36,193 bases of DNA from Pseudalkalibacillus salsuginis (GTDB taxonomy: Bacteria; Bacillota; Bacilli; Bacillales; Fictibacillaceae), in contig NZ_JAKJHW010000015.1 in the NCBI RefSeq assembly GCF_021646685.1, positions 1-36,193 of the forward strand, given 5' to 3'. The number at the start of each line of letters is the position of its first letter. Position 1 is the stretch's first letter. This document shows, in pieces, positions 1-36,193 of the stretch. The position numbers were made by a program, and so were the translations under genes. The notes beneath the pieces are model-generated. The model had not been told where the DNA came from, searched no databases, and worked only from the letters and a program-made list of their open reading frames with translations.

Positions 1-98
1 TATCAATTCTTACGTCAATCTTAGAGAAACCGCCGTATACGGATCCGTACGTACGGTGGTGTGAGAGGTCGGGGGTTAGTCACCCCCTCCTACTCGAT
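1..98 (+). mobile_element. Group II intron, 3' end only (domains V and VI)
   Basis: The first 98 bases fold like the catalytic 3' end of a bacterial group II intron. Positions 29-37 (ACCGCCGTA) pair with 52-60 (TACGGTGGT), with one G-U pair. A two-base CG bulge at 50-51 and an apical TACG-GATC-CGTA hairpin complete a domain V shape, and a CGC triad lies at the stem base. Positions 63-98 form a domain VI-like stem (GGGGG paired with CCCCC) with an A at 92, seven bases from the proposed 3' end, where the branch-point A is expected. The sequence ends in CTACTCGAT, and symporter coding sequence starts immediately after on the other strand. The 5' part, including any reverse transcriptase gene, lies beyond the left edge. 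The boundary at 98 is inferred to within one or two bases. Confidence 0.8.
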
Positions 99-543
99 TC
101 AAGAAATCATTTAAGGCAGCAAAAGCAATTTTGCCAAGAAAGGTAATCGCAATTAAGTTAATAACAGCCATGATGCCCATGAACACGTCAGCTAAGCCCC
201 AAACGGTCTCAAGCGAAGATAACGATCCAAAAGCTACCATACCGATGACGGCAAGTCGATAAAGGGTTAAACAAACTTTGTTTGTCTTTATAAATCCAAT
301 GTCCGAAATGAACACGAACAACAAAATAATAATGGCGATAAAAACAGTTGCCCAAGATCCAATTTCAGCATTTAATGCAGTTTGCGTCACAACAATACCG
401 TTAGATTCAGAAGATTTATAAACACCTGATAATAAAATAATGAATGCTGTACAGCTACAATTAACAAATGTATCAACAAATACACCAAGTGCCTGGATAA
501 GACCTTGCTTTACATGGTGGGTTACATCTGCAGTCAGCTGCAT
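99..543 (-). pseudogene. Alanine/glycine:cation symporter (AGCS/AlsT family) remnant
   Basis: On the minus strand this encodes the C-terminal part of a sodium:alanine symporter. The segment around TADVTHHVKQGLIQALGVFV and the later WGLADVFMGIMAVINLIAI are typical of the last transmembrane helices of this family. Family members are about 450-490 residues; only about 145 remain. The N-terminal two thirds are absent: upstream of 543 no homologous reading frame continues, although a GGAGGT directly abuts the first ATG. About ten residues also seem to be missing inside (FVFISDIGFIK, where relatives carry an IIGNYYYGETN-like loop). The 3' end is cut by the group II intron at position 98. I infer a dead gene. 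Whether the tail resumes beyond the intron cannot be seen. Confidence 0.75.
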
Positions 544-641
544 ACCTCCATTAATGTTCTATAAAGTAAAAAGACTCGTCAACCTTGATATACCTTCTTT
601 TATACGTTAAGAAAGCATAGCTTTTCATCGATGCAGCTAAC

Positions 642-700
642 GTACCAGGCACCGATCAGGAAGCTAACAGCGCCAAGACATACTGATCGGTGCCTGGTAC
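642..700. repeat. REP-like palindrome, copy 1
   Basis: A perfect 18-bp inverted repeat: GTACCAGGCACCGATCAG at 642-659 and its complement at 683-700, with a 23-nt loop. The same 15-bp core (TACCAGGCACCGATC) forms the arms of the palindrome at 3068-3130, and a GTGCCAGGCAC variant recurs at 26456-26566. No T-run follows, so it is not an obvious terminator. Confidence 0.8.
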
Positions 701-724
701 ATATGAAATGGTAATCGATTCCTC

Positions 725-753
725 GTATGGATACATCCTCTTCATTCAAACTA
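725..753 (+). promoter_or_regulatory. Candidate sigma-G promoter of pdaA
   Basis: GTATG at 725-729 fits the sigma-G -35 pattern. After 17 bases, CAAACTA at 747-753 differs at one position from the -10 pattern CATnnTA. The site lies 32 bases before the pdaA start. pdaA is known to be expressed from sigma-G in the B. subtilis forespore, which makes the weak match more credible. Confidence 0.4.
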
Positions 754-784
754 AGACTATGGAAGGAAGAGAAAAAGGAGTCGA

Positions 785-1585
785 GTGCTGTTGAAGAAGT
801 TTACCATATTGATGTTGATTTTAAGCTTTATTTTATCTGTTCCGCTTGATGCTTTTGCTTATTCGAACCAGAAGCATGATTGGTTTTTCAAGAGAAGCAA
901 GGATCACCAGCCAGCTACAACCGATCAGAAATTCATTGATCTTCTTGAGAAGTACAATGGTTATTATATCGGGGATACACGTGAGAAAAATCTTTATCTC
1001 ACATTCGATAACGGGTATGAAAATGGGTACACGGAAAAAGTGCTTGATGTATTAAAGGCCAAAAAGGTTCCGGCCGCATTTTTCGTAACAGGACATTATC
1101 TTAATGATCAATCGGAGCTTGTGAAACGGATGGTAGCGGAAGGCCATATCGTCGGAAACCATTCGTGGCACCATCCTGACCTTACTACTGTAAGTGATGA
1201 ACGTCTGAAGCAGGAGCTTCAAAAAGTAAAAAATAAATACGAGGAACTTACAGGACAGAACGATATGATGTACCTGCGCCCGCCCCGTGGAGTTTTTAGT
1301 GAACGTACTTTAGCCCTTTCCGAAAAAGAAGGCTATATCAATGTATTCTGGTCACTGGCCTATATGGACTGGGTGACGAATCAGCAAAAAGGTGCTGATT
1401 ATGCTTACCGTAGCATCATGAAACAAATTCACCCGGGATCGATTTTATTGCTGCATTCGGTTTCGAAAGATAATGCGGAAGCACTCGGAAAGGTGATTGA
1501 TGACTTGCGGAAGCAAGGATATTCCTTTAAAAGCCTGGATCATCTTGTAGCGAACGACCGTATTCCTGACCCGATCGCAAACTGA
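785..1585 (+). CDS. pdaA: Polysaccharide deacetylase PdaA (spore cortex muramic-delta-lactam synthesis)
   Basis: PdaA removes the N-acetyl group from muramic acid in spore cortex peptidoglycan, a step in making the muramic delta-lactam that germination lytic enzymes recognise. The 266-residue protein has a signal peptide (residues 1-25, ending AFA) and then a NodB deacetylase domain. Visible motifs are TFDNG (73-77, Asp75 the expected base), the metal-binding HSWHHP (His126, His130), RPPRG (165-169) and LLLH (221-224). The TFDNGYENGY sequence and overall length match the PdaA subgroup. Translation starts at GTG 785, four bases after AAAGGAG; a TTG at 791 has better spacing (ten) and cannot be excluded. 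A sigma-G-like promoter precedes it and an intrinsic terminator follows, so it appears monocistronic. Confidence 0.93.
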   Translation: MLLKKFTILMLILSFILSVPLDAFAYSNQKHDWFFKRSKDHQPATTDQKFIDLLEKYNGYYIGDTREKNLYLTFDNGYENGYTEKVLDVLKAKKVPAAFFVTGHYLNDQSELVKRMVAEGHIVGNHSWHHPDLTTVSDERLKQELQKVKNKYEELTGQNDMMYLRPPRGVFSERTLALSEKEGYINVFWSLAYMDWVTNQQKGADYAYRSIMKQIHPGSILLLHSVSKDNAEALGKVIDDLRKQGYSFKSLDHLVANDRIPDPIAN

Positions 1586-1593
1586 ATAACAGA

Positions 1594-1632
1594 GGCAGCC
1601 TTTGATACCATTCCGGAGGTTGTCTTTTTCTG
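1594..1632 (+). terminator. Terminator after pdaA
   Basis: GGCAGCC at 1594-1600 pairs with GGTTGTC at 1618-1624 (two G-U pairs), followed by TTTTT. It lies just after the pdaA stop codon. Confidence 0.6.
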
Positions 1633-1641
1633 TTTGACCCG

Positions 1642-1650
1642 TGATATAAT
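1642..1650 (+). promoter_or_regulatory. Extended -10 promoter before the rRNA methyltransferase gene
   Basis: TGATATAAT at 1642-1650 is a perfect TATAAT with the TGn extension. The -35 region is poor (TTGTCT at 1620-1625), as is common for extended -10 promoters. It overlaps the end of the pdaA terminator and lies about 30 bases before the start codon. Confidence 0.55.
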
Positions 1651-1681
1651 AGGTCCGATTATAAAAGGACGGAGTGTATGT

Positions 1682-3064
1682 ATGAAATCAACTGAAACAA
1701 AGCTGAAAGCAGGAGACACCATCCGGTTAGCCATCAAACGGTTAGGGATCAACGGAGAAGGCATCGGTTTTTACAATAAAAAGGTCACCTTCGTAACAGG
1801 AGCGCTTCCGGGGGAAGAAGTGATCGCAAGGGTGACGAAACCACTGCCTAACCGTATTGAAGCTGAAATGGTATCGATCAAAAAGAGATCGAAGGACCGT
1901 GTCAAACCGCCTTGCCCGATTTATGAACAATGCGGCGGCTGTCAGCTTCAGCATTTACGTTATGAAGCGCAGTTGAAAGAAAAGAAGGATATCGTACGGC
2001 AAGCATTCAGCCGATATACTGATTTTGACGCCCATCACTTGCCTTTGAAAGATACGATCGGGATGGAAGACCCATGGAATTACAGGAATAAAAGCCAGTT
2101 CCAGGTGGCTAAAAAAGGTGCAAGTGTGCTGGCTGGATTGTACGGTCTTGGCTCCCATAAACTGATCGATCTATCGAATTGTATGGTCCAGCATCCACAA
2201 ACAACAAGTGCCACGAATACGGTAAAAAAGATTTTAGAGGACTTGAACATCTCAATTTATAATGAGCGGGAACGGTCGGGGATTGTAAGGACCATAGTCA
2301 CCCGTGTAAGTTTCAGGACAGAAAAGGTTCAAGTCGTGTTAATCACGACTCAGCGGGAGATTCCGAAAAAGGATTTGCTTATAAAGGAAATGAAGAAGCG
2401 ACTTCCAGAAGTCACGTCCATTCTCCAGAACATCAATGGCCAGAAAACCTCACTGATATTTGGAGATGAAACCATTCATTTAGAAGGCGATCAGACGATT
2501 CAAGAAACGTTAGGTGATCTTTCCTTCGAATTATCAGCAAGAGCTTTCTTCCAATTGAATCCTGTACAGACAGTCAAGCTTTATAACGAAGCCCGGAAAG
2601 CAGCGAAACTGACAGGGGAAGAGAAGGTGGTCGATGCTTATTGCGGTGTTGGGACGATCGGATTGTGGCTTTCAGAACGTGCTGGGGAGGTACGCGGTAT
2701 GGATGTCATTGAAGAATCGATCAAGGATGCTAACGAAAATGCCGCACGTCACGGAATTAATAATGCAACTTACGTAACCGGGAAAGCAGAAGAACTGCTG
2801 CCGAAATGGCTGAAGGAAGGGTGGAAACCGGATGTCATCGTCGTCGATCCACCAAGGACCGGATGCGATATGACCTTTTTGAAGACGGTGGCAAAAATCC
2901 AACCGAAACGGATGGTATATGTTTCTTGCAACCCATCCACATTGGCGAAAGATGTGGACTATCTTACCAAACACAGCGGCTTTAAAATCGAACGACTCCA
3001 GCCTGTGGATATGTTTCCACATACAGCACACGTCGAAGCCATCGCCACCTTAGTAAGAAAGTAA
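1682..3064 (+). CDS. rlmD: 23S rRNA (uracil-5-)-methyltransferase, RlmD/RlmCD (TrmA/RumA) family
   Basis: This enzyme family transfers a methyl group from SAM to C5 of uridines in 23S rRNA. The 460-residue protein has an N-terminal TRAM RNA-binding domain (about 5-65). Four cysteines for a 4Fe-4S cluster follow (Cys78, Cys84, Cys87, Cys167). The SAM motif is [10 protein letters not shown] (318-327), then VVDPPRTGC (387-395), with the catalytic Cys416 in [11 protein letters not shown] 1682 lies seven bases after AAAGGACGGAG; the frame is open further upstream but without a binding site. B. subtilis has two paralogues, YefA (RlmCD) and YfjO. The pdaA neighbour suggests the YfjO position, so the exact target uridine is uncertain. 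The palindrome and T-run at 3068-3138 terminate it. Confidence 0.9.
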
Positions 3065-3067
3065 CAT

Positions 3068-3138
3068 GTGTACCAGGCACCGATCGGGACTCCTTGGGGC
3101 ACAAGGGTTCCGGATCGGTGCCTGGTACACTTTTTTTT
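3068..3138. repeat. REP-like palindrome, copy 2, doubling as terminator
   Basis: GTGTACCAGGCACCGATC at 3068-3085 pairs perfectly with 3113-3130 across a 27-nt loop, followed by eight Ts (3131-3138). It shares its core arm with the element at 642-700. The T-run suggests it ends transcription of the upstream methyltransferase gene. A weaker inner pairing in the loop (CCTTG with CAAGG) may extend the stem. Confidence 0.8.
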
Positions 3139-3147
3139 ATCAACAGT

Positions 3148-3260
3148 TTATCCACACAGTTGGGATAAATTGATATGAGGTCTGACAAGTTATTCACGTT
3201 TTTATTCACATTGTCCACATGTTCGATACACGTTTATACACATATCCACATTCATCCACA
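3148..3260 (+). promoter_or_regulatory. DnaA-box cluster (seven 9-mers, same strand)
   Basis: Seven matches to the DnaA box TTATNCACA lie within 113 bp, all on the plus strand. Exact matches are TTATCCACA (3148), TTATTCACA (3202) and TTATACACA (3234). One-mismatch copies are TTATTCACG (3190), TTGTCCACA (3211), ATATCCACA (3242) and TCATCCACA (3252). The last boxes are head-to-tail with one- to two-base gaps or a one-base overlap. The region contains no gene and lies between two convergent genes. No dnaA or dnaN gene is nearby, so this is not oriC in the usual layout. DnaA binding is inferred from sequence only. Confidence 0.7.
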
Positions 3261-3272
3261 GGGGATAATCAA

Positions 3273-3308
3273 AACAAAGGAGACTTGCCGGGGAAGGGAC
3301 AAGTCTCC
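3273..3308 (-). terminator. Terminator after yfhD-like gene
   Basis: GGAGACTTG at 3279-3287 pairs perfectly with CAAGTCTCC at 3300-3308. On the minus strand the stem is followed by TTTGTTTT (3271-3278 region). It lies 19 bases beyond the yfhD stop codon. Confidence 0.7.
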
Positions 3309-3326
3309 TGTTCAGTCTTACAGAGG

Positions 3327-3485
3327 TTATTTACGTCTTGCGCGACGATCAGCCGCCCGTGCTCTCTCCTGCGCTTGCAGATCATCAGAGTCGGCAAGCT
3401 CTTGGGAAAACTCGACATCACGACCATCAGGTGCGATGTTCTGTTTGTTCTGTGCTTGGTTGCGAGAACGTTTGTCTTTTCCCAT
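3327..3485 (-). CDS. yfhD: YfhD family small protein
   Basis: A 52-residue, very hydrophilic protein of unknown function. The N-terminus is basic and Asn/Gln-rich (MGKDKRSRNQAQNKQN). A conserved DVEFSQELAD segment follows at about residues 23-32, then an Ala/Arg-rich helix (AQERARAADRRARRK). This pattern matches my memory of the YfhD family of Bacillus, and yfhD lies near yfhF and recX in B. subtilis too. The start at 3485 follows AAGGAGGG with eight bases. A hairpin (GAGAGG-TCAT-CCTCTC, 3512-3527) lies in its leader. No catalytic motif or membrane segment is visible. Confidence 0.75.
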   Translation of the reverse strand: MGKDKRSRNQAQNKQNIAPDGRDVEFSQELADSDDLQAQERARAADRRARRK

Positions 3486-3855
3486 GAGTGAACCCTCCTT
3501 AGACAAATGGTGAGAGGATGACCTCTCGTTTATTATGATGTACAATCGTCAGGGAACTATAAGAGGAAAGAATGGGTAAACGTGTGAAAAATTGTAGTCA
3601 TCCACATGTGTATAACTGGATTGGTTTGATGTACCTCAAGACATTTTTAATGATTAAAGTCCTGGTCTGCGCGATTATCCTTAAAGTCCGCGTAATAATT
3701 TAAATAATAGTGTAACTAATCCTGAAAATGGCGATACCATCCACAACATTCTCGGATTCATTCCTTCAATCAATCTCCATTGGCTAAATCTATTTGAGCC
3801 CATTAAAAGACCTGACCCCACCTGGGCCAGGTCATCCATCATACAGTATACGTTT
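3486..3855. other. Intergenic region between yfhD and the GNAT gene
   Basis: This 370-base stretch has no convincing gene. It holds the yfhD leader hairpin (3512-3527), two abutting DnaA-box-like sites (TCATCCACA at 3598-3606 on plus and TTATACACA at 3607-3615 on minus) and the GNAT terminator (3803-3833). A 26-codon minus-strand frame ending at 3681 (MNPRMLWMVSPFSGLVTLLF...) has a crowded GAAGGA directly before its ATG and lies beyond the terminator. I do not call it a gene. Confidence 0.5.
3803..3833 (-). terminator. Terminator after GNAT gene
   Basis: GACCTG at 3809-3814 pairs with CAGGTC at 3828-3833. On the minus strand TTTTAA follows. It begins about 20 bases past the GNAT stop codon. 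Confidence 0.6.
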
Positions 3856-4407
3856 TTAAGCCTCCATTGCTTCTTCGATAAGAGAAGACTGGCGTGCAGT
3901 GTACATATAGTAAGTATCCCGTTCAATTTGAAACAGGTTATACACATCTTCCTTCGCATTCAATTGTTCGCAGATGTCCGGTCTTGTTTCATTCGCGAGC
4001 GAAACGTATGGTATCTTCAATGCCGCGCGTTCTGACCGAGGATTCGTTTTACGGATCCGCATGAAGATCGTTTGAATGTTTTTTTCGAAAAACAACTCAT
4101 TGAAAAATAGTTCTTTCGCCGTTTGATTATAGCCTTTTCCGTGGTATGGCTTGCCGATCCATGTTCCTAAAAAACCACAGTTATCCTGGATATCGAACAG
4201 GTTGATCGTACCGATCGGGCTTCCCCATTCATCTAAAATTGTTCTTGAGATCAGTTCCCCATTCTCTTCCGCCTCTATTGTCTGCTTTGTCAAAAAGATG
4301 AACTCTTCGACGGATCCAGCTTTGTGGCGCACAAAGGGGAAGACAGCCGGGTCTGCCATCAATTCATAAAGAACATGACATTCATTAAGATCACGTTTCT
4401 TTAACAT
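3856..4407 (-). CDS. GNAT family N-acetyltransferase
   Basis: A 183-residue acetyl-CoA dependent acetyltransferase of the RimJ/RimL-like type. The acetyl-CoA binding motif A is around residues 85-105 (GTWIGKPYHGKGYNQTAKEL; the Q/R-x-x-G-x-G/A core is represented by YHGKGY). Earlier, SRTILDEWGSPIGTINLFDI gives the central beta strands. The substrate cannot be told. The start at 4407 lies nine bases after GGGAGG; an in-frame ATG three codons upstream touches the SD and is less likely. An 8-bp perfect hairpin (GAGGGTAG/CTACCCTC, 4426-4447) lies just upstream of the SD and could affect expression. It has its own terminator and is probably monocistronic. Confidence 0.8.
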   Translation of the reverse strand: MLKKRDLNECHVLYELMADPAVFPFVRHKAGSVEEFIFLTKQTIEAEENGELISRTILDEWGSPIGTINLFDIQDNCGFLGTWIGKPYHGKGYNQTAKELFFNELFFEKNIQTIFMRIRKTNPRSERAALKIPYVSLANETRPDICEQLNAKEDVYNLFQIERDTYYMYTARQSSLIEEAMEA

Positions 4408-4799
4408 GTTATACATCCTCCCAAAGAGGGTAGTCGACTCTACCCTCGAATTAAAATTTCTAATTCGGGGTGGGAATCGAACCCACTAAGACCAGATGTA
4501 CTGGTGGCGCACCAATTGCCTTCCCTTACCTTTAAAATATTCTGTTTTGATTCCATTTTGCCAAACGACGAAAACATGGCTGAATCCCACGCGCGCCATG
4601 ACTTTGCCACGCTTGCTTTATAACCATATCATAATCGATTTATATCCAAAATGGAACCAATATTTTTTGTTGAAATTCATCTTTTTTTGTCGAGGGTACT
4701 TGGCCTTATATCGTATGTTATTCCATCGCAATTCGTTCGTTTTCAACATGAAATTGGACAAGTATTCAGGCCATATGCGAATCGTCTCGGCCTTGTTCT
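4408..4799. other. Intergenic region with hairpins and a tRNA-like relic
   Basis: This 392-base stretch lies between the amidohydrolase stop and the GNAT start, both on minus. It holds the GNAT leader hairpin (4426-4447), an AT-rich inverted repeat CGAATTA/TAATTCG (4447-4467) and the tRNA-like segment at 4461-4520. A minus-strand frame of 38 codons overlaps the tRNA-like part (MARVGFSHVFVVWQNGIKTE..., about 4488-4604) without a ribosome binding site. A 61-codon frame from TTG 4803 likewise has no support. I call no protein gene here. Confidence 0.4.
4461..4520 (-). other. tRNA-like relic (D-arm, short anticodon arm, T-arm)
   Basis: On the minus strand, 4520-4506 resembles a D-arm (GGC-AATTGGT-GCGCC). 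Next, 4505-4491 is a 5-bp stem with only a 5-nt loop (ACCAG-TACAT-CTGGT). Then, after a four-base spacer, 4486-4470 is a textbook T-arm (GTGGG-TTCGATT-CCCAC). The bases that should form the acceptor stem (CCCGAAT after the T-arm) have no complement upstream, and the anticodon loop is two bases short. It cannot be a working tRNA; it may be a decayed tRNA gene or coincidence. Confidence 0.3.
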
Positions 4800-5924
4800 T
4801 CAATTGAATTTCTTGTACACGATATGACCGCCGATCATTGTCAGATTCGGTAAGGCTGAAAAATGGAAAGGATGGTCATTCCATAACGTGATGTCCGCAT
4901 CTTTTCCGATTTCTAAACTTCCTACCCTGTCGTCAATGCCGAGATTTTTTGCGGGATTGATCGTGATTCCCGCAAGCGAATTCTCAACCGATAGCCCTTC
5001 ACGGACCGCTATGGCAGCGCACACATTCAAATATTGGATCGGTGTATAAGGATGATCTGTCGTAATCGACACAGTAACACCGTGATCAGTCAAAACCTTA
5101 TACGTCTGCCATGTCTTGTTTTTCAGCTCTATTTTGGATTTCCTTGTCAAGGTTGGTCCAACGGATACTTGGAGATTACGGTCAATGAGTTCTGAAGCGA
5201 CCAGATGCCCTTCTGTACAATGCTCAATCCGCAAATCCAGCCCAAATTCATCTGCGAATCGGAGTGCAGATAGAATGTCGTCTGCACGGTGGGCGTGGAT
5301 ACGGACTGGCATCTCCCGTTTCAAAACGGAAATAATCGGAGAAGTCCGTATGCAATCAGGGTTATCTGTGTTGATTGCTTTATAAAATTCTTCCCGTAGC
5401 ATTCCCATGATCCCCATCCGGGTAATCGAATCGTTATGGCGCCCGCTGTGAATACGTTTCGGATTCTCACCGAGGGCGATTTTCAAACCTGCTTTTTCTT
5501 TCATGATCATTTTCTGGATATTCTGGCCGTATGTTTTTATGACAGCAGTCTGTCCGCCGATGACATTCGCACTTCCAGGCATAACGTGAGCTGTTGTTAT
5601 TCCGAATTTGATGGCATCGTTAAACGCGATGTCCAAAGGATGTACCCCATCTATTGCTCTGATATGAGGTGTGAGGGGCTCGTGAGTTTCATTTGCATCG
5701 TTTCCAGCCCATCCGGTTCCTTCGTCATATAAACCCAAATGAGTATGTACATCAATGAAACCAGGCAGCAAGTGCATACCAGAGGCGTCAATCACTTTTG
5801 TGTAGCGATCACTATTGATCTTGTCTGCCATATTTTTGATTTTCCCGTCCTTAATCAAAAGATCCCCTTGAAATGGGGCAGACGTAACGGGATAAAGAAT
5901 TGCATTTTTGAATAACGTTTTCAT
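4800..5924 (-). CDS. Amidohydrolase family protein (imidazolonepropionase-like)
   Basis: A 374-residue metal-dependent hydrolase of the amidohydrolase superfamily. The first metal motif HxH is in FIDVHTHLG (about residues 57-65). Further metal or active-site candidates are RIHAHRAD (about 210-217), RIEHCTEGH (about 232-240) and TTDHPY (about 287-292), in the order expected for this fold. N- and C-terminal strands form the small composite beta domain, ending with IGKDADITLWNDHPF, a typical amidohydrolase tail. The substrate is unknown; relatives are annotated only as amidohydrolases. The start at 5924 follows GAGG with seven bases; the frame extends 16 codons further upstream without an SD. 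It is a single gene on minus and no terminator is evident after it. Confidence 0.82.
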   Translation of the reverse strand: MKTLFKNAILYPVTSAPFQGDLLIKDGKIKNMADKINSDRYTKVIDASGMHLLPGFIDVHTHLGLYDEGTGWAGNDANETHEPLTPHIRAIDGVHPLDIAFNDAIKFGITTAHVMPGSANVIGGQTAVIKTYGQNIQKMIMKEKAGLKIALGENPKRIHSGRHNDSITRMGIMGMLREEFYKAINTDNPDCIRTSPIISVLKREMPVRIHAHRADDILSALRFADEFGLDLRIEHCTEGHLVASELIDRNLQVSVGPTLTRKSKIELKNKTWQTYKVLTDHGVTVSITTDHPYTPIQYLNVCAAIAVREGLSVENSLAGITINPAKNLGIDDRVGSLEIGKDADITLWNDHPFHFSALPNLTMIGGHIVYKKFN

Positions 5925-6017
5925 GCTATACCTCTTTCTATAAATGAACGATTGGATCGCGTAATTTTCCAAACTTGGTCCTTGGATCCAGTATATTCAA
6001 TTTGGGCTTAACCCACG

Positions 6018-6081
6018 CCTTAAAATGGCTCAGGTACGGCCGCTTTTAAAATCAAGTATAGCTTTAACATGCATTTTAAGG
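6018..6081. repeat. 10-bp inverted repeat with long loop
   Basis: CCTTAAAATG at 6018-6027 and CATTTTAAGG at 6072-6081 are perfect complements separated by 44 bases. They lie between the yfhF stop and the amidohydrolase start. There is no T-run. Function unknown. Confidence 0.35.
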
Positions 6082-6092
6082 AAGATTTTTTA

Positions 6093-6992
6093 TCATTCGT
6101 AAATGGCTGTCAACGCAGATGAAAGGGTTGGATAATTGAACCTATATTCATGATCAAGTGCTTTCTGTGGATAAACCTTTTGTCCTTCCAGGATCAAGGA
6201 GCTCATTTCACCTAAGGTTACACGCAATACAAAACCAGGCAATGGAAACCAATGGGGACGATTCAAACAGCGTCCGAGAAGTCTTCCAAAGTCATTCATC
6301 TGGACAGGGTGGGGTGATGTTGTATTTAAAGCCCCTTCAATTTGCTTGTTTTGGATTGCAAAATCAATAAGCCCGATAACATCACGGATATGGATCCATG
6401 AATACCATTGTTCACCTGTACCGATCGGACCTCCGCCATAAAGCTTATATGGAAGTGCCATACGGGGTAAAGCACCTTCATCTTTATCAAGAATGAGACC
6501 GAATCTTGTACAAACGACTCGTACCCCGTTTTCCTTTGCATTCAATGCCTCTCTTTCCCATTGCTTTGTTACTTCAGCGAGGAATCCGCCACCCGGTTCT
6601 TCTGACCACTCATCGAATTTTTCAGTTTCAGAGGTACCGTAGTAACCGACAGCAGAAGCATTGATCAACACTTCAGGCTTCGTTTCCTGCAGCTTAATCA
6701 GGTTTAAGATCGAACGGGTTGCCTGGATTCTGCTAGATAGGATTTCTTCTTTCTTTTCTTCTGTCCATCTTCCGTTGATTGATTCACCAGCGAGGTTCAC
6801 GATGGCATCAAGCCGCGGGAGTTCGTTCAGTTGATGATCATCTGAAAGCCATTTAATGTAGGTCACTCTTTCCTTTTCCGGTTTCCCATCAGGATTCCGT
6901 GTCAAAATATAAACGTCATGACCATTATCGGTCAAATGATCAGTCAACGCTTGTCCTACAAATCCAGAACCACCTGAGACGGCAATTTTCAT
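6093..6992 (-). CDS. yfhF: TIGR01777-type NAD-dependent epimerase/dehydratase, YfhF
   Basis: A 299-residue extended short-chain dehydrogenase of the YfhF/SulA-like group. The N-terminal nucleotide-binding motif is GGSGFVG (7-13). NLAGE (66-70) and SAVGYYG (113-119) follow, the latter supplying the usual Tyr. The C-terminal ~50 residues (GQKVYPQKALDHEYRFNYP...) match the small DUF1731 domain found in this group. The biochemical substrate is not established. The ATG at 6992 follows GGAGGG with six bases. It is divergent from recX with 111 bases between, the same arrangement as in B. subtilis, so the two promoters share this gap. Confidence 0.88.
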   Translation of the reverse strand: MKIAVSGGSGFVGQALTDHLTDNGHDVYILTRNPDGKPEKERVTYIKWLSDDHQLNELPRLDAIVNLAGESINGRWTEEKKEEILSSRIQATRSILNLIKLQETKPEVLINASAVGYYGTSETEKFDEWSEEPGGGFLAEVTKQWEREALNAKENGVRVVCTRFGLILDKDEGALPRMALPYKLYGGGPIGTGEQWYSWIHIRDVIGLIDFAIQNKQIEGALNTTSPHPVQMNDFGRLLGRCLNRPHWFPLPGFVLRVTLGEMSSLILEGQKVYPQKALDHEYRFNYPTLSSALTAIYE

Positions 6993-7103
6993 CTATATCC
7001 CTCCTCAACCAGTATACTAAATAGTTCTCTATAGATTGTGTTTTCCCTTTTTAAGACAGGTTAATCAATAGATATGATAAAATATCAATGAGGTGGTGAT
7101 CCG

Positions 7104-7919
7104 ATGAAAATAGCAAAGATCACAGTCCAGAAGAAAAACAAAAGCCGGTTCAATGTATTTATAGATCGCGGTAATGGAGAAGAATTCGGTTTCAGCATCG
7201 ACGAGGAAGTCTACATAAAGTCGGGTATCAGAAAGGGAATGGAGCTGACGAACGAAAACATCGAAGAGCTTCTGCTAGAAGACCAGTTCAGTAAGGGTTT
7301 GAATAGTGCGGTGCATTTCCTTTCATACCGAATGAGATCGATTCAGGAGGTCGATCAATACCTGTCGAAAAGGGAGATAGATCCTGTCACTAGAAAGGCG
7401 GTGATTGGACGGCTGCAAGAGATAGGGTACTTGAATGATCTTGATTTTGCGAAAATGTTCATCCGCAGTAAGATCGTGACTACAAAAAAGGGGCCAAAAG
7501 CGCTGAAACAAGAGCTTCATCAAAAAGGTGTAGACGGAAAAACCATTGAGGAAGCATTGATGGTTTACCCGCAGGATGAGCAAATTGAGGAAGCAACGAA
7601 TCTAGTCCAGAAAAAAGTGAAGCAATACAAAAAACTAAGCGAAAATGCGCTTAAGCAAAAGCTTGCTCAATTTTTACAGCAGAAGGGTTTTTCGTGGAGT
7701 GTAATTGAACAAGCCATTGAAAAAGCCTCTCTTGAAAAAGACGAAGAAGAGGAAAGAGAGGCGTTGGAACTGCAAGCCCAGAAAGCGCATCGGAAATACG
7801 GTAAATTCACTGGGTGGGAATACAAGCAAAAAATGAAACAGTCCCTTTATCGTAAAGGTTTTCCGATAGAAATGATCGAGGAATGGCTCGATGCTAACCA
7901 GAACTTCAACGATCAATAA
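7104..7919 (+). CDS. recX: Regulatory protein RecX
   Basis: RecX binds RecA filaments and modulates recombination and SOS induction. The 271-residue length is that of the longer Bacillus RecX, built from repeated three-helix modules. These are visible as LSYRMRSIQEVDQYL (about 72-86), IGYLNDLDFAKMFIRSKIV (about 107-125), the GPKALKQELHQKGV helix pair and the later QKLAQFLQQKGFSWSVIEQAI and KQSLYRKGFPIEMIEEWL units. The ATG at 7104 follows GAGGTGG. A possible -10 (TATGAT, 7073-7078) precedes it with a weak -35. Its last 14 bases overlap the convergent SDR gene. The neighbours yfhF and yfhH match the B. subtilis order. Confidence 0.92.
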   Translation: MKIAKITVQKKNKSRFNVFIDRGNGEEFGFSIDEEVYIKSGIRKGMELTNENIEELLLEDQFSKGLNSAVHFLSYRMRSIQEVDQYLSKREIDPVTRKAVIGRLQEIGYLNDLDFAKMFIRSKIVTTKKGPKALKQELHQKGVDGKTIEEALMVYPQDEQIEEATNLVQKKVKQYKKLSENALKQKLAQFLQQKGFSWSVIEQAIEKASLEKDEEEEREALELQAQKAHRKYGKFTGWEYKQKMKQSLYRKGFPIEMIEEWLDANQNFNDQ

Positions 7920-8577
7920 ACAGTTCCGCTTGTCCGGTGTTCTGTTCCACAATAAACTTGGCTACTTCGTCTGGGCTTTTAAGCCGTGAACGATCCTTGA
8001 TATGATCGGTTTCCTTCCAAAACGGGGTATCCATGCCGCCCATATAGACCGCGGTTACCTTGATGGCGGTTTCTTCAAGCTCTTTGATCAGACTCTCTGT
8101 AAATCCTCTGACAGCAAACTTGCTTGCGACATAGACGGATTCGTTTTTTTTGCCGCGCAATCCCGCTGTTGAAATGATATTAAGTATTTGGCCTTCACCT
8201 TGTTCCAGCAATACAGGAATGGCAGCACGCGTCATATTGATCGTCCCTTTGACATTTGTAGCCATGACTTGATCGATCTCTTCATTTGTGTAAGAGTTCA
8301 GAGGACCAAAGCAGCCTGTCCCTGCATTATTAATGAAGATGTCAATTTTCGCTGATTTTAAGAGCGACTGGATTGTGGTTTGGACTTCATTGTAGTCAGT
8401 GATATCACAAACGATGCTTGTTGCATTCCCGCCAGTTTGTTTAATGATATTTTCAACTTTTTCAAGTGTTTGGAATGTACGGCCGACAAGATAAACATGG
8501 CAGCCTTCAGTACTATAACGGAGAGCCAGACTTTTGCCAAGTCCTGTCCCTGCCCCGGTTATCAATACGCTTTTCAT
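7906..8577 (-). CDS. Short-chain dehydrogenase/reductase
   Basis: A 223-residue classical SDR. The cofactor motif TGAGTGLG is at about residues 7-14, NNAGTG at about 83-88, and the catalytic YVASK (Tyr/Lys) at about 149-153, with STAG just before it supplying the Ser. The substrate and cofactor preference cannot be read with confidence. The ATG at 8577 has AAGGAG eleven bases upstream; a GTG four codons further up almost touches the SD and is rejected. The 3' end overlaps recX on the other strand by 14 bases (tail to tail). I recall no SDR gene at this point in B. subtilis, so it may be a lineage-specific insertion. Confidence 0.85.
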   Translation of the reverse strand: MKSVLITGAGTGLGKSLALRYSTEGCHVYLVGRTFQTLEKVENIIKQTGGNATSIVCDITDYNEVQTTIQSLLKSAKIDIFINNAGTGCFGPLNSYTNEEIDQVMATNVKGTINMTRAAIPVLLEQGEGQILNIISTAGLRGKKNESVYVASKFAVRGFTESLIKELEETAIKVTAVYMGGMDTPFWKETDHIKDRSRLKSPDEVAKFIVEQNTGQAELFIDR

Positions 8578-8691
8578 GGTAAAAAACACTCCTTGGTATC
8601 GGTTTCTCCATTATGCTAGCATACCTTTTCCCAATGGCAAAATAAGGTCAAATGTTTTTATACTTTAGGATGAATACAGGAGGTTAGGTTA

Positions 8692-9006
8692 ATGGGTAAA
8701 TTATTCAGCGAGATGAGTGAATTTGAAATACATGAAGAAATCAGAAATCTGACAGAGAAAGCCCGGAAAGCGGAGCAACATGGCATTGTGAATGAAGTAG
8801 CTGTGTATGAACGAAAAATTGCCATGGCGAAAAGCTATCTGCTTGATCCATCAGATTATAAAAAAGGTAAAGTGTACGAGTTAGAAAATGACCCGGGAAG
8901 TACATTTGAAATTTCATATATGAATGGCGTTTTTGCCTGGGGGTATCGGAATGATAATAAAGAGCTTGAAGCATTTCCGATTTCAATGCTGAACAGTAGA
9001 GAGTAA
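8692..9006 (+). CDS. yfhH: YfhH family protein (DUF1811)
   Basis: A 104-residue protein. The N-terminal half is helical and charged (EFEIHEEIRNLTEKARKAEQ, then ERKIAMAKSYLLDP). The C-terminal half is a small beta domain (KKGKVYELENDPGSTFEISY, WGYRNDNKELEAFPISML). The pattern and length match the YfhH family, whose function is unknown. The ATG follows AGGAGG with eight bases. The position after recX and before sspK matches B. subtilis. No catalytic residues stand out. Confidence 0.85.
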   Translation: MGKLFSEMSEFEIHEEIRNLTEKARKAEQHGIVNEVAVYERKIAMAKSYLLDPSDYKKGKVYELENDPGSTFEISYMNGVFAWGYRNDNKELEAFPISMLNSRE

Positions 9007-9083
9007 AAAGGGTGACTCAAGCCGTGGCGGTCTGCCTTATTAATGGCTTCCGTCAAACAACGATGAGTCAACGCCTTTAAAAA
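9005..9083. terminator. Bidirectional terminator between yfhH and the ypzG-like gene
   Basis: TGACTC (9013-9018) pairs with GAGTCA (9065-9070), flanked by AAAAAGG and CCTTTAAAA. An inner AAGCC/GGCTT pair strengthens the stem. A-runs and T-runs on both sides suit termination of the two convergent genes. Confidence 0.5.
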
Positions 9084-9089
9084 AGCTTG

Positions 9090-9248
9090 TTAAGAGCGCT
9101 TACGTGTTTCCACTTTCAATACATGATTGTGTAAGCTTCGTTCAGTTTCACCGTTCACCTGATGGAAAGAGTGCTTTGGGTTAGCTCGAGGTGATTGGAA
9201 AGGATCTTCATAGGCAGGATGCAGCCTGTCACGGTTGTCTTTTGCCAT
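9090..9248 (-). CDS. YpzG-like small protein
   Basis: A 52-residue protein starting MAKDNRDRLHPAYEDPFQSP, with a central PRANPKHSFHQVNGETE segment and a basic tail ending VETRKRS. The RANPKH...QVNGET core fits my memory of the YpzG family of Bacillales, of unknown function and often near spore genes. The ATG at 9248 follows GGAGG with nine bases. It starts 33 bases after the sspK stop on the same strand, so the two probably share a transcript from the sigma-G-like promoter at 9455-9484. That would place it in the forespore (inference). Confidence 0.7.
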   Translation of the reverse strand: MAKDNRDRLHPAYEDPFQSPRANPKHSFHQVNGETERSLHNHVLKVETRKRS

Positions 9249-9281
9249 GAGTTGACACCTCCTCACATGGTAGCTCTAGCT

Positions 9282-9425
9282 TTAGGAACGATTGGATCGA
9301 CTCATCCGTTCTTGCGGTTGAATCTGGGTCTTGCCATCAGTTCGTTTAGAGGCATATTCTCCTTTTGCACGTGCTTCGCCATCAGGAGACATGGTATGAG
9401 GAAAGTTCTTTGCTTTATTGCGCAT
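9282..9425 (-). CDS. sspK: Small acid-soluble spore protein K (SspK)
   Basis: A 47-residue minor spore protein. Recognisable conserved pieces are the N-terminal MRNKAKNFP, the central GEARAKGEYASKRTDG and the final QPQERMSRS, matching SspK of B. subtilis. Such proteins are made in the forespore under sigma-G. The ATG at 9425 follows AAAGGAG with nine bases. The gene lies between yfhH and yfhJ, as in B. subtilis, and is followed by the YpzG-like gene. Confidence 0.9.
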   Translation of the reverse strand: MRNKAKNFPHTMSPDGEARAKGEYASKRTDGKTQIQPQERMSRSNRS

Positions 9426-9454
9426 TGGTGACACTCCTTTCTAAACGATATTTA

Positions 9455-9484
9455 TATTATGGGATAATCAACAGGTCAATATGT
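9455..9484 (-). promoter_or_regulatory. Candidate sigma-G promoter of sspK
   Basis: On the minus strand, ACATA (9484-9480) is followed after 18 bases by CATAATA (9461-9455). The second is a full match to the sigma-F/G -10 pattern CATnnTA; the first differs by one base from GnATA. It lies 30 bases upstream of the sspK start. Confidence 0.45.
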
Positions 9485-9519
9485 CGGGGAATTATTTACA
9501 TGGAAACGAGGAAATCACA

Positions 9520-9783
9520 ATGGAAGAAATCTTTCATGATCTAGCTGAACAATTAAGGAGAAAAAATCCGCATCTGACTTATGAAGAAGCGCGAAGCTGG
9601 GTAGAGGCTTTATGGGAAGACTTCGAATCGACCAGGGCACGTGCAGGCCGGAGTTATGAAGGCCAGCAAGTGACTGAGCGGATCGTCCGTGAATGGATCA
9701 CACGATTTGGAGGTAAACTCCATGAATATTTCAGTGCCAATCCCAAGTTCCAGCACTTGTTGAAAAAAAGTCCGAAGCATTGA
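9520..9783 (+). CDS. yfhJ: YfhJ, WVELL family protein
   Basis: An 87-residue acidic/basic mixed protein. The family signature, normally WVELLWEDFE, appears as WVEALWEDFEST at about residues 27-38, followed by GRSYEGQQVTERIVREWI and GGKLHEYF. This is the WVELL family named for YfhJ; function unknown. The frame opens earlier at 9481, but ATG 9520 has GAGG at the right distance and matches the family N-terminus (MEEIFHDLAEQL). It is divergent from sspK, as in B. subtilis. A 21-bp tandem repeat begins 19 bases after its stop. Confidence 0.88.
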   Translation: MEEIFHDLAEQLRRKNPHLTYEEARSWVEALWEDFESTRARAGRSYEGQQVTERIVREWITRFGGKLHEYFSANPKFQHLLKKSPKH

Positions 9784-9801
9784 CCTTGAATGGGCCGAAT
9801 G

Positions 9802-9895
9802 ATATATCGGTGCTGATCGAAAATATATCGGTGCAAATCAGAGATATATCGGTGCTGATCGAAAATATATCGGTGCAAATCAGAAATATATCGTT
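9802..9895. repeat. 21-bp tandem repeat, about 4.5 copies
   Basis: ATATATCGGTGC starts at 9802, 9823, 9844 and 9865, and a truncated ATATATCG at 9886, giving an exact 21-bp period. Alternating linkers (TGATCGAAA and AAATCAGAG types) make a 42-bp higher-order unit repeated twice. CTGAT and ATCAG in successive linkers are complementary. The array lies between yfhJ and the bidirectional terminator at 9911. The minus-strand frame it creates (HRYIFDQ repeats) has no other support. Confidence 0.9.
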
Positions 9896-9910
9896 AATTT
9901 TCATCAAACA

Positions 9911-9953
9911 AAAAGGCTGATTCCAGATTCTCGATGATCGGAACAGCCTTTTA
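9911..9953. terminator. Bidirectional terminator between yfhJ and yfhP
   Basis: AAAAGGCTG (9911-9919) with TTCC pairs with GGAACAGCCTTTT (9941-9953). A-run on the left and T-run on the right fit both convergent genes. Confidence 0.7.
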
Positions 9954-9964
9954 TTATTTACACA

Positions 9965-10954
9965 TTAATTGGTAGTAGCAACATCCAGTTTACGCCGCAA
10001 TGTTTTCTCACTGTAGACCCAGCCTGTAAAAGAACTGGTGATGTTGAGCTCTTCATCCAATTTTACGACAGCTACGAACGGATAATGGCCTTTAGATCGG
10101 TATCTTAAATCGATGAACCGGACTTCATACCCATTTTCCTCTTTATCCTCTTCAACTTCCCATCGGTAGACAGGCGAGAAGGACAGGAATGCAGCCAGGT
10201 TCGAATCCTTGACTGCTTCATCTACGATCGGATTTTTCGGAACCGGTTTACGCTCGTATTCATCGTGGATTGTTAGCTTGTCATTTTTCACTTCTATGAC
10301 ATGGAAATGCCCGGGACTCATGACGGCTACGTGTTTTTGACCCCATCTTATCGTTGGACACACGATAACCTTCGTCGCATCTGGTACTTCCTTTTTGACC
10401 ATCTTTATCGTTTGCCTTTTTGAGAGGTAACGCCAAATATAATATCCTATCAGCACGATATAAATCGTCAAAAATGTGTAACCAGGGTTAAACCCTTGGT
10501 ACCAAAGGATGAACCCGACGATATGCGCAAAAAATATGAAAGGATCGAATATATTGATCATCCCATGTGCAATCCACTTTTTAGAAAAGGGATGCAGAGC
10601 CTGGGTACCGTATGAATTGAAAATATCAACGAAAACATGCAGGAATACAGATAAGAAAGTCCATAACCATACATGCAGCATGTTCGCACCCGGAAAAAAC
10701 ATTTCAAGACATCCTACAATCAACAGCGGCCAGAACACTACTGCCGGTATTGAATGCGTAATGCCACGGTGGTTTCTTAAATAGACTGCATTACTTTTCA
10801 GTTTCAATATCGTATCAAAATCGGGGGCGTTTGACCCAATGATTGTCCCCATCAAAACAACCTGTGTTGTGAGGGGATCCTGCGCGATGACTGGATCTAA
10901 GGTGGCGAGTCCACCCAGCCCGATACCCATAACGATATGTGTACCTGTATCCAT
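9965..10954 (-). CDS. yfhP: YfhP, membrane-bound metal-dependent hydrolase family (DUF457/YdjM-like)
   Basis: A 329-residue protein. The N-terminal half has four to five hydrophobic segments and the acidic/His motifs of the YdjM/YfhP group: PDFDT (44-48), NHRGITHS (61-68) and HVFVDIFNSYG (106-116). A soluble C-terminal part from about 185 carries beta strands. The family is predicted to be a membrane metal-dependent hydrolase; substrate unknown. In B. subtilis yfhP is next to mutY, as here (divergent, 293-base gap containing a decayed repeat). The ATG at 10954 is weakly served: the clearest SD-like bases upstream are GAGGAGG about 11 bases away. Confidence 0.85.
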   Translation of the reverse strand: MDTGTHIVMGIGLGGLATLDPVIAQDPLTTQVVLMGTIIGSNAPDFDTILKLKSNAVYLRNHRGITHSIPAVVFWPLLIVGCLEMFFPGANMLHVWLWTFLSVFLHVFVDIFNSYGTQALHPFSKKWIAHGMINIFDPFIFFAHIVGFILWYQGFNPGYTFLTIYIVLIGYYIWRYLSKRQTIKMVKKEVPDATKVIVCPTIRWGQKHVAVMSPGHFHVIEVKNDKLTIHDEYERKPVPKNPIVDEAVKDSNLAAFLSFSPVYRWEVEEDKEENGYEVRFIDLRYRSKGHYPFVAVVKLDEELNITSSFTGWVYSEKTLRRKLDVATTN

Positions 10955-11039
10955 TCTTTTAATGAAGCCTCCTCAGAAAAACAATTTTACAAACGGGTTC
11001 AGTTTGCCCTTAGTGTATCCAAAAATTCAAGTTCAAGTG

Positions 11040-11142
11040 ATATCCAGCTCAATCGCCCATCCACTTGGACCACTTCAGACCTCCTGAGGTAGCCTGGATC
11101 ATCCTGTGACCTTCGTAGTTAAGCAGGCCCTTGCGCTTGTCT
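11040..11142. repeat. Dispersed long-hairpin repeat, decayed copy 1
   Basis: The ends match the copies at 14017 and 34048: left TCCAGCTC...CCACTTGGACCACTTCAG...CCTCCTG, right TGTGACCTTCGTAGTTAAGCAGG then CTTGCGCTTGTCTT. The middle ~60 bases present in the other copies are missing. It lies in the divergent gap between yfhP and mutY. Nothing else is evident in this gap apart from TATACT at 11222-11227, a possible mutY -10. Confidence 0.65.
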
Positions 11143-11247
11143 TTAAATCATTTTATCATCCTCAGTAGTTTATAGTATAGTTTAGGACATGATGGTGTTT
11201 CTTTCTGCCTACATATTTCAATATACTATCATGATGGAGGTTTAAAG

Positions 11248-12345
11248 TTGCCTATAAAATCAAATGACGATTTTGAAATAACATTAGATATAGATGCTTT
11301 CCAAACTGATTTACTCTCCTGGTATGAAGCTGATCATAGGGACCTGCCTTGGAGAAGGGATCAGGATCCATATAAAATCTGGGTCTCTGAAATCATGCTT
11401 CAGCAAACACGTGTAGATACGGTCATCCCTTATTTCAAACGGTTCATGGAATTATTTCCAACTGTCACAGCACTAGCGAATGCAGATGAAGAAAAAGTAC
11501 TGAAGGCCTGGGAAGGGTTAGGTTATTACTCCCGTGCCCGGAATCTTCAAGCTGCAGTCCGCGAAGTCGAAGAGAAATATCAAGGGATTGTCCCGGATCG
11601 CCCGAAAGAGATCCAAGCTTTAAAAGGTGTCGGTCCATATACAGCTGGAGCAATTGCAAGCATTGCATTCGGCCTTCCAGAGCCAGCGGTCGACGGCAAT
11701 GTCATGCGTGTCCTCTCAAGGATTTTATTGATCGATGAAGATATCGCCAAGCCTCAAACACGCAAAGTTTTTGAAGAGGCTGTACGTATCCTTATTTCTA
11801 AAGAAAATCCATCTCATTTCAACCAGGGTTTGATGGAACTGGGTGCTACCATTTGTACACCGAAAAATCCCTCATGTATGCTCTGTCCTGTGCAATCCTA
11901 TTGTAAAGCTTTCGATGAAGGTTTGCAGGCTGAGCTTCCTGTCAAAAAGAAAAAGCTTAAAAATAAAACGTTAAAGATCGCCGTTGCTTTACTTGAAAAT
12001 CAACAAGGCGAAACGATCATTGAAAAAAGGCCAGAAAAAGGATTGCTTGCGAACCTATGGCAATTTCCAAACCATGAAACAGTAGACGGAAATACGTTTC
12101 CCCAAAAAGAACAGCTAAAGGTTCACTTAGAGGAAAAATACCCTATTCAAGCTGATCTAAACGACCGGGTACTCGAATTCCAACATATCTTCTCCCATTT
12201 AACATGGAAAATCACTGTTTATTCCGGGAAGTTTACCGCAAACGAATCACTAGATGAAGGGATGCTCGTCTCTAAAGAACAGCTGGAGTTATATCCCTTA
12301 CCTGTACCTCATCAAAAAATAGCTGCACTATGGAAAGGAGAATGA
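11248..12345 (+). CDS. mutY: A/G-specific adenine glycosylase MutY
   Basis: MutY removes adenine mispaired with 8-oxoguanine. The 365-residue protein shows the N-terminal HRDLPWR (30-36), the catalytic Glu48 in [10 protein letters not shown], the helix-hairpin-helix [12 protein letters not shown] (125-136) and Asp149 in AVDGNVMRV. The 4Fe-4S set is C-x6-C-x2-C-x5-C (Cys203, 210, 213, 219). A C-terminal NUDIX-like domain (about 230-360) for 8-oxoG recognition includes [10 protein letters not shown]. The start is TTG at 11248, seven bases after GGAGG; no ATG gives a better start. It is followed after three bases by an SDR gene, so they are probably co-transcribed. Confidence 0.94.
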
Positions 12346-12348
12346 TTA

Positions 12349-13107
12349 GTGAACTTGAATCTTGAAGGTAAATCAGCCCTTGTAACAGGCGGTTCGAGAG
12401 GGATCGGAAAAGCAATAGCTGAAGTTTTATTGACAGAAGGTGTAAGGGTTGGAATTTGTGCCAGGGGAAAAGAGGATCTGGAAAAAGTGAAACAAGAACT
12501 AGGAGGTATTTCAATTTACCAGGGAGACTTGACCGATGAGAGTATGAGGGAAAAAATATTCGAAGACTTCATCGCTGACCATGGATCGATTGATATCCTG
12601 GTAAATAATGCAGGCGGAAGTAATGGCGGGAGCATTGGGGAAACAACCGTCGATCAATTCAGAGACGCAATGGAGTTGAATTTTCATTCTGCTGTCCATT
12701 TCAGTAAGCTCGCCTTACAAAGAATGAAGGAACGTAACCTGGGATCGATCATCAATATCTCAAGCATTTACGGTCGGGAATCAGGGGGAAAACCGACCTA
12801 TAACAGTTCAAAAGCGGCTTTGATCAGTTTTACAAAGGCATTAGCAGATGAGGTGATCCCATATGGCATCCGGGTAAACGGTATTGCACCAGGAGCCATT
12901 CTTCATCCGTCCGGAAACTGGCAAAAAAGACTGGGTGAAAACCCAGAGAAAATCAATAAATTTGTAGAGAATGAAATTCCTGGAGGCCGTTTTGGGAAGG
13001 TCGAAGAAATCGCGGATGTTGTCGCCTTTTTAGCATCTGAACGGGCAAGCTGGGTCATAGGGGCGACCCTTAACGTCGATGGCGGACAATCTTATTCAAA
13101 TAGTTGA
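12349..13107 (+). CDS. SDR family oxidoreductase (3-oxoacyl-ACP reductase-like)
   Basis: A 252-residue classical SDR with TGGSRGIG (13-20), NNAG (86-89), the catalytic Ser in NISS (138/139) and YNSSK (Tyr151, Lys155). The typical C-terminal GATLNVDGG follows. The pattern resembles FabG-type reductases and glucose dehydrogenases; substrate uncertain. B. subtilis carries fabL, an enoyl-ACP reductase, near this position. The present protein has the ordinary YxxxK spacing rather than the wider Tyr-Lys spacing of FabL, so I do not call it FabL. The start is GTG, with AAAGGAG eight bases upstream inside the mutY tail. Operon with mutY is likely. Confidence 0.85.
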   Translation: MNLNLEGKSALVTGGSRGIGKAIAEVLLTEGVRVGICARGKEDLEKVKQELGGISIYQGDLTDESMREKIFEDFIADHGSIDILVNNAGGSNGGSIGETTVDQFRDAMELNFHSAVHFSKLALQRMKERNLGSIINISSIYGRESGGKPTYNSSKAALISFTKALADEVIPYGIRVNGIAPGAILHPSGNWQKRLGENPEKINKFVENEIPGGRFGKVEEIADVVAFLASERASWVIGATLNVDGGQSYSNS

Positions 13108-13201
13108 ATTATACAACTTGAAGGAGTGCAGAACCCTTCGATTACAGTCGTTTGACCGATAGAGGCTCTATTTTGACCGTAAAAACCCACTTTTCAACAA
13201 A

Positions 13202-13231
13202 ACGGCTGTCTCCTCAAAAGATGACAGCCGT
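13202..13231. terminator. Terminator between the SDR gene and yfhS
   Basis: ACGGCTGTC (13202-13210) pairs perfectly with GACAGCCGT (13223-13231) across a 12-nt loop. TTTTG follows on the minus strand and TTTG on plus. It serves convergent genes. Confidence 0.7.
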
Positions 13232-13239
13232 TTGTCCCT

Positions 13240-13464
13240 TTATTCGTAATTCGGGCGTGTCCCATGGCTCCAGTCCGCTTCATCCCGGTGCAAGCCGCCA
13301 CGTCTTTCGATTTCTTCAATGATATCTTGATGGATTGAAGTCCCTTCACTGTTCAAGTAAGGAGTCATTTGCTGTAACGAATGATGGAAAAACGCCAATT
13401 CTTTATCAGTCCATTCCTCGGTCGACAGTGTTGTCAATTCCGTCATATCCCTGCCTACATACAT
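13240..13464 (-). CDS. yfhS: YfhS family small protein
   Basis: A 74-residue protein, MYVGRDMTELTTLSTEEWTD..., with the segments ELAFFHHSLQQMTPYLN and IIEEIERRGGL. The length and the GRDMTEL N-terminus match my memory of B. subtilis YfhS, which lies at the same place between mutY and sspE. Function unknown, although yfhS is a reported sporulation-time gene in B. subtilis. The ATG at 13464 follows AAGGAGG with seven bases; the upstream in-frame GTG is out of SD range. It is divergent from sspE. Confidence 0.75.
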   Translation of the reverse strand: MYVGRDMTELTTLSTEEWTDKELAFFHHSLQQMTPYLNSEGTSIHQDIIEEIERRGGLHRDEADWSHGTRPNYE

Positions 13465-13541
13465 GATTTTTCCTCCTTGTACCATAGCTTTAATGTACGT
13501 TTACCCTGTACGTATTGAATTTAATCTTTCCTTCACTTCTC

Positions 13542-13570
13542 GAATTATGTATGGTAAATGGTACATCCTG
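13542..13570 (+). promoter_or_regulatory. Candidate sigma-G promoter of sspE
   Basis: GAATT (13542-13546), then 17 bases, then CATCCTG (13564-13570). Each differs by one base from the sigma-G patterns (GnATR and CATnnTA). It lies 58 bases before the sspE start. Known sigma-G control of sspE is the main reason to propose it. Confidence 0.35.
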
Positions 13571-13628
13571 AATTGCCGGATAACACACCCCTGTGATGGT
13601 TAAATTAACTCATGTGGAGGTGAGACTC

Positions 13629-13970
13629 ATGGCAAAACAACAAAAGCCAGGACAACAAACACAAGCTGGAACAAACATTCAGCATGTGAAACAACAAAAC
13701 GCTCAACAACAAGCTGGACAACAACAAGCTGGCCAATTCGCTGCTGAATTCGGTAGTGAGAAGACTAACGCTCAAGAAGTTCGTCGTCAGAACCAGCAAG
13801 CTCAACAAAAAGCTGGTCAACAGCAAGGTGCTCAGCAACAAGCTGGACAACAACAGGCTGGCCAATTCGCTGCTGAATTCGGTAGTGAGAAGACTAACCC
13901 TCAAGAAGTTCGTCGTCAAAACCAGCAGGCTCAACAAAGAGCTCAACAGCAACAACAGCGTAACAAATAG
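13629..13970 (+). CDS. sspE: Gamma-type small acid-soluble spore protein SspE
   Basis: Gamma-type SASP is a forespore amino-acid reserve degraded by the GPR protease at germination. The 113-residue protein is about one third Gln. It carries two near-identical 43-residue-offset repeats, each with AGQFAAEFGSEKTN (GPR-type site at about residues 39-44 and 82-87), followed by QEVRRQNQQAQQ. The start is ATG 13629, eight bases after GGAGG; an upstream in-frame extension lacks support. It sits between yfhS and the ygaC-ygaD block, as in B. subtilis, and is followed by its own terminator. Confidence 0.95.
   Translation: MAKQQKPGQQTQAGTNIQHVKQQNAQQQAGQQQAGQFAAEFGSEKTNAQEVRRQNQQAQQKAGQQQGAQQQAGQQQAGQFAAEFGSEKTNPQEVRRQNQQAQQRAQQQQQRNK
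13701..13937 (+). repeat. Internal direct repeat of sspE (129-bp offset)
   Basis: About 108 bases at 13701-13808 recur at 13830-13937 with very few substitutions, giving the two GPR-site modules. Between them lies a short Lys/Gly/Gln spacer. Silent differences are few, suggesting recent duplication or gene conversion. Confidence 0.85.
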
Positions 13971-13981
13971 TTATCTTCCAC

Positions 13982-14014
13982 AAAGCACTCTCGACATTGT
14001 CGGGGGTGCTTTTC
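13982..14014 (+). terminator. Terminator after sspE
   Basis: AAAGCAC (13982-13988) pairs with GTGCTTTT (14006-14013), with inner CGACA/TGTCG pairing. Confidence 0.75.
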
Positions 14015-14016
14015 CA

Positions 14017-14176
14017 CGACCAACCACTTGGATCACTTCAGGGCACTCCTTCGGCGGTCGACACATTGAAGTACTATTTAAGAAGTTACCCACGCAGAAC
14101 CGAACTTTGTTTGGTTCGAGCCTCCTCGTCGGACTTCCAGTGACCTTCTGGTTAACCAGGGCGTTTGCGCTTTTCT
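14017..14176. repeat. Dispersed long-hairpin repeat, copy 2
   Basis: This ~160-base element shares long identical runs with 34048-34201, including GGCGGTCGACACATTGA, ACCCACGCAGAACCGAAC, TTTGTTTGGTTCGAGC and TCCTCGTCGGACTTCCAG. The centre forms a GAACC/GGTTC hairpin, and the outer arms (CCAACCACTTGGATCACTTC and CCAGTGACCTTCTGGTTAACC) are roughly complementary. The right end is GCGTTTGCGCTTTTCTT. It lies between the sspE terminator and the SRAP gene promoter. No frame within it looks coding. Confidence 0.85.
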
Positions 14177-14203
14177 TGTTAGCTTAGCGCCGCGCAAATG
14201 ATT

Positions 14204-14232
14204 TTGTGTTACCATGCTTTCTTTATTATGAT
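14204..14232 (+). promoter_or_regulatory. Sigma-A-like promoter of the SRAP gene
   Basis: TTGTGT (14204-14209), a 17-base spacer, TATGAT (14227-14232). It lies 50 bases before the start codon. Confidence 0.5.
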
Positions 14233-14282
14233 TAAAGAACCACAACGTCAGGCTAAAATGAAATAAGAAAGGGTGAGCTCCA

Positions 14283-14957
14283 ATGTGTGGAAGATTTACG
14301 CTGACAGCTGAGATCGATCTTCTGATGGATTGGTTTAAAATTGACGAGTTTGCATCAGAATTTGATTTACCTGCACGATATAATATCGCACCATCCCAAG
14401 ATATACTCGCCATCGTTGCAAATGGCGAGAAACGGCGAGCAGGATTTTTAAAGTGGGGGTTGGTGCCTTTCTGGGCGAAAGATCCTTCAATCGGGTACAA
14501 GTTGATCAATGCTAGGGCGGAAACCGTTCCTGAAAAACCGAGCTTCAAGCATGCCTTCAAAAAAAGAAGATGTCTCATCCTGGCTGATGGTTTTTTTGAA
14601 TGGAAAAAGGACGGCAAACATAAACAACCTAAATACATAAAGATGAAGGATGGGAAACCGTTCGCCTTTGCAGGGTTATGGGAAAAGTGGAAGGATGATC
14701 AAGGGACGCCGGTCTATACATGTACGATCCTTACTACTGAACCTAATGAACTGATGGCTGATATCCATAATCGGATGCCAGTCATTTTACCTAAAGAGGA
14801 TTATGCTCAATGGCTTCAGTGGGACGGAGAGACGGAAGCATTGATGGAAATGATGAAACCATTTTCTGCCTCAAAAATGATGGCTTATGATGTACCGACG
14901 ATTGTGAACTCCCCTCGCAATGATGTTCCTGAATGTATAGAAAGTGTGTCCTCCTAA
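14283..14957 (+). CDS. SOS response-associated peptidase (SRAP/YedK/HMCES family)
   Basis: SRAP proteins form a stable thiazolidine crosslink to abasic sites in single-stranded DNA through Cys2. The 224-residue protein starts MCGRF, so Cys2 is exposed after Met removal. The other active-site residues are present: Asn34 in RYNIAPSQ, the NARAE motif (76-80), Glu106 in DGFFEW and His162 in HNRMPVIL. Length is typical. The ATG follows AAAGGGTGAG. No LexA-type (SOS) box is evident in the upstream region, which instead has a sigma-A-like promoter. I recall B. subtilis relatives (YoqW, YobE) elsewhere, not at this locus, so it may be a local insertion. Confidence 0.92.
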   Translation: MCGRFTLTAEIDLLMDWFKIDEFASEFDLPARYNIAPSQDILAIVANGEKRRAGFLKWGLVPFWAKDPSIGYKLINARAETVPEKPSFKHAFKKRRCLILADGFFEWKKDGKHKQPKYIKMKDGKPFAFAGLWEKWKDDQGTPVYTCTILTTEPNELMADIHNRMPVILPKEDYAQWLQWDGETEALMEMMKPFSASKMMAYDVPTIVNSPRNDVPECIESVSS

Positions 14958-15065
14958 AATGCACATTCATTTTCATTTGCAGGTTTAGAGGATATAATAG
15001 GAAGAGAAAATTTTTAGAAGGCGAAAAAAACCTTAGCAATACAAAATGCAAGGAAGGAGTTTCTT

Positions 15066-15593
15066 ATGTCTTTTCCGACCACTGGAAGTTCAATTCAAAT
15101 TCAGAGTTACAAACATAATGGGCAGCTGCACCGTGTATGGGAAGAAACGATTGTGCTTAAAGGAACTTCCTCAGTAGTAATTGGCGGAAATGACCGTATC
15201 ATAGTCACTGAGTCTGACGGAAGGCAATGGCGGACAAGAGAACCTGCGATCTGTTATTTCAATGCTGAACAATGGTTCAATGTCATCGGGATGCTGCGGG
15301 AGCACGGAATTCATTACTACTGTAATTTAGGAACTCCTTTTACGTATGATGATGAAGCCCTGAAGTATATTGATTACGATTTGGATGTAAAAGTATTTCC
15401 GGATATGACCTATACGATTTTGGATGAGGATGAATTTGCTCTTCATCGTAAGGAAATGGATTACCCGAAAGAAATCAACGATATCTTGAAACGGAATTTA
15501 GATGAATTATGTTCGATGATCAATCAACGAAAGGGGCCTTTTGAGCCTGAATTCATTGAAAATTGGTATGAACGATTCCTGGAATACCGTTAA
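15066..15593 (+). CDS. ygaC: YgaC, DUF402 nucleoside tri-/diphosphate phosphatase family
   Basis: A 175-residue DUF402 protein. The family forms a beta barrel that binds metal and hydrolyses nucleoside tri- and diphosphates; this activity is known from related proteins, not shown here. Conserved pieces are [20 protein letters not shown] (about 55-74), [10 protein letters not shown] (about 83-92) and the acidic [13 protein letters not shown] (about 101-113), then DEDEF. The ATG follows AAGGAAGGAG. Its own terminator follows, and ygaD comes next as in B. subtilis. Confidence 0.87.
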
Positions 15594-15596
15594 AGA

Positions 15597-15629
15597 AAGG
15601 GGCTGACACATTAAACTAGTCAGCTCCTT
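15597..15629 (+). terminator. Terminator after ygaC
   Basis: GGGGCTGAC (15599-15607) pairs with GTCAGCTCC (15619-15627), one mismatch, followed by TTCTAT. Confidence 0.6.
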
Positions 15630-15652
15630 CTATATACATAAGTCATCTGGAG

Positions 15653-17407
15653 GTGGTTCCTACGAGTAGTACAAAACGATATATGAAGTTTGTCCGACCC
15701 TACACGAAGCAGATCATCGTGACAGTCATCATCGGAATCTTCAAATTTGGCATACCTTTGTTAATTCCTTTGATCTTAAAATATGTCGTTGATGATGTCA
15801 TCAATGCAAATATCAGTGTTGAAGAGAAGTTATCCCGCTTGTCCTGGGTATTGGGCGGCGCTTTTTTTGTATTTGTCGTATTAAGGCCGCCAATCGAGTA
15901 TTACCGTCAATATTATGCCCAGTGGACAGCAAGTAAGATTTTATACGATGTCCGTGATAACCTGTACAGCCATATTCAGAAGCTCAGCCTCAAATTTTAT
16001 TCCAATACGAAAGTGGGCGAAATCATTTCACGGGTCATCCATGACGTTGAGCAGACGAAGGCATTTGTCGTTACCGGCCTGATGAATGTTTGGCTCGATA
16101 TGTTCACCATTGTCATCGCCATCATCATTATGAGTACGATGGACGTGTGGCTGACACTTGTGGCTATTTCCTTGCTGCCACTTTACGCGTTGTCAGTTAA
16201 ATACTTTTACAGCAGGTTGAGAATGCTGACGAAGGATCGTTCCCAGGCATTAGCTGAAGTTCAAGGTCACCTTCATGAGCGGGTCCAAGGCATAACGGTG
16301 ATCAGAAGCTTTGCCATCGAGGATTATGAACATGAACAGTTCGATGTACGCAATTCGAATTTTTTGCATCGTGCCCTCGATCATACATCATGGAATGCAA
16401 GGACTTTTGCTGTCGTCAATACGATTACGGATATTGCGCCGATGCTTGTCATCGGGGTCGCGGGATATTTTGCAATTACAGAAAAAATAACCGTTGGTTC
16501 GATGGTTGCTTTCGTTGCTTATATGGATCGTCTTTATAATCCATTACGGCGATTGGTGAACTCTTCTACCACACTGACCCAGGCGATCGCTTCCATGGAT
16601 CGTGTTTTTGATTTCATGGATGAAGAATATGATATCGAAGACAATCCGAGGGCTAAAAAACTCGAGCATGTGGATGGAAACGTATCCTTTGATCATGTCA
16701 CTTTCCAATACAATGAAGATGAAGAGCATGTTTTAAAGGATATCCGACTTGATGTGAAAGCTGGTGAAACGATCGCACTTGTCGGGATGAGCGGGGGAGG
16801 TAAATCCTCTTTAGTAAGCTTGATCCCTAGATTTTACGATGTGACAAGCGGCAGGATATTGTTGGATGGTCAAGATATCCGCAACTTTCAAGTCCGCTCG
16901 CTAAGAGATAAAATCGGCATGGTACTTCAAGATAATATCTTGTTCAGTGAATCTGTCCGTATGAATATCAAGATGGGAAATCCGCATGCTTCGGATGAAG
17001 AAATGATCAATGCTGCAAAGGCTGCGAATGCTCATGACTTCATTATAAAACTTCCGCAAGGATATGATACGAAAATTGGTGAACGCGGGGTGAAGCTTTC
17101 TGGGGGACAGAAGCAACGGCTTGCGATAGCCAGGGTATTCCTCAAGAATCCACCATTGCTCGTACTCGATGAAGCAACGTCTGCTCTGGATTTGGAAAGC
17201 GAACAGCTTATCCAGGAATCGTTGCAGGATTTGGCAAATGACCGGACAACCTTTATTGTGGCACATCGGTTGGCCACGATCACACATGCCGATCGGATTG
17301 TTGTCATTGAAGATGGGGTTATATCCGAAACCGGATCCCATGAAGAATTGATGATGAAGAAGGGCAGTTATTACAATTTGTTTACTGTACAGGCATTAGG
17401 TGAATAA
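15653..17407 (+). CDS. ygaD: YgaD, ABC transporter with fused permease and ATPase domains
   Basis: A half-transporter of the multidrug/lipid exporter type, expected to act as a dimer in the membrane. The N-terminal ~310 residues hold six transmembrane segments. The ATPase part (numbered from ACG 15662) has Walker A GMSGGGKS (375-382), Q-loop Gln423, LSGGQ (479-483), Walker B LLVLDE (499-504) and His535. Substrate unknown. The start is odd. GGAGGTGG (15649-15656) is correctly spaced (eight bases) for ACG at 15662, which aligns with the usual family start (xSSxKRYMKFV). GTG 15653 overlaps the SD and ATG 15683 lies too far downstream. The coordinates give the longest frame. A strong terminator follows. 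Confidence 0.92.
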
Positions 17408-17426
17408 TCGTTTGTAATATTTCAAT

Positions 17427-17458
17427 GAGGTTGGTATCCCTATACCAGCCTCTTTTTT
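17427..17458 (+). terminator. Terminator after ygaD
   Basis: GAGGTTGGTAT (17427-17437) pairs with ATACCAGCCTC (17442-17452), one mismatch, followed by TTTTTT. Confidence 0.85.
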
Positions 17459-17550
17459 AATAGATAAATACTCCATTTAATGAATTTAAAATAGTGTTTT
17501 ATACCTATTTTTGAAAGATAAAAAGGAAAAAAGAAGGAATTTAACACCGC

Positions 17551-17630
17551 TTGTCAAATAGTAAATTAGGTGTATATTTTCATTTTTCTAAATTTTTTGT
17601 GTTGTCAAACAAGTGTAGTGATGTCATAAT
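17551..17630 (+). promoter_or_regulatory. Tandem promoters of the peptide importer operon
   Basis: Upstream: TTGTCA (17551-17556), 16 bases, TATATT (17573-17578). Downstream: TTGTCA (17602-17607), 17 bases, CATAAT (17625-17630) with a TGn extension. The intergenic region 17408-17711 is AT-rich and otherwise holds only the ygaD terminator. Confidence 0.55.
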
Positions 17631-17711
17631 TATGAACAAACGTTCAGAAACGTAACAGTTTTGTAAACTTTTAAACATCAAGATTTAGAGACAGAAAGAG
17701 AGGTGGGGCGG

Positions 17712-18683
17712 ATGGATGCTCCAGTCCTGGACGTTAAGGGGTTAAAGACCTATTTTTTCACTGATGATGGTGAAGTGCCCGCTGTCGATAATGTCGATTT
17801 CCATGTTAAGCGCGGCGAAGTCCTTGGTATTGTCGGAGAATCAGGTTGCGGTAAAAGCGTAACATCACTCTCAGTAATGGGGCTTGTTCCTTCTCCTCCA
17901 GGAAAAATAGTAGGCGGGGAGATTCTTTATAAAGGGGAAGATTTAACAAAAGCTACAGATAGACGGATGAGACAAATTCGCGGAAATGATATCGCGATGA
18001 TCTTCCAAGAACCGATGACATCATTGAATCCAGTATATAGAATCGGGAATCAGTTGATCGAAGCGATCCGGTTACATAATTCATGGAATAAGAAGAAGGC
18101 ATGGAATCGTGCAGTCGAGATCATGAAATTGGTAGGGCTTCCACGGGCTGAAGAATTGATGGACAGTTATCCTCATCAGCTTTCAGGAGGTATGAGACAA
18201 AGGGTCATGATCGCGATGGCCATGGTTTGTGAACCTGAGGTACTGATTGCGGACGAGCCTACAACAGCATTAGATGTAACGATTCAAGCCCAGATTCTCG
18301 ATTTAATGAAACGTTTGAATAAAGAAACAGATACATCGATCATCATGATCACGCATGATCTCGGGGTGGTTGCCGAGATGTGTGAACGGATCGTCGTCAT
18401 GTATGCAGGAAAAGTAATCGAAGAGGCAGATGTACAGACGATCTTCAAAAAACCGAAACATCCATATACGGTAGGACTGATACAATCAGTTCCTGATATG
18501 AGACAGAAGAAAGATCGTTTGTATTCAATCCCAGGAACGGTGCCGAAACCTGGATCGATTACACAGGGCTGCCCATTTGCACCACGTTGTGAGCATGCTT
18601 TCGACCGCTGTATTACCGATACACCACAATTAGAAGAACAAGAGGATGGAAGCCGCGTACGTTGCTGGCTCCATGACAGCTAG
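17712..18683 (+). CDS. Peptide ABC importer ATP-binding protein, OppD/DppD type
   Basis: First of two ATPases energising a peptide importer at the inner face of the membrane. The 323-residue protein has Walker A GESGCGKS (42-49), Q-loop Gln99, LSGGM (157-161), Walker B LIADEP (178-183) and an ITHD switch (about 213). The C-terminal oligopeptide-transporter extension carries clustered Cys residues ([15 protein letters not shown], about 283-297). The ATG at 17712 follows GAGGTGG; the frame opens three codons earlier at a GTG inside the SD. It heads a five-gene operon D-F-A-B-C, the order of the B. subtilis app operon. Confidence 0.9.
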
Positions 18684-18696
18684 GAGGGGTCGAAAA

Positions 18697-19683
18697 ATGT
18701 CACAGCCATTATTAGAAGTCAAAGGTTTGAAAAAGCATTTTCCGATCACCGGCGGCGTGTTCGGGAAACAAATCGGATCAGTGAAAGCAGTAGACGGGGT
18801 ATCTTTTACAGTCAATGAAGGCGAAACACTCGGATTAGTCGGAGAGAGCGGGTGTGGTAAATCCACAACCGGACGAATGCTGTTAAAGCTTTTAGAACCA
18901 ACGGAAGGTGAAGTTCGTTTCAACGGAAAAGACCTGACAAAGCTTTCAGGCGGGGAAATGCGAAAGATCCGCCGTGATATGCAGATGGTGTTCCAGGATC
19001 CATATGCTTCACTCAATCCACGTCACACAGTTGAAAAAATAATAGAGGAACCGATGCTTGTCCACGGTATAGAAAAGGATAGCAAAAAACGCAAAAAGCG
19101 AGTTGTCGAATTGCTCGAAACAGTTGGATTAAGCGGTTATCACGCTAAACGGTATCCTCACCAATTCAGTGGAGGGCAGCGTCAACGGATCGGAATTGCA
19201 AGAGCACTTGCCGTGAAACCGAAACTGATCATAGCGGACGAGCCCGTATCTGCACTGGATGTATCCGTCCAAGCACAAGTGCTTAATCTGCTTCAAGATT
19301 TACAAGAGGAATTTGACCTGACTTATGTTTTTATCGCTCATGACCTTGGTGTCGTCCGTCATATCAGTGACAGAGTAGGGGTGATGTATTTAGGGAAAAT
19401 TGCCGAATTAGCAGATAGTGAAAAACTGTATAAAAAACCGTTGCATCCTTATACGCAAGCTTTATTATCAGCGGTACCGATACCGGATGTCGATCATAAA
19501 AAAGAGCGAGTCATGCTGCAGGGGGATGTGCCGAGTCCATCCAACCCGCCATCCGGATGTCCATTCCACACAAGATGTCCGAAAGCGATGGATGTCTGTA
19601 ATAAGGTTGTTCCAAAGTTCCAAGAGGTTGAAGAAAATCATTATGTAGCTTGTCACCTCTATGAGGATGACAAGTCCATATAA
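18697..19683 (+). CDS. Peptide ABC importer ATP-binding protein, OppF/DppF type
   Basis: Partner ATPase of the importer, 328 residues. Walker A GESGCGKS (49-56), Q-loop Gln100, FSGGQ (157-161), Walker B IIADEP (178-183) and the C-terminal [14 protein letters not shown] extension are visible. The ATG at 18697 lies seven bases after AGGAGGGG. The frame extends 17 codons upstream into the preceding gene, but that start has no SD. It begins 13 bases after the upstream ATPase gene and ends 26 bases before the binding-protein gene. Confidence 0.9.
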
Positions 19684-19709
19684 AAACAACATTAAAGGGG
19701 GAGTATCTA

Positions 19710-21308
19710 ATGAAGAAAGGTTACCTATGGGCATTAGCCATCATCATGATCGTGTCAGTAGCTCTGGCAGGCTGTAACTCTGATTCTGGATCCGATGGTG
19801 ATAATGGAAGTGGAGACAGCGAGAAAGAACAAACATTGATTTTCGGACGTGGTGGTGACTCTGTAGGATTAGACCCTGCGACAGTAACTGATGGAGAATC
19901 ATTCAAAGTCATCAAAAACGTTTATGACACTTTAGTTGAATATGGCGAGCAAGATACAGAAATAAATCCTTCACTTGCTGAAGAATGGGACGTATCTGGT
20001 GATGGTCTTACTTATACGTTCAAACTCCGTGAAGGAGTCAAGTTCCACAATGGTGATGATTTCAATGCAGAAGCAGTAGTGAAAAACTTCGAGCGTTGGA
20101 TGAACAGTGGAGATGCTGGTAAGTTCGCTTACTACGCATCGATGTTTGGTGGATTTAAAGGTGATGAAGGACACGTTATCAAAAGTGTAGAAGCTAAAGA
20201 CGAGAACACGGTTGTATTCACATTAAACCGTCCGCAAGCACCATTCTTGAAGAACTTAGCTATGACACCGTTCTCAATCGGTGCTCCTAGTGAATTCGAC
20301 AACCTTGAAACACAGCCAGTAGGTACTGGTCCTTTCAAATTTGTCGATTGGAAGCGTAATGACCGTATTACATTAGAAAAGAACGAAGACTACTTTAAAG
20401 AGGGGCTTCCAAAGCTTGATAAAGTCATTTTCCGTGCAATTCCGGATAACTCAAACCGTCTGAATGCATTGAAAACGGGTGAAGTACACTTGATCGATGG
20501 TGTCAATCCAAGTGATGTTGCTGAAATTGAACAGGCAGAAGAATTGAAACCATTCTTCCGTCCGTCAATGAACGTTGGATACCTAGGATTCAACACTGAA
20601 ATGGAACCATTCAATGACAAGAAAGTACGTCAAGCATTGAACCATGCAGTAGACAAGGATGCATTGATCAAAGCGTTCTATGAAGGACAAGCTGAGCCAG
20701 CTAAGAACCCGATGCCTCCAGTCATCAATGGCTATAATGATGAAATCGATCCTTATCCATTCGACTTGGAAAAGGCAAAAGAATTACTAGCAGAAGCTGG
20801 ATATGAAGATGGATTCAAAACTGAATTATGGGCTATGCCAGTACCACGTCCTTATATGCCAGATGGCAAGAAAGCTGCAGAGGCAATTGCTGCAAACTTC
20901 GCTAAAATCGGTGTAGAAGCTGAAATCGTATCATTCGAGTGGGGTACTTACCTTGAAAAGACTCAAAAAGGTGAAGCTCCTATGTTCCTATTAGGATGGA
21001 CAGGGGACAACGGTGACGCGGATAACTTCCTTTACACGTTACTTGATAAAGATACGATCGGTTCTAACAACTACTCTCGTTTCGCAAACGATGAGTTGCA
21101 CGATATTTTAATTGAAGCACAATCAACACCTGAGGAAGACAAGCGTGCAGAGCTTTATAAAGAAGCTCAAGTCATCCTTCATGAAGAAGCTCCTTGGGTA
21201 CCGCTTGTACACTCTGAGCCAGCACTTGCAGGACTTAAGAATGTAGAAGGATTCAAGCCACACCCAACTGGTTCTGACAAGTTAACAAACGTTTCTTTAA
21301 GCGAATAA
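19710..21308 (+). CDS. Peptide-binding lipoprotein, DppA-like (SBP family 5)
   Basis: Extracellular substrate-binding lipoprotein of the importer, 532 residues. The signal peptide ends in lipobox LAGC (19-22), with Cys22 the lipidated residue, followed by a Ser/Gly/Asp linker. SBP_bac_5 family signatures include SLAEEWDVSGDGLTYTFKLR (about 88-107) and PVGTGPFKFVDWKR (about 204-217). LWAMPVPRPYMPD and GWTGDNGDADNF are close to the corresponding parts of E. coli DppA. I infer dipeptides, or possibly glutathione or heme, as substrate rather than long oligopeptides. Highest expression is expected here, since a hairpin terminator follows before the permease genes. Confidence 0.9.
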   Translation: MKKGYLWALAIIMIVSVALAGCNSDSGSDGDNGSGDSEKEQTLIFGRGGDSVGLDPATVTDGESFKVIKNVYDTLVEYGEQDTEINPSLAEEWDVSGDGLTYTFKLREGVKFHNGDDFNAEAVVKNFERWMNSGDAGKFAYYASMFGGFKGDEGHVIKSVEAKDENTVVFTLNRPQAPFLKNLAMTPFSIGAPSEFDNLETQPVGTGPFKFVDWKRNDRITLEKNEDYFKEGLPKLDKVIFRAIPDNSNRLNALKTGEVHLIDGVNPSDVAEIEQAEELKPFFRPSMNVGYLGFNTEMEPFNDKKVRQALNHAVDKDALIKAFYEGQAEPAKNPMPPVINGYNDEIDPYPFDLEKAKELLAEAGYEDGFKTELWAMPVPRPYMPDGKKAAEAIAANFAKIGVEAEIVSFEWGTYLEKTQKGEAPMFLLGWTGDNGDADNFLYTLLDKDTIGSNNYSRFANDELHDILIEAQSTPEEDKRAELYKEAQVILHEEAPWVPLVHSEPALAGLKNVEGFKPHPTGSDKLTNVSLSE

Positions 21309-21313
21309 GAGAT

Positions 21314-21342
21314 GGGGGAGTGTAGCGCTCCCCTTTTCTTTT
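21314..21342 (+). terminator. Intra-operon terminator/attenuator after the binding protein gene
   Basis: GGGGAG (21315-21320) pairs with CTCCCC (21328-21333), followed by TTTTCTTTT. It probably lets only part of the transcripts continue into the permease genes. Confidence 0.75.
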
Positions 21343-21507
21343 AGAAAAAAACTGCTCGATTATTCTGTGAACCGGATTGTTGATCATTTATCTTATTCGC
21401 AAACAGATATTATATTTAAACCGGTTTACATAGCATTGGCTTATCCAGTGAATAAGCAGCTATGATCCTACGAAATTAAGCCAGTATGCTGAAGAGGTGA
21501 TAGAAAA
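21343..21507. other. Gap between binding protein and permease genes
   Basis: 165 bases without a gene. It holds a perfect 12-bp palindrome TAAACCGGTTTA (21417-21428) and, about 55 bases upstream, a half-site-like GTGAACCGGA. It could be an operator or a second promoter region for the permeases. No confident -35/-10 pair is visible. Confidence 0.3.
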
Positions 21508-22512
21508 GTGTTTGCGTACACAATACGACGGATCTTAATGCTGATCCCTGTTCTTATCGGAATGTCACTTATCGTGTTCTTTCTGATCCGTGCTATTCCT
21601 GGGGACCCAGCTCAAATTATTCTTGGTCAGCAAGCTTCCAAAGAAGCAGTAGCTGAATTACGAGGTTCTTTAGGCTTGGATGAGCCATGGTATACACAAT
21701 ATTTTATTTATATGAAAGATCTCCTTACTGGTGATTTAGGGAATTCGATCCGAACCCATGCACCGATCAGTGAAGAGATATGGCCTTATTTTGCAGCGAC
21801 GTTGGAATTGTCACTATTTGCAATGATCATCGCTGTAGTAATCGGAGTAAACGCAGGGATCATCAGTGCATGGTTCCAAAATTCTTGGTTTGATTATGTC
21901 GCTATGCTGCTTGCACTTATCGGAGTGTCCATGCCGATCTTCTGGCTTGGCTTGATGGAACAATGGGCTTTTGCAGTTGAATGGAGAATGCTGCCGACAT
22001 CTGGTAGGGAAAGTATATTGAATCCAGTCGATTCGATAACGAATCTGTACATCATCGATACGATCATTCAAGGGCGTTTCGATCAATTGCAAACGGTTTT
22101 GAGACATCTGATCTTACCAGGAGTAGCATTAGCCACAATCCCGATGGCGATCATTGCAAGGATGACCCGTTCAAGCATGTTGGAAGTCATGCGCTCCGAC
22201 TATATCCGAACAGCACGTGCAAAAGGTCTTCGCATGTTCTGGGTTGTTTATAAGCACTCATTGAAGAATGCATTCATTCCGGTTTTAACAGTCATCGGTC
22301 TACAAATGGGTCTATTGTTAGGGGGAGCGATCCTTACAGAAACAATCTTCAGTTGGCCTGGAATCGGAAGATACATCTATGATGCGATCGGATTCCGTGA
22401 TTACCCAGTCATCCAATCTGGAATACTTGTCATTGCATTAGTTTTTGTAACGATTAATCTTCTAGTGGATCTCTTATATGCGGCAATCGATCCTAGAATC
22501 AAATATCAATAA
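21508..22512 (+). CDS. Peptide ABC importer permease, DppB/OppB type
   Basis: Inner-membrane permease, 334 residues, with about six transmembrane segments. The N-terminal segment (MFAYTIRRILMLIPVLIGMS) and the GDPAQIILGQ loop are typical of DppB. The cytoplasmic EAA-like coupling loop is RTARAKGLRMFWVVYKHSLK (about 232-251). The start is GTG at 21508 with AGAGGTGA eight bases upstream. It lies 199 bases after the binding-protein gene and 158 before the second permease. The second gap holds a dispersed hairpin repeat. Confidence 0.9.
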   Translation: MFAYTIRRILMLIPVLIGMSLIVFFLIRAIPGDPAQIILGQQASKEAVAELRGSLGLDEPWYTQYFIYMKDLLTGDLGNSIRTHAPISEEIWPYFAATLELSLFAMIIAVVIGVNAGIISAWFQNSWFDYVAMLLALIGVSMPIFWLGLMEQWAFAVEWRMLPTSGRESILNPVDSITNLYIIDTIIQGRFDQLQTVLRHLILPGVALATIPMAIIARMTRSSMLEVMRSDYIRTARAKGLRMFWVVYKHSLKNAFIPVLTVIGLQMGLLLGGAILTETIFSWPGIGRYIYDAIGFRDYPVIQSGILVIALVFVTINLLVDLLYAAIDPRIKYQ

Positions 22513-22520
22513 TAACTGAA

Positions 22521-22641
22521 GTCAAAAAGTCACCGAGTGATAAACGGCGAATTTCATGCGTTTTGGAAGTACGAGTACCGGTCTTGTCACAAAGCGTGAC
22601 GTATTTAACCGGTGATGGTTCCATTTCGCCGACTTTTTGAA
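22521..22641. repeat. Hairpin repeat family B, copy 1 (upstream of dppC-like gene)
   Basis: Nested inverted repeats: outer GTCAAAAAGTC (22521-22531) with GACTTTTTGA (22631-22640), then CGGCGAA (22545-22551) with TTCGCCG (22625-22631), and an inner GTCAC/GTGAC hairpin (22576-22590). The right half, GTGACGT-TTTAACCGGTGATG-TTC, recurs at 31198-31223 inside a second copy. It ends 30 bases before the next start codon. Confidence 0.8.
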
Positions 22642-22670
22642 GGCTTATTATTTTAAAAGGAGAGAACATT

Positions 22671-23582
22671 ATGGCGGAACTTGCACGTAACGAAAATCCA
22701 ATAGAGCCAAGGCAGCAAGAAGAAAAGCCTGCTTCGCCATGGAGAGATGCCTGGAAGAGCTTTCGCAAAAACAAAATGGCGCTTTTAGGATTGGGTCTTG
22801 TCAGTTTCTTTGTGATCATGGCAGTTTTTGCGCCGATTATCGCCCCTGAAGGAACAAATGAACAAAAGCTTTCATCAGACAATTATGCAAAGCTCGAAGC
22901 ACCTTCTTCGGATTATTGGTTTGGAACAGATGATTTCGGCAGGGATATTCTAAGTAGGACGATCTATGGTGCCCGAATATCACTTACAGTAGGCTTTTTC
23001 GCTGTCATGGGTTCGATCATCGTCGGGTCCGTGTTAGGGATAATAGCTGGTTACTATGGTAGATGGGTCGACACCATCATCTCCAGATTCTTTGATATCA
23101 TGCTTGCCTTTCCGAGTATCTTGCTGGCGATCGCAATCGTTGCTGTATTAGGCCCTTCCTTAAGAAATGCCCTGATCGCGATTGCCATCATCAACATACC
23201 GAACTTCGGAAGATTGGTACGTTCGAAAGTGTTGAGTATCAAGGAAGAAGAGTATATTGCGGCTGCTAAAGCTGTCGGTATGAAGGATTCAAGGATATTG
23301 TTCCATCACATCCTGCCGAATAGCACAGCACCAATCATCGTACAAGGTACATTATTGATTGCTACTGCAATCATCGAGACAGCAGCACTTGGTTTCCTCG
23401 GATTAGGAGCACAAGCACCTACACCAGAATGGGGGACTATGCTTGCAGATTCACGGTCTTATATCACAAATGCGCCGTGGACGATGATTTTTCCAGGACT
23501 CGCGATTATGCTAACCGTTCTCGGCTTCAACCTGATGGGTGATGGCCTTCGTGATGCGTTGGATCCAAAAATGAAAAGCTAA
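22671..23582 (+). CDS. Peptide ABC importer permease, DppC/OppC type
   Basis: Second permease, 303 residues. It has the N-terminal cytoplasmic segment and OppC_N region (WRDAWKSFRKNKMALLGLGL, about 24-43), then DYWFGTDDFGRDILSRTIYGARISL, typical of DppC. The coupling loop is EYIAAAKAVGMKDSRILFHH (about 194-213). Five to six transmembrane segments. The ATG follows AAAGGAG with eight bases. It is the last gene of the importer operon, closed by a strong terminator. Confidence 0.9.
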   Translation: MAELARNENPIEPRQQEEKPASPWRDAWKSFRKNKMALLGLGLVSFFVIMAVFAPIIAPEGTNEQKLSSDNYAKLEAPSSDYWFGTDDFGRDILSRTIYGARISLTVGFFAVMGSIIVGSVLGIIAGYYGRWVDTIISRFFDIMLAFPSILLAIAIVAVLGPSLRNALIAIAIINIPNFGRLVRSKVLSIKEEEYIAAAKAVGMKDSRILFHHILPNSTAPIIVQGTLLIATAIIETAALGFLGLGAQAPTPEWGTMLADSRSYITNAPWTMIFPGLAIMLTVLGFNLMGDGLRDALDPKMKS

Positions 23583-23596
23583 AATTCCTATACTTA

Positions 23597-23636
23597 AAAC
23601 GCAGGTAGTTGATATAAAACTACTTGCGTTTTTTTA
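23597..23636 (+). terminator. Terminator of the peptide importer operon
   Basis: AACGCAGGTAGTT (23598-23610) pairs with AACTACTTGCGTT (23618-23630), one mismatch, followed by a T-run. Confidence 0.9.
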
Positions 23637-23722
23637 GTGGAAATCTGGTCTGTTACCTGTGACAAAAAGGGGTGTTTTGTTTAAAATAAGGTCTCTTGTG
23701 TCCACTAAAATGTTTTCGGCGC

Positions 23723-23757
23723 AAAAATAAAGAGCCTGGAGCGATTCCAAGCTCTTT
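23723..23757 (-). terminator. Terminator after ygaE
   Basis: On minus, AAAGAGC (23757-23751) and TTGGA pair with TCCA and GCTCTTT (23735-23729), followed by ATTTTTG. Confidence 0.8.
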
Positions 23758-23762
23758 GTTGG

Positions 23763-24851
23763 CTATTCATCTTGAGGATAGGTATCTGAAATTTTCACTT
23801 CATTTTCAGAAGTGTGGTAAGTCTGGAAGCTTTCGACTAATTTATCGAGATGGATCAAATGATGGTTGTAATCGATGATCAAACCGATGAGCGGGAAAAC
23901 GTTCATCCATTGCTCACGTTCCACTTGTTTATGGTCATAAAGGTTCATGAAATACTCTGTCAGTTCTTTTTCATCGTTTTCGAGTCGATTTACAACATCA
24001 TCTGGGGATTGGTAACGAACCTTCCCGATGTATTTCATCAAAATTCTCTGATGGTAATTCGTTAAATGATCCAATTGGTCTTGTATTAATTCTTGTATGG
24101 TATCAGGCATCTGATAGATCTTATGGTCATGTTGATCTAGGCTTTTTAGAATAGCTAACGCTTTATAGGTTGTCGAAATCATATTCCGGAATAATACGAG
24201 TCTGCGATTCTTAGTATACTCCGATCCCTTGAAATAATTTCTTTCTTCTTTATACATCAAGTAGTAATTATCCGCTTTGATCATACTTTCGTTGATTTTT
24301 GCAAGGTCCTCTTTCAGGATTTTGCGCTCCGCATCATTTCGGGTTGCAATACGGATCCACTGGGAAATCTGCTCCATGTTTTTGACGTTTTTATGATACA
24401 GACGCGTTTCATATTTTGGAGGCAGAAAAATGAGATTTACTAAGAATGCACAGAAGACGCCGATCATGATCACTGAAAATCTCGTGATTGCAAAAGTGAG
24501 ATAATCGTCTCCAGGGTTGACCATCAAGATGATGACCGTAACGATTGCCAATGGAATCGTGCTTTCGGTTTTTAGTTTGATATTGATCGCGATGACCAAT
24601 ACTCCGATAAGGCCGATGACGATCGGTTCACTTCCAAGTGTCTGTACAGCTATGATGGCAAGAGTAGCACCAATTAGATTTGCTTGTACCTGTTCAACGA
24701 TCGTCTGGTAAGAACGATAAATGGTCGGTTGGATGGCGAACATGGCTGCAATAGCTGCAAATGCCGCTGATTCGAGATTCAACCAATGCGTTATATATAA
24801 TGCTAGTGAAATCGCGACTCCTGTTTTTAAAATACGAGCACCGAATTTCAT
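23763..24851 (-). CDS. ygaE: YgaE, aromatic acid exporter/FUSC-like membrane protein
   Basis: A 362-residue membrane protein of the ArAE_1/UPF0421 group. The N-terminal ~150 residues contain about five hydrophobic segments, starting RILKTGVAISLALYITHWL and including AAIAAMFAIQPTIYRSYQT, a family hallmark. The C-terminal ~200 residues are a soluble helical domain rich in His, Tyr and charged residues. The relatives are predicted aromatic-acid exporters; no substrate is shown. The nearest SD (AAAGGA) is 15 bases from the ATG, longer than usual, so expression may be low or the start slightly different. Same position as in B. subtilis, next to the aminomutase gene. Confidence 0.85.
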   Translation of the reverse strand: MKFGARILKTGVAISLALYITHWLNLESAAFAAIAAMFAIQPTIYRSYQTIVEQVQANLIGATLAIIAVQTLGSEPIVIGLIGVLVIAINIKLKTESTIPLAIVTVIILMVNPGDDYLTFAITRFSVIMIGVFCAFLVNLIFLPPKYETRLYHKNVKNMEQISQWIRIATRNDAERKILKEDLAKINESMIKADNYYLMYKEERNYFKGSEYTKNRRLVLFRNMISTTYKALAILKSLDQHDHKIYQMPDTIQELIQDQLDHLTNYHQRILMKYIGKVRYQSPDDVVNRLENDEKELTEYFMNLYDHKQVEREQWMNVFPLIGLIIDYNHHLIHLDKLVESFQTYHTSENEVKISDTYPQDE

Positions 24852-25121
24852 AGTTTTTAATCAAAATCCTTTCTTTAAATCATGTTTGATGAACGTACTA
24901 TACACCCAAACAAATTAGAAAGCAATAAGAAAAGAAGTGGATTTTCTAATTTATGGATATGCAGGATATTCGTATCCATAAATGGGTTTTTAGTTGGATT
25001 TTGAGATCGTGAAGAGACTGTCTCAAAGTGCCTAACTCTCACCGTTCTTAACGAGATTAGAAAAATTCTATTCTAAGTGAGGTCGTCTACATTTTTTTAT
25101 GACAGTCCCTTGGGATTTATT
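24852..25121. other. Intergenic region with two inverted repeats
   Basis: 270 bases without a gene between ygaE and the aminomutase stop, both on minus. It contains a perfect 10-bp stem TTTATGGATA/TATCCATAAA (24950-24982). A longer-range pair GACTGTC/GACAGTC (25016-25022 and 25101-25107) also occurs. The second may be the folded tail of the aminomutase transcript, but it has no proper T-run on minus. Confidence 0.4.
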
Positions 25122-26411
25122 CTAAAGTTTTTGGAAAGCTCGCTCCACAGCATTTAATGTTTCATCGATATCTTCGTCTGTATGTTCTGTTGTCAGGAAC
25201 CAGGCTTCATATTTAGAAGGTGCGAGGTTGACCCCTTGCTCAAGCATCAGCTTGAAGAATTTCGCGAATAATTCTCCATCACTTCTTTCAGCCTGTTCAT
25301 AATTCGTCACTTTATTTTCTGAGCCGAAGTAAAGCGTGAGTGCACCTCCCAAACGGTTGAGCGACAAAGGAATGTCATATTGTTTTGCAAGATTTCTTAT
25401 ACTAGCCTCAAGCTTTTCACCAAGTGAATCAAGGTGTTCGTAGACCCCTTCCTGCTGAAGGACTTCAAGGCATGCAATTCCTGCTGAAATGGATGCAGGG
25501 TTTCCAGCCATCGTACCAGCTTGATAAGCTGGACCAAGAGGGGCGACCTTTTCCATGATGTCTTTTTTGCCACCGTAAGCTCCAATCGGAAGACCGCCAC
25601 CGATGATCTTACCAAGAGCAGTCATATCGGGTTCAACATTTAGAAGGTTTTGGGCGCCGCCATATATAAAACGGAAAGCTGTGATAACTTCATCGTAGAT
25701 GACTAGAGAGCCTGCCTTATGGGCGATCTCGTTCAAAGCTTCTAAAAATCCTGGCTTTGGTTCCACAATGCCGAAGTTCCCCACAATCGGCTCAACGAGT
25801 ATACCCGCAACCTCATGGCCCCATTTGTCGATTGCTTCTTTAAAGGCTTCGATATCATTGAATGGGACAGTGATGACTTCCTGAGCGATACTTTTCGGGA
25901 CACCCGCAGAGTCTGGGGTGCCGAGTGTTGATGGGCCGGATCCAGCAGCAACAAGGACAAGGTCAGAGTGACCATGGTAACAACCTGCGAATTTGATGAT
26001 TTTATCACGGCCAGTGTATGCTCTAGCGACTCGGATCGTGGTCATGACTGCCTCTGTTCCCGAATTGACAAATCGGACTTTCTCTAAAGAAGGAATCGCT
26101 TCTTTCAGCATTTTTGCGAATTGATTCTCAAGCCTGGTCGGGGTTCCATACAGGACTCCGTTCTCCGCTGCGTTTGTGATCGCCTTGGTTATGTGCGGGT
26201 GAGCGTGGCCGGTGATGATCGGACCGTATGCTGCCAGATAATCGATGTATTTGTTGCCGTCCACATCCCAGAAGTAAGCACCTTTCGCTTTCTCCATGAA
26301 GACAGGGGCACCACCGCCGACTGCCTTATATGACCGGGAAGGACTATTGACACCGCCGACAATATGCTCAAGAGCATCAGCATACAACCGCTCAGAAATC
26401 TCCCTATTCAT
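25122..26411 (-). CDS. gsaB: Glutamate-1-semialdehyde 2,1-aminomutase
   Basis: This PLP enzyme converts glutamate-1-semialdehyde to 5-aminolevulinate, the committed C5-pathway precursor of heme, siroheme and cobalamin. The 429-residue protein shows the PLP-binding Lys268 in [18 protein letters not shown], the [10 protein letters not shown] motif (239-248, Asp240 for the pyridine nitrogen) and [11 protein letters not shown] near 117-127. B. subtilis has two such genes; the one next to ygaE is gsaB, so I use that name by position. It could equally be labelled hemL. The ATG at 26411 follows GGAGGG with five bases. It is not with other hem genes here. No Per box is visible upstream. Confidence 0.9.
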
Positions 26412-26455
26412 AAGAACCCTCCTAAAAATATTTTATGATTGATTTTATTATTTAT

Positions 26456-26566
26456 CAGTGCCAGGCACTTTTTGTAAACCCTTGGTATGTATAGCTTTTC
26501 AAATGGTGCCAGGCACCGTTTTGAACCTCAACGGTACCAAGGGGTTTGCTTCGGTGCCTGGCACTG
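26456..26566. repeat. REP-like palindrome, copy 3 (compound)
   Basis: Three palindromic cores: GTGCCAGGCAC (26458-26468), GGTGCCAGGCACC (26505-26517) and GTGCCTGGCAC (26554-26564). The outer two lie in larger complementary arms (CAGTGCCAGGCAC with GTGCCTGGCACTG), and AACCCTTGGTA (26477-26487) pairs with TACCAAGGGGTT (26535-26546). The whole folds as one ~110-nt structure between two divergent genes. The core is close to the GTACCAGGCACC arms at 642 and 3068. Confidence 0.8.
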
Positions 26567-26651
26567 CCTACTATATCATGAATCAATGCAGTTGTGTTTT
26601 GTTGTTTGGGTTGTATAAACTGTTAGTGGGGCAAGATTGGGGGGAACATTT

Positions 26652-27665
26652 ATGAATTCGATGATACATGTTGAAGATCTGACGAAAGAATTCAAATCAT
26701 ATTCAAGCAGATCTGGTCTGAAAGGGGCGTTCCGTGACCTTTTGACGAGAAATTATAAAATACATCGAGCGGTCGATTCGATTTCTCTTGATGTGAAACC
26801 GGGGGAGATGATCGGTTATATCGGGGAGAATGGGGCAGGCAAGTCGACGACAATCAAGATGCTTACTGGCATTCTCACCCCAACCTCAGGGGACGTTCTG
26901 ATCAACGGAATGAATCCGCATAAGGAACGGGAGAAGTTCGTCAAAACCATTGGTGTCGTTTTCGGTCAGCGTTCACAGCTTTGGTGGGATATCGCTGTAC
27001 AGGAATCCTTCCGGCTGCTTAAAAAGGTGTACAACGTATCTGATGAAGATTACAACAGCCATATGGCGATGGTGATCGAGGCATTGGATATTGCGCCTCT
27101 CCTAGACAAGCCGGTACGGAAACTTTCTCTTGGACAACGGATGCGTTGTGAATTGGCAGCTGCGCTTATTCATAATCCGCCATTGCTATTCCTTGATGAA
27201 CCGACAATTGGTCTTGATGTGCTTGTCAAATTAAAGATCCGTGAGTTCTTGAAAGAGCTCAATAAACAATACAACACGACTGTCATGCTTACGACCCACG
27301 ACCTTTCTGATATCGAAGCGCTCTGTGAACGGGTGGTCATGTTGGACGAAGGTAAAATCATCTATGATGGGTCTCTCAGTCAGTTGAAAACAAGCTGGGG
27401 AGAAGGGAAGCAGATACAGTTCCATTTCAAAACACCAAAAACAAGGGATGAACTGATCCGCTCCACCGGTCAGCAGTTAGTCGTCTGGGAACCGGGGGAA
27501 AATGAAAACACATGGACAGCGAATGTCACGAATGATGAAGACATCATTTCACAAGTCATTGGCGAAGTCGTCGCAAATCATCAAATACTAGACCTGAAAA
27601 TTTTAGAGACTTCAACTGAAGAAATCATACGCAATATTTACGAAGAGGGTATCATCCATGGGTAA
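26652..27665 (+). CDS. ABC transporter ATP-binding protein (COG4586 type)
   Basis: ATPase of a three-gene ABC-2 exporter. The 337-residue protein has Walker A GENGAGKS (58-65), a variant signature LSLGQ (158-162) and Walker B LLFLDEP (178-184), with TTHD later. A ~100-residue C-terminal region follows. The N-terminal insertion before Walker A (SSRSGLKGAFRDLLTRNYK) and LSLGQ in place of LSGGQ are characteristic of the COG4586 group. The ATG at 26652 follows GGGGGGAA; an upstream in-frame TTG is less well placed. It overlaps the next gene by eight bases, so translation is likely coupled. Substrate unknown. Confidence 0.9.
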   Translation: MNSMIHVEDLTKEFKSYSSRSGLKGAFRDLLTRNYKIHRAVDSISLDVKPGEMIGYIGENGAGKSTTIKMLTGILTPTSGDVLINGMNPHKEREKFVKTIGVVFGQRSQLWWDIAVQESFRLLKKVYNVSDEDYNSHMAMVIEALDIAPLLDKPVRKLSLGQRMRCELAAALIHNPPLLFLDEPTIGLDVLVKLKIREFLKELNKQYNTTVMLTTHDLSDIEALCERVVMLDEGKIIYDGSLSQLKTSWGEGKQIQFHFKTPKTRDELIRSTGQQLVVWEPGENENTWTANVTNDEDIISQVIGEVVANHQILDLKILETSTEEIIRNIYEEGIIHG

Positions 27666-28449
27666 GTATATTGAAATGATACGGATCAGGTTTTTAATGA
27701 TGCTAGCTTACAGGACCAATTACTACAGCGGCATCATCATTTACAGTATCAACATCGCTGCCTATTACTTCCTGTGGAGTGCCATTTATGGAGCGAAAGA
27801 AGACATCCAGGGGTTATCCGTCATTCAGATGACCACCTACATAGCGGTTGCCTGGATGGCCCGAGCTTTTTATTTCAACAATATCGATCGTGAAATCGCG
27901 CTTGAAATCAAAGAAGGAAAAGTCGCAGTCGAATTGATCAGGCCTTATCATTATCTCAATATGAAGACGATGGCTGCACTCGGGGAAGGAATCTTCCGCC
28001 TGTTCTTTTTTTCAGTACCGGGGATGTTCTTAGTCAGTCTCGTCTTTCCGCTTCAATTTTCTGCAAACCCTGCGACGTGGGGATTTTTCGGTATTTCGAT
28101 CTTGTTCAGTTTCGTCATCAATACGCAAATAAACTTGATGACGGGAATATTTACATTCTTCATCTTTAACAATGACGGGCTGATGAGAGCGAAGCGGGTG
28201 GTCATCGACCTGTTTTCCGGATTGATTCTGCCGATCAGCTTCTATCCTGGTTGGGCCCAATCAGGTATGGAGTGGTTCCCGTTCATGTATATCTCCTATG
28301 TACCGAGCATGATATTTTCAGAAGGTTTTGTCGGGCAACAGGTATGGAATGCCTTGATGATGCAGGGGTTATGGTGCTTGCTGCTCCTTGTACCGATTCA
28401 GGTCTTATGGGTACTTGCCAAAAAACAAATGGTCATACAGGGAGGGTAG
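27658..28449 (+). CDS. ABC-2 family permease (COG4587-like)
   Basis: A 263-residue integral membrane protein with about six hydrophobic segments. It starts MGKYIEMIRIRFLMMLAYRT and contains an amphipathic REIALEIKEGKVAVELIRPY loop (about 80-99), typical of this two-permease exporter family. It overlaps the ATPase gene by eight bases, with GAAGAGGG as SD, and ends six bases before the second permease start. It probably pairs with that protein to form the channel. Substrate unknown. Confidence 0.85.
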   Translation: MGKYIEMIRIRFLMMLAYRTNYYSGIIIYSINIAAYYFLWSAIYGAKEDIQGLSVIQMTTYIAVAWMARAFYFNNIDREIALEIKEGKVAVELIRPYHYLNMKTMAALGEGIFRLFFFSVPGMFLVSLVFPLQFSANPATWGFFGISILFSFVINTQINLMTGIFTFFIFNNDGLMRAKRVVIDLFSGLILPISFYPGWAQSGMEWFPFMYISYVPSMIFSEGFVGQQVWNALMMQGLWCLLLLVPIQVLWVLAKKQMVIQGG

Positions 28450-28454
28450 TCCAC

Positions 28455-29240
28455 ATGAATCATTTATCGATTTTTGTCCAATATGTCGGTCAATATATAA
28501 AAACGAGGCTAACCTATCGCTCTGACATGGTTGTAGAAATCATGTCTGATCTATTGTTCCAGGCGGTCAACCTGATTTTCATCCTTGTCGTCTTCGGCCA
28601 TACCAACTTGCTGAGCGGCTGGAGCAAGGACGAAATCATTTTCATCTATGGTTTTTTCCTGGTTCCGTTTGCGCTTTTTTCAACTTTTTTCAATATCTGG
28701 GACTTCAATGAACGTTATATCGTCAAAGGTGAACTCGATCGGATACTGACCCGGCCGATCCATAGTCTTTTCCAGGTGATTCTTGAACGCATGGAATTGG
28801 AGTCCATGTTCGGTGTTGTCACTGGCCTCGCTGTCATGTTTTATGCAGGAAGCAACCTGGGATTGACGATCAGCTGGTATGATCCGTTGCTATTCATTTT
28901 ATTTGTCCTTGGAGGTGCATTAGTCTACGCTGGAATCTTCATCAGTCTTGCCACGATCAGTTTCTGGTCAGACAGCCGGACGGATATCATGCCGATGATG
29001 TACAATATCGGAAACTTCGGCCGGTATCCGGTTGATATTTATAATCAAATCATCCGTTACGTCCTTACATGGATTTTACCTTTTGCTTTTGTAGGCGTTT
29101 ATCCAGCGGCATTTTTTCTAGACAAAACGGAATGGTACGGCTATGCATACCTGACACCTGTCATGGGGATCTTCTTTTTCTCTCTTTCTATATTCTTATG
29201 GAACATCGGGGTTACAAAATACCGGGGAGCGGGAAGTTAA
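28455..29240 (+). CDS. ABC-2 family permease (DUF990/COG3694-like)
   Basis: A 261-residue membrane protein with about six hydrophobic segments. It contains the FNERYIVKGELDRILTRPIHSLFQ loop (about 83-106), equivalent to the loop in the first permease (GEL/GKV...RP), which shows the two permeases are paralogues. RYPVDIYNQIIRY lies near the end. The ATG at 28455 follows GGAGGG with eight bases; the open frame extends far upstream through the previous gene and is ignored. Third gene of the exporter operon. I recall no counterpart at this place in B. subtilis. Confidence 0.85.
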   Translation: MNHLSIFVQYVGQYIKTRLTYRSDMVVEIMSDLLFQAVNLIFILVVFGHTNLLSGWSKDEIIFIYGFFLVPFALFSTFFNIWDFNERYIVKGELDRILTRPIHSLFQVILERMELESMFGVVTGLAVMFYAGSNLGLTISWYDPLLFILFVLGGALVYAGIFISLATISFWSDSRTDIMPMMYNIGNFGRYPVDIYNQIIRYVLTWILPFAFVGVYPAAFFLDKTEWYGYAYLTPVMGIFFFSLSIFLWNIGVTKYRGAGS

Positions 29241-29258
29241 AGGTGTGTTATGTTTTAT

Positions 29259-29332
29259 GTACTTAGAGGAATGCTATTAACGATAAGTACGTAACGGAGG
29301 TGAAGCCTTCCACTATTGGAAGGCGAACCATG
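29259..29332 (+). promoter_or_regulatory. Structured leader and hairpin-interrupted ribosome binding site
   Basis: GTACTTA (29259-29265) pairs with TAAGTAC (29284-29290). Then GGAGG (29296-29300) and TGAA are followed by a perfect 7-bp hairpin GCCTTCC-ACTATT-GGAAGGC (29305-29324), then GAACC and ATG 29330. The linear distance from GGAGG to ATG is 29 bases. If the hairpin folds, the effective spacer is nine. The hairpin also contains an alternative SD (GGAAGG) six bases from the ATG. Confidence 0.5.
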
Positions 29333-30613
29333 ATCATCAGCAAACTCCTTTCGGTTGCGATTCTGATTGCGCTGACAGCTTTTTTTGTAGCGGCAGAATT
29401 TGCAATCGTAAAAGTACGTTCAACTAAAATTGATAAACTTGTCGATGAGGGCAATAAAAAAGCGGTTGCAGCCCGAAAAGTACTTGATAATCTGGACGGC
29501 TACCTTTCAGCTTGCCAACTTGGGATCACCATCACTGCCCTCGGTCTTGGTTGGCTTGGTGAACCGACAGTCGAACTGATCCTTCATCCACTGTTTGAAG
29601 AGTTTGCGATCTCAGAAGCGGTTGCAAGTACGCTTTCCTTCGTCATCGCTTTTTCTGCCATCACTTTTTTCCATGTTGTATTAGGGGAACTGGCACCGAA
29701 AACGATTGCGATCCAGAAAGCAGAAGAACTCACACTGATGCTTTCTAAGCCTTTGATCTTATTTTATAAAATTATGTATCCGTTTATATGGATGTTGAAT
29801 GGATCTGCAAGGATTTTCATCAAATTGCTTGGATTCAGGCAAGTGAATGAGCATGAGGTCGCACACTCTGAAGAGGAGTTACGCATCATCTTATCAGAAA
29901 GCTATAAGAGCGGGGAAATCAACAAGTCAGAACTCCATTATGTCAATAAAATCTTTGAATTCGATGATCGGACAGCAAAAGAGATCATGGTTCCCCGGAC
30001 GGAAATGGTCTGCATGTTCACCGATCAGTCAATAGAAGAAAACATAGCAATCATGAGCAATGAGAAATTCACCCGCTACCCTGTCGCAGATGGTGATAAA
30101 GATCATATCATCGGGCTTGTCAATATTAAAGAAGTTTTCAATTCACTGTTGTTGAAAGAAGAACGCCCTTTAAGCGAGTTCATTCGCCCAGTCCTTAAAG
30201 TGATCGAAACGACCCCAATCAAAAAACTGCTCGTTCAAATGCAAAAAGAGCGGGTCCATATGATGGTCCTAGTCGATGAATATGGCGGAACTGCAGGGCT
30301 TGTGACAGTAGAGGATATCATTGAGGAGATAGTCGGTGAAATCCGCGATGAATTTGATACTGAAGAAAAACCACAGATTGAAAAAATCGACCGTAACCAT
30401 GCTATCTTAGATGGTAAAGCTTTGATTTCCGACGTCAACGAGGTTTTTAATATCGATATTGACGACTCGGAACTCGATACAATCGGGGGCTGGCTCTTGA
30501 CCCAGAACGCTGAAGTATCTATCGATGAGGAATATACCTACGAACATGTCACCTTTAAAATTATCGAAGCAGATGATCAACAAATAAAACGAATCGATGC
30601 AACCAGTCAATAG
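29330..30613 (+). CDS. CNNM/HlyC-CorC family membrane protein with CBS domains
   Basis: Member of the CNNM/CorC group (relatives include B. subtilis YhdP and YrkA and the magnesium exporter MpfA). The 427-residue protein has an N-terminal DUF21/CNNM transmembrane domain (about 1-180; AAEFAIVKVRSTK and GELAPKTIA motifs). A CBS pair follows (about 215-335; TAKEIMVPRTEMV and MMVLVDEYGGTAGLVTVEDI), then a C-terminal CorC/HlyC domain (about 350-425). A role in magnesium or other cation efflux is plausible, not shown. The ATG at 29330 sits behind the hairpin-containing leader; a GTG at 29300 inside the SD is an unlikely start. Confidence 0.88.
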   Translation: MIISKLLSVAILIALTAFFVAAEFAIVKVRSTKIDKLVDEGNKKAVAARKVLDNLDGYLSACQLGITITALGLGWLGEPTVELILHPLFEEFAISEAVASTLSFVIAFSAITFFHVVLGELAPKTIAIQKAEELTLMLSKPLILFYKIMYPFIWMLNGSARIFIKLLGFRQVNEHEVAHSEEELRIILSESYKSGEINKSELHYVNKIFEFDDRTAKEIMVPRTEMVCMFTDQSIEENIAIMSNEKFTRYPVADGDKDHIIGLVNIKEVFNSLLLKEERPLSEFIRPVLKVIETTPIKKLLVQMQKERVHMMVLVDEYGGTAGLVTVEDIIEEIVGEIRDEFDTEEKPQIEKIDRNHAILDGKALISDVNEVFNIDIDDSELDTIGGWLLTQNAEVSIDEEYTYEHVTFKIIEADDQQIKRIDATSQ

Positions 30614-30678
30614 TTGTTTCGGTCCATCTTGTCCTATCTTTACCATTTCCGGCATAGGAATGTGAAGAGGTGGATAAG

Positions 30679-31113
30679 ATGGATCTTCTTATAGTAGTCT
30701 GTGTTTTCGTTTCCGTCTTCTTAATCGTACAAAAGAGCCTGATCATTTTCTTCAGACATCCTCGCCAACCGTATAAAAAATCACGGAAATTCATTTCTTT
30801 TGATGATCTGATCGCTCTATTCATCGTCTATTCGATTATCATCCTTGGGTTCGGGACCATCTATTTCAGCCTGTTGATGGTAGGTGTACCAGTCTTGATG
30901 GAAGATGGGGCGCCTGTCCATGGAACTTATGCCGAATTGACTGAGGCGGTATCTTATTTTAGTGCGGTCACACTCCTCTCTGTCGGTTATGGTGATATTA
31001 CACCAATCGGGATCGGGAGATGGATCTCGATCATAGAAGCTTTGGTCGGATACTTGTTACCGGCAGCCTTTGTGCTTTCGACCGTCATTGATAATGAGTG
31101 GAATGCTGATTAG
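30679..31113 (+). CDS. Small potassium channel protein (Ion_trans_2 family)
   Basis: A 144-residue membrane protein with a complete potassium selectivity filter, TLLSVGYGD (98-106), preceded by a pore helix (AELTEAVSYFSAV). Hydrophobic segments lie at about 3-24, 44-70 and 110-137, so it has one extra N-terminal segment relative to a minimal two-helix channel. There is no RCK/TrkA ligand-binding domain. The ATG at 30679 follows GAGGTGG with five bases; a GTG three codons earlier overlaps the SD. It starts 66 bases after the CNNM gene and may be co-transcribed, which would group two cation-handling membrane proteins. Confidence 0.85.
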   Translation: MDLLIVVCVFVSVFLIVQKSLIIFFRHPRQPYKKSRKFISFDDLIALFIVYSIIILGFGTIYFSLLMVGVPVLMEDGAPVHGTYAELTEAVSYFSAVTLLSVGYGDITPIGIGRWISIIEALVGYLLPAAFVLSTVIDNEWNAD

Positions 31114-31155
31114 TTGTACGAATTGGCCTGTTTGGGTACTCTTAAAATAGTGAAA

Positions 31156-31244
31156 GTTCAAAAAGTAAGTAATGCATGCTGGCGGATTGCACTGGACGTG
31201 ACGTTTTTAACCGGTGATGTTTCTGATTCGCCATCTTTTTGAAC
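31156..31244. repeat. Hairpin repeat family B, copy 2 (upstream of bcp)
   Basis: GTTCAAAAAG (31156-31165) pairs perfectly with CTTTTTGAAC (31235-31244). Inside, GGCGGAT (31181-31187) pairs with ATTCGCC (31226-31232). The right core matches the copy at 22521-22641 (GACGT-TTTAACCGGTGATG-TTC). It ends 32 bases before the bcp start codon, almost the same distance as in the first copy. Confidence 0.8.
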
Positions 31245-31275
31245 AGTGATTTTTTAATTTAGGAGGTATTCGTTC

Positions 31276-31743
31276 ATGTCTGTTAAAACAGGAGAAAAAG
31301 CGCCGGATTTTACTTTAGAGTCGAATAATGGTGAAAAAATCAGCCTTTCAGATTTCAGAGGAAAAAATGTTGTATTGTATTTCTACCCAAAAGACATGAC
31401 GCCAGGATGTACGACAGAAGCATGTGATTTCAGAGATCATTACAGTGAATTCAGTGATCAGAATACAGTGATTCTTGGGGTGAGTCCAGATCCGGTAGAC
31501 CGCCATAAAAAATTCATCGATAAACATGATCTTCCATTCCTGCTTCTTGCAGATGAAGATCATCAAGCAGCAGAGCTCTATGATGTATGGCAGCTCAAGA
31601 AGAACTTCGGCAAAGAGTACATGGGGATCGTCCGTTCAACGTTCATCATCAATAAAGACGGTGAGCTTGTAAAAGAGTGGCGTAAAGTACGTGTAAAGGA
31701 TCATGTGACAGAAGCACTCAAGTATATAAAAGAAAATCTTTAA
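31276..31743 (+). CDS. bcp: Thioredoxin-dependent thiol peroxidase Bcp (peroxiredoxin Q)
   Basis: Reduces hydroperoxides with thioredoxin as donor. The 155-residue protein has the AhpC/TSA fold. The peroxidatic Cys45 is in DMTPGCTTEAC and a second Cys50, five residues on, fits the resolving Cys of the atypical 2-Cys Bcp/PrxQ class. Later motifs GVSPD and RSTFIINKDG are typical. The ATG follows AGGAGG with nine bases. In B. subtilis bcp (ygaF) is immediately upstream of perR; here two further genes are inserted between them. A structured repeat lies in its leader and a terminator follows. Confidence 0.93.
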   Translation: MSVKTGEKAPDFTLESNNGEKISLSDFRGKNVVLYFYPKDMTPGCTTEACDFRDHYSEFSDQNTVILGVSPDPVDRHKKFIDKHDLPFLLLADEDHQAAELYDVWQLKKNFGKEYMGIVRSTFIINKDGELVKEWRKVRVKDHVTEALKYIKENL

Positions 31744-31753
31744 CTGTCCTAAT

Positions 31754-31808
31754 GGGGCTGATCCAAAAGAAAAGTGTCAGAGACACCTTTGGATCGGTCC
31801 TATTTGTT
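31754..31808 (+). terminator. Terminator after bcp
   Basis: GGGCTGATCCAAA (31755-31767) pairs with TTTGGATCGGTCC (31788-31800), with an inner GTGTC/GACAC hairpin, followed by TATTTGTT. Confidence 0.7.
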
Positions 31809-31909
31809 GTCTTTCAGGAATTGAATCTTCAGAAGATTTCGTTTATGATTGGACGATTCTGATTTAATTGTTGTTTAATAAAAGGAGGAAACCAAGGGAG
31901 GTAAGCAAG

Positions 31910-32860
31910 ATGTTCATTCTATCTTCAGGTAAAGTCCGGTACTCGATCCAGGATGATGTAAAAGAAAAGTATCCAGATATACGGTTCCAGTTCTGTCAAA
32001 ACATAAAAGAAGCGAAGGAATATATAGAGGATGCAGAGATCCTGCTTACATATGGTGAAGATTTAACCGCGGAAATCATTAACAAGGCCCACCGATTGAA
32101 ATGGATCCATGTGATGTCTGCCGGTCTTGAGAAAATGCCGTTTGAAGCCATAAGAGCACAAGATATATTGGTTACAAACGCAAGAGGCATCCATAAAATA
32201 CCGATGGCTGAATATACAATCGGCATGATGCTGCAAGTGATCCGGGAATTCCCGAAAATCAAAGAAAACCAGAAGAATAAAGTGTGGGATCGTAAATTAC
32301 AAGTAAGTGAGTTATATGGCAAGGTGATCGGAGTCCTTGGGGCGGGTGCGATCGGGTCTGAAATTGCACGTTTGGCAAAAGCCTTCAATATGCATACGAA
32401 AGGGCTGAACCGCAGCGGACGCCCTGTGGAACATTTTGACGAAATGGTTACCTTCGATCGGCTCGATGATCTTTTGCAAAAGGCTGATTTTGTTGTGTCC
32501 GTTTTACCGAAAACCGAAGAAACAAGTGCGATTTTAAAGAAGGGACACTTTGAAAAAATGCAGGAACATGCCGTTTTCATCAACATCGGGAGAGGTACTA
32601 CCGTCGATCAAAAAGGTTTGATTGAGGCATTACAAGAAAATCAGATTGCGCATGCTGTTTTAGATGTAATGGAAAAAGAGCCGCTTCCTGAGGACAGTGT
32701 ATTATGGGGAATGGAGAACGTAACGATCACTCCCCACCTCTCAGGCATCACACCACTTTACCAGCGCCGGGCTATTGATCAATTTGAAGAGAATTTAAAG
32801 GTTTACCGGACAGGTGAAGGGGATTATTTGAACAAAATCGATCTGACCAGGGGGTATTGA
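31910..32860 (+). CDS. D-isomer specific 2-hydroxyacid dehydrogenase
   Basis: A 316-residue NAD(P)-dependent dehydrogenase. The nucleotide motif GAGAIG is at 144-149. The catalytic set is complete: Arg228 in NIGRGTTVD, Glu257 in EKEPLPEDS and His276 in TPHLSG. The substrate cannot be told; the GHRPR/phosphoglycerate-like subgroup is broad. The ATG at 31910 lies eight bases after GGGAGG; a TTG 14 codons upstream is less likely. It ends three bases before the cobalamin adenosyltransferase gene start, so the two probably form an operon. I recall no counterpart between bcp and perR in B. subtilis. Confidence 0.88.
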   Translation: MFILSSGKVRYSIQDDVKEKYPDIRFQFCQNIKEAKEYIEDAEILLTYGEDLTAEIINKAHRLKWIHVMSAGLEKMPFEAIRAQDILVTNARGIHKIPMAEYTIGMMLQVIREFPKIKENQKNKVWDRKLQVSELYGKVIGVLGAGAIGSEIARLAKAFNMHTKGLNRSGRPVEHFDEMVTFDRLDDLLQKADFVVSVLPKTEETSAILKKGHFEKMQEHAVFINIGRGTTVDQKGLIEALQENQIAHAVLDVMEKEPLPEDSVLWGMENVTITPHLSGITPLYQRRAIDQFEENLKVYRTGEGDYLNKIDLTRGY

Positions 32861-32863
32861 TGT

Positions 32864-33415
32864 ATGAAGATCTATACGAAGTCTGGAGATAAAGGGACAA
32901 CTTCGCTCGTGTACGGAGAACGTGTCGGAAAAAACGATCCTCGTGTAGAAGCCTATGGTACATGTGACGAGGCAAATTCGATGATAGGACTAGGGTTGAG
33001 CCATTTACAAGAGCCGCAAAGGGAATGGAAAGTCGAATTCGAAAAAAACGTCCGTAAAGTCCAGACTGTCCTTTTTCACGTCGGAGCTGAGCTGGCGACC
33101 CCGGCAGGTAAAAAAGTGGGCTGGACATTGGAAGAAAGCGACATAACCTATCTTGAACAAGCAATTGATCGTTGGGATAAGGAATTGAAACCGTTGAAGC
33201 AATTTGTCCTTCCTGGAGGATCGGCCGCTGCTTCTGTGTTTCATGTTGCTCGTACCGTTGTAAGAAGGGCAGAACGGCAAGCTGTCGCGATTGAAAATGT
33301 AAATCCTTTGGTACTCTCCTATCTGAATCGTCTTTCCGATTTCTTATTCGTGGCTGCGAGATACTTGAATCAGAAAATGAATGTAGCGGAACCGATCTTA
33401 CATGATGAGGAGTAA
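32864..33415 (+). CDS. Cob(I)alamin adenosyltransferase, PduO type
   Basis: Transfers the adenosyl group of ATP to cob(I)alamin, giving coenzyme B12. The 183-residue protein has the family motifs in order: YTKSGDKGTTSL (4-15, ATP phosphate contact), RVEAYGTCDEANS (27-39), LPGGS (about 115-119), VRRAER (about 131-136) and YLNRLSDFLFVAAR (about 149-162). It resembles B. subtilis YvqK. The SD is modest (GGGGG, eleven bases upstream). It lies directly after the 2-hydroxyacid dehydrogenase gene and about 25 bases before the perR promoter. Confidence 0.9.
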   Translation: MKIYTKSGDKGTTSLVYGERVGKNDPRVEAYGTCDEANSMIGLGLSHLQEPQREWKVEFEKNVRKVQTVLFHVGAELATPAGKKVGWTLEESDITYLEQAIDRWDKELKPLKQFVLPGGSAAASVFHVARTVVRRAERQAVAIENVNPLVLSYLNRLSDFLFVAARYLNQKMNVAEPILHDEE

Positions 33416-33439
33416 AGTAGCATAAAATAAGGGTTACAA

Positions 33440-33469
33440 TTGACAACTGTCACAAATCCCGTGTACACT
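33440..33469 (+). promoter_or_regulatory. Sigma-A promoter of perR
   Basis: TTGACA (33440-33445), an 18-base spacer, TACACT (33464-33469). The Per box starts three bases downstream. Confidence 0.75.
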
Positions 33470-33471
33470 AA

Positions 33472-33486
33472 TTATAAATATTATAA
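33472..33486. promoter_or_regulatory. Per box (PerR operator)
   Basis: TTATAAATATTATAA differs at one position from the Per box consensus TTATAATnATTATAA. It covers the expected transcription start of perR, consistent with the autorepression known in B. subtilis. Confidence 0.8.
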
Positions 33487-33521
33487 AGTAAGAATGTCTT
33501 TCGGAAGAGAGGTGCATGACG

Positions 33522-33959
33522 ATGACACAGGAAGAAAGCCGATTACAAACAGCGGTTGATACGTTGAAGGATGCGGGAGTTCGCATTACGCCACAACGTC
33601 ATGCGATTTTAGAATATTTAATCCAAACTATGTCTCATCCTACAGCTGATGAGATTTATAAAGCATTAGAGGACAAATTTCCTAATATGAGTGTTGCGAC
33701 TGTATACAATAACCTGCGCGTCTTTAAAGGTGCAGGACTTGTCAAGGAACTGACTTATGGGGACTCATCCAGTCGTTTTGACTGTGTGACAACCGATCAC
33801 TACCATATCATTTGTGAAGACTGCGGCAAAATCGTCGACTTTTCCTATCCCGGCCTCGACGAAGTTGAAGATGTTGCTAAGCATGTAACAGGTTTTAAGG
33901 TAGTAAATCACCGTATGGAAGTGTACGGAACATGTCCTGAATGCCAAAAGCTCCATTAA
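33522..33959 (+). CDS. perR: Peroxide-responsive repressor PerR
   Basis: Fur-family repressor that senses hydrogen peroxide by iron-catalysed His oxidation. With ATG 33522 the protein is 145 residues. The regulatory metal ligands correspond to His39, Asp87, His93, His95 and Asp106 (B. subtilis numbering plus two). The structural zinc site is Cys98, Cys101, Cys138 and Cys141. The recognition helix region [13 protein letters not shown] is intact. An ATG two codons upstream (33516) lies only three bases from the SD, so 33522 (nine bases) is preferred. Promoter and Per box upstream indicate autoregulation. It is followed by a terminator and, as in B. subtilis, by ygzB on the opposite strand. Confidence 0.95.
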
Positions 33960-33962
33960 AGA

Positions 33963-34005
33963 GGATGACTGAAGCTTCTTTTGAAGCCGATGTCATCCCT
34001 TTTTT
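33963..34005 (+). terminator. Terminator after perR
   Basis: GGATGAC (33963-33969) pairs with GTCATCC (33992-33998), with an inner GCTTC/GAAGC hairpin, followed by CTTTTTT. Confidence 0.8.
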
Positions 34006-34047
34006 GAAGGATAAGAAAGTATAAAAATTTTGGTTGCGGTGAAGTGA

Positions 34048-34201
34048 TGTCTAGCTCCACCGTCCAACCACTCTTGATCACTTCAGTCCTCCTGTGGCGG
34101 TCGACACATTGATTTAGGTCGAAGTGATACCCACGCAGAACCGAACTTTGTTTGGTTCGAGCATCCTCGTCGGACTTCCAGTGACCTTCGTGGTCAACCA
34201 G
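34048..34201. repeat. Dispersed long-hairpin repeat, copy 3
   Basis: Nearly full-length partner of the element at 14017-14176. It shares GGCGGTCGACACATTGA, ACCCACGCAGAACCGAAC, TTTGTTTGGTTCGAGC and TCCTCGTCGGACTTCCAG. It starts GTCTAGCTCCACCG and ends GACCTTCGTGGTCAACCAG. It lies between the perR and ygzB terminators, i.e. between convergent genes. Confidence 0.85.
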
Positions 34202-34236
34202 AAAAAGTGACCTCGAAATGAAGGTCACTTTTTTTA
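34202..34236. terminator. Terminator at the 3' end of ygzB
   Basis: AAAAAGTGACCT (34202-34213) pairs with AGGTCACTTTTT (34222-34233 region) across an 8-nt loop. A- and T-runs occur on both sides. It overlaps the ygzB stop codon. Confidence 0.8.
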
Positions 34237-34593
34237 CTGCTCTTTTTGGTTTCTTCTATTGTATTTATCATCGAATTCGACCCCATCCAAAGACGGATCC
34301 ATTGTAAGCGGCTGCTTACAGAACATACATGCATCCACCCTGCCAAGTACTTTTGTCACCTTTTGGCAGTTTGGACATTCTACCTGGACAGCCTTGGTCG
34401 AAAGCATTCCGATCCAAATATATACCGCAGCGCTCGATAATGTTGCCAAAAAACCGATCAGCATGAAGATCGTCATCACTGTAAAACTTGCTTTAAAATA
34501 AAGTCCGAGGTACATTATGATAATGCCTATGAACACTAGACTCAGGGCAAACGTTCTGATTTTATTGATCTTGCTTGTATATTTCAATTCCAT
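34234..34593 (-). CDS. ygzB: YgzB (UPF0295) membrane protein
   Basis: A 119-residue protein with two transmembrane helices (about 13-33 and 39-63), followed by a zinc-ribbon-like part with paired cysteines (CPNC at about 74-77 and CMFC at about 90-93). Length and layout match YgzB of B. subtilis; function unknown. The start at 34593 has AAGGAGG ten bases upstream; an ATG three codons earlier touches the SD. It is convergent with perR and divergent from ygxA, as in B. subtilis. Confidence 0.88.
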
Positions 34594-34665
34594 AATATAC
34601 ATTCCTCCTTCACACAGTATAGCAAATATGGAAATTGAAATCATGAACAATCTTTTAACATTTCA

Positions 34666-34694
34666 TTTACATAGAGGAAAAACTGAAATAATAT
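34666..34694 (+). promoter_or_regulatory. Promoter of ygxA
   Basis: TTTACA (34666-34671), a 17-base spacer, TAATAT (34689-34694), 55 bases before the ygxA start. Confidence 0.5.
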
Positions 34695-34749
34695 TGAATA
34701 GTTTAAAATGGAACGAACCACGGACATTCGCACAGGAGATGATTGTACA

Positions 34750-35619
34750 ATGGAAGATATTTTACGGCCACTCTATCAGGAAAGAGCAAGTCATGAGGAA
34801 ACACTTGGGGTTTTGTTAATTGAAAAAAATAAAAAGTTCAGTCCATCCACTGATCACTTTGATGTGATTTTATTTATCATTGTTGAAAAGGCTGATACGC
34901 CCTGGCAAGTAAAGCATTACGAATTTAAAGATAAAAAAGCAGCTCTCCATGTTGTTACACTCCATCAATTGAACCAATGGCTGATGCTTGGATCGCATCG
35001 GCGGGTCGTAGATTGGGTAGTGAACGGCAAGGTTCTTTTTGATCGTAATGAATTTGTGGACTCGTTAAAGACACGTATAAATGATTTCCCGATCGCAGAA
35101 CGCAAGAAGAAAATCGGTATAGAGTTTGCAAAACTGGTCCGCAGGTTCTCTGATGGAAAAGAATTGTACCATGCAGGTCATTTCCTTGATGCATATAACA
35201 ATATCATCCATGCGCTCCATCATCTTGCGCGTCTTTCCGTCATCGAACATGGTTTCTACCCGGAAGTTACTGTGTGGAATCAAGTGAAACAAATTGAACC
35301 TGAGATTTACAAGTTATATGAAGAACTTACGTCCAGCGATGAACCGATCAATAAACGAATAGAATTGCTGATTTTAGCGAATGAATTCTCATTGTCCGCT
35401 AAAACTGAACTTGGATCACGTCATCTTAAAGACATCATGAATACGCGTCAGGAAACCTGGTCGTTTTATGAATTGATGGTACATCCTGAAATGGAAGATT
35501 ATAAAATTGATCTAGGAGCCATGTTGGAGCATCTGATCGAGAAGGAATATATCAAAGTCATTCGACAGGATACGAAGGGAATAGGGATCTTTCATAGGAC
35601 GTATCAGTTTAGGAATTAA
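34750..35619 (+). CDS. ygxA: YgxA, nucleotidyltransferase-like protein
   Basis: A 289-residue protein of the YgxA family, found immediately upstream of an rRNA operon in B. subtilis and here. The N-terminal domain resembles a nucleotidyltransferase fold (GVLLIEK..., then the DHFDVILFIIVE strand). The second half is helical (YHAGHFLDAYNNIIHALHHLARLSVIE, HEPN-like in character). Function is not known. The ATG at 34750 has AGGAG eleven bases upstream; the frame is open 14 codons further without an SD. A sigma-A-like promoter precedes it. rRNA promoter P1 starts 15 bases after its stop and no terminator separates them. Confidence 0.87.
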   Translation: MEDILRPLYQERASHEETLGVLLIEKNKKFSPSTDHFDVILFIIVEKADTPWQVKHYEFKDKKAALHVVTLHQLNQWLMLGSHRRVVDWVVNGKVLFDRNEFVDSLKTRINDFPIAERKKKIGIEFAKLVRRFSDGKELYHAGHFLDAYNNIIHALHHLARLSVIEHGFYPEVTVWNQVKQIEPEIYKLYEELTSSDEPINKRIELLILANEFSLSAKTELGSRHLKDIMNTRQETWSFYELMVHPEMEDYKIDLGAMLEHLIEKEYIKVIRQDTKGIGIFHRTYQFRN

Positions 35620-35633
35620 CAGCAAAAAAGTTA

Positions 35634-35663
35634 TTGACACTTTCTAAATGAACATGGTATATT
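35634..35663 (+). promoter_or_regulatory. rRNA operon promoter P1
   Basis: TTGACA (35634-35639), an 18-base spacer, TATATT (35658-35663). An identical AAAAAAGTTATTGACA lead-in occurs at P2, typical of tandem rrn promoters. A 6-bp stem with a GGAA tetraloop (CGCTGC-GGAA-GCGGCG) follows, between P1 and P2. Confidence 0.85.
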
Positions 35664-35711
35664 ATATCTCGTCGCTGCGGAAGCGGCGGGATTTCGTTTT
35701 AAAAAAAGTTA

Positions 35712-35740
35712 TTGACAGACGGGATTATAGATGATATTCT
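35712..35740 (+). promoter_or_regulatory. rRNA operon promoter P2
   Basis: TTGACA (35712-35717), a 17-base spacer, TATTCT (35735-35740), 78 bases downstream of P1. Confidence 0.85.
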
Positions 35741-36098
35741 ATAAAAGTCGCTGTTAAAGACTTCGACAACAAAAAACATCAATAAAAGACATCTATTTTT
35801 GTCCTTTTTGATAAAGATCTTCGATGGAAAACGTCACGTCTGTGACGATATCGAAGCTGCCCATCCATGGGCAATACAGCTCTTTGAAAACTGAACAAAA
35901 GCCAAGCGTGAAACGGGTCTTTTTAAAAAGAACCCAAAATCAATTTCGATTTACATTTAATGAGCAATCAAACAATGCTCAAAAAAATTCAGTGGCAAGA
36001 AGTTTGAGGAAGCAAGGAAGGCGAACACCGGATTGTACCTGGTTGTACATGAGGGTGTGGACCGACGATGCTGACAAAGAAATTCAACGCCAATCAAT
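35741..36098 (+). other. rRNA operon leader with boxA and hairpins
   Basis: The 358-base leader carries an antitermination boxA (GCTCTTTGAAAA, 35879-35890). Before it are a long hairpin (CTTCGAT 35819-35825 with ATCGAAG 35850-35856, inner CGTCAC/GTGACG) and a TGCCCAT/ATGGGCA stem (35858-35873). After it are a GGGTCTTTTT/AAAAAGAACCC stem (about 35915-35935) and GAGCA/TGCTC (about 35962-35981). The last part probably forms the 5' half of the 16S processing stem, whose partner is outside the window. Confidence 0.65.
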
Positions 36099-36193
36099 TT
36101 TTTGGAGAGTTTGATCCTGGCTCAGGACGAACGCTGGCGGCGTGCCTAATACATGCAAGTCGAGCGGACCAACGAGGAGCTTGCTCCTCAGAG
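36099..36193 (+). rRNA. rrs: 16S ribosomal RNA, 5' end (partial)
   Basis: AGAGTTTGATCCTGGCTCAG at 36106-36125 is the universal 16S 5' sequence (E. coli positions 8-27), which puts the mature 5' end near 36099. GACGAACGCTGGCGGCGTGC and TACATGCAAGTCGAGCG follow. The window ends within variable region V1 (AGGAGCTTGCTCCT stem). The firmicute-type V1 supports a Bacillales source. The remainder of the operon lies beyond the right edge. Confidence 0.97.

Follow-up and report, generated by a model that had tools for sequence, protein, structure and literature searches.

Clusters of DnaA boxes that lie outside oriC have been described in Bacillus subtilis and Escherichia coli, and the gcp/ydiF region of B. 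subtilis, a cluster between convergent genes, is the closest described system to the locus presented here. Table 1 of PMC4447404 lists it as region 4, a high-affinity DnaA region that prefers ATP-DnaA, with apparent Kd values of 0.15 uM for ATP-DnaA and 0.33 for ADP-DnaA and a recovery 16-fold higher with ATP-DnaA at 55 nM. The same source places gcp/ydiF and sda as the B. subtilis sites that most prefer ATP-DnaA, and considers its regions too few to define what gives a site this preference. According to passages in two reviews (PMC5295017, PMC13220808), removing six B. subtilis clusters together leads to early initiation; a passage in the former regards the contribution of such clusters to initiation in B. 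subtilis as not significant. The importance of these clusters is thus disputed in the two sources, which also present as an open question by what means initiation is restrained in B. subtilis-like bacteria, where Hda, SeqA, datA and DARS are lacking. In E. coli, datA, DARS1 and DARS2 are likewise non-oriC clusters of DnaA boxes, the DARS cores with fixed spacing. At datA an IHF site accompanies the boxes and ATP hydrolysis is promoted, whereas DARS sites release ADP from DnaA; DARS2 is described as requiring IHF and Fis (PMC5742627).

The window analyzed here is a stretch of 36,193 nucleotides from Pseudalkalibacillus salsuginis, one contig (C9) of a 4.29 Mb genome in 19 contigs. It contains a dense group of DnaA boxes between the convergent genes rlmD and yfhD, which we compare with clusters at the same locus in relatives, with other clusters of the same genome and with the described systems.

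Results

The DnaA-box cluster between rlmD and yfhD

The genes rlmD (+) and yfhD (-) converge on the gap that holds the cluster, and the features of this region, in window coordinates, are as follows.

1634..3064, + strand: rlmD, 23S rRNA (uracil-C5)-methyltransferase (TIGR00479, 555.9 bits); the listed start is mechanical and the true start may be further in
3068..3130, + strand: long hairpin with a T run after it (-53.2 kcal/mol, z -11.9), probably the terminator of rlmD; it is at the same time one copy of a palindrome that is repeated in the window
3137..3260, + strand: DnaA-box cluster with boxes at 3137, 3148, 3190, 3202, 3211, 3234, 3242 and 3252 (offsets -11, 0, 42, 54, 63, 86, 94 and 104, with box 3148 as zero), from motif scan, shuffles and conservation in relatives
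3148..3242, + strand: core of the cluster with tsaD/ydiF spacing, at offsets 0, 42, 54, 63 and 86, within 1 bp of the template, offset 12 missing
3278..3309, - strand: yfhD terminator hairpin (terminator scan and folding), strongly conserved in eight loci of the genus
3327..3485, - strand: yfhD, YfhD-like protein of 52 aa (Pfam PF14151, 49.8 bits)
3583..3615, mixed strands: three boxes upstream of yfhD, of which the last two abut and face each other, an abutting pair conserved in 5 of the 8 loci of the genus

A motif scan of the window found seven TTATNCACA boxes on the + strand of 3148-3260, three exact (3148, 3202 and 3234) and four with one mismatch (3190, 3211, 3242 and 3252). This recount agrees with the initial annotation, which had reported seven boxes of this composition on a single strand within 113 bp. 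An eighth box with one mismatch (TTATCAACA) begins at 3137 on the + strand, just beyond the range covered by that annotation, and three more, also unmentioned there, lie across yfhD from the cluster at 3583 (-), 3598 (+) and 3607 (-). Boxes 3202 and 3211 abut exactly, and boxes 3234 and 3242 share one base. The inverted box known from the yfhD loci of other groups was not seen in the window's own species. The description of the gap as a convergent one was also borne out; the cluster is flanked by a terminator on either side, and a promoter scan of 3137-3260 found no promoter-like site.

The hairpin at 3068-3130 was not flagged by a simple terminator scan, and folding energy did pick it out. 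It belongs to a palindrome with arms GTRCCAGGCACC that is repeated at 642-700, 3070-3128 and 26458-26564 of the window; the window contains 8 arm matches where 0.08 would be expected, one copy doubles as the rlmD terminator hairpin, and the palindrome resembles a mobile or REP-like repeat. Across the gap, the yfhD terminator hairpin, including its loop, is nearly identical over the eight genus loci while the adjoining spacers have diverged, a degree of conservation that exceeds the need of a terminator. An RNA element at the cluster was considered and set aside, the five Rfam matches each scoring far under the gathering score and the RNA fold giving z -0.29.

The density of boxes exceeds what sequence composition provides. 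The stretch 3136-3264 holds 8 boxes against a mean of 0.69 and a maximum of 5 in 2000 dinucleotide shuffles of the same stretch, and the densest 129 bp in shuffles of the whole window (n = 40) had 3. The motif was matched 140 times over 17 loci, among them that of the window, compared with a best of 53 and a median of 3 among 400 permuted motifs. The initial annotation had proposed scoring boxes genome-wide against chance, and the outcome was divided: exact boxes number 154 against 142 for a reversed-motif control, which places single boxes near chance, whereas clustered boxes stand above it, with close pairs at 14 vs 1 in tandem, 8 vs 1 facing and 3 vs 1 divergent. The locus is a dense group of DnaA boxes outside oriC in excess of chance, which is one of the features expected of a cluster of the B. 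subtilis kind. It is not oriC itself; dnaA lies on contig C17 and the window is contig C9, and the box layout is not that of oriC.

Conservation of the cluster in relatives

All seven other genomes drawn from the same genus keep the cluster, and across the eight genus loci the conservation of box columns is 0.83 vs 0.56 for spacers, in an alignment partly anchored by the boxes. We surveyed the 700 bp 3' of yfhD in relatives, scoring a cluster where 200 bp held 5 boxes or more, and took a 700-bp stretch beyond the opposite end of the gene as the control. A cluster was present in 46 of 89 loci, which represent 12 of the 39 families sampled and include 28 of 28 loci of the window's own family, and in 0 of 89 control stretches. 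The annotation had suggested aligning the rlmD-yfhD gap of related species, and the refuting outcome that it named, boxes not conserved in close relatives, did not occur. The 39 families are those placed among the better-scoring yfhD matches, in a draw that contains at least 47 families; the f1g2 loci are included in the survey count and absent from the geometry tests described below. A YfhD-family match was present in the B. subtilis genome, which served as a control of the family search. Because the cluster is kept in 12 of the 39 families, it is old, having been lost or never gained in the other 27, and because it is missing at yfhD in those 27 it is not essential. In four stretches (L088, L089, L098 and L130) the cluster remains with yfhD and rlmD was not found within the fetched stretch, and at L018, from an Alkalihalobacillus macyae metagenome-assembled genome, the cluster adjoins rlmD with another gene separating it from yfhD. 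Neither gene is therefore needed, and a tie of the cluster to rlmD rather than yfhD was rejected.

A box geometry common to yfhD and tsaD/ydiF

Spacing between boxes is conserved among yfhD loci. One locus from each of 13 groups, chosen by hand out of 37 loci, was compared with 2000 random placements; a tandem pair at 9 bp occurred in all 13 groups (null mean 3.06), a + then - pair at 22 bp in 10 (null mean 0.76), and a + then - pair at 13 bp in 8 (null mean 0.81, with its own null maximum of 6). The highest count for any pair type over the random placements was 9, which only the tandem 9 bp and the + then - 22 bp pairs exceed. Tandem pairs at 43 and 52 bp (6 groups each; null means 2.1 and 2.0, maximum 7) and at 22 bp (4 groups; null mean 2.4) were not clear alone.

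The same spacing recurs at a second convergent gap. In 22 of 24 cases the stretch 3' of tsaD carries a cluster with 5 or more boxes; YdiF adjoins tsaD in 20 of 23 fetched stretches, as it does in the window's own genome, and the two tsaD stretches that have no cluster (L187, L223) belong to the three without YdiF. Same-strand offsets of 0, 12, 42, 54, 63 and 85 recur in the tsaD/ydiF clusters, a pattern that was first spotted by eye and then tested. We propose these approximate offsets as a gcp/ydiF-type geometry, and the window cluster has it: 5 of the 6 template offsets are fitted, a number never reached in 3000 random placements. At the L018 yfhD locus the offsets are 0, 12, 54, 63 and 85.

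In the cross-locus comparison, all 22 whole tsaD/ydiF clusters served as templates, and each of 14 groups contributed one yfhD locus picked at random; three draws were made from the 36 loci that remained after L095 (4 boxes) was dropped. The yfhD loci gave 4.05-4.08 matched boxes vs 2.89-2.91 for random placements (sd 0.08; z 14.7-15.5). Applied to oriC clusters (10 loci less L192, which ends at a contig edge), the same test showed no excess (2.92 vs 2.94, z -0.2), and an oriC-like layout was accordingly rejected for this geometry; the excess was small for ywlC clusters (2.69 vs 2.47, z 2.5) and rlmH clusters (3.03 vs 2.84, z 3.4). Clusters of at least 5 boxes entered this test, which kept 22 of 24 tsaD, 8 of 16 ywlC and 10 of 14 rlmH loci. 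An earlier run with 10 hand-picked tsaD loci had given z 16.8, with 2.0 for rlmH and 3.6 for ywlC; the 22-locus result is the trustworthy one. Outside the boxes, the window's yfhD cluster and the tsaD cluster of the same genome agree at 5 of 32 positions, showing that the spacing is kept and the intervening sequence is not. The geometry at yfhD is oriented opposite to that at tsaD, a reading made by hand from the strands, so the direction of the boxes relative to the replication fork is probably not needed.

Distance from oriC

The 12 cluster-bearing relatives in a comparison of 32 genomes all have yfhD nearer to oriC than to the terminus, at 40-91 degrees from dnaA; the window's own genome, in 19 contigs, gives no distance. 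The 20 genomes lacking the cluster lie at 50-179 degrees (p 2.5e-4 with kinship ignored; p 0.011 by family means). Four genomes stood outside this test: G019 (cluster-positive, about 56 degrees), G028 (no locus fetched), G037 (about 69 degrees, with a cluster farther than 700 bp away) and G079 (dnaA on a different contig). G044, with 4 weak boxes, was scored as absent, and G066 is in three contigs. Three genomes that have no cluster are also near dnaA, at 50, 54 and 65 degrees, leaving no clean separation. Because of these cases, and with kinship uncorrected, a position near oriC may at most be a requirement for the cluster and does not suffice for its presence.

Other clusters in the genome and their B. 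subtilis counterparts

We examined eight stretches around paired or repeated boxes in the window's own genome. Clusters lie on both sides of dnaA, in the convergent tsaD/ydiF gap, and at htrA-rlmH, ywlB-ywlC and sda-yqeG; the other pairs are isolated. We take gcp to be tsaD and yydA to be rlmH, and the names ydiF and sda are likewise those that we presume for the B. subtilis regions. With these names, the clusters of the genome correspond to DnaA-bound regions in Table 1 of PMC4447404. In that source yfhD is not among the top 20 DnaA-bound regions of B. subtilis (the larger table holds 269) and is not named in the main text. The cluster at yfhD is unreported as far as is searchable, in a literature search that found no report of it and whose reach ended short of the original cluster paper; the kind of cluster is already known from B. 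subtilis.

Like gcp/ydiF, the yfhD cluster is a non-oriC cluster between convergent genes, and its box spacing is that of the gcp/ydiF counterparts in this order, which are the sequences that the comparison covered. It differs in its place in the rlmD/yfhD gap, in the lack of matching spacer sequence and in its narrower distribution. The ywlC, yydA (rlmH) and sda/yqeG clusters resemble it as dense groups of DnaA boxes outside oriC with counterparts in the same genome, but they lie upstream of genes and have spacings of their own. The cluster upstream of rlmH (L113 4386-4532; L228-L240) has a recurring spacing of about 13, 8 and 13 bp on one strand, and the region upstream of ywlC (L114 1717-1916; L201-L215) shows, in several families, a recurring pattern of + then - pairs spaced by about 12, 33 and 45 bp. 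The sda-yqeG cluster (L118 952-1050), a single locus, fits 4 of the 6 tsaD/ydiF template offsets (P 0.051). No group of at least 4 boxes was found in L137, a stretch chosen for jag/trmE, whose presence there is unconfirmed. The initial annotation was right in interpreting the yfhD boxes as a non-oriC cluster; the conserved spacing, the likeness to tsaD/ydiF and the counterparts in the genome had escaped it.

Discussion

We consider that the locus belongs to the B. subtilis kind of DnaA-box cluster, shares its construction with gcp/ydiF and would hold ATP-DnaA away from oriC, and assign this reading a probability of roughly 0.7. Several observations weigh against it: the cluster is missing at yfhD in most of the sampled families, genomes that lack it overlap in distance from oriC with those that have it, small excesses over random placement occur also with rlmH and ywlC clusters, one review gives such clusters little weight, and the window's own species does not show the inverted box of other groups. 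A chance run of A+T-rich box-like words that have no function would fit the chance level of single boxes genome-wide, and is highly improbable given that shuffles and permuted motifs fall far short of the observed density, that conservation over 12 families contradicts it, and that the box geometry is conserved within yfhD loci and in common with tsaD/ydiF. Transcriptional control of yfhD by DnaA, like that of sda, with boxes flanking the gene repressing or activating it, perhaps via looping, is an unlikely explanation that we keep in view because of the three boxes upstream of yfhD at 3583-3615. The retention of their abutting, facing pair within the genus and the tendency of the cluster to accompany yfhD where rlmD was not found nearby (the four stretches above) are in its favor, but the main cluster sits at the 3' end of the gene past its terminator, beyond the genus most loci have one upstream box or none, and at L018 the cluster adjoins rlmD with another gene before yfhD.

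A DARS- or datA-like site would alter the nucleotide state of DnaA by exchange or hydrolysis and not hold the protein. In its favor are the fixed geometry of the boxes in this cluster outside oriC and the inverted boxes that occur at yfhD in relatives. The comparison was made with the DARS1 and DARS2 cores, using the map positions that we take to be theirs in E. coli K-12. These three-box cores, with box I opposite to boxes II and III, read +14-12-, unlike the window cluster, which was therefore rejected as a member; the common yfhD pattern is +9+13-11+ or all +, and two yfhD loci come near the DARS pattern (L089, +13-12-; L169, +13-13-). In its treatment of these sites, review PMC13220808 gives datA and DARS as absent from B. 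subtilis, which is without IHF. We regard such a site as improbable here. The initial annotation had offered titration or reloading of DnaA; titration is favored, purely by analogy, and reloading found no support, the DARS core spacing being different.

If the yfhD cluster does hold ATP-DnaA, binding would be cooperative with the ATP form preferred, as suggested by the behavior of the gcp/ydiF region in B. subtilis. Replication of the site would come fairly early, doubling its copies after initiation, and the doubled site would hold DnaA away from oriC, leaving less free there and delaying the next start. The position between two terminators may shield the DnaA complex from RNA polymerase. As relatives keep the box group and its spacing, the cluster probably helps decide when copying of the chromosome may restart.

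The part that may be new is the fixed geometry common to two loci. A bolder reading, which we put forward tentatively and consider somewhat doubtful, is that a single nucleoprotein complex selective for ATP-DnaA is specified by a fixed code, with boxes at roughly 0/12/42/54/63/85. This code would occupy two separate convergent gaps, that of tsaD/ydiF and that of yfhD, and over an order of Bacillota only its geometry would have been kept. Spacing-dependent sinks elsewhere are plausible. The yfhD clusters constitute a second class of loci, in dozens of genomes, with the geometry of the ATP-preferring gcp/ydiF region; they supply regions for defining ATP-DnaA preference and give exact spacings to break. 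If the fixed-code reading is true, control of initiation in these bacteria would use built sinks for the active initiator and not a loose density of boxes.
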